From the NCBI GenBank assembly GCA_944371995.1, contig CALVYD010000009.1:1-55346 (forward strand): a stretch of 55,346 nt of DNA. Direction: 5' to 3'. The notes under the pieces are model-generated. The model saw only the letters and a list, made by a program, of their open reading frames with translations, had not been told where the DNA came from and did no database searches. This document shows positions 1 through 55,346 of this stretch, one piece after another. This DNA is from an uncultured Bacilli bacterium (lineage in GTDB: Bacteria > Bacillota_I > Bacilli_A > RF39 > UBA660). The position numbers and the translations under genes were made by a program. Each line of letters starts with the position of its first letter. The stretch's first letter is position 1.

Positions 1-11
1 ATATATAAACG

Positions 12-40
12 AAAAAAGCAGTATCGTTGACACTACTTTT
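12..40 (-). terminator. Rho-independent terminator after yceD
   Basis: Read on the minus strand, an 8-bp stem (AGTAGTGT pairing with ATACTGCT, with two G-U pairs) closes a short loop and is followed by six T. It lies about 30 bases beyond the yceD stop codon, so it ends that transcript. Confidence 0.7.
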
Positions 41-70
41 TACACTTTATTTTTTTCATAGTCTGAATAG

Positions 71-352
71 TTACATTTTATCATCATATTCAATAGAAAA
101 AGGATATTCTACTAATTCTAGAGAGATAGAATCTTCTAGAACCATATTTCCTTTTATTGTACATTTTATACTATCTACTTCTTCTGTTATGTCATCTTCT
201 GAAGGAGATAAATATACATAACCATTTACTTCAATATTTTCTAATTTTTTTATTCCTGTTGTACCATAATAACTATCTGGTATGGAATAAATACTAGATA
301 TGTCTAATTTATCTACTCCATGATTATGAAGCTTTATTAAGTCAATATCCAC
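71..352 (-). CDS. yceD: YceD/DUF177 family protein, C-terminally short
   Basis: The 93-residue product matches the N-terminal part of the YceD (DUF177) family, which in most bacteria is encoded just upstream of rpmF (ribosomal protein L32). Recognisable parts are the opening KLHNHGVDKLDIS, a middle GYVYL strand, and the GNMVLEDSISL...VEYPFSIE segment. The usual family length is about 150-180 residues, so the acidic C-terminal part is missing: the frame stops directly after YDDKM and a terminator follows. It begins only 8 bases after the stop of the 193-aa gene, so the two are co-transcribed. Whether this is a lineage-specific short form or a recent truncation cannot be told from the window. 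Family call is secure; function is only loosely known. Confidence 0.75.
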   Translation of the reverse strand: MDIDLIKLHNHGVDKLDISSIYSIPDSYYGTTGIKKLENIEVNGYVYLSPSEDDITEEVDSIKCTIKGNMVLEDSISLELVEYPFSIEYDDKM

Positions 353-360
353 TTTATCAC

Positions 361-942
361 CTAATTTCTGTTTAATATTGCAATTTCATTTTCATCTTCT
401 ACAATCTGAATCTTTCCATGATAATGCATTGTACTTCCTGCTTGTAATGTAGTAGTCTGAGTATTCCAAATGCGAATTGTATATTCTTCTTCTCCTAATG
501 CTTTAATTTTATCTTCTTGTAATACTCCATCTTGTAATTCACTCAAAGTATAAATTTCTGTTTTTTCTTTACTTTTTATTGCTACTCTAATAATATCCTT
601 AGGCATCTCTAATTCTCCACAATTATCTTCAAATACCATTTCTAAATCGTCTACTAATTTAATTGTATAGTCTACTGGTATCGTCATATTATTCTTTATG
701 GTAAAAGTATAGGATTGAGAAGCAAGACCTACTGCATCTGTTACTGGTGTTACCCTTGTTAACATTACCTTATCCCCGGTTTCTTCATGAAAAGTAATAT
801 CTAATGACTCTGAACTATAGTCGGTATTTCTTTCATTTTGAAATTTATAATATATGTGATGAGTTGCAAAAATCGCGATTGCTAATATGAAGCAGATGAT
901 TAAGGCACTCTTTAATCTTTCTTTTCTATAATTGTAATACAT
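361..942 (-). CDS. Membrane-anchored or secreted protein of unknown function
   Basis: I do not recognise the family. The 193-residue product has a short basic N-terminus (YRKERLK) followed by one hydrophobic segment at about residues 11-30, then a long polar extracellular-type region. That region has alternating hydrophobic strands (SYTFTIKNN, VDYTIKLVDD, YTIRIWNT, MHYHGKIQIV) suggesting a beta-sandwich, similar in style to TasA/camelysin-type exported domains, though I cannot confirm homology. There is one cysteine in the exported part. It is followed after 8 bases by the yceD-like gene, with which it probably forms an operon. Confidence 0.6.
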   Translation of the reverse strand: MYYNYRKERLKSALIICFILAIAIFATHHIYYKFQNERNTDYSSESLDITFHEETGDKVMLTRVTPVTDAVGLASQSYTFTIKNNMTIPVDYTIKLVDDLEMVFEDNCGELEMPKDIIRVAIKSKEKTEIYTLSELQDGVLQEDKIKALGEEEYTIRIWNTQTTTLQAGSTMHYHGKIQIVEDENEIAILNRN

Positions 943-989
943 AATACACCTCTGTTACTATGATAATATTTATCTTGTGTTTCGTCAAC

Positions 990-2564
990 TTATTTTTCTT
1001 TTGTTACATCTATTACATTTAAGAAATCTGTTGCTACTTTTTCAGGACTTTTGCCTAATTCGTCTACTTGATAGTTTAAATCTTGCATGACTTCATCCGT
1101 TAGATATGTTCCTAGATTATTTAAAATCGTTTCTATTTCTGGATATTTTTCTAATGTTTCTTCTCTTACTAATGGTATTGCATTATATGGCGGGAAGAAA
1201 TTTTTGTCATCTTCTAACACTGTTAAATTAAATTTCTTTAATAGGCCATCCGTCGTAAACGCATCGATTACTTGAGCACTATCATTTAATAGTGCTGTAT
1301 ATCTAGGACTTCCATCGATACCAATCGTGTCTTTAAACTCTAATCCATAGGTTTTTTCTAATCCAGGTAAACCATCTTCTCTATTAATAAACTCTAGTGT
1401 TGGAGCAATCGTTAATTCTTTGGATACATTTACTAAATCACTGATTGTTTTTAAGTTATATCTATTAGCAGTTTCTTTGGTTACCGCTAAAGCATAAGTA
1501 TTATTAAACGACATTTGTTTTAATACTTCAACGCCATATTTTTGTTTCATTTCTTTTTTTACTGTCTGATATACTTTTTCGATATCTGATATTGGTTTGT
1601 GATCTAGAATATCTGTATAATCTGTTCCTGCATAATCAATATATAAATCTATGTTATCGTTCGTTAATGCAGAAAATACTACTTGTGCTCCTCCTAAATT
1701 ACATTTTTCTTCTACATCGATATCAGTATTATTTTCTATTGCTAGGGATGTCATATAACATAATATTTCTTGTTCTGTAAAGTCTTTACTACCTACACGT
1801 ATTACATTTCCACTTTTCTTTGAAAAATCTAATTCACTAAGAAATAATATTGCTAGAAGAATTAGGGTTACAATAACTATAATTTTATTTCTACGGCGTT
1901 CTTTTTTGATTTTTTCTTTGGATTTATTTCCTTTTTGTAAACTTATTGGTGTTACTAATTTTTCTATGGCTCCAAAGAAATAATCTACTAATAGAGCTAA
2001 AATACAGGCTGGTATTGCTCCTGCTAATATTTGATAATTATTTACAGTACGAATTCCTGAGAATATTAAATAACCTAGTCCTCCTCCACCGATAAAGGCA
2101 GCCATTGTCATTAGTCCTACGGCACTAACGGATGATATTCTTACACCAGCCATAATAATTGGTAGCGCTTCTGGAATTTGAATTTTTGTTAATATTTGAC
2201 CTTTGGTTAGCCCTATTCCTTTGGCTGCTTCTATTGTTGCTTGGGAGATGTTAGTGACACCTGTATAGGTGTTTTTTATAATTGGTAGTAGTGAATATAG
2301 CACTACGACCACGATGGCTGGTATGGTTCCAATTCCAAGAAAGGGAATCATAAAGCCTAGTAAGGCCATACTTGGTATTGCTTGTGTTACGCTAGTAATA
2401 CCAAGTACTGGTTTATTTAATTTTTGTTTATAGCTGATTAATATACCAATAGGTACTCCAATAATAATTGCAATTAGTAAAGCAAGAGATGTTAGTTCAA
2501 TATGTTCTATGCAAAGGGAGATAATCTGGTTTTTATTATCTATTAAGTAATTTATCAATTCCAT
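990..2564 (-). CDS. Osmoprotectant ABC transporter, fused permease and substrate-binding protein
   Basis: The 524-residue protein combines an OpuCB/ProW-type permease domain (about residues 1-215, several membrane segments, with the EAA-like loop around EAAKGIGLTKGQILTKIQIP) and, after a basic linker and another membrane segment near 230-245, an OpuAC/OpuCC-type quaternary-amine binding domain (about 255-524, starting VIRVGSKDFTEQEILC). The binding domain is thus tethered to the outer face of the membrane. It should import glycine betaine, carnitine or choline with the ATPase gene immediately upstream; the two genes overlap by one base in a TAATG junction. Such fusions are known in Lactococcus BusA and Streptococcus systems. 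The call is strong; exact substrate is inference. Confidence 0.93.
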   Translation of the reverse strand: MELINYLIDNKNQIISLCIEHIELTSLALLIAIIIGVPIGILISYKQKLNKPVLGITSVTQAIPSMALLGFMIPFLGIGTIPAIVVVVLYSLLPIIKNTYTGVTNISQATIEAAKGIGLTKGQILTKIQIPEALPIIMAGVRISSVSAVGLMTMAAFIGGGGLGYLIFSGIRTVNNYQILAGAIPACILALLVDYFFGAIEKLVTPISLQKGNKSKEKIKKERRRNKIIVIVTLILLAILFLSELDFSKKSGNVIRVGSKDFTEQEILCYMTSLAIENNTDIDVEEKCNLGGAQVVFSALTNDNIDLYIDYAGTDYTDILDHKPISDIEKVYQTVKKEMKQKYGVEVLKQMSFNNTYALAVTKETANRYNLKTISDLVNVSKELTIAPTLEFINREDGLPGLEKTYGLEFKDTIGIDGSPRYTALLNDSAQVIDAFTTDGLLKKFNLTVLEDDKNFFPPYNAIPLVREETLEKYPEIETILNNLGTYLTDEVMQDLNYQVDELGKSPEKVATDFLNVIDVTKEK

Positions 2565-3682
2565 TATTCATCCTCCTCTACAAATTGTTGACTCAATGCT
2601 GTAATTAGGCTACTTCTAGTAATTAGGCCAGTTAGACGATTCTTTCTATCTACTACTGGTATGGTTGCTGATTTGGTGTCTTTTATTACTTTTGTTAATT
2701 CTACAATAGAATCATTTTCTTCTACAGAGACAAAATCTCTCTCAATGACATCTTTAATACCATTTCCTTTATGATGTTTTAAGGTCAAGCTTTCTGCATA
2801 AAGAATTCCTAGTAGTTCTTTTTCATCATTAATTACCATCAGACTATCTACTTTGGTCATACGCATTTTATTAATACAATAAAATTTAGTATCCTCTTCT
2901 TTACAGGTAATAGGACGGGTTATCATAATATCTTTTACTTTAATAAATTCTGGTGAGTTCCAGATACGTTTGTTACCAACAAATTGTTTTACGAAATCAT
3001 TTGCTGGATGCTTTAAAATATGTTCTGGTGTATCGTATTGGATTAATTCTCCTTTTTCCATAATTGCTATTTTATCTGCTAATTTGATTGCTTCATCCAT
3101 ATCATGGGTCACAAATACGATGGTTTTATGAAATTTTCTTTGTAATTTTAATAATTCATCTTGTAGAGCTGTCCTACTCATCGGATCTAAGGCACTAAAC
3201 GGTTCATCCATCAAGATGATTTTAGGATCTGTCATGAAAGCTCTCGCAATGCCTATTCTTTGTAACTGACCACCTGATAATTCATTGGGATACCGATCTA
3301 GTAATTTTTCATCTAAGTCTACCATATCCATCATTTGCTTTACTCTTTTTTCTCTTTTATCTTCTGGCATTTTTTCTATTTTAGCAATAATTTCTATATT
3401 TTCTCTGATTGTCATATGAGAAAATAGTCCCGTTTGTTGGATAACATAACCCATTTTTCTTCTTAGTTTAATGTCGTTAATATTTTTTATATTTTGTTTA
3501 TTAATGATAATTTCTCCTGTTGTTGGAGCTATTAATTTATTAATCATCTTTAAGGTTGTTGTTTTACCACAACCGGATTCTCCAATTAAACAAACTAAGT
3601 CACCATCTTTGATGGTGAATGAAATATCTTTTAATACTGTTACATTTTTATAGCTTTTACTGACGTCCTTAAATACTATCAA
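2564..3682 (-). CDS. opuCA: Osmoprotectant ABC transporter ATP-binding protein with CBS domains
   Basis: The 372-residue ATPase has Walker A GESGCGKTT near residue 34, the signature LSGGQLQRIGIARA, Walker B IILMDEP and the H-loop VTHD. After about residue 245 come two CBS repeats (VKDIMITRPITCK... and IKDVIERDFVSVEEN...), the arrangement of OpuA/OpuC ATPases in which CBS domains sense ionic strength or cyclic-di-AMP. It powers the permease-binding protein encoded by the overlapping downstream gene. An RBS (AGGAGG) precedes the ATG. Nothing looks degraded. Confidence 0.95.
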   Translation of the reverse strand: MIVFKDVSKSYKNVTVLKDISFTIKDGDLVCLIGESGCGKTTTLKMINKLIAPTTGEIIINKQNIKNINDIKLRRKMGYVIQQTGLFSHMTIRENIEIIAKIEKMPEDKREKRVKQMMDMVDLDEKLLDRYPNELSGGQLQRIGIARAFMTDPKIILMDEPFSALDPMSRTALQDELLKLQRKFHKTIVFVTHDMDEAIKLADKIAIMEKGELIQYDTPEHILKHPANDFVKQFVGNKRIWNSPEFIKVKDIMITRPITCKEEDTKFYCINKMRMTKVDSLMVINDEKELLGILYAESLTLKHHKGNGIKDVIERDFVSVEENDSIVELTKVIKDTKSATIPVVDRKNRLTGLITRSSLITALSQQFVEEDE

Positions 3683-3761
3683 ACAAACTCCTCCTATTCT
3701 TTTACTTTTTTATTATATCATGAAGTTTGTTGTTCTACTTATTAATTTCTTTTTTACTACT

Positions 3762-3789
3762 AAAAAAAGAGTTTTTCAGAACTCTTTTT
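3762..3789 (-). terminator. Rho-independent terminator after the ABC-2 exporter operon
   Basis: A hairpin AGAGTT-TTTCAG-AACTCT with A-runs and T-runs on both sides overlaps the stop codon of the permease gene. The flanking runs make it usable from either side, but only minus-strand genes lie around it. Confidence 0.75.
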
Positions 3790-5083
3790 ACACATCTTTA
3801 CTTTTTATGGCTTTGGCAAATCTAGTCCAGATTTTTTCGTTAGAATAATTTAATATTCCTATTTTATATACTTTTAGGCCATATTTTGTCATTAAGAAGA
3901 TTGTTAATACTAAAATAAAGATTGAAACAATTACATCTATCATGGTTGTTTGTCCTATGATATATAAGGATGGTGCTATTAAGCAGGATAGAAATGGTAC
4001 ATAGGATAAAACTCTGATAAAAGTAGAACCGTCGAACATTCCTGCCATAATCGCTAGATAGTATCCAGCAAGTAATACTAACATGATGGGTGTTTGGATT
4101 TGACTAAAGTCTTCCATATTGGTAGTCATAGAAGCTAGAATTCCGGCGATTAGGGAATATGCTATAAATGATAGAATCATTAGGATAATTACTACTGGTA
4201 GAAGATTGATGACTTTATCTAAGAAACCAGAGGATACCGTTGCGGTTAATAACGTATCCACATTAGGATTTATTTGCAATTGTCCTTTCGTACTGATTAA
4301 TATTCCAATTACTGAATAAATTATTAGTAATATTGATTGGATGATAACAAAGAAATTACTTGCTAAAACCTTAGAGAATAGATGGACTTTAGGACTCACG
4401 TTAGAAATTATTATTTCCATGCTTTTTGTCGTTTTTTCTTCACAGATTTCTCCTCCTATCATTTGTACTAGGAAGATAATTAACATGAAGAATGGTAAAA
4501 TTAACGTTGGAAATAAGGTTCCCATGACCATTTCCATATTTTCATCTACACTTTTTTCATTACTTAGTACGACTCTTTCTACTTCCATTGGGGAAGATAT
4601 TTTCGCAAGTAGTACAGGATCTGTATTGGTCTTTGTTAGAGCTACACTAGTTTTTGTTGCATTTAATCCTTGCGTAATATATTGGTATGTTGTATTATCT
4701 ATTTTTTCATTACTGATGACTTTGGATGAGACAAAGTTTTCTTCATCATTATCAAAGACGATTGCTATTTGATTATCCTTTAGTTTTTTCTTTAGCTTTT
4801 CTTCGGATAGACTTGTCTTTTTTACTGCTATTTTTTCGGTATCCTCTTCTTTTACTATAGTATTTATCGACTCTTTAAATACTTTATAAGATACTTCGGT
4901 ATTATCTATTACTACTATCTTTATTTCTTCCTTAAAATCTCCGCCAAAGAAAGCGATAATTGAGTTTATATTTATTAAAGAAATCACTACTAAGGCTAAT
5001 AAGATATTAATTCCTAAAAACCATTTTGATTTTATCTTTTTATTTAAGCTTTGTTTGGTTAAATACCAAAATTTATCAGTCAT
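3788..5083 (-). CDS. ABC-2 type transporter permease (NatB/YhaP-like)
   Basis: The product (about 431 residues) has one N-terminal membrane segment near residues 20-45, a large extracytoplasmic domain (about 50-170), then five or six membrane segments in the C-terminal half, including GGEICEEKTTKSMEIIISNVSP, which is the cytoplasmic coupling motif of the ABC-2/NatB family. The ATPase gene upstream overlaps it by 8 bases, so the two make one exporter, probably for Na+, a peptide or an antimicrobial; substrate is not predictable. I chose the ATG at 5083 because AGGTGG sits about 5 bases before it; a GTG at 5092 is also in frame. Confidence 0.88.
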   Translation of the reverse strand: MTDKFWYLTKQSLNKKIKSKWFLGINILLALVVISLININSIIAFFGGDFKEEIKIVVIDNTEVSYKVFKESINTIVKEEDTEKIAVKKTSLSEEKLKKKLKDNQIAIVFDNDEENFVSSKVISNEKIDNTTYQYITQGLNATKTSVALTKTNTDPVLLAKISSPMEVERVVLSNEKSVDENMEMVMGTLFPTLILPFFMLIIFLVQMIGGEICEEKTTKSMEIIISNVSPKVHLFSKVLASNFFVIIQSILLIIYSVIGILISTKGQLQINPNVDTLLTATVSSGFLDKVINLLPVVIILMILSFIAYSLIAGILASMTTNMEDFSQIQTPIMLVLLAGYYLAIMAGMFDGSTFIRVLSYVPFLSCLIAPSLYIIGQTTMIDVIVSIFILVLTIFLMTKYGLKVYKIGILNYSNEKIWTRFAKAIKSKDV

Positions 5084-5972
5084 GGATGCCACCTACTTTC
5101 GCAATGAAGATTTCGTTTAATGTTGGTTCTGTTACATCATATTTTGTTATATCTTTATCCTTTATTTTGGCAAATACTTTTTTAGCTACACTATCTTCTG
5201 CTATTTTTACCATGTATTCGTCTTTTTCTTTGGTAACAGAAAGTACTCCTTTTATTTTTTCTATTTCTGCAACCGGCAAGTCTTCTCCTCGAATCATAAT
5301 GTTTTTCTTTTTATATTCCTTTTTAATATCTTTTACATATCCGTCGACTACTGGTTTTCCTTTTACTAAAATAATTAATTTTTCACAGAAGTTTTCGATA
5401 TGTTCCATTTGATGAGAAGAAAAAATAATGGAACAGCCTTCTTTTTGTAATTTATAAATGGCTTTTTTCATTAATTCTACATTAATAGGATCTAGCCCGG
5501 TAAATGGCTCATCTAATATTAATAACTTGGGATGATGAAGTACTGCAGAGATGAACTGAATCTTTTGTTGATTACCTTTGGATAGTTCTTTAATTTTTCT
5601 ATTTTCATAGGACTCTATTTGAAATTCTTTTAGCCAGTACTTCATTTCTTGCTCTATCTTTTTTTCTCTCATACCTTTTAATACACCATAAAAAATCAAT
5701 TGTTCTTTTACGGTCATTTTAGTAAGAAGACTTCTTTCTTCTGTTACAAAACCAATCTTATTGGTAATAGAATAATCAATATGTTTTCCATCTAATAGAA
5801 CTTCCCCTTTCGTTGCTTCTAGTAGGCCCATGATTATTCTAAAAGTAGTTGTTTTTCCAGCACCATTTTCTCCTAATAGACCAAATATTTCCCCATCTTT
5901 TACTTCAAAAGATAGATTATCTACAGCTTTATAATCTCCATAATACTTTACTATATTTTTTACTTGTAGCAT
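5076..5972 (-). CDS. ABC transporter ATP-binding protein (NatA/YhaQ-like)
   Basis: The 298-residue protein carries Walker A GENGAGKTTTF near residue 33, the signature segment LSKGNQQKIQFISA, Walker B LLILDEPFTGLDP and the switch histidine in SSHQMEH. The C-terminal 80 residues form the DUF4162-like tail common in this ATPase family. It partners the ABC-2 permease encoded by the overlapping downstream gene. A 200-base AT-rich gap upstream (5973-6160) has no gene and should hold the promoter. Confidence 0.93.
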   Translation of the reverse strand: MLQVKNIVKYYGDYKAVDNLSFEVKDGEIFGLLGENGAGKTTTFRIIMGLLEATKGEVLLDGKHIDYSITNKIGFVTEERSLLTKMTVKEQLIFYGVLKGMREKKIEQEMKYWLKEFQIESYENRKIKELSKGNQQKIQFISAVLHHPKLLILDEPFTGLDPINVELMKKAIYKLQKEGCSIIFSSHQMEHIENFCEKLIILVKGKPVVDGYVKDIKKEYKKKNIMIRGEDLPVAEIEKIKGVLSVTKEKDEYMVKIAEDSVAKKVFAKIKDKDITKYDVTEPTLNEIFIAKVGGIHD

Positions 5973-6161
5973 ATTCTACTCCTCTCTATTTATATTGTAG
6001 CATTTTTCTTCGGAGTTTCCTATCTTTTATCTATTATTTATAATATAGTATTTTTACAAAAAAGGCTTTACTATATGATTTGATATCAGTAAACAAAGTA
6101 AATAGAGCTATCCTGATTAGCTATTCCTTATTTTGTTATTCAAAAATACTTATATAGTGCC

Positions 6162-6192
6162 AAAAAAAGGATTGATTGGCAATCCTTTTTTT
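6162..6192 (-). terminator. Rho-independent terminator after the aminopeptidase/small-protein genes
   Basis: GGATTG pairs with CAATCC across a 5-base loop and both arms are extended by A7/T7 runs. It begins at the stop codon of the 85-aa gene. Confidence 0.85.
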
Positions 6193-6193
6193 G

Positions 6194-6451
6194 TTACTTC
6201 TTTTTTACTAAACCTTTAGCTTCCGCTTCTTTATATGGCATGGTTTCAAACCAAAGTTTTTCTATTCCTTCACCAGAGTCGTTTTTTGCTTCTATATAAT
6301 AAATTCCTGGTTCCTCTTCTGTTTCTCCAGCTTTATATCTTATTAATTTTATTTGTGGATTTTCTTCTTGAGATATTATCTTTAATAAATCGTCGCCACC
6401 AATATATCGGCCTCTTTGATTAATAAAATCTATCATTTCCCATGTGTACAT
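6194..6451 (-). CDS. Small hypothetical protein
   Basis: I do not recognise this 85-residue acidic protein (MYTWEMIDFINQRGRYIGGDD...). It has no membrane segment or cysteine. The length, good codon structure and the terminator directly after it suggest a real gene. It follows the M18 aminopeptidase gene after a 27-base gap and is probably read with it, with no visible functional hint beyond that. Confidence 0.6.
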   Translation of the reverse strand: MYTWEMIDFINQRGRYIGGDDLLKIISQEENPQIKLIRYKAGETEEEPGIYYIEAKNDSGEGIEKLWFETMPYKEAEAKGLVKKK

Positions 6452-6478
6452 CTTCCGTATCCCCTTGTGCCTACTCTT

Positions 6479-7879
6479 TTAGGCTTTTTTTAAGAATGCA
6501 ATATATCCGCGATATGCTTCATAGATATCAGCTTTGCTAGTTACTTCCCAGGGAGCATGCATGCTTAATACTCCTACTCCACAGTCAATTACTTCTACAT
6601 TATAATTTGCTAGAATATAAGCAATGGTTCCGCCTCCACCGATATCTACCTTACCAAGTTCTGATATTTGAAAAGAAACATTAGCATCGTCCATAATCTT
6701 TCTAAGTTCTGCAATATATTCTGCATTTGCATCATTACTGCCACTTTTACCACGAGAACCAGTAAATTTACAGAATACTACTCCAAGACCAAACTCTGAT
6801 GAGTTTTTCTTATCCATTACCGATTTATACAATGGATCATAAGCAGCATTTACATCACTTGATAACATCTTTGAGTGATTTAGAACTCTTCTTACAGCTA
6901 CTGGACTATTCTCATTCATCAATACACAAATCTCAGCTATGGCATTATCAAAGAAATGAGACTCCATTCCTGTTGCTCCTACACTACCGATTTCTTCTTT
7001 GTCTACTAGAATACAACTTAATGTTTTTTCTGTAGTTTCCACTTCTAAAAATGCTTCTAGAGAAGTATAGGCACATACTCTATCATCTTGACCATAAGAC
7101 ATAATCATGCTTCTATCAAGTCCAAAGTCTCTAGCAGCTCCTGCTGGTACTGCCTCTATTTCTGCTGACAAGAAATCTTCTTCTTCAATATCATATTTTT
7201 CTTTTAATAAAGCTAAAATATTACTTTTAACTTCTTCTTTTGCTTCTTTTTCTTCCTGTATTTCCATTGGCTTGTTACCAATTAAAATATCTAAGTCTTC
7301 TCCCTCAATTAGTTTGGATGATTCTTTTTTCATTTGTTCTCCGGCTAAATGTGGAAGTAAATCTGTAATTCCTACTACTGGATCATCTTTATCTTCACCT
7401 ATAGAAATTTCAACTTTTTCTCCATTCTTTTTAACAATTACTCCATGTAGTGCAAGAGGTAGAGTGACCCAGTGATATTTTTTAATTCCACCATAATAGT
7501 GAGTATCAAAATAGACAAAACCATCACTTTCATAGATAGGATTTGCTTTTAGGTCAATTCTTGGAGAATCAATATGTGCTCCTAATATATTCATTCCCTC
7601 AGTAATTGGTCTAGTTCCTATGTGAAATAAAGCGACTGCTTTTCCTTTATTATTTACATAAATTTTATCTCCTGGACGTATTTCTACATTATTTTTGATA
7701 TAATCATCTAAGTTTTTATATCCTTTTTCCTCGGCTCTTCTAATAATTTCTTTCGTTGCTTCTCTTTCTGTTTTTGATACTGTTAAAAATTTTTTATAAT
7801 CTTCACAAATATTATTTAATTTTTCTAAGTCTTCTTTATTATATTTTTTCCAAGCACTCTGTTTCTTCACTTTTATCAT
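6479..7879 (-). CDS. M18 family aminopeptidase
   Basis: The 466-residue product is a cytosolic dinuclear zinc aminopeptidase of family M18 (aspartyl aminopeptidase/ApeA type). Visible metal and catalytic segments are GAHIDSPRIDLK (His and Asp ligand region), VDKEEIGS (general-base Glu and Glu ligand), the later segment SSDVNAAYDPLY, and SMHAPWEV near the end. The dodecamer-forming GGGGTIA segment is also present. It should remove N-terminal residues from peptides during protein turnover. A clear AGGAGG-type RBS precedes the start. Length is normal for the family. Confidence 0.95.
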   Translation of the reverse strand: MIKVKKQSAWKKYNKEDLEKLNNICEDYKKFLTVSKTEREATKEIIRRAEEKGYKNLDDYIKNNVEIRPGDKIYVNNKGKAVALFHIGTRPITEGMNILGAHIDSPRIDLKANPIYESDGFVYFDTHYYGGIKKYHWVTLPLALHGVIVKKNGEKVEISIGEDKDDPVVGITDLLPHLAGEQMKKESSKLIEGEDLDILIGNKPMEIQEEKEAKEEVKSNILALLKEKYDIEEEDFLSAEIEAVPAGAARDFGLDRSMIMSYGQDDRVCAYTSLEAFLEVETTEKTLSCILVDKEEIGSVGATGMESHFFDNAIAEICVLMNENSPVAVRRVLNHSKMLSSDVNAAYDPLYKSVMDKKNSSEFGLGVVFCKFTGSRGKSGSNDANAEYIAELRKIMDDANVSFQISELGKVDIGGGGTIAYILANYNVEVIDCGVGVLSMHAPWEVTSKADIYEAYRGYIAFLKKA

Positions 7880-8010
7880 CCTCCTGGTAATAGTATATCA
7901 TTTTTTTCTAAATTCATAAATAAAAAGTCAATTTATGACAAATTTTCTAATTTTATATTTGTTCTTTCGAGCAGTAATTGTATAATGATTAAAAGAAGGT
8001 AGTGAGTTTT

Positions 8011-9276
8011 ATGAATAAGAATAGGGAAAAAAAGAAATTTTCAATAGAAAGAAAGATTACTTGTGAGGAATATCAAAAATATTATAAGTATTTACCTAGT
8101 GTATTTAGAGATTGGTTACAACAAGTAAGTTTTTATTCAATTATTTTTTTATTAATTATAGGTATGATACTACAATGGCAATTGATAGAACTAGTGATTG
8201 CTGTTATATTTTTTATCATAGCTTTAAGTATTTATTATTTAGTAAAGCAAAAGCAAATAATCAGTGATGATTACTATGAAAGAATTAAAGATGGTACTTT
8301 AGAGGAAGAGTCAACTTTAGATTTTTATGATACTTATTTTATTTGTAGTTCTTTGCACTATACTGTAAAATTAGAATACTCTAAGATTACAAAAGTAATT
8401 GAAACTGATAATCACTTTTATCTTTTTTCAGATATAGAAGATTTTATTATTTTAAAAAGATGGTGTTATAAAGAAAATTATTCGTTTTTTAGAAGTATTA
8501 GAGAAGATAATTTTATTGATAAACGAAGTGATAAAGATATAAGAATTCCTAGAAGCAGAAAAAAGATGGCAATTGGTAAAGATTCTATTACTGTTTTTCT
8601 TAACATTTTATTAGTTGCTACTCTCTTTAGTATCTATTTAGCTTTTTATATTTATGCACATGCTGTTTATAAAGTACCGAGTGCTTTACATGTTCAATAT
8701 TCTTGGATTTATTTGTTAATGCTAATTATTCCAGTTTTATCCATTGTTTTTGGTTTTAAATATCGAACTGTTGTGAAAACAAAATATAATCTTATTGCAG
8801 GTTTTATCCTAGGAGGGATTTTACTTGCTTTAGCTTGTTCTTATTTTATTTATCCTATTAATGAAATAGATTATTCTTCTGTCAAGAAATATCAAAATAT
8901 TTTAGATATTTCTATTCCTAAGAAGGGATACTATTATAAAGATGATGAAACATTTCACTTTTTATATGATTTTGATGGCGTTTTAGTTTCTTCTGTTAAT
9001 GCATACTATAAAGATAATGAGGTTTCCTTAGCGTTAGCAGATGAAATTAAAAATAATAAGTCTTGGATAGCTTATTCTGATTTAGGTGACATAGAAAAAT
9101 TACTTCCTTATGAATTAAGATCTGATAAGTATTATTACTTAATCTATAATAAAACAACAAAAGAATATAATAGTTTTCCTAATAAAGATGGAAATTATTC
9201 TTTCTTAATTTCTGTTTATGTACCTAGAGTTCAACAGTTAGAAATTTATGAATATCATCTTGATTATACTAAATAA
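8011..9276 (+). CDS. YcxB-like membrane protein
   Basis: This is the only clear plus-strand gene. The product (about 421 residues) has two membrane segments near residues 40-75, followed by a YcxB-like domain (about 90-165: TLDFYDTYFICSS, then YSKITKVIETDNHFYLF) and three further membrane segments, then a soluble C-terminal region of unknown role. YcxB-like domains occur in many Bacillota membrane proteins with no established function. I place the start at the ATG at 8011, 11 bases after AAGAAGG; a GTG at 8002 in the same frame is too close to that RBS. Confidence 0.75.
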   Translation: MNKNREKKKFSIERKITCEEYQKYYKYLPSVFRDWLQQVSFYSIIFLLIIGMILQWQLIELVIAVIFFIIALSIYYLVKQKQIISDDYYERIKDGTLEEESTLDFYDTYFICSSLHYTVKLEYSKITKVIETDNHFYLFSDIEDFIILKRWCYKENYSFFRSIREDNFIDKRSDKDIRIPRSRKKMAIGKDSITVFLNILLVATLFSIYLAFYIYAHAVYKVPSALHVQYSWIYLLMLIIPVLSIVFGFKYRTVVKTKYNLIAGFILGGILLALACSYFIYPINEIDYSSVKKYQNILDISIPKKGYYYKDDETFHFLYDFDGVLVSSVNAYYKDNEVSLALADEIKNNKSWIAYSDLGDIEKLLPYELRSDKYYYLIYNKTTKEYNSFPNKDGNYSFLISVYVPRVQQLEIYEYHLDYTK

Positions 9277-9306
9277 AAGACCTTTACTTTGTTGTAAAGG
9301 TCTTTT
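9275..9306. terminator. Bidirectional Rho-independent terminator
   Basis: A perfect 13-bp inverted repeat (AAAAGACCTTTAC / GTAAAGGTCTTTT) with a 6-base loop starts at the stop codon of the plus-strand gene. The A-run and T-run let it stop transcription from both the plus gene and the minus suf genes, which converge here. Confidence 0.92.
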
Positions 9307-9373
9307 CTATCATCTTTTATTTGATTACTATCGAACTTTTTTGATTGGTTGTCTAATTTTTGATATGTTACAC

Positions 9374-10291
9374 CTATTTTAAGAATCCGTTAATAATTAC
9401 TTCTTCAGCTTCTTTTTCTGATAGTCCTAAAGACATTAATTTTAGTAATTGCTCTCCTGCTATTTTTCCAATTGCTGCCTCATGAATTAGATTAGCATCA
9501 ATATTTTTCGCATAGATTTCTGGTACTGCTTTTACCTTTCCTTTTCCTTTGATTATAGCATCACATTCTACATGAGCATAACATTTGGTATTTCCGGTAA
9601 TATTTGATACAAACTCTTGATAAGAGTCATCCGTTGCAACAGAACGAGATGTTACATGAGTAGAGGCATTTTCACCATTTAATTCTACTTCAAATTCTGT
9701 CTTTGCTATTTGATCATTGCTCGTTAGAATTTTCTCTGTAATCACTAATGTTGCATCACTATCTAGCGTTGCTTTGGTTACTCTATTTGTATCGTCTACT
9801 CCTTTTATCTGGGTAGTATCCATTACCATGTATGATCCTTTTTTCATATAGATTTCGGTTACTGGATTTAATACTTTTTTACCATCGCCTACTCCTAGGC
9901 CACAGTGACGTTCTATATATTTTACTCTAGCACCTTCCTCTAGATAGAATCTATGTATTCCATCGTGCTGAGCATCTTTATGACCATTATTGGTAATACC
10001 ACATCCAGCAACAATAATAATATTAGCATTTTTTCCGATATGGAAATCATTATATACAACATCTTTTAGTCCACTTTCTGTGATGATGACTGGAATATTT
10101 ACGGTTCCAAACAACGTATCTTCTTTTACATAAACATCTATTCCACTATTTTCTTCTTTTGGTACAATATCAATATTAGGATTTACTTTTCTATCTATTC
10201 CTTGACCATTTTTTCTGATATTATAACTATCTGCTTTGGTAGGATCATCTTCTATAATTTCACTTAATAATTCTTTATCTTCTTTATTCAT
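9374..10291 (-). CDS. Short SufB/SufD-family Fe-S cluster scaffold protein
   Basis: The 305-residue protein belongs to the SufBD family: the beta-helix core includes VKYIERHCGLGVGDGKKV, TEIYMKKGSYMVMDTTQIKG and the C-terminal HEAAIGKIAGEQLLKLMSLGLSE, the signature helix of SufB. It is much shorter than classical SufB (about 465) or SufD (about 430), matching the two-gene minimal SufBC (SMS-type) sets of archaea and some anaerobes. It should assemble Fe-S clusters on a complex with SufC, whose gene overlaps its start by 4 bases. No sufS, sufU or sufD gene is next to it, so the sulfur donor must be encoded elsewhere. Confidence 0.9.
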   Translation of the reverse strand: MNKEDKELLSEIIEDDPTKADSYNIRKNGQGIDRKVNPNIDIVPKEENSGIDVYVKEDTLFGTVNIPVIITESGLKDVVYNDFHIGKNANIIIVAGCGITNNGHKDAQHDGIHRFYLEEGARVKYIERHCGLGVGDGKKVLNPVTEIYMKKGSYMVMDTTQIKGVDDTNRVTKATLDSDATLVITEKILTSNDQIAKTEFEVELNGENASTHVTSRSVATDDSYQEFVSNITGNTKCYAHVECDAIIKGKGKVKAVPEIYAKNIDANLIHEAAIGKIAGEQLLKLMSLGLSEKEAEEVIINGFLK

Positions 10292-10998
10292 CGTGTTGAT
10301 ACCTCCTTACAGCATTTTTTTGGTTTAAAGATATGGTCAAATATTTCTTCTTTTTCCCCTATTTTTTGAATGGTTCCGGAATTCATTAAAATAATTTCAT
10401 CAGCAATATTTAATATTCTTTCTTGGTGCGATATTACTATGGTTGTACCAGAAGATGATGCTTGTATTTCTTTAAATACTTCGGTTAAGTTTTGAAAACT
10501 CCATAAGTCTATTCCTGCTTCTGGTTCATCAAATATCGCTAGATATGGTTTTCTAGCCATAACGCTTGCGATTTCTATTCTTTTTAGTTCTCCACCGGAT
10601 AATGATTTATTTACTTCTCTATCGACATATTCTAAGGCACAAAGTCCTACTTTTGATAAAATATCGCAAGCTTCATGCTTTGATATTTCTTTTTTGGTTG
10701 CTAGTTTTAATAAGTCATAGACGGTGATTCCTTTGAACTGTACTGGTTGTTGGAAAGCAAACCCTATTCCTAGTTTTGCTCTTTCATCGATTGTTTTTTT
10801 GGTAATATCTTCTCCATTAAAAATAATTTTTCCAGCATCTGGTTTTTCTATTCCCATGATAATTTTAGCAAGTGTTGATTTACCTGAACCATTGGGACCT
10901 GTAATAACATAAAATTTAGATTCTTCTAATACTAAATTAATATGATTTAATATTTTTTTATTCTCTCTTTCAAAACATATATCTTTTAGTTCTAACAT
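10288..10998 (-). CDS. sufC: Fe-S cluster assembly ATPase SufC
   Basis: The 236-residue ATPase has Walker A GPNGSGKSTLAK, the SufC-typical signature SGGELKRIEIASVMA, Walker B LAIFDEPEAGIDLW and H-loop ISHQERI. SufC drives conformational change in the SufB-type scaffold during Fe-S cluster formation. It is the first gene of a two-gene operon and its stop overlaps the scaffold start (ATGA). RBS AAGGAG lies a few bases before the ATG. Order C then B matches minimal suf sets. Confidence 0.95.
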   Translation of the reverse strand: MLELKDICFERENKKILNHINLVLEESKFYVITGPNGSGKSTLAKIIMGIEKPDAGKIIFNGEDITKKTIDERAKLGIGFAFQQPVQFKGITVYDLLKLATKKEISKHEACDILSKVGLCALEYVDREVNKSLSGGELKRIEIASVMARKPYLAIFDEPEAGIDLWSFQNLTEVFKEIQASSSGTTIVISHQERILNIADEIILMNSGTIQKIGEKEEIFDHIFKPKKCCKEVSTR

Positions 10999-11105
10999 AA
11001 TTTCTCCTTTCTTTCCTTCGATTATTTCACTTGGAAATTATTTTATAATTATATATTATCTCTTACGATTATAATACATCCATCTATATTTTTTATTCCA
11101 TTTTA

Positions 11106-11129
11106 TGAAATACAATGACATGTATTTCA
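11106..11129. promoter_or_regulatory. Dyad-symmetric site upstream of sufC
   Basis: A perfect 9-bp inverted repeat, TGAAATACA and TGTATTTCA separated by 6 bases, lies about 110-130 bases before the sufC start in an otherwise AT-rich 230-base gap. Form and position fit a binding site for a dimeric regulator. A TATAAT-like -10 at about 11081 lies between it and the gene. The regulator is unknown. Confidence 0.4.
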
Positions 11130-11197
11130 CATTCATTATATCTATTTTTTATCAAGTTTTCAAATTTGCATTTTCACAAAGCAAATTCTTACTATAT

Positions 11198-11225
11198 AAA
11201 AAATATGCAGGCGTTACTGCATATT
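11198..11225 (-). terminator. Rho-independent terminator after the glycosyltransferase
   Basis: AATATGCAG pairs with CTGCATATT across a 6-base loop, followed on the minus strand by a T-rich run. It begins within 10 bases of the glycosyltransferase stop codon. Confidence 0.85.
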
Positions 11226-11230
11226 CTACT

Positions 11231-12232
11231 TTAATTAAAATTAACTAAACTATGAGCAAAGCGATATCCTAATTTCATTATCTGTCTTCCTAGTTTTCCT
11301 GGAATAGATACAAAGGTTGCCATACTAAAATATCTCATACGTCTATATAATTTAGGATTTTTTTCTTTAACACTTTTCCAAAGTTCTTTATATTGTTTTT
11401 CTCCTTCTTTATTGAAAGCAAGTCTTGAAAAAACAACACCAATCGTCATTAAGAAAATACATTCTCTCGTCATTAATTTACGTAATTTTTTATTTTCTAT
11501 TTCTGTTAAGTCATAGGCTGTACATACTTTTTCAGATACTAATACTTGATGGGAGCTACGTTTAATCATTTGGCTTTCTTGTACTGATTGGTCAGCTCTT
11601 CCAATATAGTATCGATAAAGATCTAAATCCAGGTAATAGATTGTTTTCGTATTGACTAAGGGTAAATAGATAAATAAATTATCTTCGTAGAAGACATGTT
11701 TTGGTAAATCTATATTACTTTTATCTAATACACTCTTTTTATACATCATAGAATGTAGAGATGGATATTGTGTTACCTTAAATTTATGAATATCATCCCA
11801 GGTTAAAACCTTACCTTCATCATAAACATTAGCAAAAGAGATTACTTGGTCACTTCTGCCATCTGTATAAGTATAAACATAATTACATACGACTAAATCT
11901 GTATCAATATGTTTTATTTCTTTTAATAATTTCTTATAGGCATCTTCATCTAGCCAGTCATCACTATCTACTACTTTAAAATATTTACCTGTTGCGTGTT
12001 TTAATCCAACATTGATTCCTTCTCCATGGCCTCCATTTTCTTGATGGATAGCTTTTACAATGTTTGGATATTTCTTTTGATATTTGTCTGCAATTTTTCC
12101 TGTATTATCCTTACCCCCGTCATCTATAATAATTATTTCTACATCATCTTTTCCTATTAATAAAGACTCAATACATTTTTCCATATACTCCTCAGAGTTG
12201 TAACATGGTACAACAAAAGATATATATTTCAT
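11231..12232 (-). CDS. Glycosyltransferase family 2
   Basis: The 333-residue protein has the GT2 (GT-A) fold signatures: SFVVPCYNSEEYMEKCIESL at the start, IIIDDGGKDNTGKIADKY, the nucleotide-sugar DxD-like segment FKVVDSDDWLDEDAY, and a later YEDNLF acceptor-site motif. It is soluble with a basic C-terminal tail that may sit at the membrane. Such enzymes transfer a sugar from a nucleotide donor to a lipid-linked or surface glycan. It stands alone with its own terminator; donor and acceptor are unknown. Confidence 0.9.
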   Translation of the reverse strand: MKYISFVVPCYNSEEYMEKCIESLLIGKDDVEIIIIDDGGKDNTGKIADKYQKKYPNIVKAIHQENGGHGEGINVGLKHATGKYFKVVDSDDWLDEDAYKKLLKEIKHIDTDLVVCNYVYTYTDGRSDQVISFANVYDEGKVLTWDDIHKFKVTQYPSLHSMMYKKSVLDKSNIDLPKHVFYEDNLFIYLPLVNTKTIYYLDLDLYRYYIGRADQSVQESQMIKRSSHQVLVSEKVCTAYDLTEIENKKLRKLMTRECIFLMTIGVVFSRLAFNKEGEKQYKELWKSVKEKNPKLYRRMRYFSMATFVSIPGKLGRQIMKLGYRFAHSLVNFN

Positions 12233-12335
12233 ATTTCACCTACCTACTAGTCTAATTCATTATACCACTATTTTTTTAAATGTACTAGTCCTTAAAATTA
12301 TCACTCTAGATTGATTGCTTCTTAGAAATTCTATT

Positions 12336-12842
12336 CTACTTTCTACCTCTATGCTTAGACATGTAATACTCATTATCTTTTACAAATTGCATTCTACCTG
12401 TATAGTTACGTGATGCAAATTCTTCTTCATCTACGGTATAACCAGAAGCTTCAGCAGCATTAATACTATTTTTGTTACTTGGATTAATATCTAATCTAAT
12501 CGCTCTAATATTATGATTTTCAAATAAATACTTTGAGGTTTCTCTTATAATAGTGCTTCCATAGTGCTTACCTCGATATTCTTTTAACACAGCGTATTCT
12601 AAAAACACTTCGTCACGAACCTTACTTGATATATATAGATATCCTATCGGCATTCCTAAAGCTTCTACCACAAAAGCACTTTGATAGATACTTTTAGTGT
12701 TATCTTTTGAATCTTCTAGTCTTTCTCCTATTTGATGAATAAAGCTAGAACGAGATGTTCCTGTTTCTAATTCGTCTTTTAATGTTTTATGTTTATCTTC
12801 AGAATATCTTGTTAAAAGTATGGATTCTAATTCTATATTCAT
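12336..12842 (-). CDS. GNAT family N-acetyltransferase
   Basis: The 168-residue protein has the GNAT core: a beta strand AFVVEALGMPIGYLYI, VFLEYAVLKEYRGKHYGSTII, where R-G-K-x-Y-G is the acetyl-CoA pyrophosphate loop (Q/RxxGxG/A), and IRLDINPSNKNSINAAEASGY, the typical helix after strand 5. It should acetylate an amine substrate that the sequence does not reveal. It is monocistronic. Confidence 0.85.
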   Translation of the reverse strand: MNIELESILLTRYSEDKHKTLKDELETGTSRSSFIHQIGERLEDSKDNTKSIYQSAFVVEALGMPIGYLYISSKVRDEVFLEYAVLKEYRGKHYGSTIIRETSKYLFENHNIRAIRLDINPSNKNSINAAEASGYTVDEEEFASRNYTGRMQFVKDNEYYMSKHRGRK

Positions 12843-13055
12843 GTTATCACCTTCATTTATTATAGCAAGACAAAAGAATTAAGTAAACTTACTTCGTCTT
12901 GATTGTCACCTTCCAAGCTTCCTGATTTATAGACTATGTAACCTTACATCTTATACGGATAATTCTTATTTATCTTTTTATACCATATTTTGCTTGATAT
13001 ATCTAACAAGAAGCATATCATTGACATGTATTCCTATCATCAGGGCTTGTTTCAA

Positions 13056-14309
13056 TTACAAATTTAAACTGTTTTTGTTTAATAAGAATTCTTGTAATCC
13101 AATCACTAAAATTCCTTCTTCTGTATACCATTTTAAAATATTATCTTTTACTACAATTATTTTTTTGAAATTATCATTAATATTTAATAATGATTTTTCT
13201 TCTTGTATTGTCTTTTCTCTAGTATCTAAATTTAGTGCAACTTGAATATAAAATCTTTTATCTGACTGGTTGCAGACAAAATCAACTTCTAGTTGTTTTC
13301 TTATATTTCCCTCTCTTACTTCTACTACTCCTACATCTACATTATATCCACGAGATAATAGTTCATTATAAATAATATTTTCCATAATATGATTTTCTTC
13401 CATCTGACGAAAGTTAATTCTAGCGTTTCTAAGACCAATATCAGAAAAATAATATTTTGATGGAGTTGATATGTATTTCTTGCCCTTTACATCATATCTT
13501 TCTACTTTTTCAATAATAAAAGAGTCTAGTAAACAATTTAGATATGAACTGATGGTATTAATGGATACGTCTTTAAAACTATTACTTATAAATGTATCTG
13601 GTATTTTCTTAGGATTTGTTAAAGAGCCAATAGATGATGATAATAAATTAATTAATGAATCTAGAACATCTTCTCGATTAATATTATTTCTTTCGATGGT
13701 ATCTTTTAAATACGTAGTATTAAATAGTGATATTAAATAATTTCTTTTTTGTTCGTCTGTTTTTTGATTTAATATCAAAGGAAGTCCACCGAACATTATA
13801 TATGAATTCCAAGCTTCTTCTTTCGTGCCGTCAAAAGCACTTAAGAATTCACTAAATGTTAGCGGGTATACTCTAATTTCATCGCCACGTCCTCTAAATT
13901 CTGTAATAATGTCGCTAGATAAGAATTTTGAATTACTTCCAGTTACATAAACATCCAAGTTTGGAATTTTTAAAAAACCGTTAAGCACTGATTCAAAATC
14001 TGGAACATTTTGAATTTCATCTAATAAGCAATAATATACTTTTTCATCCCGAATACTATTTCGTACATAATTATCTAAATAATCAGGGTCTAAAAATTTT
14101 TTATTTGCCCTAAGATCTAAATCTATTTTTATTATATGATTATTATCAACACCATTGTCTAGTAAGTAATTTTTATAAATTGGATCTAGTAAATATGATT
14201 TACCACTTCGTTTGATTCCTGTAATTATCTTGATTAAGTTATTTTCCTTCCTATCAATTAATTTTTTTAAATAACTATCCCTATTAATTTCTTTCATAGT
14301 CTCCTCCAC
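13056..14309 (-). CDS. AAA+ ATPase with DUF4143 domain
   Basis: The 417-residue protein belongs to the AAA_14/DUF4143 family common in gut Bacillota, Bacteroidota and archaea. It has Walker A GIKRSGKSYLL near residue 31, Walker B YYCLLDEIQNV, sensor-1 VYVTGSNSKFLSS, the segment RGRGDEIRVYPLTFSEFL, and the C-terminal DUF4143 region with a nuclease-like EVDFVC...YIQVALNLD fold. The biological role of the family is not established; mobile or defence roles have been suggested. It lies next to the broken 3' end of ftsW but outside the recombinase element. Confidence 0.88.
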   Translation of the reverse strand: MEETMKEINRDSYLKKLIDRKENNLIKIITGIKRSGKSYLLDPIYKNYLLDNGVDNNHIIKIDLDLRANKKFLDPDYLDNYVRNSIRDEKVYYCLLDEIQNVPDFESVLNGFLKIPNLDVYVTGSNSKFLSSDIITEFRGRGDEIRVYPLTFSEFLSAFDGTKEEAWNSYIMFGGLPLILNQKTDEQKRNYLISLFNTTYLKDTIERNNINREDVLDSLINLLSSSIGSLTNPKKIPDTFISNSFKDVSINTISSYLNCLLDSFIIEKVERYDVKGKKYISTPSKYYFSDIGLRNARINFRQMEENHIMENIIYNELLSRGYNVDVGVVEVREGNIRKQLEVDFVCNQSDKRFYIQVALNLDTREKTIQEEKSLLNINDNFKKIIVVKDNILKWYTEEGILVIGLQEFLLNKNSLNL

Positions 14310-14361
14310 TGAATTTTTTTGACGTTTACGGCACTTTTTTTCAGTCTTTATCTATTTTTTC

Positions 14362-14454
14362 CTAGTTATTTTTACTTACATTTAAAATAATACCTATACT
14401 TACCATACTGACTAGAAGGGATGATCCTCCATATGATAAAAATGGAAGTGTTAC
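14362..14454 (-). pseudogene. ftsW: ftsW 3' fragment (last 31 codons) separated by element 1
   Basis: Reading the minus strand gives VTLPFLSYGGSSLL followed by a last hydrophobic helix and a TAG stop at 14362-14364. LPFLSYGGSSL is the highly conserved C-terminal signature of FtsW/RodA/SpoVE (SEDS) proteins, and it is exactly what is missing from the 5' gene portion at 25464-26531, which ends IPVTGVTL followed by foreign residues. The two parts share the 10-bp sequence GTAACACTTC at the break. This piece has no start of its own and is not a gene by itself. Confidence 0.95.
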
Positions 14455-14472
14455 TCCCGTTACTCTTTTTAG
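14445..14472. other. Attachment site of element 1, recombinase side
   Basis: The core GAAGTGTTAC (14445-14454) is identical to the one at 25529-25538. The element-derived arm contains CTTTTTAG (14465-14472), the inverted counterpart of CTAAAAAG at 25498-25505. The recombinase gene ends about 45 bases away, the usual position for a serine-integrase attachment site. Confidence 0.85.
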
Positions 14473-14515
14473 TGTGGTAAAAAAATAAGGGGTTGCCTTT
14501 CCAAGTGTGGTATTT

Positions 14516-16129
14516 TTAATCTTTTATAGTAGTTGCAAAGTATGATAATGCCTTAAATTTAAAATTAACTTTTACTGTTTTTTCATCACCGTTATCATAA
14601 ATAACAATATTATTAATTAAGTTTTTAATTAATGTTCTACTAGGATTTTTCATACTTACATAACTTTCAACTAACTCTCTGCATTTTGTAAAATCCATTT
14701 CAGCAGTAGAGTTTGCAAGACTTTGATATCTAGACTCTTTTAAATCTTTTTCTTTATTTAATTCTTGCAGATTATCTTCATGCTTTTTAGATAAGTTTTT
14801 ATAGACTTCCAAAGAAATATGACCTTCAACTTTATCATTATATAGACTTGAAATTGTATCTAATTCTTTTTCTATTTTTGTATTCAATAAGTCGATTTCA
14901 TTTTTCATTGATAATACATCTTTATTATAAATATAAACAGAATCTTCTACTAATTCTCTCGTATTATAATGTTTTATAAATTCTTCACCAATATCTTTTA
15001 AATAATTTACAATATCTTTTTCTAATAAATCATAATTTAATCTATTAGGAGTACATCCTGATATTTTCCCTTTACGATTATAGTTATTACAACTTGTGTA
15101 ATTAGTTTGTGTCTGTCTATTTTTTTTATGACCAATACCTAGTGTTCTACCACAATTACCACATACAAGCAACCCAGACAACAAATATCTATCAAAATTT
15201 CTTTCTTTTGAAGTTGTATGCCTATCTTTTAGTATTTCTTGCACTTTTTCAAAATCTTCTTTACTAATAATAGGCTCATGAGTATTTTCTACTATGATGT
15301 ATTCTGAATCTTTAACTTTTCTACATTTTTTATTATTGTAACTTATTTTCTCATGTGTATGTTGTACCATATTACCTATATACATTTGACTTTTTAATAT
15401 GTTCCTTATTGTTGAATGTTTCCAAATACCACATCCATCATTTTCTGTAACCTTTAAACCTCTAGGTTCTTTTTTATAAACTATTGGTATAGGGATTTTC
15501 TTTTCAGAAAGTATTCTTGAAATAACACAAACACCATTTCTCTCAAGAGCAAGTGAATAAATAAGTCTTACAACTTTACTTGCTTCTGGATCAATTATTA
15601 ACTTGTGTTTATCATTAGGATCTTTTTTATAACCATAACATGGAAACGATCCTATATAATCTCCTCTTTCTTGTTTTACTCTAAAAGATGATTTAACTTT
15701 TTTAGAAACATCTCTTAAATATAAATCATTTACCCCAAGTCTTAAACCTAACATAGAATCACCAATTAACGAATCATAAGAATCATTAATTGCTATATAT
15801 CTAACATTGTGTTCTAAAAAATATTCTTCAATATATTTACCAGTTCCGTACATTTCACGACCAAGTCTTGATAAATCTTTTGTAATAACACAATTTATTA
15901 AACCATCTTCAATGTCTTGTATCATTTCAGAAAATGCAGGTCTTTCAAAGTTACCACCAGAATATCCATCATCTACATATTCTTTTACAATATTTAAACC
16001 ATTATGTTTAGCAAATGAACGAATAATCATACCTTGACTTGAAATAGAAGAAGATTCATCACATTTTCCAAAATCTTCTTTTGAAAGCCTTTTATATTCT
16101 GCACATTTGTAGATTTGATTTCCTACCAT
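14516..16129 (-). CDS. Large serine recombinase (TnpX-like)
   Basis: The product (about 537 residues) has an N-terminal resolvase domain with catalytic serine in AEYKRLSKED and arginines in TKDLSRLGREMYG, a recombinase domain (about 155-290), a zinc-ribbon (LVCGNCGRTL ... YTSCNNYNRKGKISGC), and a long coiled coil (about 395-490), the classic large-serine-integrase order. It should integrate and excise element 1 through the sites at 14445 and 25529. The ATG at 16129 follows a GGGGGG-type RBS; an in-frame TTG at 16165 would extend it by 12 residues but overlaps that RBS. It looks intact. Confidence 0.95.
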   Translation of the reverse strand: MVGNQIYKCAEYKRLSKEDFGKCDESSSISSQGMIIRSFAKHNGLNIVKEYVDDGYSGGNFERPAFSEMIQDIEDGLINCVITKDLSRLGREMYGTGKYIEEYFLEHNVRYIAINDSYDSLIGDSMLGLRLGVNDLYLRDVSKKVKSSFRVKQERGDYIGSFPCYGYKKDPNDKHKLIIDPEASKVVRLIYSLALERNGVCVISRILSEKKIPIPIVYKKEPRGLKVTENDGCGIWKHSTIRNILKSQMYIGNMVQHTHEKISYNNKKCRKVKDSEYIIVENTHEPIISKEDFEKVQEILKDRHTTSKERNFDRYLLSGLLVCGNCGRTLGIGHKKNRQTQTNYTSCNNYNRKGKISGCTPNRLNYDLLEKDIVNYLKDIGEEFIKHYNTRELVEDSVYIYNKDVLSMKNEIDLLNTKIEKELDTISSLYNDKVEGHISLEVYKNLSKKHEDNLQELNKEKDLKESRYQSLANSTAEMDFTKCRELVESYVSMKNPSRTLIKNLINNIVIYDNGDEKTVKVNFKFKALSYFATTIKD

Positions 16130-16170
16130 ATATTTATATCCCCCCTTTTTCTGATAGGGGCCCAAAATAT

Positions 16171-16413
16171 CTACGATTGCATGTTAACATCATTTTTGAT
16201 TTTTTGCAACTCATCATTAGCACCTCCTAGTAATATTTTTTTTCTATATAATTCTTCTTTATATGTTTTATTAATTATTGTTTTTAGATCTTCACCAGTT
16301 TCATCAAAATTAAATTCAAATTTTATTGTCTTTTTTCCATAAGTTCTAATCATTGAATCACCCATTTTAAAACTATGATTAGAATCTAAAAATATGCCCT
16401 TTGGATTAAGCAT
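16171..16413 (-). CDS. Small TnpW-like protein upstream of the recombinase
   Basis: The 80-residue product includes IRTYGKKTIKFEFNFDETGEDLKTIINKTYKEEL, shown here only for its spacing: a short beta pair with a Y-G-x-x-T turn and then a helix ending in basic/acidic residues. This resembles TnpW proteins that accompany TnpX-type recombinases in Clostridia. The resemblance is by eye and could be superficial. It sits 41 bases before the recombinase start and overlaps the end of the decayed frame upstream by 8 bases. Confidence 0.5.
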   Translation of the reverse strand: MLNPKGIFLDSNHSFKMGDSMIRTYGKKTIKFEFNFDETGEDLKTIINKTYKEELYRKKILLGGANDELQKIKNDVNMQS

Positions 16414-16972
16414 TTTTATTTCCTTTCTCCAAAGTCAAATCTTTTTCAAGTGGACTTTTTAAGTGTATTTCAATAGTTGTTTTACTATTATTACCATCAT
16501 CTATTTCTAAAACAAATACTTCCCTATTAATTTTGCTTTTAACAAATGTAGAATCTTTAACACTTAATGGTTTTGATAATTCAAAACTAGCATAAGTTCT
16601 ATTGTTATTTTCCTTATATTCAAATAAATTAATTTTATCTTTTAAGGTATCTTGAATAACTTGTACAACATTTTCTAATTTTTTAATTTCTTCTACTTTA
16701 AATTTTTCATACTCTGATAATTCTTCTTTTTCAATATAAGTATTTAATCTATTTCTTCTATTTTTATCAAGTTTTAAAACTAAATTATCAGCAGTAAAAT
16801 ATGTATAACTTAAATCTTCTAAAGGGGTTATTTTTCTTTCTAGTTCTTCACTAGAATAGCAAGATAATTTTTTCTATATTACTGTATCTCTAAAAATTGG
16901 ATAACCAATATTTGGAAATATAATTGTTTTATAGTGAAGATTTTTAAAAATACTACTATCACTAGTGCTGAT
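16406..16972 (-). pseudogene. Decayed gene of unknown function
   Basis: The minus strand has a coding-like stretch from about 16972 down to a TAA at 16406, interrupted by an in-frame TAG at 16874-16876 and lacking any start codon. It reads SSIFKNLHYKTIIFPNIGYP upstream of the stop and LSYTYFTADNLVLKLDKNRR downstream. The downstream part is rich in charged helices and then beta strands (VFVLEIDDGNNSKTTIEIHL). Family not recognised. The 5' end is lost: another stop lies at 16973-16975. The plus strand across 16960-17040 also reads as a plausible C-terminus (LISYDPERVINKKRVDEK), so a second fragment may join here. Confidence 0.55.
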
Positions 16973-17036
16973 CTAATATCTTATGACCCTGAAAGGGTAA
17001 TTAATAAAAAAAGAGTAGATGAAAAAAGAGTAGATG

Positions 17037-17064
17037 AAAAAAGCAACAATTAATGTTGCTTTTT
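17037..17064 (-). terminator. Rho-independent terminator at the end of the cargo operon
   Basis: AAAAAGCAACA pairs with TGTTGCTTTTT over a short loop and overlaps the stop codon of the Nudix gene. It marks the 3' end of the six-gene operon. A 15-base direct repeat (AAAAAAGAGTAGATG twice) lies just beyond it. Confidence 0.85.
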
Positions 17065-17551
17065 AGTTATTTATATAATCTAAGCAATCTCTATAAAATT
17101 CGATGTGAGGTGGCAAAAATAATTTCTCGTTTATTAAAGATTCAATTTCTTCAATAGATGCCCATTTAACATCTTCTACCTCTTCTTTTTGAACAGTAAT
17201 TTCTTCAATATTGAAATCGTGTTTTAAATAATATAAATCAACAAAATCATCTTCCGTTTTTATTGTTTTAAATAGTTTTAATTCATCAGGATTTACATTA
17301 AGTCCTAATTCCTCTTTAATTTCAGTTACAATTCCTTCTAAACTATTTTCACCAGATTTTGGATGTCCACCAGTCGTTGCCCACATATGATATTTTTCAG
17401 GAACAGTTCTTTGAATTAAAAACTTTCCTTCAGAATTTTGCATCCAAACGACAACTGTAATATAATATCTTCCATTCGGAATGGGTTGCCCTTTTTCAAT
17501 AACTTCTCCAGTTTTTTGTTTATTTTCATCATATAAATCTCTTTTTTCCAC
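17063..17551 (-). CDS. Nudix hydrolase
   Basis: The 162-residue protein has a Nudix box starting GGHPKSGENSLEGIVTEIKE and continuing ELGL (Gx5E...xExxEExGU; the usual Arg before EU is Thr). The N-terminal YDENKQKTGEVIEKG and the layout resemble the IDI/YfcD-type Nudix subgroup. It should hydrolyse a nucleoside-diphosphate-linked substrate, and given its neighbours a CDP- or other NDP-linked intermediate is plausible; that is inference. It is the last gene of the cargo operon, 2 bases after the HAD gene. Confidence 0.88.
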   Translation of the reverse strand: MEKRDLYDENKQKTGEVIEKGQPIPNGRYYITVVVWMQNSEGKFLIQRTVPEKYHMWATTGGHPKSGENSLEGIVTEIKEELGLNVNPDELKLFKTIKTEDDFVDLYYLKHDFNIEEITVQKEEVEDVKWASIEEIESLINEKLFLPPHIEFYRDCLDYINN

Positions 17552-17553
17552 AT

Positions 17554-18189
17554 TTAATTTCCTTTCTTTTCTAAATTATAACATAGCTTTTTCAAATCTT
17601 GAAATTTATCAATTGTATACATACATTCCTTATTGTCACCAAATCCATATGATGCATATATGTAGGGAATATTATTAAGTAATGAAGCATGTTGATCAGA
17701 AGCAGTATCACCAACATAAATGGGATTTTTCATAGTATTACGTTCTATAACAATTTTAATATTTTCTGTTTTACTTAAATTAGTATTACCAGCACATTCA
17801 AAATCTTTAAAATATTTATTAAAATTATAAAAGGAAAGAAAGGCTTCAATATATCCCACTTGACAATTACTAACAATATACAAATTATTACTTTTTGACA
17901 GTTCTTTTAAAGTTTCCCCGACTTTAGGGAATAATGTCCCTCCTTCTAATTTTATAAGTACAATTTCTTCTTTTTGACATTCTGTTAAAACTTTTATAGC
18001 AACGTCTTTATTTATCCCTTTTTCCATTTTAAACCACTTAATTATATCGATATTTGTTAATCCTAAAATATAATTGATATCATTTAAAGTTATTTCAATA
18101 CTATATTTATGAAATATTCCTTTCCAAGCTTTTAGAATTGTATGTGATGAATCCCACAAAGTACCATCTAAATCAAATATAATATCCAT
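17554..18189 (-). CDS. HAD family phosphatase
   Basis: The 211-residue protein carries the HAD motifs: I, IIFDLDGTLWDSS (nucleophile Asp in DLDGT); II, LYIVSNCQ (Ser); III/IV, PIYVGDTASDQ with two acidic residues and an upstream Lys in LSKTENIK. The helical cap at about residues 15-85 makes it a subfamily I phosphoglycolate phosphatase-like enzyme. It likely dephosphorylates a small phosphate ester of the cargo pathway. It lies 6 bases after the NDK-like gene and just before the Nudix gene. Confidence 0.88.
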   Translation of the reverse strand: MDIIFDLDGTLWDSSHTILKAWKGIFHKYSIEITLNDINYILGLTNIDIIKWFKMEKGINKDVAIKVLTECQKEEIVLIKLEGGTLFPKVGETLKELSKSNNLYIVSNCQVGYIEAFLSFYNFNKYFKDFECAGNTNLSKTENIKIVIERNTMKNPIYVGDTASDQHASLLNNIPYIYASYGFGDNKECMYTIDKFQDLKKLCYNLEKKGN

Positions 18190-18195
18190 ATATAG

Positions 18196-19071
18196 TTATC
18201 TCTTCTTTATTTTTTGTGCAATTGTTTCTATGTCAGAATCGTCACACAAAATATTTAAGTCTTTGTGAATTTCATAGCGATTTGGGATATGAACTGCTTG
18301 AGCTGAATAAAATAATAATGGAATATCAGCTGATTCATGACATCTGTCTGATTCTATTTTTCCTCTAATTAACATTCTATAAGCACCTATAGGATCTAGT
18401 GGAATATTCGCCTCTTTTACAAAATGCTCTTTATCAATTAAATATTTTCTTAATGAATTAAATGCAATATCACCTCTCAAAGTATTAGGTATATAAGATC
18501 CATGTTTACCTTTATACATAAAAAGGTAATCACTAATAGTTGGAACATTTAAACTTTCTTTGTCACCAGTAAAAACTAACAAACAAACATCATTGTTAAT
18601 ATAATTAAAAGTTCTTGTAGGAAAATCTAAAGTCGAATCTTTATGTTTTAATCCATGGTGATATAAAATCCAATATTGCTCAAAGAACAGCTGGAAGTCT
18701 TTTTCTAATATCAACTCTAATTTTAAAGATTTTAAAAAATTAATATATCTTTCTTTTTCTCCAAAAGTTTCTGGTCTAATTAGTATCATACCAATATTAT
18801 CCAAATTAATTTCATTTAGTAAATTTCTATTAGGCATAGTTGATAATAAATTATTGTATAGATGATCTAATTGATCAGTTTTTTGCTCCTTTATAAATTT
18901 AGCAATTGTATCCCCATACATTTTTTTACTTAAAATATCATTAGCAATAAAAAAATCATCAGAGGTTAAAAGGTCATTTTCCGATTTGTAAAGAAAATCT
19001 TTTCCGAATATAGATTCTACCTTATCATAATTATTTAACAATGGATAATATGAAACATTATTCTTTTTCAT
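18196..19071 (-). CDS. Protein with a diverged nucleoside diphosphate kinase-like domain
   Basis: The product (291 residues) has about 90 residues of unfamiliar N-terminal sequence, then a region that aligns by eye with nucleoside diphosphate kinases: GMILIRPETFGEKERYINFL (compare the KPD strand), DVCLLVFTGDKES (compare VVAMVLEG), PNTLRGDIAF (compare GTIRGDFG) and DRCHESADIPLLFYS (compare NxVHGSDSxExAxxEIxLFF). The phosphohistidine would be His245. The usual KPD lysine is Arg and the Asn of N-x-x-H is Asp, so activity may differ. I chose the ATG at 19071, with AGGTG about 5 bases before it, over a TTG at 19098. It overlaps the preceding glycosyltransferase gene by 14 bases. Confidence 0.7.
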   Translation of the reverse strand: MKKNNVSYYPLLNNYDKVESIFGKDFLYKSENDLLTSDDFFIANDILSKKMYGDTIAKFIKEQKTDQLDHLYNNLLSTMPNRNLLNEINLDNIGMILIRPETFGEKERYINFLKSLKLELILEKDFQLFFEQYWILYHHGLKHKDSTLDFPTRTFNYINNDVCLLVFTGDKESLNVPTISDYLFMYKGKHGSYIPNTLRGDIAFNSLRKYLIDKEHFVKEANIPLDPIGAYRMLIRGKIESDRCHESADIPLLFYSAQAVHIPNRYEIHKDLNILCDDSDIETIAQKIKKR

Positions 19072-20203
19072 AAAACACCTCAATATATCTTTCTGCAAAT
19101 TTAATTAAATCATATTTTTCCAACCATAAATCGATTACTAAGCTCTTTTTAATCTTTCCATCTTCTATTATTTTTTCTAGAACATTGGCTAGTTCGTGAC
19201 TGTTGTTTCCAAATATAATACCTGAAGAATTTCCTGTTACTATTTCTTGAAGAGATGGTATTCTAGATAATAATGTAGTTATACCTAGTGATAAAGATTC
19301 TAGTGCAGAATAACCAAAACTTTCTGATTTGCTTGGAATCAAAACTATATCTGCAATTTTATAGCCTTCACAAATTTCAGTAAATTGTATAAACTTGACA
19401 TTGATATCATTTTGGATAGCTAAATTATTTAACAATTTAATATTAGAATCGTATTGAGAATCAAGTCCTGTAAATATAACTTGAAATTTTTTTCGTATTT
19501 TCTTATCTAGAATAGCCAAAGCATTTAAAATCAAATCAGGTCTTTTTTGAATCATTTCTAATCTGCTTGGTAACAGAATTTTTATTAGGTTTTCATTTAC
19601 ATCATATTTTTTTAATAGCTCTGATTTATTTTCATTGCATATTAATCTTTCTCTATTTAATGCGTGAGGAATACAAATGACATTTTGATTTATTAAGTTA
19701 CTCCATTTTAATGAATAAAATTCTGATGGGGAAACAAACTTAGTAAAATTGCTATTAACCTTTTTCATAATAGAAATCATGACTTTAAATTCTTCTTCTG
19801 ATCCCAAAATCATAAATTCTTCATAATTAGAATGTAAAGTAAAAATTCTTTTTTTATTTTCCCAACACTTTAAGAATAAATGGGAATTAAGTTGTATAAA
19901 GTCATATTTTTCAATATTTATTTTTGATTCTATTTCTGTTGCTATGCGAATATAAGAATTATAATTATCTAATTTACCATATTTGTTTGCTATCATATAT
20001 TCATCGGCAATAACATTTTTACCAAATAAATTTAAACTGATATAGTTTATTTTTTCATTTTTATAACTTTTACCAGATAACATATATACATCTACATCAT
20101 TATTTAATCTAGACATTGATATTGCTAAATCTTGTACAAATCTTTCGGTTCCACCAATAGAGTCTTTAGAAACAAACCATGGGTTAATAATTGCTATTTT
20201 CAT
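19058..20203 (-). CDS. Glycosyltransferase family 4 (GT-B)
   Basis: The product (381 residues) opens KIAIINPWFVSKDSIGGTER, the N-terminal GT4 segment with GGTER acceptor/donor loop. The C-terminal half has ILLPSRLEMIQKRPDLILNA, the donor-domain strand typical of GT4, and IVLIPSKSESFGYSALESLS with the E-x7-E motif that retains the nucleotide sugar. It should add a sugar to the product of the cargo operon, on the cytoplasmic side. The ATG at 20203 has GGAG 8 bases upstream; an in-frame GTG is directly before it. It overlaps the previous gene by 20 bases. Confidence 0.9.
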   Translation of the reverse strand: MKIAIINPWFVSKDSIGGTERFVQDLAISMSRLNNDVDVYMLSGKSYKNEKINYISLNLFGKNVIADEYMIANKYGKLDNYNSYIRIATEIESKINIEKYDFIQLNSHLFLKCWENKKRIFTLHSNYEEFMILGSEEEFKVMISIMKKVNSNFTKFVSPSEFYSLKWSNLINQNVICIPHALNRERLICNENKSELLKKYDVNENLIKILLPSRLEMIQKRPDLILNALAILDKKIRKKFQVIFTGLDSQYDSNIKLLNNLAIQNDINVKFIQFTEICEGYKIADIVLIPSKSESFGYSALESLSLGITTLLSRIPSLQEIVTGNSSGIIFGNNSHELANVLEKIIEDGKIKKSLVIDLWLEKYDLIKFAERYIEVFYEKE

Positions 20204-21227
20204 CACTATGACTCCAAACTATATAATTTTTAGTAATATTAGTAGTATATAAATCTTTAGTATATTTTTTAGAAACTAGAAAAGCTCGTTTACTCATAAC
20301 ATAATACTCATCTTCTTGAAAATTAAATTTTATAGGATTTGTATTTGGCTCTATAATATATCCTATATTCTCTTTTTGAACAGTTCTCGAAAATCCAAAT
20401 ATGGTGGATAAAATGACGGGTTTACCTCTAGAAATACCATCGATTAGTGAATTTGGAATATCCTTTGTTAATTTTTTTTGTATAGGGTATACGACAAAAT
20501 CACAATTGTCAAATTCTTCTATTAATTCTTTTTCATTTACATTTAAAATCCTAACTTTGTTTTCTAAACTACGTTTTTCTATTTCTTCTACAAATTTTTT
20601 AGTTTTATTATCTCTTAATAAAACAGTTAAGTAAAAGTTAGGATTCAGAACTAACAAATCCAATAAATATATTAAACCTCTTTCCCTTAATGGATCACCT
20701 TCAGCATTATTCCAACTTGCAAATAATAAATTAACATGAGATAAATCTATAGGTTTATTATTTTGTTTTCTTGGTATTTTAGCAGGAGTATATGAAACAT
20801 GTATTAAAAATTGGTTTATTCCATATTCAATTAATTTTTGTTTATGATAATCATCTTCTACAAAAACTCCAGATAATTTCTTGTACTTTTTTAAATGTTG
20901 AGTATATTTTAGATACGGTTCTCTATACATTGATATATATATTTTTTTACCTGAGATGTTACAAATTATCCTTTTGTATAAAGATGGTTCTTCTTCAAAA
21001 ATATGAATATCATCCTTACTAAATATTACATAGAAAAATAATAGGAAATAATAAATAAAAGGTGGATAAATAAATATTTTATCTTTTCGATCTTCTTTTC
21101 TAAAAGGTTTTTGATTCATAAATCTAGTTGCAGTAACTATTTTACCTCCAGTTTCTTGTAATAAATATTCCATTTGATTTGAAACTGCCTCTTTACTTCG
21201 TTTAAAAAAATCGTTTATTATAAGCAT
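20184..21227 (-). CDS. Glycosyltransferase-like protein (GT-B fold)
   Basis: The 347-residue protein resembles GT4/GT1 glycosyltransferases with a short N-terminal domain: LLIINDFFKRSKEAVSNQ at the start, a hydrophobic stretch PFIYYFLLFFYVIF (about 58-70) that may dip into the membrane, LLFASWNNAEGDPLRERG, and the C-terminal CDFVVYPIQKKLTKDIPNSL followed by IDGISRGKPVI, the place of the E-x7-E motif but without the first Glu. It begins 2 bases after the fusion gene, so translation is coupled. Specific donor and acceptor are unknown. Confidence 0.8.
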   Translation of the reverse strand: MLIINDFFKRSKEAVSNQMEYLLQETGGKIVTATRFMNQKPFRKEDRKDKIFIYPPFIYYFLLFFYVIFSKDDIHIFEEEPSLYKRIICNISGKKIYISMYREPYLKYTQHLKKYKKLSGVFVEDDYHKQKLIEYGINQFLIHVSYTPAKIPRKQNNKPIDLSHVNLLFASWNNAEGDPLRERGLIYLLDLLVLNPNFYLTVLLRDNKTKKFVEEIEKRSLENKVRILNVNEKELIEEFDNCDFVVYPIQKKLTKDIPNSLIDGISRGKPVILSTIFGFSRTVQKENIGYIIEPNTNPIKFNFQEDEYYVMSKRAFLVSKKYTKDLYTTNITKNYIVWSHSDENSNY

Positions 21228-21229
21228 AA

Positions 21230-24200
21230 TTATTTTTCACCCCCGATGATTTTTTCATAATTATCTAAAATATTATTAATGTATTTATCATCTCTATTAT
21301 AAATATCTACAATAGAATATCTATCTTCTCTAGGCAATATGTTTTTTAAAATATTAAATAGTAACCCTCTTGTTACACCAAGTTTATTTATATTATTAAA
21401 TATTCCAATTTTTAAAAGACAATTGTTTATTTCTTTAGATGAATGTCCTTGAATTAATGACATTATTATAATGGAAATTGATACGGAGATACCGTGATGA
21501 ATATTTATATTATGCTCTATTTCTTTTGCTAAAATATGTTCAGATCCACTTTCTGGCCTGCCACAACCGTAAACATTAGTAATCATACCAGCCTTACCAA
21601 CTATATAATATATTTTTTCAATATTGTTAATTATATTCTCAAGAGAATTATTTTTAATAAAATAAATTGTGTCGTTTAATAAATTTTGTGCTTGTTCATA
21701 TATTTTTGAGTCTATATTTTCATGATTATAACTTTCTGCTAATTTCCAATCATATAATGCGGTATAAATAGAAAAGATATCAGCCAAACCATAGAGATTA
21801 AATTTTGATGATTTTTTCAAAAAATCATAGTCAACTAAAATTTTATTAGGAGTTTTTGCAAGAAGTGTTGTCTTTTTATTATTTATAGTTAAAGCAACTT
21901 TATCTGTAGCATAAACATTCGTGGACAGCATGGAAGGTATAGCAATTAAATTTTTATTAGACTGCATTGCTATATATTTACCTATATCTATTGCAGTTCC
22001 ACCACCTAGGGTAACTATATTTGATATAGATAATGGAATATTGTCTATTATTTTATCGATTTTATACTTATCTTTAGTAATATCATAAGTACTTAAACAA
22101 GTTACTTCTTTTTTTATATCTATATTTACTTTTTTTAAAGATGTTGGGGAATAAATTAGCAATGAATCACTTGATAAATCCGCCAAATAATCTTTAATAA
22201 CAGTTTTTATAGTTAAGTCAGAAAAATTATTACTATTTAAATATTTATTCTTAATAATTGAATAAGTTGGTACAGGTACCAATTTTTTTAATAACTTCAA
22301 ATCCTTTTTTTCAATTGTTTTTCTAACTGTTTTAGCACTAATTATATTTTCATCTATTTTAAATCTTGGTACAATAAATACATCAATATTATACGATGGT
22401 AGAATCTCCATAAGGTCTCTATTATATTGTTGAGTTACTTTATCAATCGGCTCATCTCCAACGAAACGCTTTGAAATATTTAATAATGGAGCAACATAAC
22501 AAGCAAACAATTCTATGTCTAATGATGCATCAACTTCAACTTTATCATTAGTTTCTTTATCAAAATAGGATTGAAAAGTCATAAAAGTTCCAAAAACTGT
22601 TCCACTTTCTAAAACTACTACATTTTTCAAGTCTTTACAGCTTTCTTTTGCCATCTCAAATCTATCAATAAATTTAAAATATGATTTATCTTCTTGAACA
22701 ATAAAAACATACAAAGTATCTACTTGTTTTGATGCATATTCAATCAATTTTAAATGCCCATTTGTAAAAGGATTACAATTCATCATTACTGCACCGTTAT
22801 TTGGGGTATTTCTTTTTTTTGATTTTAAAAATTTTAAATATTTTATTAATTCTGGATTTTTATCATAATCGCTATTATTGTTTAATTGAGAACTTTTAAC
22901 CAACTCTGGATTTTTTTGTTGATTTTTAGATTTTAATAAATTTTTGATATTATTAAAAATATACTCTGTTATAATCTCATTTGCTTTAGCATTACAATGA
23001 ACAGGTTCTCCCATAAAATAATCATGCAGTGATGTTTTTTTGTTAATTGCTGAAGCAAATTTTTTTATATCAGTAATTCCAACTTTTTCTAATTGTTTTT
23101 TTTCTTCAGGACTTACTACAAATATAAACATATCATTTTTATGAATATTTAAGGTATCTGCTGTTCTAATATTTTCGTAGAAATCTATAGCTCTAGCACC
23201 GAAATTATTTACTTCATATTCAAGATTACTATTGTTTAATTTTTCTTGTAATAAACTTGGTATTGTGTGTTCATCATCAACGACTGCACCATAAACAATA
23301 CAAGCACCAAAAATATTGATTTTATTAGTATATATTTTTGATTTGTTGGCAGTAAATCTTAATCCATTTATAACTTTACAGTATTGATTGTTAGAATCTG
23401 CTAAATAGCAGACACCATTTTTTAAAATTGTACCTGTCATTTCATTTCTTGAATTAATAAATTCTGTATTAAACATATCACCTAATACATTTTTAACTAT
23501 TTTTCTTACTTCAGGATCTGATAGATTTGAATAATAATATCTATAATGCTTATCAAATGTAATCCTTAATTTTTCACTAAATGACAAATTAGTTAAATCT
23601 TCAGGAACTTGAAATTCGAATAGAATAGTATTATAACATGAGTTGTTATAGAATTCCTTAAAATAAATTAATTCGGAATAATCACATAATTCTTTTATTG
23701 TAATATATTTTCCAATTTCATTATTCATATTATATTTTTGTAAGTCAACTAGCCATCTTCTATAATCATTATTTATATTATCAGTATCAATTATAATAGA
23801 ATCCTTTTCATTAATTTTTGAAATAAATTCTTCTTTATTTGAATCAATTTTGAAACAATTATATTTAGTATTAATAACAATGTAATTATATACTTTACTT
23901 TTTAGTGTCCCCATAATATATATTTTTTTAAATTCCAGTTGTTCTAACGCTTTTGATATTTTTTTATTATTTTTATATAAAGAATCCCATCGTTTTTTAT
24001 TAATCCATAATTTATTATCATTTTGAATTAATTTTAATTCATATAATATATGTTTATTAAAATCTAAAACTGGTAAATATTCGATATCAAATTTATTAAA
24101 TAACTTTTCAATATTTTTATCATCTGCATTACTATGCACATAGATATAATCTTTTAATATCATATCTTTTAAAGTATATTTATTAGTTATAAAGTTTTTA

Positions 24201-24364
24201 TAATTAATTATTCCAATTATTTGCTCATTATCATTAGTTATATATACATTTCTATTAGAATTAAAGAAGTGATTTAAAATGATATTATATGCTGAACTAA
24301 TATCATTCTTAATTAAATTTTCTTTAACTTTAACAATATTATCATTAAGAACATTCCACTCCAT
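21230..24364 (-). CDS. Four-domain fusion: CBS-like, SGNH-like, CitC-like nucleotidyltransferase, glycerol-1-phosphate dehydrogenase-like
   Basis: The 1044-residue protein has (1) a CBS-like pair at about 10-110 (NRNVYITNDNEQIIGIINYK, then EYLPVLDFNKHILYEL); (2) an SGNH-like domain at about 345-480 (INIFGACIVYGAVVDDEHT, YFMGEPVHCNAKANEIITEY) whose nucleophile Ser position is Ala; (3) a CitC-like nucleotidyltransferase at about 523-700 with NPFTNGH (531-537) and ISAKTVRKT; (4) a glycerol-1-phosphate/Fe-alcohol dehydrogenase domain at about 730-1044 with GGGTAIDIGK, SMLSTN and likely metal ligands Asp862, His943 and His957. Together these predict reduction of dihydroxyacetone phosphate or a similar ketone and activation of the resulting polyol phosphate as an NDP derivative. 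It is the first gene of the cargo operon. The final product is inference. Confidence 0.85.
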   Translation of the reverse strand: MEWNVLNDNIVKVKENLIKNDISSAYNIILNHFFNSNRNVYITNDNEQIIGIINYKNFITNKYTLKDMILKDYIYVHSNADDKNIEKLFNKFDIEYLPVLDFNKHILYELKLIQNDNKLWINKKRWDSLYKNNKKISKALEQLEFKKIYIMGTLKSKVYNYIVINTKYNCFKIDSNKEEFISKINEKDSIIIDTDNINNDYRRWLVDLQKYNMNNEIGKYITIKELCDYSELIYFKEFYNNSCYNTILFEFQVPEDLTNLSFSEKLRITFDKHYRYYYSNLSDPEVRKIVKNVLGDMFNTEFINSRNEMTGTILKNGVCYLADSNNQYCKVINGLRFTANKSKIYTNKINIFGACIVYGAVVDDEHTIPSLLQEKLNNSNLEYEVNNFGARAIDFYENIRTADTLNIHKNDMFIFVVSPEEKKQLEKVGITDIKKFASAINKKTSLHDYFMGEPVHCNAKANEIITEYIFNNIKNLLKSKNQQKNPELVKSSQLNNNSDYDKNPELIKYLKFLKSKKRNTPNNGAVMMNCNPFTNGHLKLIEYASKQVDTLYVFIVQEDKSYFKFIDRFEMAKESCKDLKNVVVLESGTVFGTFMTFQSYFDKETNDKVEVDASLDIELFACYVAPLLNISKRFVGDEPIDKVTQQYNRDLMEILPSYNIDVFIVPRFKIDENIISAKTVRKTIEKKDLKLLKKLVPVPTYSIIKNKYLNSNNFSDLTIKTVIKDYLADLSSDSLLIYSPTSLKKVNIDIKKEVTCLSTYDITKDKYKIDKIIDNIPLSISNIVTLGGGTAIDIGKYIAMQSNKNLIAIPSMLSTNVYATDKVALTINNKKTTLLAKTPNKILVDYDFLKKSSKFNLYGLADIFSIYTALYDWKLAESYNHENIDSKIYEQAQNLLNDTIYFIKNNSLENIINNIEKIYYIVGKAGMITNVYGCGRPESGSEHILAKEIEHNINIHHGISVSISIIIMSLIQGHSSKEINNCLLKIGIFNNINKLGVTRGLLFNILKNILPREDRYSIVDIYNRDDKYINNILDNYEKIIGGEK

Positions 24365-24387
24365 AAGACACCTCTAACTACTTTACG

Positions 24388-24424
24388 AAAAAAGGCAGTA
24401 ATCCCATTTTTTAAGATTACTGCC
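24388..24424 (-). terminator. Leader terminator between promoter and first cargo gene
   Basis: GGCAGTAATC and GATTACTGCC form a perfect 10-bp stem with an 11-base loop, followed on the minus strand by six T. It lies about 25 bases before the ATG of the fusion gene and downstream of the promoter at 24474-24501. In that place it would stop most transcripts before the operon unless transcription is antiterminated. I see no strong competing antiterminator stem; only a 6-bp CCCATT/AATGGG pairing touches it. Confidence 0.75.
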
Positions 24425-24473
24425 TAATAAATTTTAATGGGTTGTATATTATACTTCCATAATTTATATATAC

Positions 24474-24501
24474 ATTATATAGTTTAATCAAAAAAAGTCA
24501 A
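24474..24501 (-). promoter_or_regulatory. SigA-type promoter of the cargo operon
   Basis: On the minus strand TTGACT (24501-24496) and TATAAT (24479-24474) are separated by 16 bases. Transcription would start near 24467, giving a leader of about 100 bases that contains the terminator at 24388-24424. Confidence 0.7.
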
Positions 24502-24694
24502 GCTTTTTTTAGTAACAACTATACACAAAGCTATATATATTATGATAAAATGAAACTATCTTATATTTTGAATATAAGAAAAAAAGAGCTTACTTCATAT
24601 TTACTCTTTTTTGTGTTGTTCAATGTCCCTGATTCTTGATTAAAAGATATGGTTCGATTTTCAAACTTTTTGAATTTTTTTCAAGTGTATCTAT

Positions 24695-24820
24695 TTAAAT
24701 ATTACCTTTAAAATTTTCAATGTCACTAATATATCTAAGACTTAAATCATATTTTTCGCCTAATTGTTCGTGTGAAAGTCCTGATTTTTTTCTTAATTTC
24801 AATATATTGCCACCTAGCAT
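24695..24820 (-). CDS. Short XRE-type helix-turn-helix peptide
   Basis: A 41-residue frame follows a GGAGAG RBS and reads GNILKLRKKSGLSHEQLGEK then LSLRYISDIENFKG, which is the first four helices of a Cro/C1-type HTH including the recognition helix. The frame stops directly after it, where such regulators normally continue, so it is either a minimal regulator or a truncated one. It lies 190 bases upstream of the cargo promoter and could regulate it. About 230 bases on its upstream side hold nothing I recognise. Confidence 0.6.
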   Translation of the reverse strand: MLGGNILKLRKKSGLSHEQLGEKYDLSLRYISDIENFKGNI

Positions 24821-25071
24821 ATTTTCTCTCCTTTCAATATCAATTATAAATTATTGTTACTTTACAAATCTACCAAAGTGCTTTGGCACTTTGTCAAAGA
24901 GTTTTAAAATTTAGATAAATTAATATTTGTCTGTTACTTATATTATATCATCTTATTTAAAATAATAATAATTTTGGCACTTAAATAAATACATAAATAA
25001 TAAACCTATTACTTTATACAATCTGTTCTTTTTTGAAACTTGCACAGGAATTAATAAGAATATACATATTG

Positions 25072-25215
25072 TCAAAAAATTAATGCTATGATTTTCATAT
25101 TTGAAAATGCAAATAATATTAAAAAAGTCATAAGCATTAGTAAGTCAATATATAAATCCATCATTTTTATATATTTGCCTAAAGTCTTTTTTATACTTCT
25201 TATTGTTATATACAA
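25072..25215 (-). CDS. Putative small membrane peptide
   Basis: A 47-residue frame with a TTG start and an AAGGGAG RBS 7 bases before it reads TIRSIKKTLGKYIKMMDLYI followed by a hydrophobic stretch DLLMLMTFLILFAF. It begins 4 bases after the stop of another small frame, suggesting a tiny operon near the right border of element 1. It is too short for family assignment; coding is plausible from the RBS and coupling but not proven. Confidence 0.35.
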   Translation of the reverse strand: MYITIRSIKKTLGKYIKMMDLYIDLLMLMTFLILFAFSNMKIIALIF

Positions 25216-25219
25216 AATA

Positions 25220-25336
25220 TCACTCCCTTGTCCTATATCTTCTACGATACATATTTCGTTGTGTCATTATAGAACTAACTGCTTCTCCCATATTATCACT
25301 ACCATATTCTTTTTTCCATAATCTAATTCCTTTCAA
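25220..25336 (-). CDS. Putative small basic peptide near the right attachment site
   Basis: A 38-residue frame (possible TTG start at 25336, or ATG further in) reads WKKEYGSDNMGEAVSSIMTQ and ends in a strongly basic tail MYRRRYRTRE. It is the first of two very small frames between the right attachment site and the HTH gene. Its location, size and basic tail would fit a recombination directionality factor or a DNA-binding peptide, but no family is recognised and no RBS is seen for the TTG. Confidence 0.3.
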   Translation of the reverse strand: MKGIRLWKKEYGSDNMGEAVSSIMTQRNMYRRRYRTRE

Positions 25337-25463
25337 AATCAGATATAATAGACGCCTAAATTTGTATGTTACCTATGTAATGCAACCTATCAAAAAGTTG
25401 CAATTTTTTTCATTTTTTTCACTTTTTTTCATAAAAATTAATTTTCTCCCTAAATTATCAAAA

Positions 25464-26531
25464 TCATGCAATTTTGTTTTTTCCCTTATTATAAGGGCTA
25501 AAAAGTGTATGTAGTAAGTGGGTACCACGAAGTGTTACACCTGTTACTGGAATCATTCCTATTACTACCATTAAGTTCATAATTGCCTGGAAAATAATTT
25601 GGAAGGTCATACCGATACATAAATATTTGGCAAATTGATCCTTACTGTTTAGTGCAATTTTTATTCCTCGCCAGAGAATAATAGAAAATAGTCCTACTAC
25701 AATGAAGGCTCCTACTACTCCAAATTCTTCAGCAATAATTGAAAAAATAAAGTCTGTTTGTGGTTCTGGCAAGTAAAAATGCTTTTGAATCGAGTTTAAG
25801 AATCCTGTTCCTAATAATCCACCTGGACCTATGGCATAAAGGCTTTGAATGATTTGAAAACCAGTACCTAGGGCATCACTCCATGGATCAATAAATGAGG
25901 TGATTCTATCCATTCGATAAGGAGCAATAACAATTAGTATTACTACTCCAATTACACCTACGATTCCCATACCTATAAAAAACTTCATGTTAACACCGGC
26001 AATAAACAGTAAGGCAATAATCGATACTACTAGAATTGCTCCTGTTCCCATGTCTGGTTGTAGCATAATAAGACCAAATAGAAAGAATAAAATACCTAGT
26101 ATAGGAAACACTCCTTGTTTATAACTTTTTAAAAACTTGTTACTATTCGTTAAATATTTACTTGTAAATATAATCATTCCTAGTTTAGCAAATTCACTTG
26201 GTTGTATTCCTAACGATCCAATTCCAAACCAGGACCTACTACCGTTTCTAACACTACCTATTCCAGGAATTAATACTAAAATTAATAAAATTACACAGAT
26301 AAGTAAAATAGTATTTGCTTTTTCATAATAAATCTTATAGTCTATTTTTGATACTATTAACATTATAAAAACTCCGGCAAGAAAAAATATTAGTTGATAC
26401 TTTAAGTAGTGAAAGCTATCATTGAATTTATATTCTGACCAGATACTTGATGCGGAATAAATCATAATAACACCAAAAATAGATAAGGTTATTACAGCTA
26501 AAAAAAGAATATAGTCTAGTCTTTTTTTCAT
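25464..26531 (-). pseudogene. ftsW: ftsW/spoVE-type SEDS glycosyltransferase, 3' end displaced by element 1
   Basis: The frame gives a 355-residue SEDS polymerase lacking its true C-terminus. It starts MKKRLDYILFLAVITLSIFG, has the usual membrane segments, RSWFGIGSLGIQPSEFAKLG, MLQPDMGTG, the large loop with GTGFLNSIQKHFYLPEPQTD (catalytic-site region) and ends GMIPVTGVTL, after which element-derived codons add about 22 foreign residues. The missing part, LPFLSYGGSS and the last helix, lies at 14362-14454. FtsW/SpoVE polymerise lipid II glycan strands with a cognate class B PBP at the septum or spore cortex. The split copy is probably inactive unless the element excises. Confidence 0.95.
25498..25538. 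other. Attachment site of element 1, distal side
   Basis: The core GAAGTGTTAC (25529-25538) matches 14445-14454. The element-derived arm contains CTAAAAAGTGTA (25498-25509), which is the inverted match of CTAAAAAGAGTA on the other arm (11 of 12). Joined, the two arms recreate a roughly 59-bp symmetrical attP-like site. Confidence 0.8.
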
Positions 26532-26594
26532 AGCATCACCTTATTTAATTATATTAAAACAAATAAAAAAAAGAACTTTTATCCAAGTAGATAA

Positions 26595-27074
26595 TCAGTC
26601 TCTTTTTATGAAAAGTACTGCGATAGTTGTTATTAGTGATACTATTACATATATTACTATATTATAGATAAAACTTGCTATATTAAAACTTATATTGTGA
26701 TAGAAGAATACATATGTTCCCAAAAATATTATCACTCTAATTACTATGGTTATTAATAAAATTAATATTAATTTTTTGATAAAGTTTTTTATATATGATT
26801 CTCTTAATATTATATATTCAAAAGAACTATCTTGTTCATAGGAGAAGAAACTATAAGTTATATAAACATGAGAAGATATTTGAAACAGTGTCCATATTAT
26901 TTGTATTGTACTCATATATTCTGGTACTCCTAATAGAATATTAAACTCTGTTAGAGTTTTCGTAAAGGCTGTTGTTATGATAAATAATATTATATATAAG
27001 CTAAGATATAGACCGAAAACTAATAGATATTGTTTTTTTACTAATTGATAAAAACTTAATAGATAATATAACAC
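26595..27074 (-). CDS. Small integral membrane protein of an ABC system
   Basis: The 159-residue protein is mostly hydrophobic with about five predicted membrane segments (for example YLLVFGLYLSLYIILFIITT and IYNIVIYVIVSLITTIAVLF) and no recognisable domain. It is the last of three genes encoding a permease, an ATPase and this protein, 13 bases after the ATPase stop, so it is likely a second membrane subunit or an accessory of the transporter. Confidence 0.6.
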   Translation of the reverse strand: MLYYLLSFYQLVKKQYLLVFGLYLSLYIILFIITTAFTKTLTEFNILLGVPEYMSTIQIIWTLFQISSHVYITYSFFSYEQDSSFEYIILRESYIKNFIKKLILILLITIVIRVIIFLGTYVFFYHNISFNIASFIYNIVIYVIVSLITTIAVLFIKRD

Positions 27075-27087
27075 GATATGATTCCTT

Positions 27088-27723
27088 TTACTTTTCTTTG
27101 GTCACTGTACCTGCATCAAAATGATAAATTACATCTGATAGATTATCTAGATCCTCTTTGATATGGGTTGATATCATAATTAGTTTTCCTTTTTTTCTTT
27201 CTTCTTTTAATAACGCGCTTATCTCTTTTACACTATTTTCTTCTATTCCATTAAATGGTTCATCTAGGATTATAATTTCCGGGTCTTCCATTAATACTTG
27301 GGCAATTCCTAGTTTTTGTTTCATTCCTAGAGAATATTCGCGATACTTTTTATCTTTTTCTTCATAGAGATTTACTTTTTTTAGGGCTTCTTCTATTTCT
27401 TCTTTTCCTATTTTATTTTGAATTTTTGCTAATAATTCTAAATTTTCATAACCTGTTAATTCTGGAAAGAAATTTGGCTTTTCGATTAGTGCTCTCATAT
27501 TTGGTACATAGAGATTATTTTTATTATAACTTTTTCCATCAAATAATACTTCACCTGTTGTTGGTTTATATAGTCCACATACTACTTTTAAAAATACACT
27601 TTTTCCTGAACCATTTCTACCATTTAACCCGTAAATATGACCATTTGTTAATTCCATATTGATATCTTTTAATACCATATTCTTTCTAAACTGTTTACAT
27701 AAGTTCTTTATTTCTATTTTCAT
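27088..27723 (-). CDS. ABC transporter ATP-binding protein
   Basis: The product (211 residues) has Walker A GRNGSGKSVFLK, where Ser replaces the usual Thr, the signature YSLGMKQKLGIAQVL, Walker B IIILDEPFNGIEEN (Asn-Gly in the D-loop region) and H-loop STHIKED. It is a single-domain ATPase of the bacitracin/lantibiotic-export (CcmA-like) type. I place the start at 27723, with AAGGAG 6 bases upstream, which gives a 10-base gap to the permease gene; an upstream in-frame start at 27750 would overlap that gene. Confidence 0.9.
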   Translation of the reverse strand: MKIEIKNLCKQFRKNMVLKDINMELTNGHIYGLNGRNGSGKSVFLKVVCGLYKPTTGEVLFDGKSYNKNNLYVPNMRALIEKPNFFPELTGYENLELLAKIQNKIGKEEIEEALKKVNLYEEKDKKYREYSLGMKQKLGIAQVLMEDPEIIILDEPFNGIEENSVKEISALLKEERKKGKLIMISTHIKEDLDNLSDVIYHFDAGTVTKEK

Positions 27724-27733
27724 ATACGACTCC

Positions 27734-28642
27734 TTATTTGTTTTTTTCACATTGAATTACAAATTTTTCTTTATTTTTATATGCTAGATATACTAGAGCA
27801 AAGGATACTAGTACCATACATAGATTTATTAATAACAATGGTCCTACTCCGTATAGATCATTCATTCCAAATACATTTAAAATATTAAATATCATTCCAA
27901 GCTCACTGTGAAATACTCCTCTTATAATGATTAGTCTTACTATTGTCTCTAGGAATAATTCGATTGCCAAGTATAGGATATATGATATGAGGATACAAGG
28001 AATTGTCTTTTGTTGTTTCCTTGCAACTAATAGTGCGATATGAATAAAAATCATAGAATATAGAGTAACATTTATTAAGTATGCTATTACAAATAATACC
28101 GGATGATAGATGATATTACTTTGCCACATGCCATGAGAGTTTATAATTGCATATTCTGGATTTAATGACGTATTCATCATAATAGGTATCATCATGATTA
28201 AGCTTAATAGAGCTAGTACCCAGATGTATTGATAAGCCGTTTTTAATAATTTCTTTAAAAACGCATGATAGCTTTCTCTGGAATTTGAATTTATTATTTG
28301 TTTATATTTTAATTTTTTACATACTTTTATCATTGTTGGTATTACGACTATTAAAAATGCAAAATAGTAAATATACTGTACTTGCCAGGTCAAGGCATCT
28401 GCAAACACAGTATAAAAATCTAGTTCTACATCTTTATTTTTTATAGCTTCTTCACACCATTCTTTTTGGTTTGTTCCTTCCCTTTCACACTCTTTAATTA
28501 ATTGTTGCTCTGCATTCACGTATCCTTTATATTCTTGTAAGCTTTTATATCCTCCGGTTATGAAGATTATACTAACAACTATGATTATTAATATTATTAG
28601 TATATTATTTTTTAAAAATGTTTTCATTTTATTTACCCTCAC
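27734..28642 (-). CDS. ABC-2-like membrane permease
   Basis: The 302-residue protein has a first membrane segment at about 13-29, an extracytoplasmic loop with two cysteines (ECEREG, EWCEEA) that could form a disulfide, and five further membrane segments, the layout of ABC-2/YtrC-type permeases. It is first in a three-gene operon with an ATPase and another membrane protein. The transported substrate is unknown; export of a peptide or cell-envelope component is likely from the family. Confidence 0.72.
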   Translation of the reverse strand: MRVNKMKTFLKNNILIILIIIVVSIIFITGGYKSLQEYKGYVNAEQQLIKECEREGTNQKEWCEEAIKNKDVELDFYTVFADALTWQVQYIYYFAFLIVVIPTMIKVCKKLKYKQIINSNSRESYHAFLKKLLKTAYQYIWVLALLSLIMMIPIMMNTSLNPEYAIINSHGMWQSNIIYHPVLFVIAYLINVTLYSMIFIHIALLVARKQQKTIPCILISYILYLAIELFLETIVRLIIIRGVFHSELGMIFNILNVFGMNDLYGVGPLLLINLCMVLVSFALVYLAYKNKEKFVIQCEKNK

Positions 28643-28693
28643 TCAATTTCTACTCTACTTACTACCTTTACTTTTTTGTTAATTATATTTTAT

Positions 28694-28718
28694 AAAAGGA
28701 CTATTTTATAGTCCTTTT
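28694..28718 (-). terminator. Rho-independent terminator after the glycanase gene
   Basis: AAAAGGACTA and TAGTCCTTTT form a 10-bp stem overlapping the stop codon of the glycanase. The motif TATAGTCCTTT occurs once more directly beside it. Confidence 0.85.
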
Positions 28719-31700
28719 ATAGTCCTTTGTTTTTTAATCTTCTTTTTCTAAGAGTGATTCCTACCAATATCACTACTCCAGCTACTGCAATAGTAGTAGC
28801 TGTTCCTCCAATTATTAGTAACATATTATTTTCTTCTTCTACTGTTACTTCAAACGATGCTTCTTTTTCTTCATAAATTACAGTTACTTTCTGCGTACCT
28901 GGTTTGGTATTATTATAACCGGTTACTTTTACTTCATTTGATGACATTTTTATCTCAGATGTTGTTTCATCTTTATATATAACTGTAATAATTCCACCTT
29001 CTAAATTTAGCGGGTCACCTTTTTTATAAACTGTCTTCGTTGGATTACTTTTAATTGTTATTTTTTCTACTTCATCTTTTACTGTTATTTTAAATGAAGT
29101 TTGTTGTCCTCGATAAGTCACTGTTATAGTCTGTTCTCCTGATGTTATATTATCATATCCAGATATTTCTATTTCTTTTGATGTCATTGGTATACTTGCA
29201 GTTTTCCCATCACTATACACAACATTAATTACTCCATTTGTTAAGTCTAATTCTTCTCCTTTTGTATAAACAGTTTTTAGTGGATTTGTTTTAATAGTTA
29301 TTCTTTCTATTTCATCTTTTATTGTTACATTAAAGATTATGGTTTTTCCTTGATAAGTAACAGTTATAGTTTGGTTTCCAACATTATTGGAATCAAAGCC
29401 TGTGACTTTTACGTCGCTTGATGTCATTGGAACATCTGCTTTATTACCATCTCCATATGATACTGTAAGTACTCCACCTGTTAAATCTAAGGTTTCTCCT
29501 TTAATATAAGTTGTTTTGTTTATATTATTTTTAATACTTATTCCTGTTATTGAATTCCTTACTGTTACATTAAATATTGCAAATTGTCTTTGATATGTTA
29601 CTGTAATTGTTTGTTGTCCTATTTTATTACTATTATATCCGGTTATCTGTAAATCGTTTGATGTCATTGGTATATTTGCTGTTGTGTTATCTTCATATAA
29701 TACTGTAATTATTCCTCCGGTTAAATCTAGGGTTTCTCCTTTAATATAGGTTGTTTTATAAATACCTTGTTTTATTATTATTCCTGTTACATCATTTTTT
29801 ACAGTTACTTCGAATGTTGTTTGTTGTCCTTGATAAGTAACTGTAATTGTTTGTTGTCCTAGATTATTAGCATCATATCCTGATACTTGTACTTGATTTG
29901 CTGTCATTGGTATATTAGAAATTGATCCATCTTCGTATGATACAAGAATGACTCCCGAAGATAAATCTAAGTTTTCTCCTCTAATGTAAGTTGTTTTAGT
30001 TGGTCTTGTTTTTATTTGTATTCCAACAATATTATTTTTTACTGTTACTTCAAATGTTGTTTGTTGTCCTTGATAAGTAACTATTACTGTTTGATTACCA
30101 ATTTGATTGCTGTCATATCCAGTTATTTGGACATCACTTGAGGTCATTGGAATGGTAGCACTTGTGTTATCTTGATATACTGCTGATATTGTTCCTCCAG
30201 TTAAATCTAGGTTTTCTCCTTTGATATATGATGTTTTACTAGGTTTAGAACTTACTTCGATTTTAGAAATTTCATTTTTTACTGTTACTTCAAATGTTGT
30301 TTGCTGTCCTTGATAGGTTACTGTGATTGTTTGCGTACCAAGTTCATTTCTATTATATCCCGTTATTTCTATATCACTTGAAGTCATTGGAATGGTAGCA
30401 CTTGTGTTATCTTCATATAATACTGTGATTATTCCACCTGTTACATCTAAGGCTTCTCCTTTAATATAGGTTATTTTACTTGGTTTAGTTTTTATTTCTA
30501 TTTTTTCTATATCATTTTTTACTGTTACTTCGAATGTTGTTTGCCTTCCTTGATAGGTTACTGTGATTGTTTGTTTTCCTGTTTTACTAGCATTATAACC
30601 TGTTATTTGTACTTCACTTGAGGTCATTGGTATATCTGCAGTTGTTTTATCTTCATAGGATGCAGTAATAACTCCTCCCGATAAGTCTAAGCTTTCTCCT
30701 TTGATGTAGGTTGTTTTTGTTGGATTGGTTTTAATTGTTATATTATTTACTTCATTTTTTACTATTACTTCAAAAGTCAATGTTTTTCCTTGATAAGTAA
30801 TGGTTAAGGTTTGATTACCTATTTGATTACTATTATATCCTGTTACTTGTACTTCACTTGAGGTCATTGGTATATCTGCAGTTGTTTTATCTTCATAAGA
30901 TACTGTAATTATTCCTCCAGATAAGTCTAGGGTTTCTCCTTTAATATAGGTTGTTTTATTTATTTCTTTTTTGATTGTTATTAAAGTTACTTCATTTTTT
31001 ACTGTTACTTCAAATGTTGTTTGCCTTCCTTGATAAGTCACTGTTATCGTTTGATTTCCTACTTGACTACTGTTATAACCTGATACTTTTACATTGCTTG
31101 AAGTCATTGGTATATTATCCGTTGTTTTATCCTCATAAGATACTGTAATTATTCCTCCGGTTAAATCTAGACTCTCTCCTTTGATATAGGTTGTTTTATC
31201 TGGTGTTTTCTTTACTTCAATTTTTTCTATATCATTTTTTACGGTTACATTAAATGTTGTTTGCTTTCCTTGGTAAGTCACTGTTACTGCTTGATTTCCT
31301 GTTTCATCACTGTCAAATCCTGATATTTTTACATCGTTTGAAGTCATTGGTATATCTGCAGTTGTTTTATCTTCATAAGATACTGTAATTATTCCTCCAG
31401 ATAAGTCTAGGGCTTCTCCTTTAATATAAGTTGTTTTATCTGGTGCTTTCTTTACTTCAATTTTTTCTATATCATTTTTTACGGTTACATTAAATGTTGT
31501 TTGTTTTCCTTGATAAGTTACTGTTAAGGTTTGACTACCGATTTGATTACTGTTATATCCTGTTACTTGTACATCTGATGCATTCATTGATACTTCTGTA
31601 CTTGTACCATCTTGATATATTACTGATATTGTTCCAGCAGTTAAGTCTAGATTTTCTCCTTTGATATAAGTTGTTTTATTTGGTTTTGTTTTTAATTCAA

Positions 31701-34005
31701 TTCTATTTATATCATTTGTTACATTTACATTAAATATTGCTATTTTGCCTTCGTAGGAAATCATTACCATTTGTATACCGACTGTATTACTGTTATATCC
31801 TGTTATTCTGAATTCACTTGATGTCATAGGAAGAGTTGTCTTTTTTTCATTTGAATAAGTAATTGTAACAATACCACCCGTTAAATCTAGATTTTCTCCT
31901 TTAATATAAGTCGTTTTATCTGGTTTCTTGGTTACCGCTATGGCTTTTACAGTAGGTGGATTTTCTGGTGTTGTTTCATCTTCTGATGCAAGACTTACTT
32001 CTATATTTTTATTAAATTCTTCTTCAAAATCATCTAGGGTCATTTTTACAGCTTCTTCACTAGTATCTGTTATTTTATGCATACTTAATGCTACATATTC
32101 CGTATCAGCCCTAGTTGTTAGTGACTCTCCATTACGTAATAACGTTGAGTTTACTAGTACATGATCTTTCGTTATTTCTCTTACAGTAAATACTAGATTT
32201 TCTCCTGTTATTTTTGCTGTATATTTTGTATTTGGTTCTACTTCTAGATATCCATCTACACAGATTCTATCTTCTCCATTTGCAAAATAATAACCTTTTT
32301 GCCAATCATAAAATCCTTTTCTCCAGTTATTAATGTCCGCTAGATTTACATCTTTTATATTTCCTTTTACTTTGTTTGTTACGGTAACTTGGCAACTTGC
32401 AGATAGTGTTTTTCCACTTTCTGTTGTAATAGTTGCGGTAACTGTAACTGTACCTTCTGCACCTCCGGCAAAATTTCCTTGAATATTAATTAGCTCTGGT
32501 ATTCCTTTTGGTGCTAAGTTACCAGTTGGTCCTACTGTTAAAATATTAGTATCACTGGATGTCCAAGTGATTTTTGTTGATTTTCCTGCATTTGCTGGTT
32601 TTATTGTTGCTTTTAAAGTTACTCTTTCCTTGGAATTGTAATCTATTGTTAAATTACTATGATTTAGTGTAATACTTGTTGGTTCTACATCTTCATCTAC
32701 AACATCGTTAGATAGTTCTTGTCCTTCGGAACCTTTTACTAATCCTTCTAGTACTCTTGGATAAATCCAAGTTAATTCTTTTCTATCTAGTAAGTTCATA
32801 GTAGCATTTTTTCCTGTTCCTTCATCCCAGTAGAAACAAGTGATTCCCAGAGATTTTGCTGTTCTTACATAATAATTTAAAGCAGTTGCTGCTTTTGAGT
32901 CTCCAACATACCCTGTTCTAGTTCCAAACTCACCAATAATTAATCCAGCATTCGCACTATTTGCTTTGCCTGCTAATCTTTGAAAAGAAGCATACAGACT
33001 GTTATTATTTCCAGATTGATATGTTCCATCCCAGTCATATATATGAGCACTTAGAATAAGATGGTTTTCTACTGTATCTGTAGGAAATTTAAAATTATCT
33101 ACTGCCTGAGCTACTGCTTCTGCACCATATGTATTTAATACTAAAAATCTTGTTGCATTGTTTCCACCTGTTGATCTTACTGTATCTACGAATTTTTGAT
33201 TCAATCTGTTTGCAGCATCAAAATGAGCACTTGTTACTTTGTCTGTTTCATATGAGCCTACCCAGGAAGTCGCACCATCTATCATTAGTTCATTATATCC
33301 TTCAAATAACAACTGATTATCATAGTTTTTAAACTCTTCGGCAATTTGTTTCCATAACATTTCTAATACTGCTTCATACTTATTTCTTTTGGTTGTATCT
33401 GTACTCGCAAAAATCCACGGCCAAGCACCATGACCTACATCATGATGAACATTTAAAATAATATAAAGTTGATTATCTCTTGCATAGTTTACTACATCTT
33501 TTACTCTTTGCATCCATTTTTCTTCAATTTTAATATTTTTTATTTGGTCTACTGTCAAATTATTAATATCAATATCTTTTACTTTGTGTCCTGATACATC
33601 TTCATAATATACATGATCATACCAAGTAACTGGTATTCTTATAGCATTAAATCCTGATGTTTTTACCTTTGATATCATTTCTTTTGTCGTTACAGGGTTT
33701 TCCCATAAAGTTTCGTAGTAACTAGATTCTATTACTTTGTTTTGCCCGTCAGGTGAGTCTAGTGTATTTCCAAGATTCCATCCTAATTTCATATCTTTTA
33801 CTACTTCTTTGGCTGATGATGGTACATTGTAAGAACTGGAATTTCTTTTTTCTATCTTTAAGTTTTCTTGTTCTCTATTATTAAAAAAGTCTACTGTTTG
33901 CATCACTGCAGTTATTACTATCATGATACTTAGAATACTAACTATTATAATTTTCTTTTTTAGATTGTTTTCGTTATTTTGTAATTTATTATTTGCTTGT
34001 TTCAT
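28717..34005 (-). CDS. Cell-surface GH5 glycanase (cellulase-like) with Ig-like repeats
   Basis: The 1762-residue protein has an N-terminal membrane segment (about 18-39), a GH5 catalytic domain (about 60-425) with MKLGWNLGNTLDSP, AIRIPVTWYDHV, LNVHHDVGH, acid/base Glu239 in FEGYNEL and nucleophile Glu359 in IIGEFGTRTG, a Big2-like Ig domain (about 445-540), a beta-rich module (about 545-665), 13 Ig-like repeats of about 80 residues, and a C-terminal membrane helix with a basic tail (RKRRLKNKGL). There is no LPXTG motif, so membrane anchoring replaces sortase attachment. It should hydrolyse beta-glucans or mannans outside the cell. It sits between mraY and an ABC operon. Confidence 0.92.
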   Translation of the reverse strand: MKQANNKLQNNENNLKKKIIIVSILSIMIVITAVMQTVDFFNNREQENLKIEKRNSSSYNVPSSAKEVVKDMKLGWNLGNTLDSPDGQNKVIESSYYETLWENPVTTKEMISKVKTSGFNAIRIPVTWYDHVYYEDVSGHKVKDIDINNLTVDQIKNIKIEEKWMQRVKDVVNYARDNQLYIILNVHHDVGHGAWPWIFASTDTTKRNKYEAVLEMLWKQIAEEFKNYDNQLLFEGYNELMIDGATSWVGSYETDKVTSAHFDAANRLNQKFVDTVRSTGGNNATRFLVLNTYGAEAVAQAVDNFKFPTDTVENHLILSAHIYDWDGTYQSGNNNSLYASFQRLAGKANSANAGLIIGEFGTRTGYVGDSKAATALNYYVRTAKSLGITCFYWDEGTGKNATMNLLDRKELTWIYPRVLEGLVKGSEGQELSNDVVDEDVEPTSITLNHSNLTIDYNSKERVTLKATIKPANAGKSTKITWTSSDTNILTVGPTGNLAPKGIPELINIQGNFAGGAEGTVTVTATITTESGKTLSASCQVTVTNKVKGNIKDVNLADINNWRKGFYDWQKGYYFANGEDRICVDGYLEVEPNTKYTAKITGENLVFTVREITKDHVLVNSTLLRNGESLTTRADTEYVALSMHKITDTSEEAVKMTLDDFEEEFNKNIEVSLASEDETTPENPPTVKAIAVTKKPDKTTYIKGENLDLTGGIVTITYSNEKKTTLPMTSSEFRITGYNSNTVGIQMVMISYEGKIAIFNVNVTNDINRIELKTKPNKTTYIKGENLDLTAGTISVIYQDGTSTEVSMNASDVQVTGYNSNQIGSQTLTVTYQGKQTTFNVTVKNDIEKIEVKKAPDKTTYIKGEALDLSGGIITVSYEDKTTADIPMTSNDVKISGFDSDETGNQAVTVTYQGKQTTFNVTVKNDIEKIEVKKTPDKTTYIKGESLDLTGGIITVSYEDKTTDNIPMTSSNVKVSGYNSSQVGNQTITVTYQGRQTTFEVTVKNEVTLITIKKEINKTTYIKGETLDLSGGIITVSYEDKTTADIPMTSSEVQVTGYNSNQIGNQTLTITYQGKTLTFEVIVKNEVNNITIKTNPTKTTYIKGESLDLSGGVITASYEDKTTADIPMTSSEVQITGYNASKTGKQTITVTYQGRQTTFEVTVKNDIEKIEIKTKPSKITYIKGEALDVTGGIITVLYEDNTSATIPMTSSDIEITGYNRNELGTQTITVTYQGQQTTFEVTVKNEISKIEVSSKPSKTSYIKGENLDLTGGTISAVYQDNTSATIPMTSSDVQITGYDSNQIGNQTVIVTYQGQQTTFEVTVKNNIVGIQIKTRPTKTTYIRGENLDLSSGVILVSYEDGSISNIPMTANQVQVSGYDANNLGQQTITVTYQGQQTTFEVTVKNDVTGIIIKQGIYKTTYIKGETLDLTGGIITVLYEDNTTANIPMTSNDLQITGYNSNKIGQQTITVTYQRQFAIFNVTVRNSITGISIKNNINKTTYIKGETLDLTGGVLTVSYGDGNKADVPMTSSDVKVTGFDSNNVGNQTITVTYQGKTIIFNVTIKDEIERITIKTNPLKTVYTKGEELDLTNGVINVVYSDGKTASIPMTSKEIEISGYDNITSGEQTITVTYRGQQTSFKITVKDEVEKITIKSNPTKTVYKKGDPLNLEGGIITVIYKDETTSEIKMSSNEVKVTGYNNTKPGTQKVTVIYEEKEASFEVTVEEENNMLLIIGGTATTIAVAGVVILVGITLRKRRLKNKGL
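28830..31944 (-). repeat. Tandem array of 13 repeats of about 240 bp inside the glycanase gene
   Basis: Each unit encodes an Ig-like (Big3-type) domain with the markers KTTYIKGExLDL, a GGxI strand, IPMTSSxVxxTGYN and QTITVTYQGxQTTFEVTVKN. The 13 units are nearly in phase at 80 codons. The central ones (units 3 to 9) are most alike at DNA level, while the last two diverge (KTVYTKGEELDL, KTVYKKGDPLNL), as expected for arrays that grow and shrink from the middle. Confidence 0.93.
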
Positions 34006-34196
34006 AACTTTTTTCTCACCACTTACTACCTTATATTTCTATTCTAGTATAATATAATTTTTCCTTTTTGTAAATAATCTGCAAATTAATATGAACTTTT
34101 TTACTTATCAGGTTACTTTTATTCCAATTCCTATCTTTATACTATTAGCTCATTTAATTTTTTTAATCATGCTTATTTTTATTATACTTACAAAAT

Positions 34197-34225
34197 AAAA
34201 GATGCCCTTTGTTGACATCTTTTTA
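34197..34225 (-). terminator. Rho-independent terminator after mraY
   Basis: AAAAGATG and CATCTTTT form the stem with an 11-base loop and a T-run on the minus strand, overlapping the end of mraY. The 190 bases between it and the glycanase start contain no gene. Confidence 0.75.
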
Positions 34226-35212
34226 CAACCATACTCCAAATATTATTCCTGCCATAGCAAGTAATATTCCAGCTACCCAGAATAATTTTACAATGTCTGT
34301 CTCCTCCCAGCCTAATTTTTCAAAATGATGATGGATTGGAGTCATTAAAAATAATTTTTTATGAAAAACTTGTACCCAGAAGGTTTGTAATATTACGGTT
34401 AATGTTTCGATAATAAAAACTCCTGCTACTACTAAAAGAGTTAATTCTCTATGCGTTAGGATTGCGATTGCTCCCATGCAGGCACCTAGTGCAAGAGATC
34501 CTGTATCTCCCATGATTACTTTAGCAGGATGCGTATTATATATTAAATATCCGAGCAAGCTTCCTACTAAAATTAAACTAAATATTCCAATATCTTCAAA
34601 TCCTACAACTAACGAAATTAAACTAAATGCTATAAAGGCGATTGCTGATAGTCCTCCAGCTAGTCCATCTAGACCATCTGTTAAGTTTACTGCGTTACTT
34701 CCTCCTACTAACACAAATAAAATAAACAAACCATACAACCATCCCATTTCTATATCAATATGCAGTGTACCTACTACCCAGGATGTTTGCCCTCCATTTC
34801 TCATATAAATATAGAAAAAACCAATGGCAATTAACACTTGCATAAATAACTTTTGATAAGTAGTTAATCCTTCATTTTTTCCTCTTTTTATCGATAAAAA
34901 ATCATCTAAGAAACCGATACATGCATAACCTAGAAATACTAATAAAACAATTCCTAAGTTAGCTGTATATGGTATTTTATGAGTCAAAGTTAAAGCGATA
35001 GTTGCAACAACTGTTGGAATAATGAATATTAATCCGCCAATCGTTGGTGTTCCTTCTTTTTTTCTGTGTGCCTCTCCTACAAATACACTAATTCTTTGAC
35101 CCAGATGTAATTTTTTTAGTATAGGAATTAAAATTAATCCTAGTACTGTTGAAGATAGGAAACCAATCATGATTGCAAAGACAGCTTTTGTCAATAATAG
35201 CATTTTGTTCAC
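34223..35212 (-). CDS. mraY: Phospho-N-acetylmuramoyl-pentapeptide-transferase
   Basis: MraY makes lipid I by moving phospho-MurNAc-pentapeptide from UDP to undecaprenyl phosphate at the inner membrane face. The 329-residue protein has ten membrane segments and the family motifs GFLDDFLSIKRGKNEGLT, NAVNLTDGLDGLAGG, IMGDTGSLALGA and TPIHHHFEKLGWEE (the HHH motif). Length is normal. Unlike usual dcw clusters, murE, murD and murG are not beside it; the nearest cell-wall genes are the broken pbp upstream and the broken ftsW downstream. Confidence 0.97.
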   Translation of the reverse strand: MNKMLLLTKAVFAIMIGFLSSTVLGLILIPILKKLHLGQRISVFVGEAHRKKEGTPTIGGLIFIIPTVVATIALTLTHKIPYTANLGIVLLVFLGYACIGFLDDFLSIKRGKNEGLTTYQKLFMQVLIAIGFFYIYMRNGGQTSWVVGTLHIDIEMGWLYGLFILFVLVGGSNAVNLTDGLDGLAGGLSAIAFIAFSLISLVVGFEDIGIFSLILVGSLLGYLIYNTHPAKVIMGDTGSLALGACMGAIAILTHRELTLLVVAGVFIIETLTVILQTFWVQVFHKKLFLMTPIHHHFEKLGWEETDIVKLFWVAGILLAMAGIIFGVWL

Positions 35213-35283
35213 TCCGTTTCTCTTGCAATATTATATCATAGTTCTTACTTGATTATGCATTTTTTACTTTTTTAGACAAAATT

Positions 35284-36975
35284 TTACACCTCTTCTGTTC
35301 TAGGTAATGTTTTTACTTTTTGATTATTTGTTTCTAATAACTTTTCTTGCTCTTTTTTTGTCTTTTCTAATTCTTCTTCTTTTTCTTGTAAATCATCTAG
35401 CAATTTATTTAAATTATTTAGTAATTCTCTACATTCCGGAATTTCATTTAAATAGTCTTTAAAATCCACTTCAATTTTTCTAATCATTTCTTCTAATTTA
35501 TTAGATGTTTTTCCTAATGTATAAGTAGCATCTTCTATTCTGGTAATATTATTTTCTATTTCTCTACTATAATCTATTACAGAAATTACTCTATATCTTT
35601 GTTCTCTTAATCTAGTATTTAGTAGATTTCTCATAAAATATAAGTATGCTGCTGTTGCGGTCGCAACTGCTTTTGCACTTCTGTTTCCTGGTATTAACAT
35701 AGGTAAAGCTATCATTTGTAATAGGCGTCTATTTTGTCTATTTAATAACTGTACTCGATATTCTACTTGTTCTGTAATCGATGTTGATTCACTTACTTTC
35801 TTTTCTAAAGTCTTTAATAAATAATCTTGTTCACTTTGAAATGCTATTAACTGGTTATTAAAGTTTTCAAAATTATAATAAGACTCTTTTAAATTGGCAA
35901 AGGTCTCTTCATCTAATTCCAATTTTTCTTTGGTATCTTCTACCTTATTTGTTAGTGTCTCTGTCTTTTCTGTTACTTCTTCTAGTTTGTCAGCAATCAT
36001 AATATATAATTCGGAATCTTTTACTGTTGTTACGGTATTCTTATTATTAAACTCTTCTATATATTGATCAACTATTTCGGTAAGATAAGTATCATTTTCT
36101 AATTCCGGGTTTTCTATTTTTATTTTTTCTTTTAATTCTTCTATTTTCTTTATGATTATACTAAGTTGTTGTAGTACTTCTTCTGCTGCTTTTGAATCGG
36201 TTAGGTCCTCTGCTGCTTGTGCTAATACATTATATTCATAAATTAATTTTTTTAGCTCTCCTCTTACCTCTTTTAATTTTTCTTCATATCCGGCTACTAT
36301 TTTTTTATCTGCAAATTTTTGAAAAACTTTACTTTGTTCTAAATTTTCTATCTGTGATTCTGGTATTTTGATTTCTGTTTGCTTTTGTTCCTTAATCTCT
36401 ACTTCCCTTTTTGGTTCTAGAGTTTCTTGTTTTTTTACTTGCTTGTTATTTTCTTCTAATGATACTTTAGCTTCTACTACTTTTGGATATTCTTTTTGTT
36501 TTATTTCTATTACTTTTTTACTAGGATAACCTACAATTTCTTTACCATCGATAGTTTTCGGATATCCATGGTCTATAAATTTACGGTCGTTTGATTGATA
36601 ATCTTCTATATATACAGCAGTTTCTTCAAGCTCTAATTTGTTGGCTTTATGTAACTCTTCTTTTTGGAGACCTTTTGCTTTTAATCTTTCCTCTATTTGT
36701 AAGCCCTTGGCTTCTAGGCGTTCATCTTCTTTTTCATCTCTAAGATTTAATAATGTTTCTACTGTGTTTCCAGCAATAGCAATTGGTACTGCAACTAAAA
36801 AAGAAGCTAGTTCTAGATTTTTTACATCTTTTTCTAACTTTTTAATTCTTTCTTGTTTTTTTCTTTGATAATTTTCTTTTATTTTTTTCTTCTGATTAGC
36901 AGTAATGATTACTCTTCTTTTTCTATCTCGCTTACCAGCTTTCGCTCCAATTGCCTCGTTCATTTTGTTCACCAT
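35284..36975 (-). CDS. Large coiled-coil protein of unknown function
   Basis: I do not recognise the family. The 563-residue product begins with a highly basic stretch (AGKRDRKRRVIITANQKKK), has a hydrophobic helix near residues 56-70 (LASFLVAVPIAIAG), a Glu/Lys-rich region with the duplicated ERLxAKGLQxEE motif (about 82-110), long coiled coils (about 215-400), a second hydrophobic segment (MLIPGNRSAKAVATATAAYL, about 427-446), and a final coiled coil with EEELEKTKKEQEKLLETN. It may be a membrane-associated structural protein. It lies 56 bases after the other large protein and just before mraY, hinting at envelope work. Confidence 0.7.
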   Translation of the reverse strand: MVNKMNEAIGAKAGKRDRKRRVIITANQKKKIKENYQRKKQERIKKLEKDVKNLELASFLVAVPIAIAGNTVETLLNLRDEKEDERLEAKGLQIEERLKAKGLQKEELHKANKLELEETAVYIEDYQSNDRKFIDHGYPKTIDGKEIVGYPSKKVIEIKQKEYPKVVEAKVSLEENNKQVKKQETLEPKREVEIKEQKQTEIKIPESQIENLEQSKVFQKFADKKIVAGYEEKLKEVRGELKKLIYEYNVLAQAAEDLTDSKAAEEVLQQLSIIIKKIEELKEKIKIENPELENDTYLTEIVDQYIEEFNNKNTVTTVKDSELYIMIADKLEEVTEKTETLTNKVEDTKEKLELDEETFANLKESYYNFENFNNQLIAFQSEQDYLLKTLEKKVSESTSITEQVEYRVQLLNRQNRRLLQMIALPMLIPGNRSAKAVATATAAYLYFMRNLLNTRLREQRYRVISVIDYSREIENNITRIEDATYTLGKTSNKLEEMIRKIEVDFKDYLNEIPECRELLNNLNKLLDDLQEKEEELEKTKKEQEKLLETNNQKVKTLPRTEEV

Positions 36976-37031
36976 GTTAAGTGTATCATAAAAGTTACAT
37001 TATTTATAGTTTTTCTTGGCTTTTCTTTTTA

Positions 37032-38708
37032 TTATACTGTCAATCCTTTTTGTAATAATTTCTCTTTCGGGATATCTAATTTATCTTGTTTTATCTCTTG
37101 CATTGTGACAGAATCCCAGGCTTCTATTACTTGACATTGGTTATTCATATAATCTATTACATTTTTTAGAGGATATCCATCTAAATAATAATTCATATAT
37201 TCTATATAATTTGGTGATAGACTTTCTTGAAAATTATGTGCCGCAATAAAGTTTTTGATGATACTTTCGATATAATATATTTCTTGTTTACTGCCTTTAT
37301 TCATATAGCTTTCTAGAGAAGTAGTTATTGAAAATCCTTCTGCTAATTTATCTAAGCCTTCCATACTAGTATCTAAATAATCTTGCCATAATTGTATTGG
37401 CCATTTTTCTTCGTCTGAGGTTACTAATAGGTATTCTGTAAAAAATGATAATACTTTTCTTTTAGTTTCATATTGGTCTTCTTTTTCTATATCATCCTCT
37501 TTTTGTTCTAAGAAATCCTTTATTCTCTCTTTTTGAAATTCTAGGATAGTATTCAAATATTCTTTTATATATTCATATCTTTCTTGAGAATTTTTTGTAT
37601 TCTTCATAGCTTGTGCTAACATTAGATAATCACTATATAAACATAAATTTCTCTTAATTGCCAAATTATCATTATCTTGTTCTTTTAATAGTGTTAACTG
37701 TCTTATAATATCTGGTGCTTCTTCTAATATATTCCAATTAATATCTTTTAATTCATATTCTTCTAAAGAATCTAAATAAGTAACTCTTTCCTGCCAAGCT
37801 ATGTTTTCTCCAGCATCTATTTTTTTACCTATTGCTACTCTATTTCTTCTTTTTGCCTCGTCTTGTTCTATAAAGTATTTTTTGACATTTTCTCCTAATG
37901 GTTGCTTTTTACTTGCTTCTTCCCTCATAGCCGTACTTAGTCTTGCTGAGGCATCATCATAGTATGCTAGTTTTAATCTTTCTTCTATCGGTAGAGTTAT
38001 ATAGGTATCCGTTTCCATCTTTTTCATATTCTTTCTTTTCCACTCGTCTAAATATGTCTTAGCAACAATCATATATTGATGATCTAATACTGTTAACTTA
38101 TTTGATGGTGTCTTTATTAAATCTGTTACCGATTTTATTGTATAGTTAAAATTCCTTTGTAAGATATTATAGCCTTTCTCCTTTTCATAATTTTCAAATG
38201 ATTCTAAGGCATTTTCTATTTCTTTACGTTTTTTATCTGATATTATTGTTCTAAAACTTTTTGGTATCTCTTTAAATTTAGCTAGTATATCATTTAACAT
38301 TTCTACTAGTTGTGATAGTTGTTCGATTTGTAGTTCTTTTTCTTCTTTGGAAAGAGAGCTAGCATTAATTACTTTTTCACTTTCGAAAATTCTAATCCAA
38401 TAATCTACTATGATAGATTTTGTTTCTATGTAAAACTCTGTTCCTTCTTGATTCTTATCTTCTAATTCATCTATAGTTTTTTTTAAAGGTGTTTTTTTAT
38501 AAGTTGTCTGTCCTGTTTTATTATTTTTTAGTTCTATTACTACTGTATATTCTAGTATTCCTTCATGGATTTTTACATTTTCAACACTTTTCTCTGGTCC
38601 GAAGTCACAACATTCTTTGTAATAATATAACAAGTCTTTTTCCGTATTTTTTAATGCATCATTCATCATAGCAGTTTTGATTGATGGCTTTTCCATATTA
38701 TTTTTCAT
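37032..38708 (-). CDS. Large helical protein of unknown function
   Basis: I do not recognise this 558-residue protein. It is acidic/lysine-rich and almost entirely helical, with no membrane segment; notable stretches are MKNNMEKPSIKTAMMND at the start, RNRVAIGKKIDAGENIAWQE, and a C-terminal IEYMNYYLDGYPLKNVIDYM. It precedes the coiled-coil gene by 56 bases and both are probably co-transcribed from upstream of 38708. The pair looks like a lineage-specific structural or scaffold module. Confidence 0.65.
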   Translation of the reverse strand: MKNNMEKPSIKTAMMNDALKNTEKDLLYYYKECCDFGPEKSVENVKIHEGILEYTVVIELKNNKTGQTTYKKTPLKKTIDELEDKNQEGTEFYIETKSIIVDYWIRIFESEKVINASSLSKEEKELQIEQLSQLVEMLNDILAKFKEIPKSFRTIISDKKRKEIENALESFENYEKEKGYNILQRNFNYTIKSVTDLIKTPSNKLTVLDHQYMIVAKTYLDEWKRKNMKKMETDTYITLPIEERLKLAYYDDASARLSTAMREEASKKQPLGENVKKYFIEQDEAKRRNRVAIGKKIDAGENIAWQERVTYLDSLEEYELKDINWNILEEAPDIIRQLTLLKEQDNDNLAIKRNLCLYSDYLMLAQAMKNTKNSQERYEYIKEYLNTILEFQKERIKDFLEQKEDDIEKEDQYETKRKVLSFFTEYLLVTSDEEKWPIQLWQDYLDTSMEGLDKLAEGFSITTSLESYMNKGSKQEIYYIESIIKNFIAAHNFQESLSPNYIEYMNYYLDGYPLKNVIDYMNNQCQVIEAWDSVTMQEIKQDKLDIPKEKLLQKGLTV

Positions 38709-38803
38709 ATACCCTCCATTTAGTGTTGTATATTATACTTTATTTTGTCATGGATGTCAATTAGATTTTGTTGCTATAGAAGAATGATAGAGGTATTTTT
38801 TCT

Positions 38804-39772
38804 TTAATACTTCTTTTTATAATTTTCATTCATATAGTCTTTAAAATTATATTTTTTTCTTATGGCTAGTTCTTGTAATATGTCTTTAAACTTATCGATG
38901 TTTTTTACATTAATATTTACTTTATCTATATCTTTCCATACATCTTCTAAGTCATCATTTTCTTTATAAGTAAATAATTCATCATCCCAGCAATAATCGC
39001 TTGGAAAGTGTGCATTGCTATATTCTTTCATTCTAGAATCCATATAATGAATGTGAATATCTCCTTTAATATCTTCTCTTTTAAAGAATTCTGAATGTTT
39101 TTCTATTTGTTCATAGTAAAGAGTTGCAAGAGAGTCTCTTAGTACTTCTATTCCTTTATCTTTGGTATCATATTCATATAATTTTAAGGGTTCTCCATAA
39201 CTTACATAAATATGATTTTTGTCATCATTATAAACAGATACTGGTACTACTTCTATCTTATTTTGTACTGATAAATTATATGGTCCTGCAAATAATTTTT
39301 GGCATAGTAAGTTTTCACTATCATTCCATCTTCCTTCCGGGAATATTAGAATGCTATTTCCTGCTTGCAATACTTTATTCATTTTAATTACTGAATCTTT
39401 TCTACTTTGTTTATCAAACCTGTCAACATAGATTAGACCATTTAACCAGATAAAAAGAGTTCTTATTTCTACATGTAGTTGTTCTGTTGCTCCAAAAAGA
39501 GAATAGAAGTTTCTATCTACTGTAGCAATTACTGCTGGACCATCGAAATAAAAAGAATGGTTAGAAGCAAATATATAACTTTTATGTTTATCTAATTTTA
39601 TTTTTCTATCTACGATTATTTTTTGCTTATATACTACTCTTAGTACTACTTTAAATATTATACTAATTGGTTTATGCAGTACTCTTCTTATTGTTAGTCC
39701 AAAGTTTGTTGTGAAATTATTTACATCTTTTGTTGCTAGGGTTTCTAGTCTTTTAAAAATAAATTTTTTCAT
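38804..39772 (-). CDS. PlsC-like acyltransferase
   Basis: The 322-residue protein carries the acyltransferase blocks of the PlsC/LPLAT family: block I FASNHSFYFDGPAV (NHx4D), block II near YVDRFDKQSRKD and block III LIFPEGRWNDS. The last 100 residues are an extra charged region not found in minimal PlsC. It overlaps the AMP-ligase gene by 4 bases, so the two enzymes likely act in series: the ligase activates a fatty acid and this enzyme transfers it to glycerolipid or another surface acceptor. Confidence 0.85.
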   Translation of the reverse strand: MKKFIFKRLETLATKDVNNFTTNFGLTIRRVLHKPISIIFKVVLRVVYKQKIIVDRKIKLDKHKSYIFASNHSFYFDGPAVIATVDRNFYSLFGATEQLHVEIRTLFIWLNGLIYVDRFDKQSRKDSVIKMNKVLQAGNSILIFPEGRWNDSENLLCQKLFAGPYNLSVQNKIEVVPVSVYNDDKNHIYVSYGEPLKLYEYDTKDKGIEVLRDSLATLYYEQIEKHSEFFKREDIKGDIHIHYMDSRMKEYSNAHFPSDYCWDDELFTYKENDDLEDVWKDIDKVNINVKNIDKFKDILQELAIRKKYNFKDYMNENYKKKY

Positions 39773-41487
39773 TCTACATCATTCTTTCTATCTTCTTGTA
39801 GTTTCTTAAAATCAATTTTTCCTACTCTTGTTGTTGGTAAACTTTCCATATATTCATAACTAATTGGCCAGGCATACTTTGGTAAATTCTTTTTGCATAG
39901 CATCATTAAATCTAAAGTTACTAATTCTTTTTTCTTATGTTTATTTTTTAATACTATAAATGCCTTTGGTACTTCTATTTTTCTTTTGTGTGGAATACCT
40001 ACTACTGTACATAACATCACGGAAGGATGAGTTTCTAATAGTTTTTCAATTTGATTAGGATAAATATTATATCCTGATGAAATAATTATTCTTTTAGATC
40101 TGTTCATAAAAGTAATATATCCATCTTCATCCATAGAACCAATATCTCCCGTATGCAACCAGATATTTCCGTCTTTATGAGTGTGTAGAGCTATATTTGT
40201 TTCTTTTTCATTATTATAATAACCTAACATTACTGTTGGTCCATAAACGCAGATTTCTCCTGGTTCATTATAAGGAACTTCTTCATCTACTTCTGAAAAA
40301 ATACCAACATAAATACCTGGTAGAGGAATTCCTATAGCGCCTTCTCTTTGGTTTTTAGGATCTCCAAGGGATACTCCGCAAACTGCTTCGCTTAGACCAT
40401 ATCCAGCACTTACCTTAATCTTTGCTCCATGTTTTTTTAGAAACTTATTGATTCTATCACGTAAACCTTTTTTGAGTGTATCTCCTCCTACTAGAACACA
40501 TTTTAAGAATTCTAAGGATACATCATCGCTTAATTCTGATAATAAAGATTCAAATAAAGTAGGTACTCCCATTAATATTTCTGGTTTATACTTTTTTATC
40601 ATCCAGCAATATTCTTTTACATCGAACCTAGGTCTTAAAATAACTTTCATGCCTATTGTCAATGGAAATAGGACGCTATGAACTATGCCAAAACCGTGAA
40701 ATATTGGCATTAATGCTAGACAGGTATCTCCTTTTTCTAAATAGCTTTGTCCTATGCTGGCACTCTTTACAAAAGCTATTAAATTCCCATTCGATAACAC
40801 TACACCCTTGGGAGAACCTGTTGTTCCTCCACTGTGAAGGATGATTGCAGGATTCTCTTTACTACCCTTTACTGCATATTCTTTAAAATATGTATCTTCT
40901 GCCATTTCCATAAAATCGTGCCATACTATATATAATCTATTGTTTTTAGCAAATTTTATTTTTATTTTATTATTATGATACCTTAATTTATTCATCCAAG
41001 GCATATAATTATTTAGACTTACCAATATTACTTTTTTTAGCTTTACTTTTTTAATAATATTTTCTATCTTCCAATAGTTACTGTCGATAGCGATAATTAC
41101 TTTACTATCCATATCATTTATCTCATTCATAATTTCATTTTCACTACTAGCAGGATGAATAAAATTAGCAATAGCACCTAGTTTGTTAATGGCAAAAAAC
41201 GATACTATTCCTTCTAATGTATTTGGAAGACATAAAGTAACTACATCTTTTTCTCTTATTCCATAGTTATATAGTCCTTTTGCACAATCATCTATACGAT
41301 TTAGTAGTTCTGGATACCATACTTTACGACCATAATAATCTAGGCATATATTATTTTCGAATTTTAATGCTTGTTCTTCCCAATAATTGTATACTGACTT
41401 ATCTGGAATATCTAGGTTCATATCTTCCTTTGTATAATATTTACTCCATGGAGCTTTAGGCTCTCTTTTAAAATTTAAAAATCCCAT
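39769..41487 (-). CDS. AMP-dependent acyl-CoA/ACP synthetase
   Basis: The 572-residue protein is an ANL-superfamily adenylating enzyme: P-loop ILHSGGTTGSPKGVVLSNGN, the A5-type AGYGLSEAVCGVSL, WLHTGDIGSMDEDGYI, and the hinge RSKRIIISSGYNIYPNQIE. The C-terminal lysine motif is in RVGKIDFKKL. It should activate a fatty or other carboxylic acid as acyl-AMP and pass it to CoA or ACP. It is the first gene of a pair with the acyltransferase. Confidence 0.92.
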   Translation of the reverse strand: MGFLNFKREPKAPWSKYYTKEDMNLDIPDKSVYNYWEEQALKFENNICLDYYGRKVWYPELLNRIDDCAKGLYNYGIREKDVVTLCLPNTLEGIVSFFAINKLGAIANFIHPASSENEIMNEINDMDSKVIIAIDSNYWKIENIIKKVKLKKVILVSLNNYMPWMNKLRYHNNKIKIKFAKNNRLYIVWHDFMEMAEDTYFKEYAVKGSKENPAIILHSGGTTGSPKGVVLSNGNLIAFVKSASIGQSYLEKGDTCLALMPIFHGFGIVHSVLFPLTIGMKVILRPRFDVKEYCWMIKKYKPEILMGVPTLFESLLSELSDDVSLEFLKCVLVGGDTLKKGLRDRINKFLKKHGAKIKVSAGYGLSEAVCGVSLGDPKNQREGAIGIPLPGIYVGIFSEVDEEVPYNEPGEICVYGPTVMLGYYNNEKETNIALHTHKDGNIWLHTGDIGSMDEDGYITFMNRSKRIIISSGYNIYPNQIEKLLETHPSVMLCTVVGIPHKRKIEVPKAFIVLKNKHKKKELVTLDLMMLCKKNLPKYAWPISYEYMESLPTTRVGKIDFKKLQEDRKNDVE

Positions 41488-41563
41488 GATTATTACACCA
41501 TCCTATATTATTTAATTTAAATATACTATAGATAATTAGAAAAGTAAATGATACATTTTTGTC

Positions 41564-41602
41564 AAAAAACCACATCTTTAATATAGTTAAGATGTGGTTT
41601 TA
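41564..41602 (-). terminator. Rho-independent terminator after the PBP gene
   Basis: AAAACCACATCTTTA pairs with TAAGATGTGGTTTT across a short loop (about 14 bp), just after the PBP stop codon at 41606. Confidence 0.9.
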
Positions 41603-41605
41603 TTC

Positions 41606-42275
41606 TTATTCTAGAAGTAGTCTTACTGTGCCTCCTTCTTCTAATTTTTCACCTGCTTCTGGAGACTGGGCTACTATTTTTTTTCCGTTACCAGAATATT
41701 TAATTGTAAAATTTGTCAATTCCTTCTTAGCATCTTCTACTGTTTTTCCTACGACATCTGGTACTTTATGTGTTGGAATATCTGTCCATTCTAGGTCTTT
41801 TTCCATTTCTTTCTCTTGTTTTTCTATTCCTAGGGCATCAATAATATCTAATAGAATACGTCTGGCGATTGGTGTTGTTGTATAACTAGAAAGAAGAGCC
41901 GTGTTTTTAGGATTATCGATTGCAAGATAAAGGACTGCTTCCGGGTCATTTGATGGAACTACTGCCATAAAGGACATGATATAGTTTCCTACTAGGTATC
42001 TTCCGTCTTGAACTTTCTGAGCTGTTCCTGTTTTCCCGCCTATTCGATATCCTTCGATATAAGCACTTTTTCCTCCACCTTTAGCAACGACACTTTCTAG
42101 GGCATGTCTCATGATTCTTGATGTTTTTTCACTGATTACTTGTCTTATTTTTTTCTTTTTGGTTTGTTCTATAATACTATTTGTTTCTTTTTCAGAAATA
42201 CTTTTTACGATATATGGTTCATAGAGTGTTCCGCCATTTACTACTGCTGATACTGCTGTTACTTGTTGTAACGTC
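41606..42275 (-). pseudogene. 3' fragment of a class B penicillin-binding protein (SpoVD/FtsI type)
   Basis: The frame from about 42275 reads LQQVTAVSAVVNGGTLYEPY and continues in frame past MRHALESVV to the stop at 41606. It contains the transpeptidase KTG box (GYRIGGKTGTAQ), SFMAVVPSNDPEAVLYLAID, and a single C-terminal PASTA domain (HKVPDVVGKTVEDAKKEL). One PASTA domain is typical of SpoVD and some FtsI/PBP2B. The SxxK and SxN motifs and the whole N-terminus are absent because element 2 is inserted upstream; the 5' part is not in the window. In this state the gene cannot make a functional transpeptidase. Confidence 0.93.
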
Positions 42276-43898
42276 GTCTATTAAATGAAACTTTCTACCC
42301 AAGTTATCAGAGAATATATTTATGCTTTCTCCTGTTTTTATATAAATATCTAGTTTTATCTTTTTATTCTCTTCTTTATAAACATAGATTCTATCAATTA
42401 ATTCATTAAATACATCACTGAAACACTCATCATCAGTTAAACAATTATCTAACATTTCTTTTAGTTCATTAATTTTATTTTCTATATAGTTTTTATCTTG
42501 CTTGTTATTTTGTAATTCATTTAATTTTGCTTGATATGTAGTTATTTCTTCATTAATTAAATCTATCTGTTTTTTATAATCTTCTTTAGATAAGTATTCT
42601 TCCATAACAAGTTCTAGTAGCTTATTTTTTTTATTATTAAACATTAAAATTTTGGATTTGATATTTTTTATTTCAGATTCATTATTATTTGTTTCTAAAT
42701 AATTCTTACACTCATTTAATATATCATCAAAAATATGCTTTCTTCGTTTCAATAATTTTTTAAACATATCTTTAAAAACTATATCTAATTCATACTCAAA
42801 TACTCTAGGATTAGAGCAACCCTTTAAACTTTCTTTCCGGTATACTTGGCATTCCCATACTGGATTATTTTTTCGTTTACCAGCCGATGATCTATGATAA
42901 GTTAAGTTGTGATGCCCACAATAAATTTTACCGGAATAAGTATATCTATTTTGAAATACTTTTTTATTTACGGCTCTGTTTGTAAAACTATCTTGCCTTT
43001 CCTTTAATTTTTTGTTAGCTCTATCCCATAGTTCTTCTGATACAATCGGTGGGACATTTTCAAAATCTTTATAAATAATCCAATCTGATTCATTTAATTT
43101 TTTCTTCTTTTTTGTACGGTAATCTAACACTTTCGTTTTATGACCACAATAATATCCTTTATATTTAGGATTTTCAATAATTCTAGTTAGTATTGTTGTA
43201 TCTATTCTTTTACCTTTTTTATTTTTGTAACCTAATTCATATAAATACTTTGATACTTTAGATAAACCATCTGTAGTATTGGCATATCTATCAAATATAA
43301 TTTTAATCATTTCTGCCTCTTTTTCATCAATCACTAATTTTCCTTTATCTTTTACATAACCATAGATATTAGAGCATCCTAGCACAGTACCACTATCAAT
43401 ACTTCTTTTCATGCCAAAAGATACTCTTTCTGATAGTTTTCTAACTTCATCTTGGGCAATCGATGACATGATAGTTAGTCTAAGTTCAGAGTCAGGTAAT
43501 ATGGTATTAATATTATCATTTAAAAAATAGACACCAACACCATCTTGCAATAACTCCTGTGTATATTTGATACTATCCAAAGTACTTCTTGAAAACCTGG
43601 ATATTTCTTTCGTTAATATTAAATCAAACTTATGCTTTTTAGCATCTTCGATCATTCTTAAAAATTCTTCACGTTTTTTCACCTGTGTTCCACTGATTCC
43701 TTCATCAATATATGAACCTATAAAATGCCAGTTAGGAACTTTACTTATATAATCATTAAAGAAAGATATTTGGGCAGATAGAGAGTGTAATTGTTCATCT
43801 TTATCAGTTGATACTCTTGCATAAAAACATACTTTTAATTTTAATTCTTGCAGTGGAATTCCTTTCATAATATTATTTCTAACTGTATATAAGTCCAT
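42219..43898 (-). CDS. Large serine recombinase of element 2
   Basis: The 559-residue protein has the resolvase domain with catalytic serine in FYARVSTDKDEQ (Ser30), SRFSRSTLDSIKYTQ, a recombinase domain (about 180-310), a zinc-binding region with variant ligands (KIYCGHHNLTYH...WECQVYRKESLKGC), and a coiled coil (about 395-480). It is not closely similar to the element 1 enzyme. The last ~19 codons (from about DVTTSNSSISSSKWRNTL) come from the host PBP gene read in another frame, so the natural C-terminus before integration differed. An internal ATG (residue 11) is an alternative start. It should catalyse integration and excision of element 2. Confidence 0.93.
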   Translation of the reverse strand: MDLYTVRNNIMKGIPLQELKLKVCFYARVSTDKDEQLHSLSAQISFFNDYISKVPNWHFIGSYIDEGISGTQVKKREEFLRMIEDAKKHKFDLILTKEISRFSRSTLDSIKYTQELLQDGVGVYFLNDNINTILPDSELRLTIMSSIAQDEVRKLSERVSFGMKRSIDSGTVLGCSNIYGYVKDKGKLVIDEKEAEMIKIIFDRYANTTDGLSKVSKYLYELGYKNKKGKRIDTTILTRIIENPKYKGYYCGHKTKVLDYRTKKKKKLNESDWIIYKDFENVPPIVSEELWDRANKKLKERQDSFTNRAVNKKVFQNRYTYSGKIYCGHHNLTYHRSSAGKRKNNPVWECQVYRKESLKGCSNPRVFEYELDIVFKDMFKKLLKRRKHIFDDILNECKNYLETNNNESEIKNIKSKILMFNNKKNKLLELVMEEYLSKEDYKKQIDLINEEITTYQAKLNELQNNKQDKNYIENKINELKEMLDNCLTDDECFSDVFNELIDRIYVYKEENKKIKLDIYIKTGESINIFSDNLGRKFHLIDDVTTSNSSISSSKWRNTL

Positions 43899-43908
43899 AT
43901 AGTACCTC

Positions 43909-44115
43909 CTAAGTTAATATTTTATAATTACATGTATTATTTATATAATCATTATCAATTTTATTTTTTTCTAAATTAATTTTACATATTAATTTATTAA
44001 TACAAAAGTTATACATATCATCATCAATCTTTGATGTGTTTTTTAAATATTCAAGTAGTTTAATACTAATTTCAGTTTCAATGATTTTGGATGGTATTTT
44101 ATTTATATTTTCCAT
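43909..44115 (-). CDS. Small protein upstream of the recombinase
   Basis: The 68-residue product (MENINKIPSKIIETEISIKL...) has a helix pair with LLEYLKNTSKIDDDMYNFCI, resembling the small SHOCT-like or accessory proteins often coded beside serine recombinases. It ends 10 bases before the recombinase start and is co-transcribed with it. No specific family can be named; its position parallels the 80-aa protein before the element 1 recombinase. Confidence 0.5.
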   Translation of the reverse strand: MENINKIPSKIIETEISIKLLEYLKNTSKIDDDMYNFCINKLICKINLEKNKIDNDYINNTCNYKILT

Positions 44116-44283
44116 ATCTTTTGTCCTTTCTCTTTAGTTTATTTTTTTAAAAACTAAAAAAGAACTTAAGGTAATAAGTTCTACAAAAAAAGTGAAAACT
44201 TAATACCTTTATAAGGACAAAATTATTCTAAATTATTATCCGAAAATATTAAGTTTTCAAATAACAATTTAGTTTTTAAATAT

Positions 44284-44718
44284 TTAAAATTTTATAATTA
44301 AATTAGCTATTTCATAGCCATCAACATTATCAGGTAATAATTCATTATGTTCTAAAAGTAAAAATATTTCTGAAAGTACATCTTTCTTTTCTTTAAATGA
44401 TAGCTTTTCAAATAAAATTATCAATTCTTTATATTCTTTAGGATAAAAACGATAAATCTGATAAAAATGATTCCAGTATTCTTTTAACATTTTTACTAAA
44501 TCTGGATATCCAATACTACCTGGATTAAATATACTTATATCAATACTGTCATCCAATAAATCTGGATTAATTTCATTTAAACTATTAATTTGATTATTAT
44601 TCCATAAATTTAAAATGTAAGTAATAAATTTAAGTTTATTAATTTTGTCTAACTCCCCTATTTTCTCCATAATTTTTTTAACATCATCACTTGTATTTTT
44701 TAAATACATATCTAACAC
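44284..44718 (-). CDS. Hypothetical helical protein
   Basis: I do not recognise this 144-residue protein. It is helical and acidic with no membrane segment (MLDMYLKNTSDDVKKIMEKI at the start, FEKLSFKEKKDVLSEIFLLL near the end). It stands alone in element 2 between the recombinase genes and a decayed gene. Size and helix content would fit an antitoxin, immunity or regulatory protein, but nothing in the sequence selects one of these. Confidence 0.5.
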   Translation of the reverse strand: MLDMYLKNTSDDVKKIMEKIGELDKINKLKFITYILNLWNNNQINSLNEINPDLLDDSIDISIFNPGSIGYPDLVKMLKEYWNHFYQIYRFYPKEYKELIILFEKLSFKEKKDVLSEIFLLLEHNELLPDNVDGYEIANLIIKF

Positions 44719-45000
44719 TTCCCTTCCATTATCAATTTAAGCCATTTTAAGAGCCTTTTGCATTTTCTTTAAATAACTGTTCAAGACTAGCATTTAAGCC
44801 TCTTATAAGTTAGATAGAATGCAAATAAGCCTATATTTTGTTTTAATATTTATCACTTAAAAAAATAAATCTTTCAAGAGTTTTTTAATAAAAAAAATAA
44901 AATTTAGTTTTATCATCTTTATCTATTTGTTTTTAGTAATTAATATATTAGTTATTAATTAGATATGCTTATCCATAGACGGTAAATCTACATTACCTAA

Positions 45001-45294
45001 TCAGGTACGTGGATTTTCATATACTTCATAATCATAATAAAATTTACCTAAAGAATTTTGTCTTCTTATAAGTTTTAAATATCCCCTATTTTTTAATTCT
45101 TTAATAGCATTATCTACTGCTGTTTTACTTTCTTTACATAAGGAACATAATCCTTCATTACTAAATTTCCAATTATCAGGTAAACACAATATAATAGAAA
45201 ATAAACCTTTAGCTTTTAAAGACAAATTTTTATCTTTTAAATGATAATTACTCATTTTAGTATAATTAAATACCTTTTCTTCTCTATAAAACAT
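45001..45294 (-). pseudogene. Remnant of a replication-initiator/DnaD-like winged-helix protein
   Basis: The 97-residue frame (NYTKMSNYHLKDKNLSLKAK, then LPDNWKFSNEGLCSLCKESK and IKELKNRGYLKLIRRQ) matches the N-terminal winged-helix of phage/plasmid replisome-organiser proteins, which usually continue for another 100-200 residues. Here a TGA follows YENPRT, yet the same frame continues GNVDLPSMDKHI, a stop, then LITNILITKNK, like the Asn/Thr-rich linker of those proteins. So the gene has decayed by stops. It marks element 2 as derived from an integrative or phage-like ancestor. Confidence 0.65.
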
Positions 45295-45335
45295 AATTCT
45301 TCTCCTTTCTTTTTTTGATAATTAATTCAAGGCAC

Positions 45336-45361
45336 AAAAAAAGCAACTATTTAAAGTTGCT
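45336..45361 (-). terminator. Rho-independent terminator at the end of hsdS
   Basis: AGCAACT and AGTTGCT form a 7-bp stem with a 6-base loop and seven T on the minus strand. The upstream arm includes the last codons and the stop of hsdS, so it ends the hsdR-M-S operon. Confidence 0.85.
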
Positions 45362-46679
45362 CAATAAGTTTAAAACATTCTTCAATTTTTTCTACTATTT
45401 TCTTTTGTTGTTCTAGAGGAGGAATTGGAATTAAATAATCTCCTAATTTTTTTAGTGAAATAAATGGAAAAGTTGTAGAATTTCCATCAATTAGCATTTT
45501 TTTTCTTAAAGTTTGTACATAATAATATATATATTTTACAACAATTTGTTTATTCATTCTTTCATTCAATATTAATGCATTCCACTGCTGATTTGTTGTC
45601 AGCTCTATATTAGTTAATGCATAATTTCCGATAGTTGCACTAGTACAACATAACAAAACTGTATTTTTTGGTATTAGTCTATTTACATTTTTGCCAAGTG
45701 CCTTTTTAGTAATAAATTGATTTGTTTTATTTATAATATGTCCTTGTGATTTTATATCATCAACTGTAAACCAGGGAATATCGTTGCTATTCCAAAAATC
45801 ATCATTTGTTCTTAAGGGGGTAAAACCATTTACAATATTAAAAACATCTTTAAACATACTCCACTTCCAATTATTGGGAATATCAAAAGGAACATCTTTT
45901 TTTATTTCTTCAACATCGATTGTTGGTAATGTTAAATCATTTTCTACTAGGTTTCCATGAATAGCACTATCTAATATCTTTTCTTTTAATAATGTTTTTA
46001 ATTTTTCTTTTTCTTTATCATTTTTTTCTTTTTTATCAATAAGTTCAAATAATTCTTCTATTTTATTTGCAATTTTATATTGTTCTTCAAGAGGTGGTAC
46101 CGGAAACAAAGTATCTAACAATTTTTTCTTACTAACAAATTTCATGGCAGAGCCGCTTGTCATGTTTTTAAAAATATCAGTATAATATTCTAAGCACCAT
46201 TTTAAAAATACTACATCAGAATATTTTTCGTTATATTTTATATCAAAAATGTTCCAATGAAATAACATCTTGTAATTTTCTCTATAAATCAAAGGATAAC
46301 CAATTGTTCCAATATTACAATAAAATATATCATTATATTTAGGTTGATACTTATCTTTATAATAATCGTAGTCTTCATAACTCATTAATTTAGTATTATT
46401 AATATTAATAATACCAGAAGTCATATCACCAACTTGAATTATTGGAACACCATCCTCTTCAACAAATTCAACCTTATCACCTGCAGTATTTATACCTTGA
46501 TAACAATCTTTTACTAAATCACCAAAGCGTATCCACTTCCAATTATTCGGTATTTCAAATGGGATATCATCATTTATTGATCGAACATCTATTGGTTTTA
46601 ATGATGGATCATTTTCTACAAGTTTTCCATGAATTGCTTCATCTAATATTTTCTTCTTTAATAACTCATTACTTATCAT
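45351..46679 (-). CDS. hsdS: Type I restriction-modification specificity subunit
   Basis: The 442-residue HsdS has two target-recognition domains, each preceded by a duplicated conserved helix: KKKILDEAIHGKLVENDPSL near the start and KEKILDSAIHGNLVENDLTL in the middle, each followed by PF(E/D)IPNNWKW. The spacer helices end LEEQYKIANKIEELFELI and LEQQKKIVEKIEECFKLI. It determines the bipartite DNA site recognised by the HsdM2S methylase and the HsdR nuclease. It overlaps hsdM by 4 bases. The high similarity of the two repeat halves makes it prone to recombination. Confidence 0.94.
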   Translation of the reverse strand: MISNELLKKKILDEAIHGKLVENDPSLKPIDVRSINDDIPFEIPNNWKWIRFGDLVKDCYQGINTAGDKVEFVEEDGVPIIQVGDMTSGIININNTKLMSYEDYDYYKDKYQPKYNDIFYCNIGTIGYPLIYRENYKMLFHWNIFDIKYNEKYSDVVFLKWCLEYYTDIFKNMTSGSAMKFVSKKKLLDTLFPVPPLEEQYKIANKIEELFELIDKKEKNDKEKEKLKTLLKEKILDSAIHGNLVENDLTLPTIDVEEIKKDVPFDIPNNWKWSMFKDVFNIVNGFTPLRTNDDFWNSNDIPWFTVDDIKSQGHIINKTNQFITKKALGKNVNRLIPKNTVLLCCTSATIGNYALTNIELTTNQQWNALILNERMNKQIVVKYIYYYVQTLRKKMLIDGNSTTFPFISLKKLGDYLIPIPPLEQQKKIVEKIEECFKLIEQL

Positions 46680-48097
46680 TTTAATAGTCCTTCTAACTTA
46701 GAAAGTATTTTTTCATTATCTTTTGTAATAGTTTTCATTCTATCGATGATTCCTTCAATAGTATAGGTTTCAGTTTCGTCTATTTTATTTGGATTTTTAA
46801 TATCTAAATTATAATTTTTTATATCTTCTACTTTAACTAACCAGGCTTGTTCATTTTCTACACGATTATTCCACCACTGTCTTACTTTATCAAAATGATG
46901 TCTTTTAATTGGATTTGTTTTAGTAAATCTTGCTAATCCTTCTGGTAATTCTAATTCATAATACCATATTTCTTTAGTTCCTTTAGAATCTTTATTAAAG
47001 AATAGAAGATTTGTTGTTATTGATGTATAAGGAGCAAATACTCCTTCTGGAAGTCTTACTATTGTGTGTAGATTAAATTCTTTTAATAGTCTTGATTTAA
47101 TATTATTCTTAACACCATCACCAAACAAAATACTATCAGGTAATACTATTCCTGCTCTTCCATTATCAGATAATTTTTCCATAAGTAATGCCATAAATAA
47201 ATCAGCAGTTTCTTTTGTTTGATATTCTTTTGCAAAATTAGATGATACTCCATCTTCTTCTATTCCACCATAAGGAGGATTAGTTACAATAACATCTACT
47301 TGATTTTTATCACTAAAACCTGATACTTCGCCAGTAAGTGAATTTCTATGTTCTATATTTGGAATATCTACTCCATGTAATAATAAATTAGTCATACATA
47401 AAGCATAAGGTAGTTGTTTTTTTTCAATTCCTTGAATATTTTTTTCAATACTTTCAACATCATCAGCAGTATTTATTTGTCCAGTTTTTTCATAATGTTC
47501 AATGGTACAAGTTAAAAATCCTCCGGTTCCACAAGCAAAGTCAAGTACTCTTTCATTTACTTTTGGATCAACCATTTCAACTACAAATTCTGTAACTGGT
47601 CTTGGTGTATAAAATTCACCAGCTGATCCTGCACTTTGCAATTCAGATAACATACTTTCATAAATGTCATTAAATTCATGCCTTTCAGTATTTATATTGA
47701 AATCTGTTTTATTTATTTCATTTATAACTTGTCTTAATAATGTCCCATTTTTCATGTAATTGTGGGTATCTGCGAATACATCATGAACTATTTTATCTCT
47801 AACATTATTAACTGGTAGTTGTTTTAAGTCTTTAAACATCTGCTCTACAAAATCAATTAGTTCATCACCGGTCATTCCTCTTTCATCTAATGCCCAGTTT
47901 TTCCATCTATATTTTTCTGGTATTGCACTTTCATATGGTTTATTTTGCAAGCCAGCTTTTATCTCCCATTCATCTTCTTTAGAATCAAACAATTTCATGA
48001 ATATCATCCAAATGGTTTGCTCTAGTCTTTGAGCATCACCATTTACGCCATCATCTTTTCTCATTGTTTGTCTAATATTTTTCATATTAATTGCCAT
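46676..48097 (-). CDS. hsdM: Type I restriction-modification DNA methylase
   Basis: The 473-residue adenine-N6 methylase has an N-terminal helical domain, SAM-binding motif I VLDFACGTGGFL, and catalytic motif IV VIVTNPPYGGIEE. AGEFYTPRPVTEFVVEMV is the usual HsdM segment before motif I. It methylates the host at sites set by HsdS, protecting against HsdR. It lies 2 bases after hsdR and overlaps hsdS by 4, forming one operon. All key motifs are intact. Confidence 0.96.
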   Translation of the reverse strand: MAINMKNIRQTMRKDDGVNGDAQRLEQTIWMIFMKLFDSKEDEWEIKAGLQNKPYESAIPEKYRWKNWALDERGMTGDELIDFVEQMFKDLKQLPVNNVRDKIVHDVFADTHNYMKNGTLLRQVINEINKTDFNINTERHEFNDIYESMLSELQSAGSAGEFYTPRPVTEFVVEMVDPKVNERVLDFACGTGGFLTCTIEHYEKTGQINTADDVESIEKNIQGIEKKQLPYALCMTNLLLHGVDIPNIEHRNSLTGEVSGFSDKNQVDVIVTNPPYGGIEEDGVSSNFAKEYQTKETADLFMALLMEKLSDNGRAGIVLPDSILFGDGVKNNIKSRLLKEFNLHTIVRLPEGVFAPYTSITTNLLFFNKDSKGTKEIWYYELELPEGLARFTKTNPIKRHHFDKVRQWWNNRVENEQAWLVKVEDIKNYNLDIKNPNKIDETETYTIEGIIDRMKTITKDNEKILSKLEGLLK

Positions 48098-48099
48098 TA

Positions 48100-50427
48100 T
48101 TAAGCCTCCAAACTATATAAACTATCTTTCATATCTTCTAATGCTTTTTGGAAGTTTTGTAATCCCATAAATATTACCATAATAATTTGATATACTGTTC
48201 CAAATGATTCTAGTTCTGGAATATTTAAAATATTAGGATTTTCTAATTCTTCTATTCCACCATCTACATATTTATCAAGAATAATTGATAATACTTCTCT
48301 AGCTTTTTCTCCATATTTTTCAAAATAATCACTTTGTTTAACATGTCTTGCTCTTTGACTTCTAGTAAGAGCTTTTTTACCATAAGCAACATGAACTAAC
48401 AAATCAAATGGATCATATTCTTCCCCAACTTCTTCTTCTAAAATATTAAGATAAATATCTTTTTCTTCCAAAGCTTTTATAATCTTATCTTTCATATCTT
48501 CTTTATTCCAATATTCTTTAAATATTGAATAAGTTGCATATTCTTCTGTAATTTTATTTTTTACAAACTGAGTAAAGTTTTCTGTAATTAATTCTCCGTG
48601 TTCATTAATTAATTTTTGTTGCCTATATAATTCTCTAACTTGTTCATTAGGTAAAACTATTTTAGGTTTAACTTTTCTTTTTTCAGCAGGCATTACATCT
48701 TTAGGTTCTACTGGTATTTTTTTGTTTTCTGTACTATATGGATTACTATCATTATCTGTTGTTAATATAACAGGAGTTATTTCTACTTCACCATCAAATG
48801 CAGGATCTTTAAATAATTCCGTAGCACCAGTAAAATCAATAATTGTAAAGGCATATTTATCAAATTCTTCTGATATACGTGTTCCACGACCTATTATTTG
48901 TTTAAACTCAACCATACTATTAATGTTAGTATCAATAACTATTACTTTACATGTTTTAGCATCTACTCCAGTTGTAAGAAGTTTAGAAGTAGTTACAATT
49001 GTTGGATATTTTTTTCTTGGGTTAATAAAGTTATCAAGTTGCATTTTACCTATCACATCTGAGCCAGTAATTCTCATGATATATCTATCATCATGTTCTA
49101 CCATATCAAGGTTTTGATTAATTAATTCTCTTCTCATTCTATCAGCATGTTCTTCATCAACACAGAAGAAAATTGTTTTATCAATTCTTCTATTTGTATC
49201 TTTTAAATAGTCAGTTACTATTTTTGCTACTAATTTATCTCTATTTGGTAAAACTAATTTTTTATTAATATCAGCTCCACCATAAACTCCTTCTTCTACT
49301 TCTTCTCCATCAGTATTATGAGTTCCTTTTTTTACAATAATATCTTCTATATCTTTATCAAGTCCTATTCTTAATACTCTATAAGGAGCTAAGAATCCAT
49401 CTTCTATTCCTTGTTTTAAAGAATAAGTATAAACTGGCTCTCCAAAATATTCATAATTATGTATTGTCTTTTCATTTTTTGGTGTTGCTGTTAAACCTAT
49501 TTGAGTAGCTGTTCCAAAGTAAGATAGTATTTCTCTCCATGATGAATCCTCAGCAGCACTACCTCTATGACACTCATCGATAACAATTAAGTCGAAGAAA
49601 TCTTGAGGAAATTTTTTATATAAATCTTCTCTTCCTTCTGATCCTTTTAATTGTTGATATAATCCTAAATATATTTCATATGATGGATCATATTTACCTT
49701 TTATTTTTGTCATTGCTCCTTTAAACGGTGCAAAATCATTAACCATTGTTTGGTCAATTAATATATTTCTATCAGCAAGATATAAAATTCTTTTTTTAAG
49801 TTTAGATTTCCATAACCTATAAATTATTTGGAAAGCAGTAAAAGTTTTTCCAGTTCCAGTTGCCATAACAAGTAACACTCTATTTTGTCCTTTAGCAACT
49901 GCTTTAAGAGTTCTTTCAATAGCAATTTGTTGATAATATCTAGGCGGATATTTTGAAGGATATAATGGTTCTTTTATAATTTTTTCTTGTTCTTCATTAA
50001 TATTTGAGCAAGCCATATATTCTTTCCATAATTCTTCTGGTGTAGGAAAATTATCCAATCCTAGTTCTGTTTCCTTTCCAGTCAACATATTTTTTTGAAT
50101 AAAACCATCACCATTTGAAGAAAAAGCAAATGGAACATCTAACATTTTTGCATAATCAATTGATTGTTGCATACCAAAACCAATTGCATGATTATTATCT
50201 TTTGCTTCAATAACAGCAATATAACTTGAATTATAAGTTAGAAGATAATCCGTTCTCTTTCTAACACCTCTTGAGTATTTACCTTTACCTTCATCAATTA
50301 CACGACCATCTGTAAAAGATTTTTCTTCATGGATATTATTATAACTCCACCCTGCTTTAACAAGTGCAGGTGTAATATATCTTGTTCTGATTTCTGTTTC
50401 ACTTAAACTTTTCTTATCCTCAAACAT
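48100..50427 (-). CDS. hsdR: Type I restriction enzyme, nuclease/translocase subunit
   Basis: The product (775 residues) has an N-terminal PD-(D/E)xK nuclease region with RTDYLLTYNSSYIAVIEAKD, then an SF2 helicase: Walker A VLLVMATGTGKTFTAFQ, DECH box VIDECHRGS, LTATP, and a second RecA domain with IGRGTRISE. It translocates DNA and cuts unmethylated targets with HsdM and HsdS. I place the start at the ATG at 50427, 11 bases after AAGG; a TTG at 50436 is also open. It is the first gene of the operon. Confidence 0.95.
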   Translation of the reverse strand: MFEDKKSLSETEIRTRYITPALVKAGWSYNNIHEEKSFTDGRVIDEGKGKYSRGVRKRTDYLLTYNSSYIAVIEAKDNNHAIGFGMQQSIDYAKMLDVPFAFSSNGDGFIQKNMLTGKETELGLDNFPTPEELWKEYMACSNINEEQEKIIKEPLYPSKYPPRYYQQIAIERTLKAVAKGQNRVLLVMATGTGKTFTAFQIIYRLWKSKLKKRILYLADRNILIDQTMVNDFAPFKGAMTKIKGKYDPSYEIYLGLYQQLKGSEGREDLYKKFPQDFFDLIVIDECHRGSAAEDSSWREILSYFGTATQIGLTATPKNEKTIHNYEYFGEPVYTYSLKQGIEDGFLAPYRVLRIGLDKDIEDIIVKKGTHNTDGEEVEEGVYGGADINKKLVLPNRDKLVAKIVTDYLKDTNRRIDKTIFFCVDEEHADRMRRELINQNLDMVEHDDRYIMRITGSDVIGKMQLDNFINPRKKYPTIVTTSKLLTTGVDAKTCKVIVIDTNINSMVEFKQIIGRGTRISEEFDKYAFTIIDFTGATELFKDPAFDGEVEITPVILTTDNDSNPYSTENKKIPVEPKDVMPAEKRKVKPKIVLPNEQVRELYRQQKLINEHGELITENFTQFVKNKITEEYATYSIFKEYWNKEDMKDKIIKALEEKDIYLNILEEEVGEEYDPFDLLVHVAYGKKALTRSQRARHVKQSDYFEKYGEKAREVLSIILDKYVDGGIEELENPNILNIPELESFGTVYQIIMVIFMGLQNFQKALEDMKDSLYSLEA

Positions 50428-50496
50428 AAATAACAAATCCTTCCAAACAAACTTACTAACATATATAATTATTTTACCATAAATTACTAATTTTTG

Positions 50497-50741
50497 TTAG
50501 AGTTTGGTGATTTTTGAAATGATAAAATCAATATTAATCATGTTATTAACTTTTTTCACCTTGTTTTTTATTTCTTGATATTTGGCTTTTAATTGTGGAT
50601 CAACTTTACCATTTCTATATTTTAATTGAGATATATAAGCATTTTTATAGCTTTATAATAATCATCTTTTGATATTTCTTTTGATTTATCTTCTTCTTCA
50701 AATTTAATAAATCCTTCTTTTTCTATATCACTTATTAGCAT
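50497..50741 (-). pseudogene. Frameshifted small gene after the 173-aa gene
   Basis: The frame starts with ATG at 50741, five bases after the previous stop, and reads ISDIEKEGFIKFEEEDKSKE then DDYYKAIK, but then shifts: one frame ends LIYLN at 50622, while the neighbouring frame continues AYISQLKYRNGKVDPQLKAK and KKVNNMINIDFIISKI to a stop at 50497. A single-base change near 50645-50655 explains it. The intact product would be about 80 residues and helical. It is third in the operon with the methylase fusion. A sequencing error is possible. Confidence 0.65.
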
Positions 50742-50745
50742 TAAA

Positions 50746-51267
50746 TTACCCCTCTACTAATCCTTTATATAACTTTGTATTTAACAAAGCATTTTTTAAT
50801 GATGTCTTATTTAAATTTAAACCATTACTATCACATGCTCTTAAAACATTTGGAAATTCAGAAGCATTATTTTCTAAATAAGAAATTATACTATTACTTC
50901 CATCTATACCACTTCCCATATGAGGTGTTGCTCCAAATATCACATCTGAATATCTATTACTAAATCTTAAATTATCAAAAGGATAATTAGTTGCCTCATC
51001 ATAGGAAACATAAACTAATCTATCAGGCTCAATACCAAGATTTTTACAAATTCCATTTATATCTTTTATCTTAATATTTAACTGACCAACAATTAATATC
51101 TGTGCATTCTTAATATCACAATATGAATAACTCTCTTCTTCTCTTTTTAAGAAAATATTATGCTTAGTTAGGAAGTTTTCCAACTCTTCTTTGCTTGTTC
51201 TATTTGCTAATGTTAATTCTTCTCTAAATTTGTCAATTATTTCTTCTAATTCAGTATAATTTAACAT
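50746..51267 (-). CDS. Rossmann-like partner protein of the methylase fusion
   Basis: The 173-residue protein has a helical N-terminus (LEEIIDKFREELTLANRTSK) and a compact alpha/beta domain beginning NAQILIVGQLNIKIKDINGI, then RLVYVSYDEATNYPFDNLRF, YSDVIFGATPHMG and ending KTSLKNALLNTKLYKGL. The pattern resembles DUF2325-like or similar nucleotide-binding folds, but I cannot name a family. It follows the methylase fusion by 14 bases and precedes the frameshifted gene, so the three form a conserved-looking module that I suspect is defence related. Confidence 0.55.
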   Translation of the reverse strand: MLNYTELEEIIDKFREELTLANRTSKEELENFLTKHNIFLKREEESYSYCDIKNAQILIVGQLNIKIKDINGICKNLGIEPDRLVYVSYDEATNYPFDNLRFSNRYSDVIFGATPHMGSGIDGSNSIISYLENNASEFPNVLRACDSNGLNLNKTSLKNALLNTKLYKGLVEG

Positions 51268-51281
51268 ACACTTCCCTCCTA

Positions 51282-53021
51282 TTAAAATTCCTCGTTTGCA
51301 ATATCTATAAGACTTTCTTCCAGCTTTTTTAATTTATCTTTAACTATTTTTATTTCATCTGTTTTTGCTAAATATCTATTTACTACATTCGTTTGTTCTT
51401 CAATAGGCGGTACTGGAATATTTATTGTTTTAAACTGGCTTAAATTAATAGCAGGTAATACTCCACCACTTTTAATTGAGTTAATTACAATTGTTCCTTT
51501 ATGACTTTCAAAAAACATTTTTAAATAATATGGATTTATTATATTTTTATCTAATCTTAATACTGTAAAATTACCACTAGGAACTAATTTTTCGTCTTTC
51601 TTTAATTCTACTACTGCAAATTTTGATAATGTTCCCTTTGATGTAACTAATAAATCTTTATCATGTAAAACATATTTATTAAGTTTATCAGTATCAAAAT
51701 AAATTTTAGTTAAATTAGAATCAATAACTCCATCATTAACATTTGTGATATTAACGATTTGATATTCTTCACTACCATCAAAATTGAATGAATATTGATT
51801 AATCTCATTTGAAGAAATTTGGTAACCTCTATAAATTTCCTTGCACACATCATTTAATTTTTTAGGATTTTTAACTTCAATATTTTCTATTTCCATATAG
51901 CTTTGAACATATAAACTGTAATTGTTATTTGCCACTTTATCATTACTAACAATTTTTGAATTTTTGGTATTGTTTAAAGAATTATATTCATTCATAATTT
52001 CTTCAACATTTAATTCACTAATATGACTATGAGAAATTTGATTAGACAGCATTTTTTCTGCATTAATAAATTTGATACTTTCATTATTCTTACTTAATAT
52101 AAGTAAAGTTATTGGAATACCTGTATTGGCAAATAATCTTTCTGGTAATGAAATTACAGCTTCAACATACCCATTTTCTACAAGTAATTTTCTATATTCT
52201 TGATCTGGTAGTTTAAATAAGCCTCCATTTGTCATAACAATTACTGCTCTGCCGTCTTTTGATAAAGAATTAATTACTGAATTAACAAAAGACCAACATG
52301 AAGAGATTCTACTATTGAATTCATATTTTATTTTACTATTAAGATTATTAATTAAATTATAATCGGATTCATTTAATTTTAATCCAAAAGGAAAATTACA
52401 AAAAACCTTATCAAATTTCTTTTTGAAATTTTGTTTAAACACATTATCATTAATTAAATTATTATTTACTCTTAAAGCATTCATTTTTTCTTGGGCAATA
52501 ATATTACTTCTAGCATTAATTTCTATACCAGTAAAATTATAATTTTTCTTCTTTCTAGCATAGTAAGTCAAGAAATTACCTGTAAACGAGCATATATCAA
52601 GTATTTCCTTGCTATCATTTCTTTCTAATATTTGATAAGCTAAATCATTTATTGAATTAGGAGTTGAAATATTATATCTTGAATATATACTATAATCTTC
52701 ACAAATAATATCTATAATCTTTTTTTCTGATAAATTATTTAAATAGTTAAAAATGTTATATAAATTTGATTCAGCCATGCATGGTCTAATGCTACTATAA
52801 ATGTTCCATAAAAAATCATTGCTGTCTTTTTCTCCTTGTAATAGATAAGATTCAATACTACTTATGTTTTCCAAATCTAATTTAGATTTTTCTAAATACT
52901 TTTTGTTCCAAAATAAATATGTAATGCTTGTTATAGCTTCTTGAATATCATTGATTGCAATGTATCCTTTAATATTGTTTTTAAATAAATTAATTACTTC
53001 TTGTCTTTCTTTATCTGACAT
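51282..53021 (-). CDS. N6-adenine methylase fused to a specificity domain
   Basis: The product (579 residues) has a helical N-terminus, a methylase core (about 120-350) and one HsdS-type target-recognition domain (about 385-579, ending NLSQFKTINIPVPPIEEQ and a coiled coil), as in M-S fusion enzymes of type I/IIG-like systems. The SAM motif is ILDICSFTGNFL rather than DxxxGSG, and motif IV is NFPF rather than NPPY/F, so the catalytic site is diverged. The ATG at 53021 has AGAAGG 8 bases upstream. It is the first gene of a three-gene unit with its own promoter and has no linked nuclease of its own. It could be a sensor or an active methylase. Confidence 0.82.
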   Translation of the reverse strand: MSDKERQEVINLFKNNIKGYIAINDIQEAITSITYLFWNKKYLEKSKLDLENISSIESYLLQGEKDSNDFLWNIYSSIRPCMAESNLYNIFNYLNNLSEKKIIDIICEDYSIYSRYNISTPNSINDLAYQILERNDSKEILDICSFTGNFLTYYARKKKNYNFTGIEINARSNIIAQEKMNALRVNNNLINDNVFKQNFKKKFDKVFCNFPFGLKLNESDYNLINNLNSKIKYEFNSRISSCWSFVNSVINSLSKDGRAVIVMTNGGLFKLPDQEYRKLLVENGYVEAVISLPERLFANTGIPITLLILSKNNESIKFINAEKMLSNQISHSHISELNVEEIMNEYNSLNNTKNSKIVSNDKVANNNYSLYVQSYMEIENIEVKNPKKLNDVCKEIYRGYQISSNEINQYSFNFDGSEEYQIVNITNVNDGVIDSNLTKIYFDTDKLNKYVLHDKDLLVTSKGTLSKFAVVELKKDEKLVPSGNFTVLRLDKNIINPYYLKMFFESHKGTIVINSIKSGGVLPAINLSQFKTINIPVPPIEEQTNVVNRYLAKTDEIKIVKDKLKKLEESLIDIANEEF

Positions 53022-53046
53022 AATATTACCTTCTTTCTTTATTTGG

Positions 53047-53104
53047 GGTGGTTCCACCTCTTGGTTGATGAGTATAATATATCACGGTTTTGGGGTGCTG
53101 TCAA
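53047..53104 (-). promoter_or_regulatory. Promoter of the methylase-fusion unit with repeated operator-like motifs
   Basis: On the minus strand TTGACA (53104-53099) and TATATT (53081-53076) are 17 bases apart. TTTGGGGTG occurs twice on the plus strand, at 53042-53050 and within the promoter spacer at 53089-53097. The dyad GGTGG-TT-CCACC lies at 53047-53058, in the transcribed leader. The repeats suggest autoregulation, common for methylase operons. Confidence 0.6.
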
Positions 53105-53196
53105 CCCATTTTTATTTTTTTTAAAACAAGATTTACTTTTTCATTTGAACATTAAACATAACAGTTTCATTTTAAAACACTTTGATAAATAAAATT

Positions 53197-53447
53197 ATGA
53201 GTAGCCACTTTCACTATTTTTAATACATTTTTTATAGTAAAAACGCGACATATTTTTAATGGGCATAAGGAAAACGACACCACAAATTTATTTACCTTTT
53301 ATAAAATAAAGCAATTATAGTGGTGTCTTATTATTTTTGCACTTGCAAAAATGACTACTTTTATAAGTAGAAGTGGCTACTCATATATAAATGTTCTTGT
53401 AATACCAACAAAAAAGTGGCTACTACTTTTATAAATAGTGACCACTT
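53197..53447. repeat. Nested inverted repeats in a 600-bp gene-free region
   Basis: ATGAGTAGCCACTT (53197-53210) is inverted as AAGTGGCTACTCAT (53371-53384), enclosing GACACCAC (53276-53283) and GTGGTGTC (53320-53327). Directly after it AAGTGGCTACTA (53414-53425) faces TAGTGACCACTT (53436-53447). The repeated AAGTGGCTACT and CTTTTATAA pieces look like the multiple terminal repeats of an IS or a MITE; no transposase frame is present. The rest of 53105-53655 contains nothing else I recognise. Confidence 0.55.
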
Positions 53448-53655
53448 ATTATTAATTCATTAAAAATATGTGCTTCCTTTAATTTTATTTTATATAACAC
53501 CTTCTTTCAAAGAAAAAGAGAAGAATCTAGTTCCTCTCCACACAATTTCTTAATATTTTACTATATTATAGCACTTGACAAAACGGAGTCAAGTTTATTT
53601 TATGTCTAATTCATGTCATAATGTGCTTATTTTATGTCAGCTTTGAAAAGATTTT

Positions 53656-54759
53656 TTATTTCTTTTTTACATTGGTTTTATGGTATTCTGGATCTACTTC
53701 TTCCAATATTGTTTCATAATCTTTTTTTCCAAGTACATCGCTCATTATTCTTAAATAACTTTCATAACGGTCTATACTTATTAGCCCACTTGCAACACCT
53801 TGTTTAACTAGGCATGAATCATATGGTTCACTAAAATGAATACAGTCTTTATATTTACAGTTACCTCTCCAATTTTCAAACTCAGGAAAATAATCTTGAA
53901 TTTCAATTGGATTAAAAGATGAAACGTCTAAACTTCTTATACCTGGTGTATCTATAATAGAGGAATCTTCTTCCCATACATAATATTTCGAAGTAGTTGT
54001 CGTGTGCCTTCCACGTTTACTTTTATCGCTAACATGTCCTGTTTTTATTTCATCATCACCCATTATAGCATTTGTAAGAGATGATTTTCCAACACCACTA
54101 TTACCAACAAATATTGCCTGTTTATTAATTAATCTATCTTTTAAATCATCAATACCAATATTACTATATGTAGAAGTTTCAATTACATCAATTCCTAAAT
54201 TTCTATATGTATCTAAAATTTCTTCATCCTCATCTGTTTTTAAATCACATTTATTCAAACAAATTATAGCAGGAATATTACTATTTTGAAGAATCATCAA
54301 ATATCTATCAATAAATTTAGGGTGTAATGGAGGTTCCTTCGCAGCAACAACAATTACAGCCAAATCAATATTTGAAGCAATATTTTTTGTTATCCCAACA
54401 TCATTTAATCTCGTGCTATCTTTTTTTGTCCTAGATAATATTGAAGTCCTTTTTAATAAATGATTAATAACACAATCGTCATTTACCTTTACCATATCAA
54501 CTTTATCTCCTGGAAAAATAACTTGATTACAAATTAAGTTAACATCTTTTCTTAGTTTTGCTAATACTACTTCTCCATTATATAGTATATACGCATCATC
54601 ATATCTAACTTCTATAACAACTCCATAATTATCAGAGTAATCTATAACAAAATTATCTACTGTGTCATTTTTCTTTCCAAGGGCTTTTTCTTTAGCCCTT
54701 CGTTTTTTTTCAATACTTTTTTTTGTTTTAAAGCTATCATAAGCATTATAGTGTGGCAT
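53656..54759 (-). CDS. rsgA: Ribosome small subunit-dependent GTPase RsgA
   Basis: RsgA is a circularly permuted GTPase that checks late 30S subunit maturation. The 367-residue protein has an OB-fold domain (about 40-105), the permuted G domain with G4 LNKCD (168-172) before G1 VGNSGVGKSSLTNA (218-231) and G3 IDTPGIRSLD (269-278), and the C-terminal zinc knuckle with Cys301, Cys306, His308 and Cys316. It has a basic extension of about 40 residues before the OB fold. It is monocistronic with repeats on one side and an unassigned region on the other. If it belongs to element 2 it would be an extra copy; that cannot be decided here. Confidence 0.93.
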   Translation of the reverse strand: MPHYNAYDSFKTKKSIEKKRRAKEKALGKKNDTVDNFVIDYSDNYGVVIEVRYDDAYILYNGEVVLAKLRKDVNLICNQVIFPGDKVDMVKVNDDCVINHLLKRTSILSRTKKDSTRLNDVGITKNIASNIDLAVIVVAAKEPPLHPKFIDRYLMILQNSNIPAIICLNKCDLKTDEDEEILDTYRNLGIDVIETSTYSNIGIDDLKDRLINKQAIFVGNSGVGKSSLTNAIMGDDEIKTGHVSDKSKRGRHTTTTSKYYVWEEDSSIIDTPGIRSLDVSSFNPIEIQDYFPEFENWRGNCKYKDCIHFSEPYDSCLVKQGVASGLISIDRYESYLRIMSDVLGKKDYETILEEVDPEYHKTNVKKK

Positions 54760-54895
54760 AATATACCTCCTTATATAATTTTTGTTAGTTTAATAATAAA
54801 AAATGGATTAATTTTAGTGATTTACTAATAATAGTATAACACTATTTTTACTTTTTTGATATTTTAACATCAATAAATATAAATTTTAAAATAAA

Positions 54896-54927
54896 CAAAA
54901 AAGCCAACTTATCATCGTTGACTTTTT
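54896..54927 (-). terminator. Rho-independent terminator upstream of rsgA
   Basis: AAAAAGCCAAC and GTTGACTTTTT form a stem with one G-U pair around a 9-base loop. It would end a minus-strand transcript coming from beyond the right edge. Confidence 0.6.
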
Positions 54928-54929
54928 CG

Positions 54930-55346
54930 GCAAGTATGCACCCACTTACAAAATATGCATCTTTTATAAGCAAATGTTTACACCTTTATGAGTTTTGACA
55001 TACTCACTCTTATTATTTACTACTTGCTATAAATGCAGTGGCAAAATAAGCTTAATACTTAATAATACTCCATTATCTATAATTCTATCTTAAGTTTGAT
55101 AATGATAAAACATTATACAGCGCTAGAAAAACATCAAACAGGTGTTAACTTATCATCTCATATTAAGGGTGTACCACTAAATGTAAAGCCGCTTTTAACA
55201 CAGCATCACATCCTTTCGTTGTTTTCGAGATAACATATAAAAATATTTTATCCCTCTAACAACACTAAAATTATATCATGTATACTTTAAGAAGTAAATT
55301 AATGGGAGAAAAACTCATTAGTTTATGATAGAATATTTTTTATTCT
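54930..55346. other. Gene-free right end of the window
   Basis: No convincing gene is seen. A 43-codon plus-strand frame (55102-55233, starting MIKHYTALEKHQTGVNLSSH) has no RBS. The part 55110-55235 is noticeably less AT-rich than its surroundings, so it may be the edge of another element or an RNA-coding segment, but I recognise no structured RNA. Confidence 0.3.

Follow-up and report, generated by a model that had tools for sequence, protein, structure and literature searches.

A degenerate fusion of a type I methylase and a specificity half, which we call MS, and its 173-aa partner, PART, form a conserved pair at the head of type I restriction loci in Bacillota. We put the probability at roughly two in three that MS lacks catalysis and acts as an operator-binding autorepressor of the type I operon, PART being its sensor or co-factor. 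The computed support for this reading comprises the family-wide degeneracy of the catalytic motif, the conserved gene order, the swapping of the pair as a module, palindromes at the promoter and covariation of their half-sites with the TRD of MS. The pair was found in a 55,346-nucleotide stretch of an uncultured Bacilli bacterium (contig CALVYD010000009.1), hereafter the window.

The MS protein of the window

The MS gene lies on the minus strand (51282..53021; ATG at 53021, stop at 51282) and encodes 579 aa, an N6-methylase joined to a single type I specificity half, which consists of a TRD and a C-terminal helix. Pfam placed N6_Mtase at residues 120–382 (3.5e-35) and Methylase_S at residues 386–568 (7e-10). 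The AlphaFold model (pLDDT 84) and its alignment to PDB structures likewise showed an HsdM fold and a Methylase_S TRD in one chain: residues 1–377 aligned to the HsdM 3lkd (Z 34), which together with EcoR124I M gave the best solved matches of the methylase part, and residues 376–579 matched Esub1 (8vsq/8vsr; Z about 22), a half-S protein. A single long helix (residues 540–578) closes the model, as expected for a dimerising half-S, and the model suggests that MS probably dimerises through it. A Pfam search for a helix-turn-helix (HTH) in MS or PART gave no match above cut-off.

Motif I of the window copy reads DICSFTGNF (52572..52598, minus strand; residues 142–150), the HsdM counterpart being DPxCGTGGF, and is degenerate in that Phe replaces the first Gly. 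Motif IV is also degenerate, reading NFPF (52386..52397, minus strand; residues 209–212) where HsdM has NPPF/Y. The first-pass annotation had read both motifs, as FTGNF and NFPF, along with a specificity domain, and these readings hold for the window MS. Its emphasis on FTGNF in place of GxG applies to the window but does not extend to the family: the first Gly of motif I was kept in 26 of 30 relatives and Phe146 occurred in the window MS only, so this residue is peculiar to that copy.

Loss of the catalytic motif across the MS family

In a joint alignment, the motif NPP[FY] was present in 0 of 30 MS versus all 25 readable companion HsdM proteins. Position 209 was Asn in 11/30 MS and otherwise Y, H, D, F, E, V, Q and more; about half of the 30 had neither Asn nor Asp there, and some had Leu, Val or Ala for the aromatic residue. 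The variants included HFPF, YPPL, EFPL, QYPL and VPPF, with NFPF found also in the Salimicrobium homologue. Residues of the SAM site were retained, namely Asp142 (27/30), Gly146 (26/30) and the acidic residue that contacts the SAM ribose at position 167 (E/D, 29/30). Because NPP[FY] was lost family-wide while the SAM acidic residue persisted, we regard MS, on sequence grounds, as a family of pseudo-methyltransferases in which catalysis is lost and the cofactor site retained. The earlier suggestion that MS is something other than a redundant methylase was thus strengthened, both by this loss and by the conservation and co-inheritance of its partner; the homologues were not standard active methylases with NFPF, their motif IV being varied.

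In KsgA/Erm enzymes the first Pro of motif IV is replaceable. The NFPF of the window could remain catalytically competent; the loss seen across the family is not decisive for this individual copy.

In a tree of methylase domains, 26 MS (all those linked to PART, plus L032 and L034) grouped together with support (97/98), with the MS of Lactococcus and L. amylovorus branching just outside. A single origin of all 30 MS was not rejected (AU p 0.40), nor was it demonstrated.

PART and the hsd genes of the window

The PART gene (50746..51267, minus strand) starts 14 bp after the MS stop, and its 173-aa product was modelled (AlphaFold, pLDDT 85) as a helical N-terminal part followed by a Rossmann-like domain. 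Conserved residues were GxxPH(S/K/M) and S126. Searches of Pfam, NCBIfam, PADLOC, PHROGs and PDB sequences matched PART to no known family, and because the fold searches yielded nothing beyond generic Rossmann-like hits (best Foldseek E 3e-3, TM <=0.38; VIA Z <=6.5; BFVD nothing), no fold-based function is claimed. A nuclease, NADase or other effector signature was absent from PART in the Pfam, PADLOC and fold searches. An identity with DUF2325 (PF10087), considered because such a gene precedes the Salimicrobium MS, was not supported: Pfam gave no match and hhalign a probability of 8.7%, from a thin 5-sequence profile. The DUF2325 genes of two other plasmids do not adjoin an MS. Proteins of ~560 aa that matched the PART profile weakly (E ~5e-4) were formate-tetrahydrofolate ligase-like by sequence and were discarded. 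The PART domain also ends larger proteins beside UvrD-like helicases (L068, L069) and was found elsewhere too (L020, L052); because it occurs in larger proteins, PART may be a general sensing module.

A complete EcoAI-type hsdR-M-S set (45351–50436) follows on the same strand as MS-PART. The hsdR gene (48100..50436) encodes a restriction subunit of the EcoAI/FtnUII family (1033 bits to the EcoAI family NCBIfam model), hsdM (46676..48097) has intact motifs (DFACGTGGF, NPPY), and hsdS (45351..46679) has two TRDs. Between PART and hsdR lies a decayed stretch of 300 bp, which contains an ~80-aa frame (50741 to about 50497, minus strand) that is interrupted in a run of A residues and resumes in a different reading frame. 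This frame was absent from the PART-hsd gaps of the relatives and hence is not a third conserved component. The 173-aa partner, the frameshifted ~80-aa gene and the adjoining full type I system had all been noticed in the first-pass annotation, correctly; its statement that the fusion has no nuclease of its own is misleading, because MS-PART heads the hsd gene set.

Distribution and gene order

A search of 197 related genomes with PART yielded four more homologues, and in three of these the gene directly before PART was an MS. Wider searches and one PART-alignment scan of 84,980 species genomes supplied further loci, and the pair proved to be conserved in Bacillota. Named loci include those of Inordinaticella, Ruminococcus, Phocicoccus (two different copies on one contig), Erysipelatoclostridium, Dolosicoccus, Veillonella, Lachnospiraceae, Oscillospiraceae, Acholeplasmataceae and a Tenericutes chromosome. 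Members of the MS family were 540–620 aa long. Because the pair recurs in the same gene order in many genera, the pairing is more than chance.

Gene order was classified with locally built profiles. MS-PART adjoined type I hsdM/S/R genes in 22/22 loci where HsdM and HsdR were scorable, usually directly upstream, and the commonest order, seen in nearly all loci, was MS-PART-hsdM-hsdS-hsdR on one strand. Exceptions were L045, in which the hsd genes are convergent, and the window and L061, in which hsdR comes first. Since PART was the sole search query, the association with type I systems was not built in by the query. An MS without a recognised PART preceded hsdM-hsdS-hsdR on Lactococcus, Salimicrobium and Lactobacillus plasmids, whose records annotate it simply as 'N-6 DNA methylase', and L034, a phage contig, carried an MS and operators but neither PART nor hsd genes nearby. 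A tblastn search gave no match to PART in phages or plasmids.

The MS-PART pair as an exchangeable cassette

Comparisons of close relatives showed that MS-PART and the hsd genes are inherited as separate blocks. L049 and L065 share 98% identity in both MS and PART, versus 24% in HsdM, 16% in HsdS and 19% in HsdR. Conversely, L040 and L046 are 94% identical in HsdM and 96% in HsdR, versus 22% in MS and 28% in PART. In the DNA, similarity between L049 and L065 runs from at least 175 bp upstream of MS to 126 bp after PART and then ends, and that between L040 and L046 begins 12 bp before hsdM. The breakpoints are therefore located between PART and hsdM, and MS is exchanged together with the promoter upstream of it. 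Distances between proteins were correlated for MS and PART (Mantel r 0.55, p 0.002), which bears out the co-inheritance of the partner that the first-pass annotation had called conserved-looking, and for HsdM and HsdR (r 0.73), whereas those for MS and HsdM were not significantly correlated (r 0.14, p 0.07). This swapping argues against an MS matched to a particular HsdM or HsdR, and control at the DNA level fits it better than does a role as a subunit. By these sequence comparisons, the cassette appears to work without a particular HsdM or HsdR.

The specificity domains also behaved differently. Mean identity was 31% for the TRD of MS and 28% for its own methylase domain, versus 19% for the hypervariable HsdS, and L065 and L066 share 97% identity in HsdM and 96% in the MS TRD but only 29% in HsdS. 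Because the MS TRD is conserved where HsdS is hypervariable, MS is unlikely to serve as a specificity subunit of the companion enzyme.

Paired palindromes at the MS promoter

Most loci had two copies of an imperfect 14–18-bp palindrome upstream of MS. In the window, the predicted sigma-A promoter TTGACA-N17-TATATT (53076..53104, minus strand), with TG before its -10 box, lies between and overlaps two putative operator sites on the same strand. Site 1, TGGGTTGACAGCACCCCA (53091..53108), overlaps the -35 box; site 2, AGAGGTGGAACCACCCCA (53044..53061), contains the perfect palindrome GGTGGAACCACC (53047–53058), which occurs once in the 1.72-Mb assembly. The sequence GGTGGNNCCACC is likewise present in that assembly a single time, at site 2. 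Corresponding pairs were TTTGGTATaaaaATACCAAA and TTTGGTATgtaaATACCAAA in L036 and TTGGCTCATTCGAGCCAA and TTGGCTCAAGCTAGCCAA in L043. The candidate operators of the loci examined were mostly GG(T/A)TA..TA(T/A)CC or CGTTT..AAAC palindromes, and in nearly all loci the paired sites flank a TTGACA-N16-18-TATAAT-like promoter. The start codons of some relatives were re-set after inspection of the sequence.

A score for duplicated palindromes upstream of MS exceeded that of dinucleotide shuffles (combined p 5e-16) and that of 216 other upstream regions from the same loci (p 5e-12), values of at least 27 being reached in 64% versus 0.9%. With a G/C-weighted score, the combined p was 4e-20 against shuffles and 1e-9 against 259 control promoters, 1.5% of which score as high; the pair was detected automatically in nearly all 22 loci, and 20/22 were individually significant (p < 0.05). 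For the window pair p was 0.007, the floor of 150 shuffles. Within each locus, equally good sites were found at the MS promoter only and none before hsdM or hsdR; L047 had extra copies of the palindrome in the same region upstream of MS. Genome-wide, ACGTTTN4AAACTT had no match outside the operator pair in G207 and a single one outside it in G268, and exact matches to TTGGTATN4ATACCAA were confined to the operator pair in G124. Pairs were also present in L032 and L034, where MS stands without a PART that we could see (p 0.007 each); in Lactococcus L029 and Salimicrobium L031, also without a visible PART, they were evident by eye and were not flagged by the automated test. The spacing between the two sites varied, and we claim no rule of helical phasing. 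The possibility that the operator is simply the target of the cognate HsdS was rejected, because L065 and L066 share operators with HsdS proteins only 29% identical and the HsdS proteins of L049 and L065 are unrelated.

We compared half-site similarity with the identity of the MS TRD across loci. The correlation was r 0.355 (p 0.004), and 0.29 (p 0.013) once methylase-domain distance was removed; these values follow correction of the start in L036 and of the pair detected in L044, without which p was 0.18. When 2-bp shifts of the sites were allowed, r was 0.31 (p 0.011; partial p 0.058). Half-site similarity did not track PART identity (0.11, p 0.18). Because the correlation is modest and sensitive to shifts, covariation of half-site and TRD is suggestive rather than proof. 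Taken together, paired palindromes at the MS promoter only and a half-site that tracks the TRD point to a transcriptional controller of the restriction system.

Weighing of alternative explanations

Because MS is homologous to HsdM plus half of HsdS and is encoded beside both, it might dock into the type I complex, replacing HsdM/HsdS or recruiting HsdR to extra targets and so shifting the cut sites. We consider this unlikely: near-identical MS-PART pairs stand before HsdM and HsdR of ~20% identity, near-identical HsdM and HsdR stand behind unrelated MS-PART pairs, MS and HsdM distances lack the significant correlation seen between HsdM and HsdR, and docking leaves the paired operators unexplained. 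The cassette-like exchange of MS-PART, and the PART domains in larger proteins beside UvrD-like helicases, would also suit a self-contained anti-phage module, a DNA sensor with its effector, that merely travels with type I systems. This is close to what the first-pass annotation had proposed in suggesting a non-catalytic DNA sensor or a new defence module and a search for homologous pairs near defence genes. Such pairs exist, yet all 22 readable loci lie at type I systems, in most of them with position and strand the same; the paired palindromes are at the pair's own promoter only, and PART carries none of the effector signatures sought. The pair is thus tied to type I operons, and we hold a separate module to be improbable.

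The SAM-site residues and the minority of NFPF/NYPF-type MS that keep the Asn, the second Pro and the aromatic residue (the window, L031, L034 and the L037/L041 group) would allow MS to be an enzymatically active adenine methylase whose motif IV is relaxed to NxP[F/L] and whose substrate is its own promoter or a palindrome of half-sites. We think little of the chances of this reading, given that about half of the MS have neither Asn nor Asp at 209 and some lack the aromatic, that all companion HsdM keep NPP[FY], and that the same paired palindromes precede members with and without Asn209. It is equally doubtful that MS has another task and that the operators serve PART or an unrelated host repressor instead. 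Many repressors use Rossmann-like sensor domains, and the PART fold could join one, but half-site similarity follows the MS TRD and not PART, paired palindromes also occur at loci without a visible PART, and the half-site differs between clades, unlike what a host-wide regulator would require.

Proposed mechanism

If MS is an autorepressor, as we favor, it would be a derivative of a type I methylase that has lost catalysis and carries one specificity half, and its TRD would bind the two palindromic operators flanking its own promoter. Two subunits with one TRD each would, as a dimer, recognise a palindromic sequence, in line with the operators. Binding would repress or autoregulate the operon, including the downstream type I hsdM/S/R genes, and PART, co-inherited and translated right after MS, would probably be a sensor or co-factor that sets MS activity. 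SAM or SAH may be the effector, because the cofactor-binding residues survive where the catalytic ones are lost. We infer, then, DNA binding and dimerisation by MS, repression rather than activation, control that reaches hsdMSR, and the roles of PART and SAM. More tentatively, and with somewhat less than even confidence, MS may have turned into a ligand-responsive transcription factor in which the SAM pocket and PART sense and the TRD reads the operator, an exchangeable cassette that would restrain unrelated type I systems across Bacillota until foreign DNA arrives. Among 19 gaps between PART and the hsd genes, several of them 11–95 bp long, no terminator was detected. The longer gaps hold possible extra promoters, strong in L043, so transcription of the hsd genes may at some loci be independent of the MS promoter.

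Relation to known systems

Type I HsdM and half-S (Type 1 1/2) gamma-class N6-adenine methyltransferases share with MS the fold, the M~S domain order, the single TRD and the C-terminal helix. They differ in that MS lacks NPP[FY] in 30/30 members, has a conserved TRD that is not tied to HsdS, and fronts a complete hsdMSR set with its own M and S. Esub1, the closest solved relative of the MS TRD half (25% identity), is a stand-alone half-S without a pseudo-methylase. Passages on M~S fusions in a review of type I enzymes and their relatives (PMC3874165) describe them only as enzymes. MADS defence systems gave partial-domain HMM matches to their MAD2 methylase (29 bits versus a cut-off of 720) and MAD5 specificity protein (48 versus 400), and other MADS components were not recognised. 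The Staphylococcus hsdRSMS variant (PMC10030836) was set aside, since it has two S genes, unlike the MS-PART locus.

By function, the nearest parallels are control proteins of restriction-modification (RM) systems. The features of such a protein, a gene that precedes the RM genes and repeated candidate operator sites that overlap the promoter, are present here. The C proteins of type II systems and HsdC of Mollicutes (PMC5282649) are likewise encoded ahead of restriction genes, with repeated operator elements at their own promoter and predicted autoregulation of the hsd operon; however, they are small HTH proteins, whereas MS is a pseudo-methylase joined to a TRD, has a partner and has no Pfam HTH match. 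RptR (PMC12255303) is also a first gene with multiple palindromic promoter sites and a strong association with type I RM, but it is a small four-helix protein of Gammaproteobacteria that reads TAGCTA, unrelated to MS in sequence and host range. Its features, a small helical protein and TAGCTA repeats, are absent from our loci, in which MS has 579 aa, PART has 173 aa and the palindromes are different. M.EcoRII, M.Ecl18kI and M.SsoII (reviewed in PMC3874152 and PMC12707154) are methylases that repress their own promoters; they are active enzymes with an added HTH, whereas MS is predicted to be inactive and its own TRD is the proposed operator reader. In the literature searched, mostly outside subscription journals, we found no description of pseudo-methylase regulators of type I systems, and an earlier description elsewhere is possible. 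On the evidence of these comparisons, MS-PART appears to be a new variant of RM control protein, and the locus type is real, conserved and unexpected.

The dedicated transcriptional controllers of type I systems known so far, from Mollicutes and Gammaproteobacteria, are small proteins of HTH or helical type. If our reading is true, a controller assembled from methylase and specificity components of the restriction system itself would be widespread in Bacillota, probably annotated merely as 'N-6 DNA methylase', and every locus would offer a directly testable operator. It would explain the seemingly redundant, degenerate methylases beside type I loci, and would caution against reading MS-like genes as modification enzymes.

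Probable insertion site of the island in the window

A penicillin-binding-protein gene in the window (41606–42310) was interrupted, its remnant encoding PASTA and no more of the transpeptidase than its C-terminal half, and the end of this remnant coincided with the start of a large serine recombinase gene (42219–43898). The island that holds the type I hsd genes and MS, the pseudo-methyltransferase fused to one specificity half, is probably the cargo of an element inserted into the penicillin-binding-protein gene. The same genome carries a second type I methylase/specificity locus on a separate contig (C69, 12431–16603; N6_Mtase 375 bits, two TRDs), and PART, the 173-aa partner of MS, occurs only once in the assembly.

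Related loci in other genomes

Extra genes were seen between hsdS and hsdR at three type I loci with MS and PART. Locus L063 has a 590-aa gene with a P-loop-like motif (5667–7439) at this position, and L065 (12824–13246) and L066 (5457–5879) encode a conserved, apparently membrane-spanning 140-aa protein. On a Salimicrobium plasmid (L031; features at 5238–5561 and 7539–7994), MS is preceded by a DUF2325 gene, and an uncharacterised 151-aa protein is encoded between MS and hsdM; the DUF2325 promoter is bracketed by AGTAAT..ATTACT palindromes.

Two further loci encode proteins of ~340–360 aa that end C-terminally in a PART domain, with a short UvrD-like helicase encoded alongside, in two different families (L068, 9482–11727; L069, 5729–9728). 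This may be an uncharacterised two- or three-gene system.

Lastly, MS is encoded on an IMG/VR contig (L034, 211–2038), where its gene is accompanied by the paired palindromes, the candidate operator sites. A phage terminase small-subunit gene adjoins the MS gene, and neither PART nor hsd genes were found in its vicinity. It is possible that MS serves a phage as a regulator of this kind or as a decoy.
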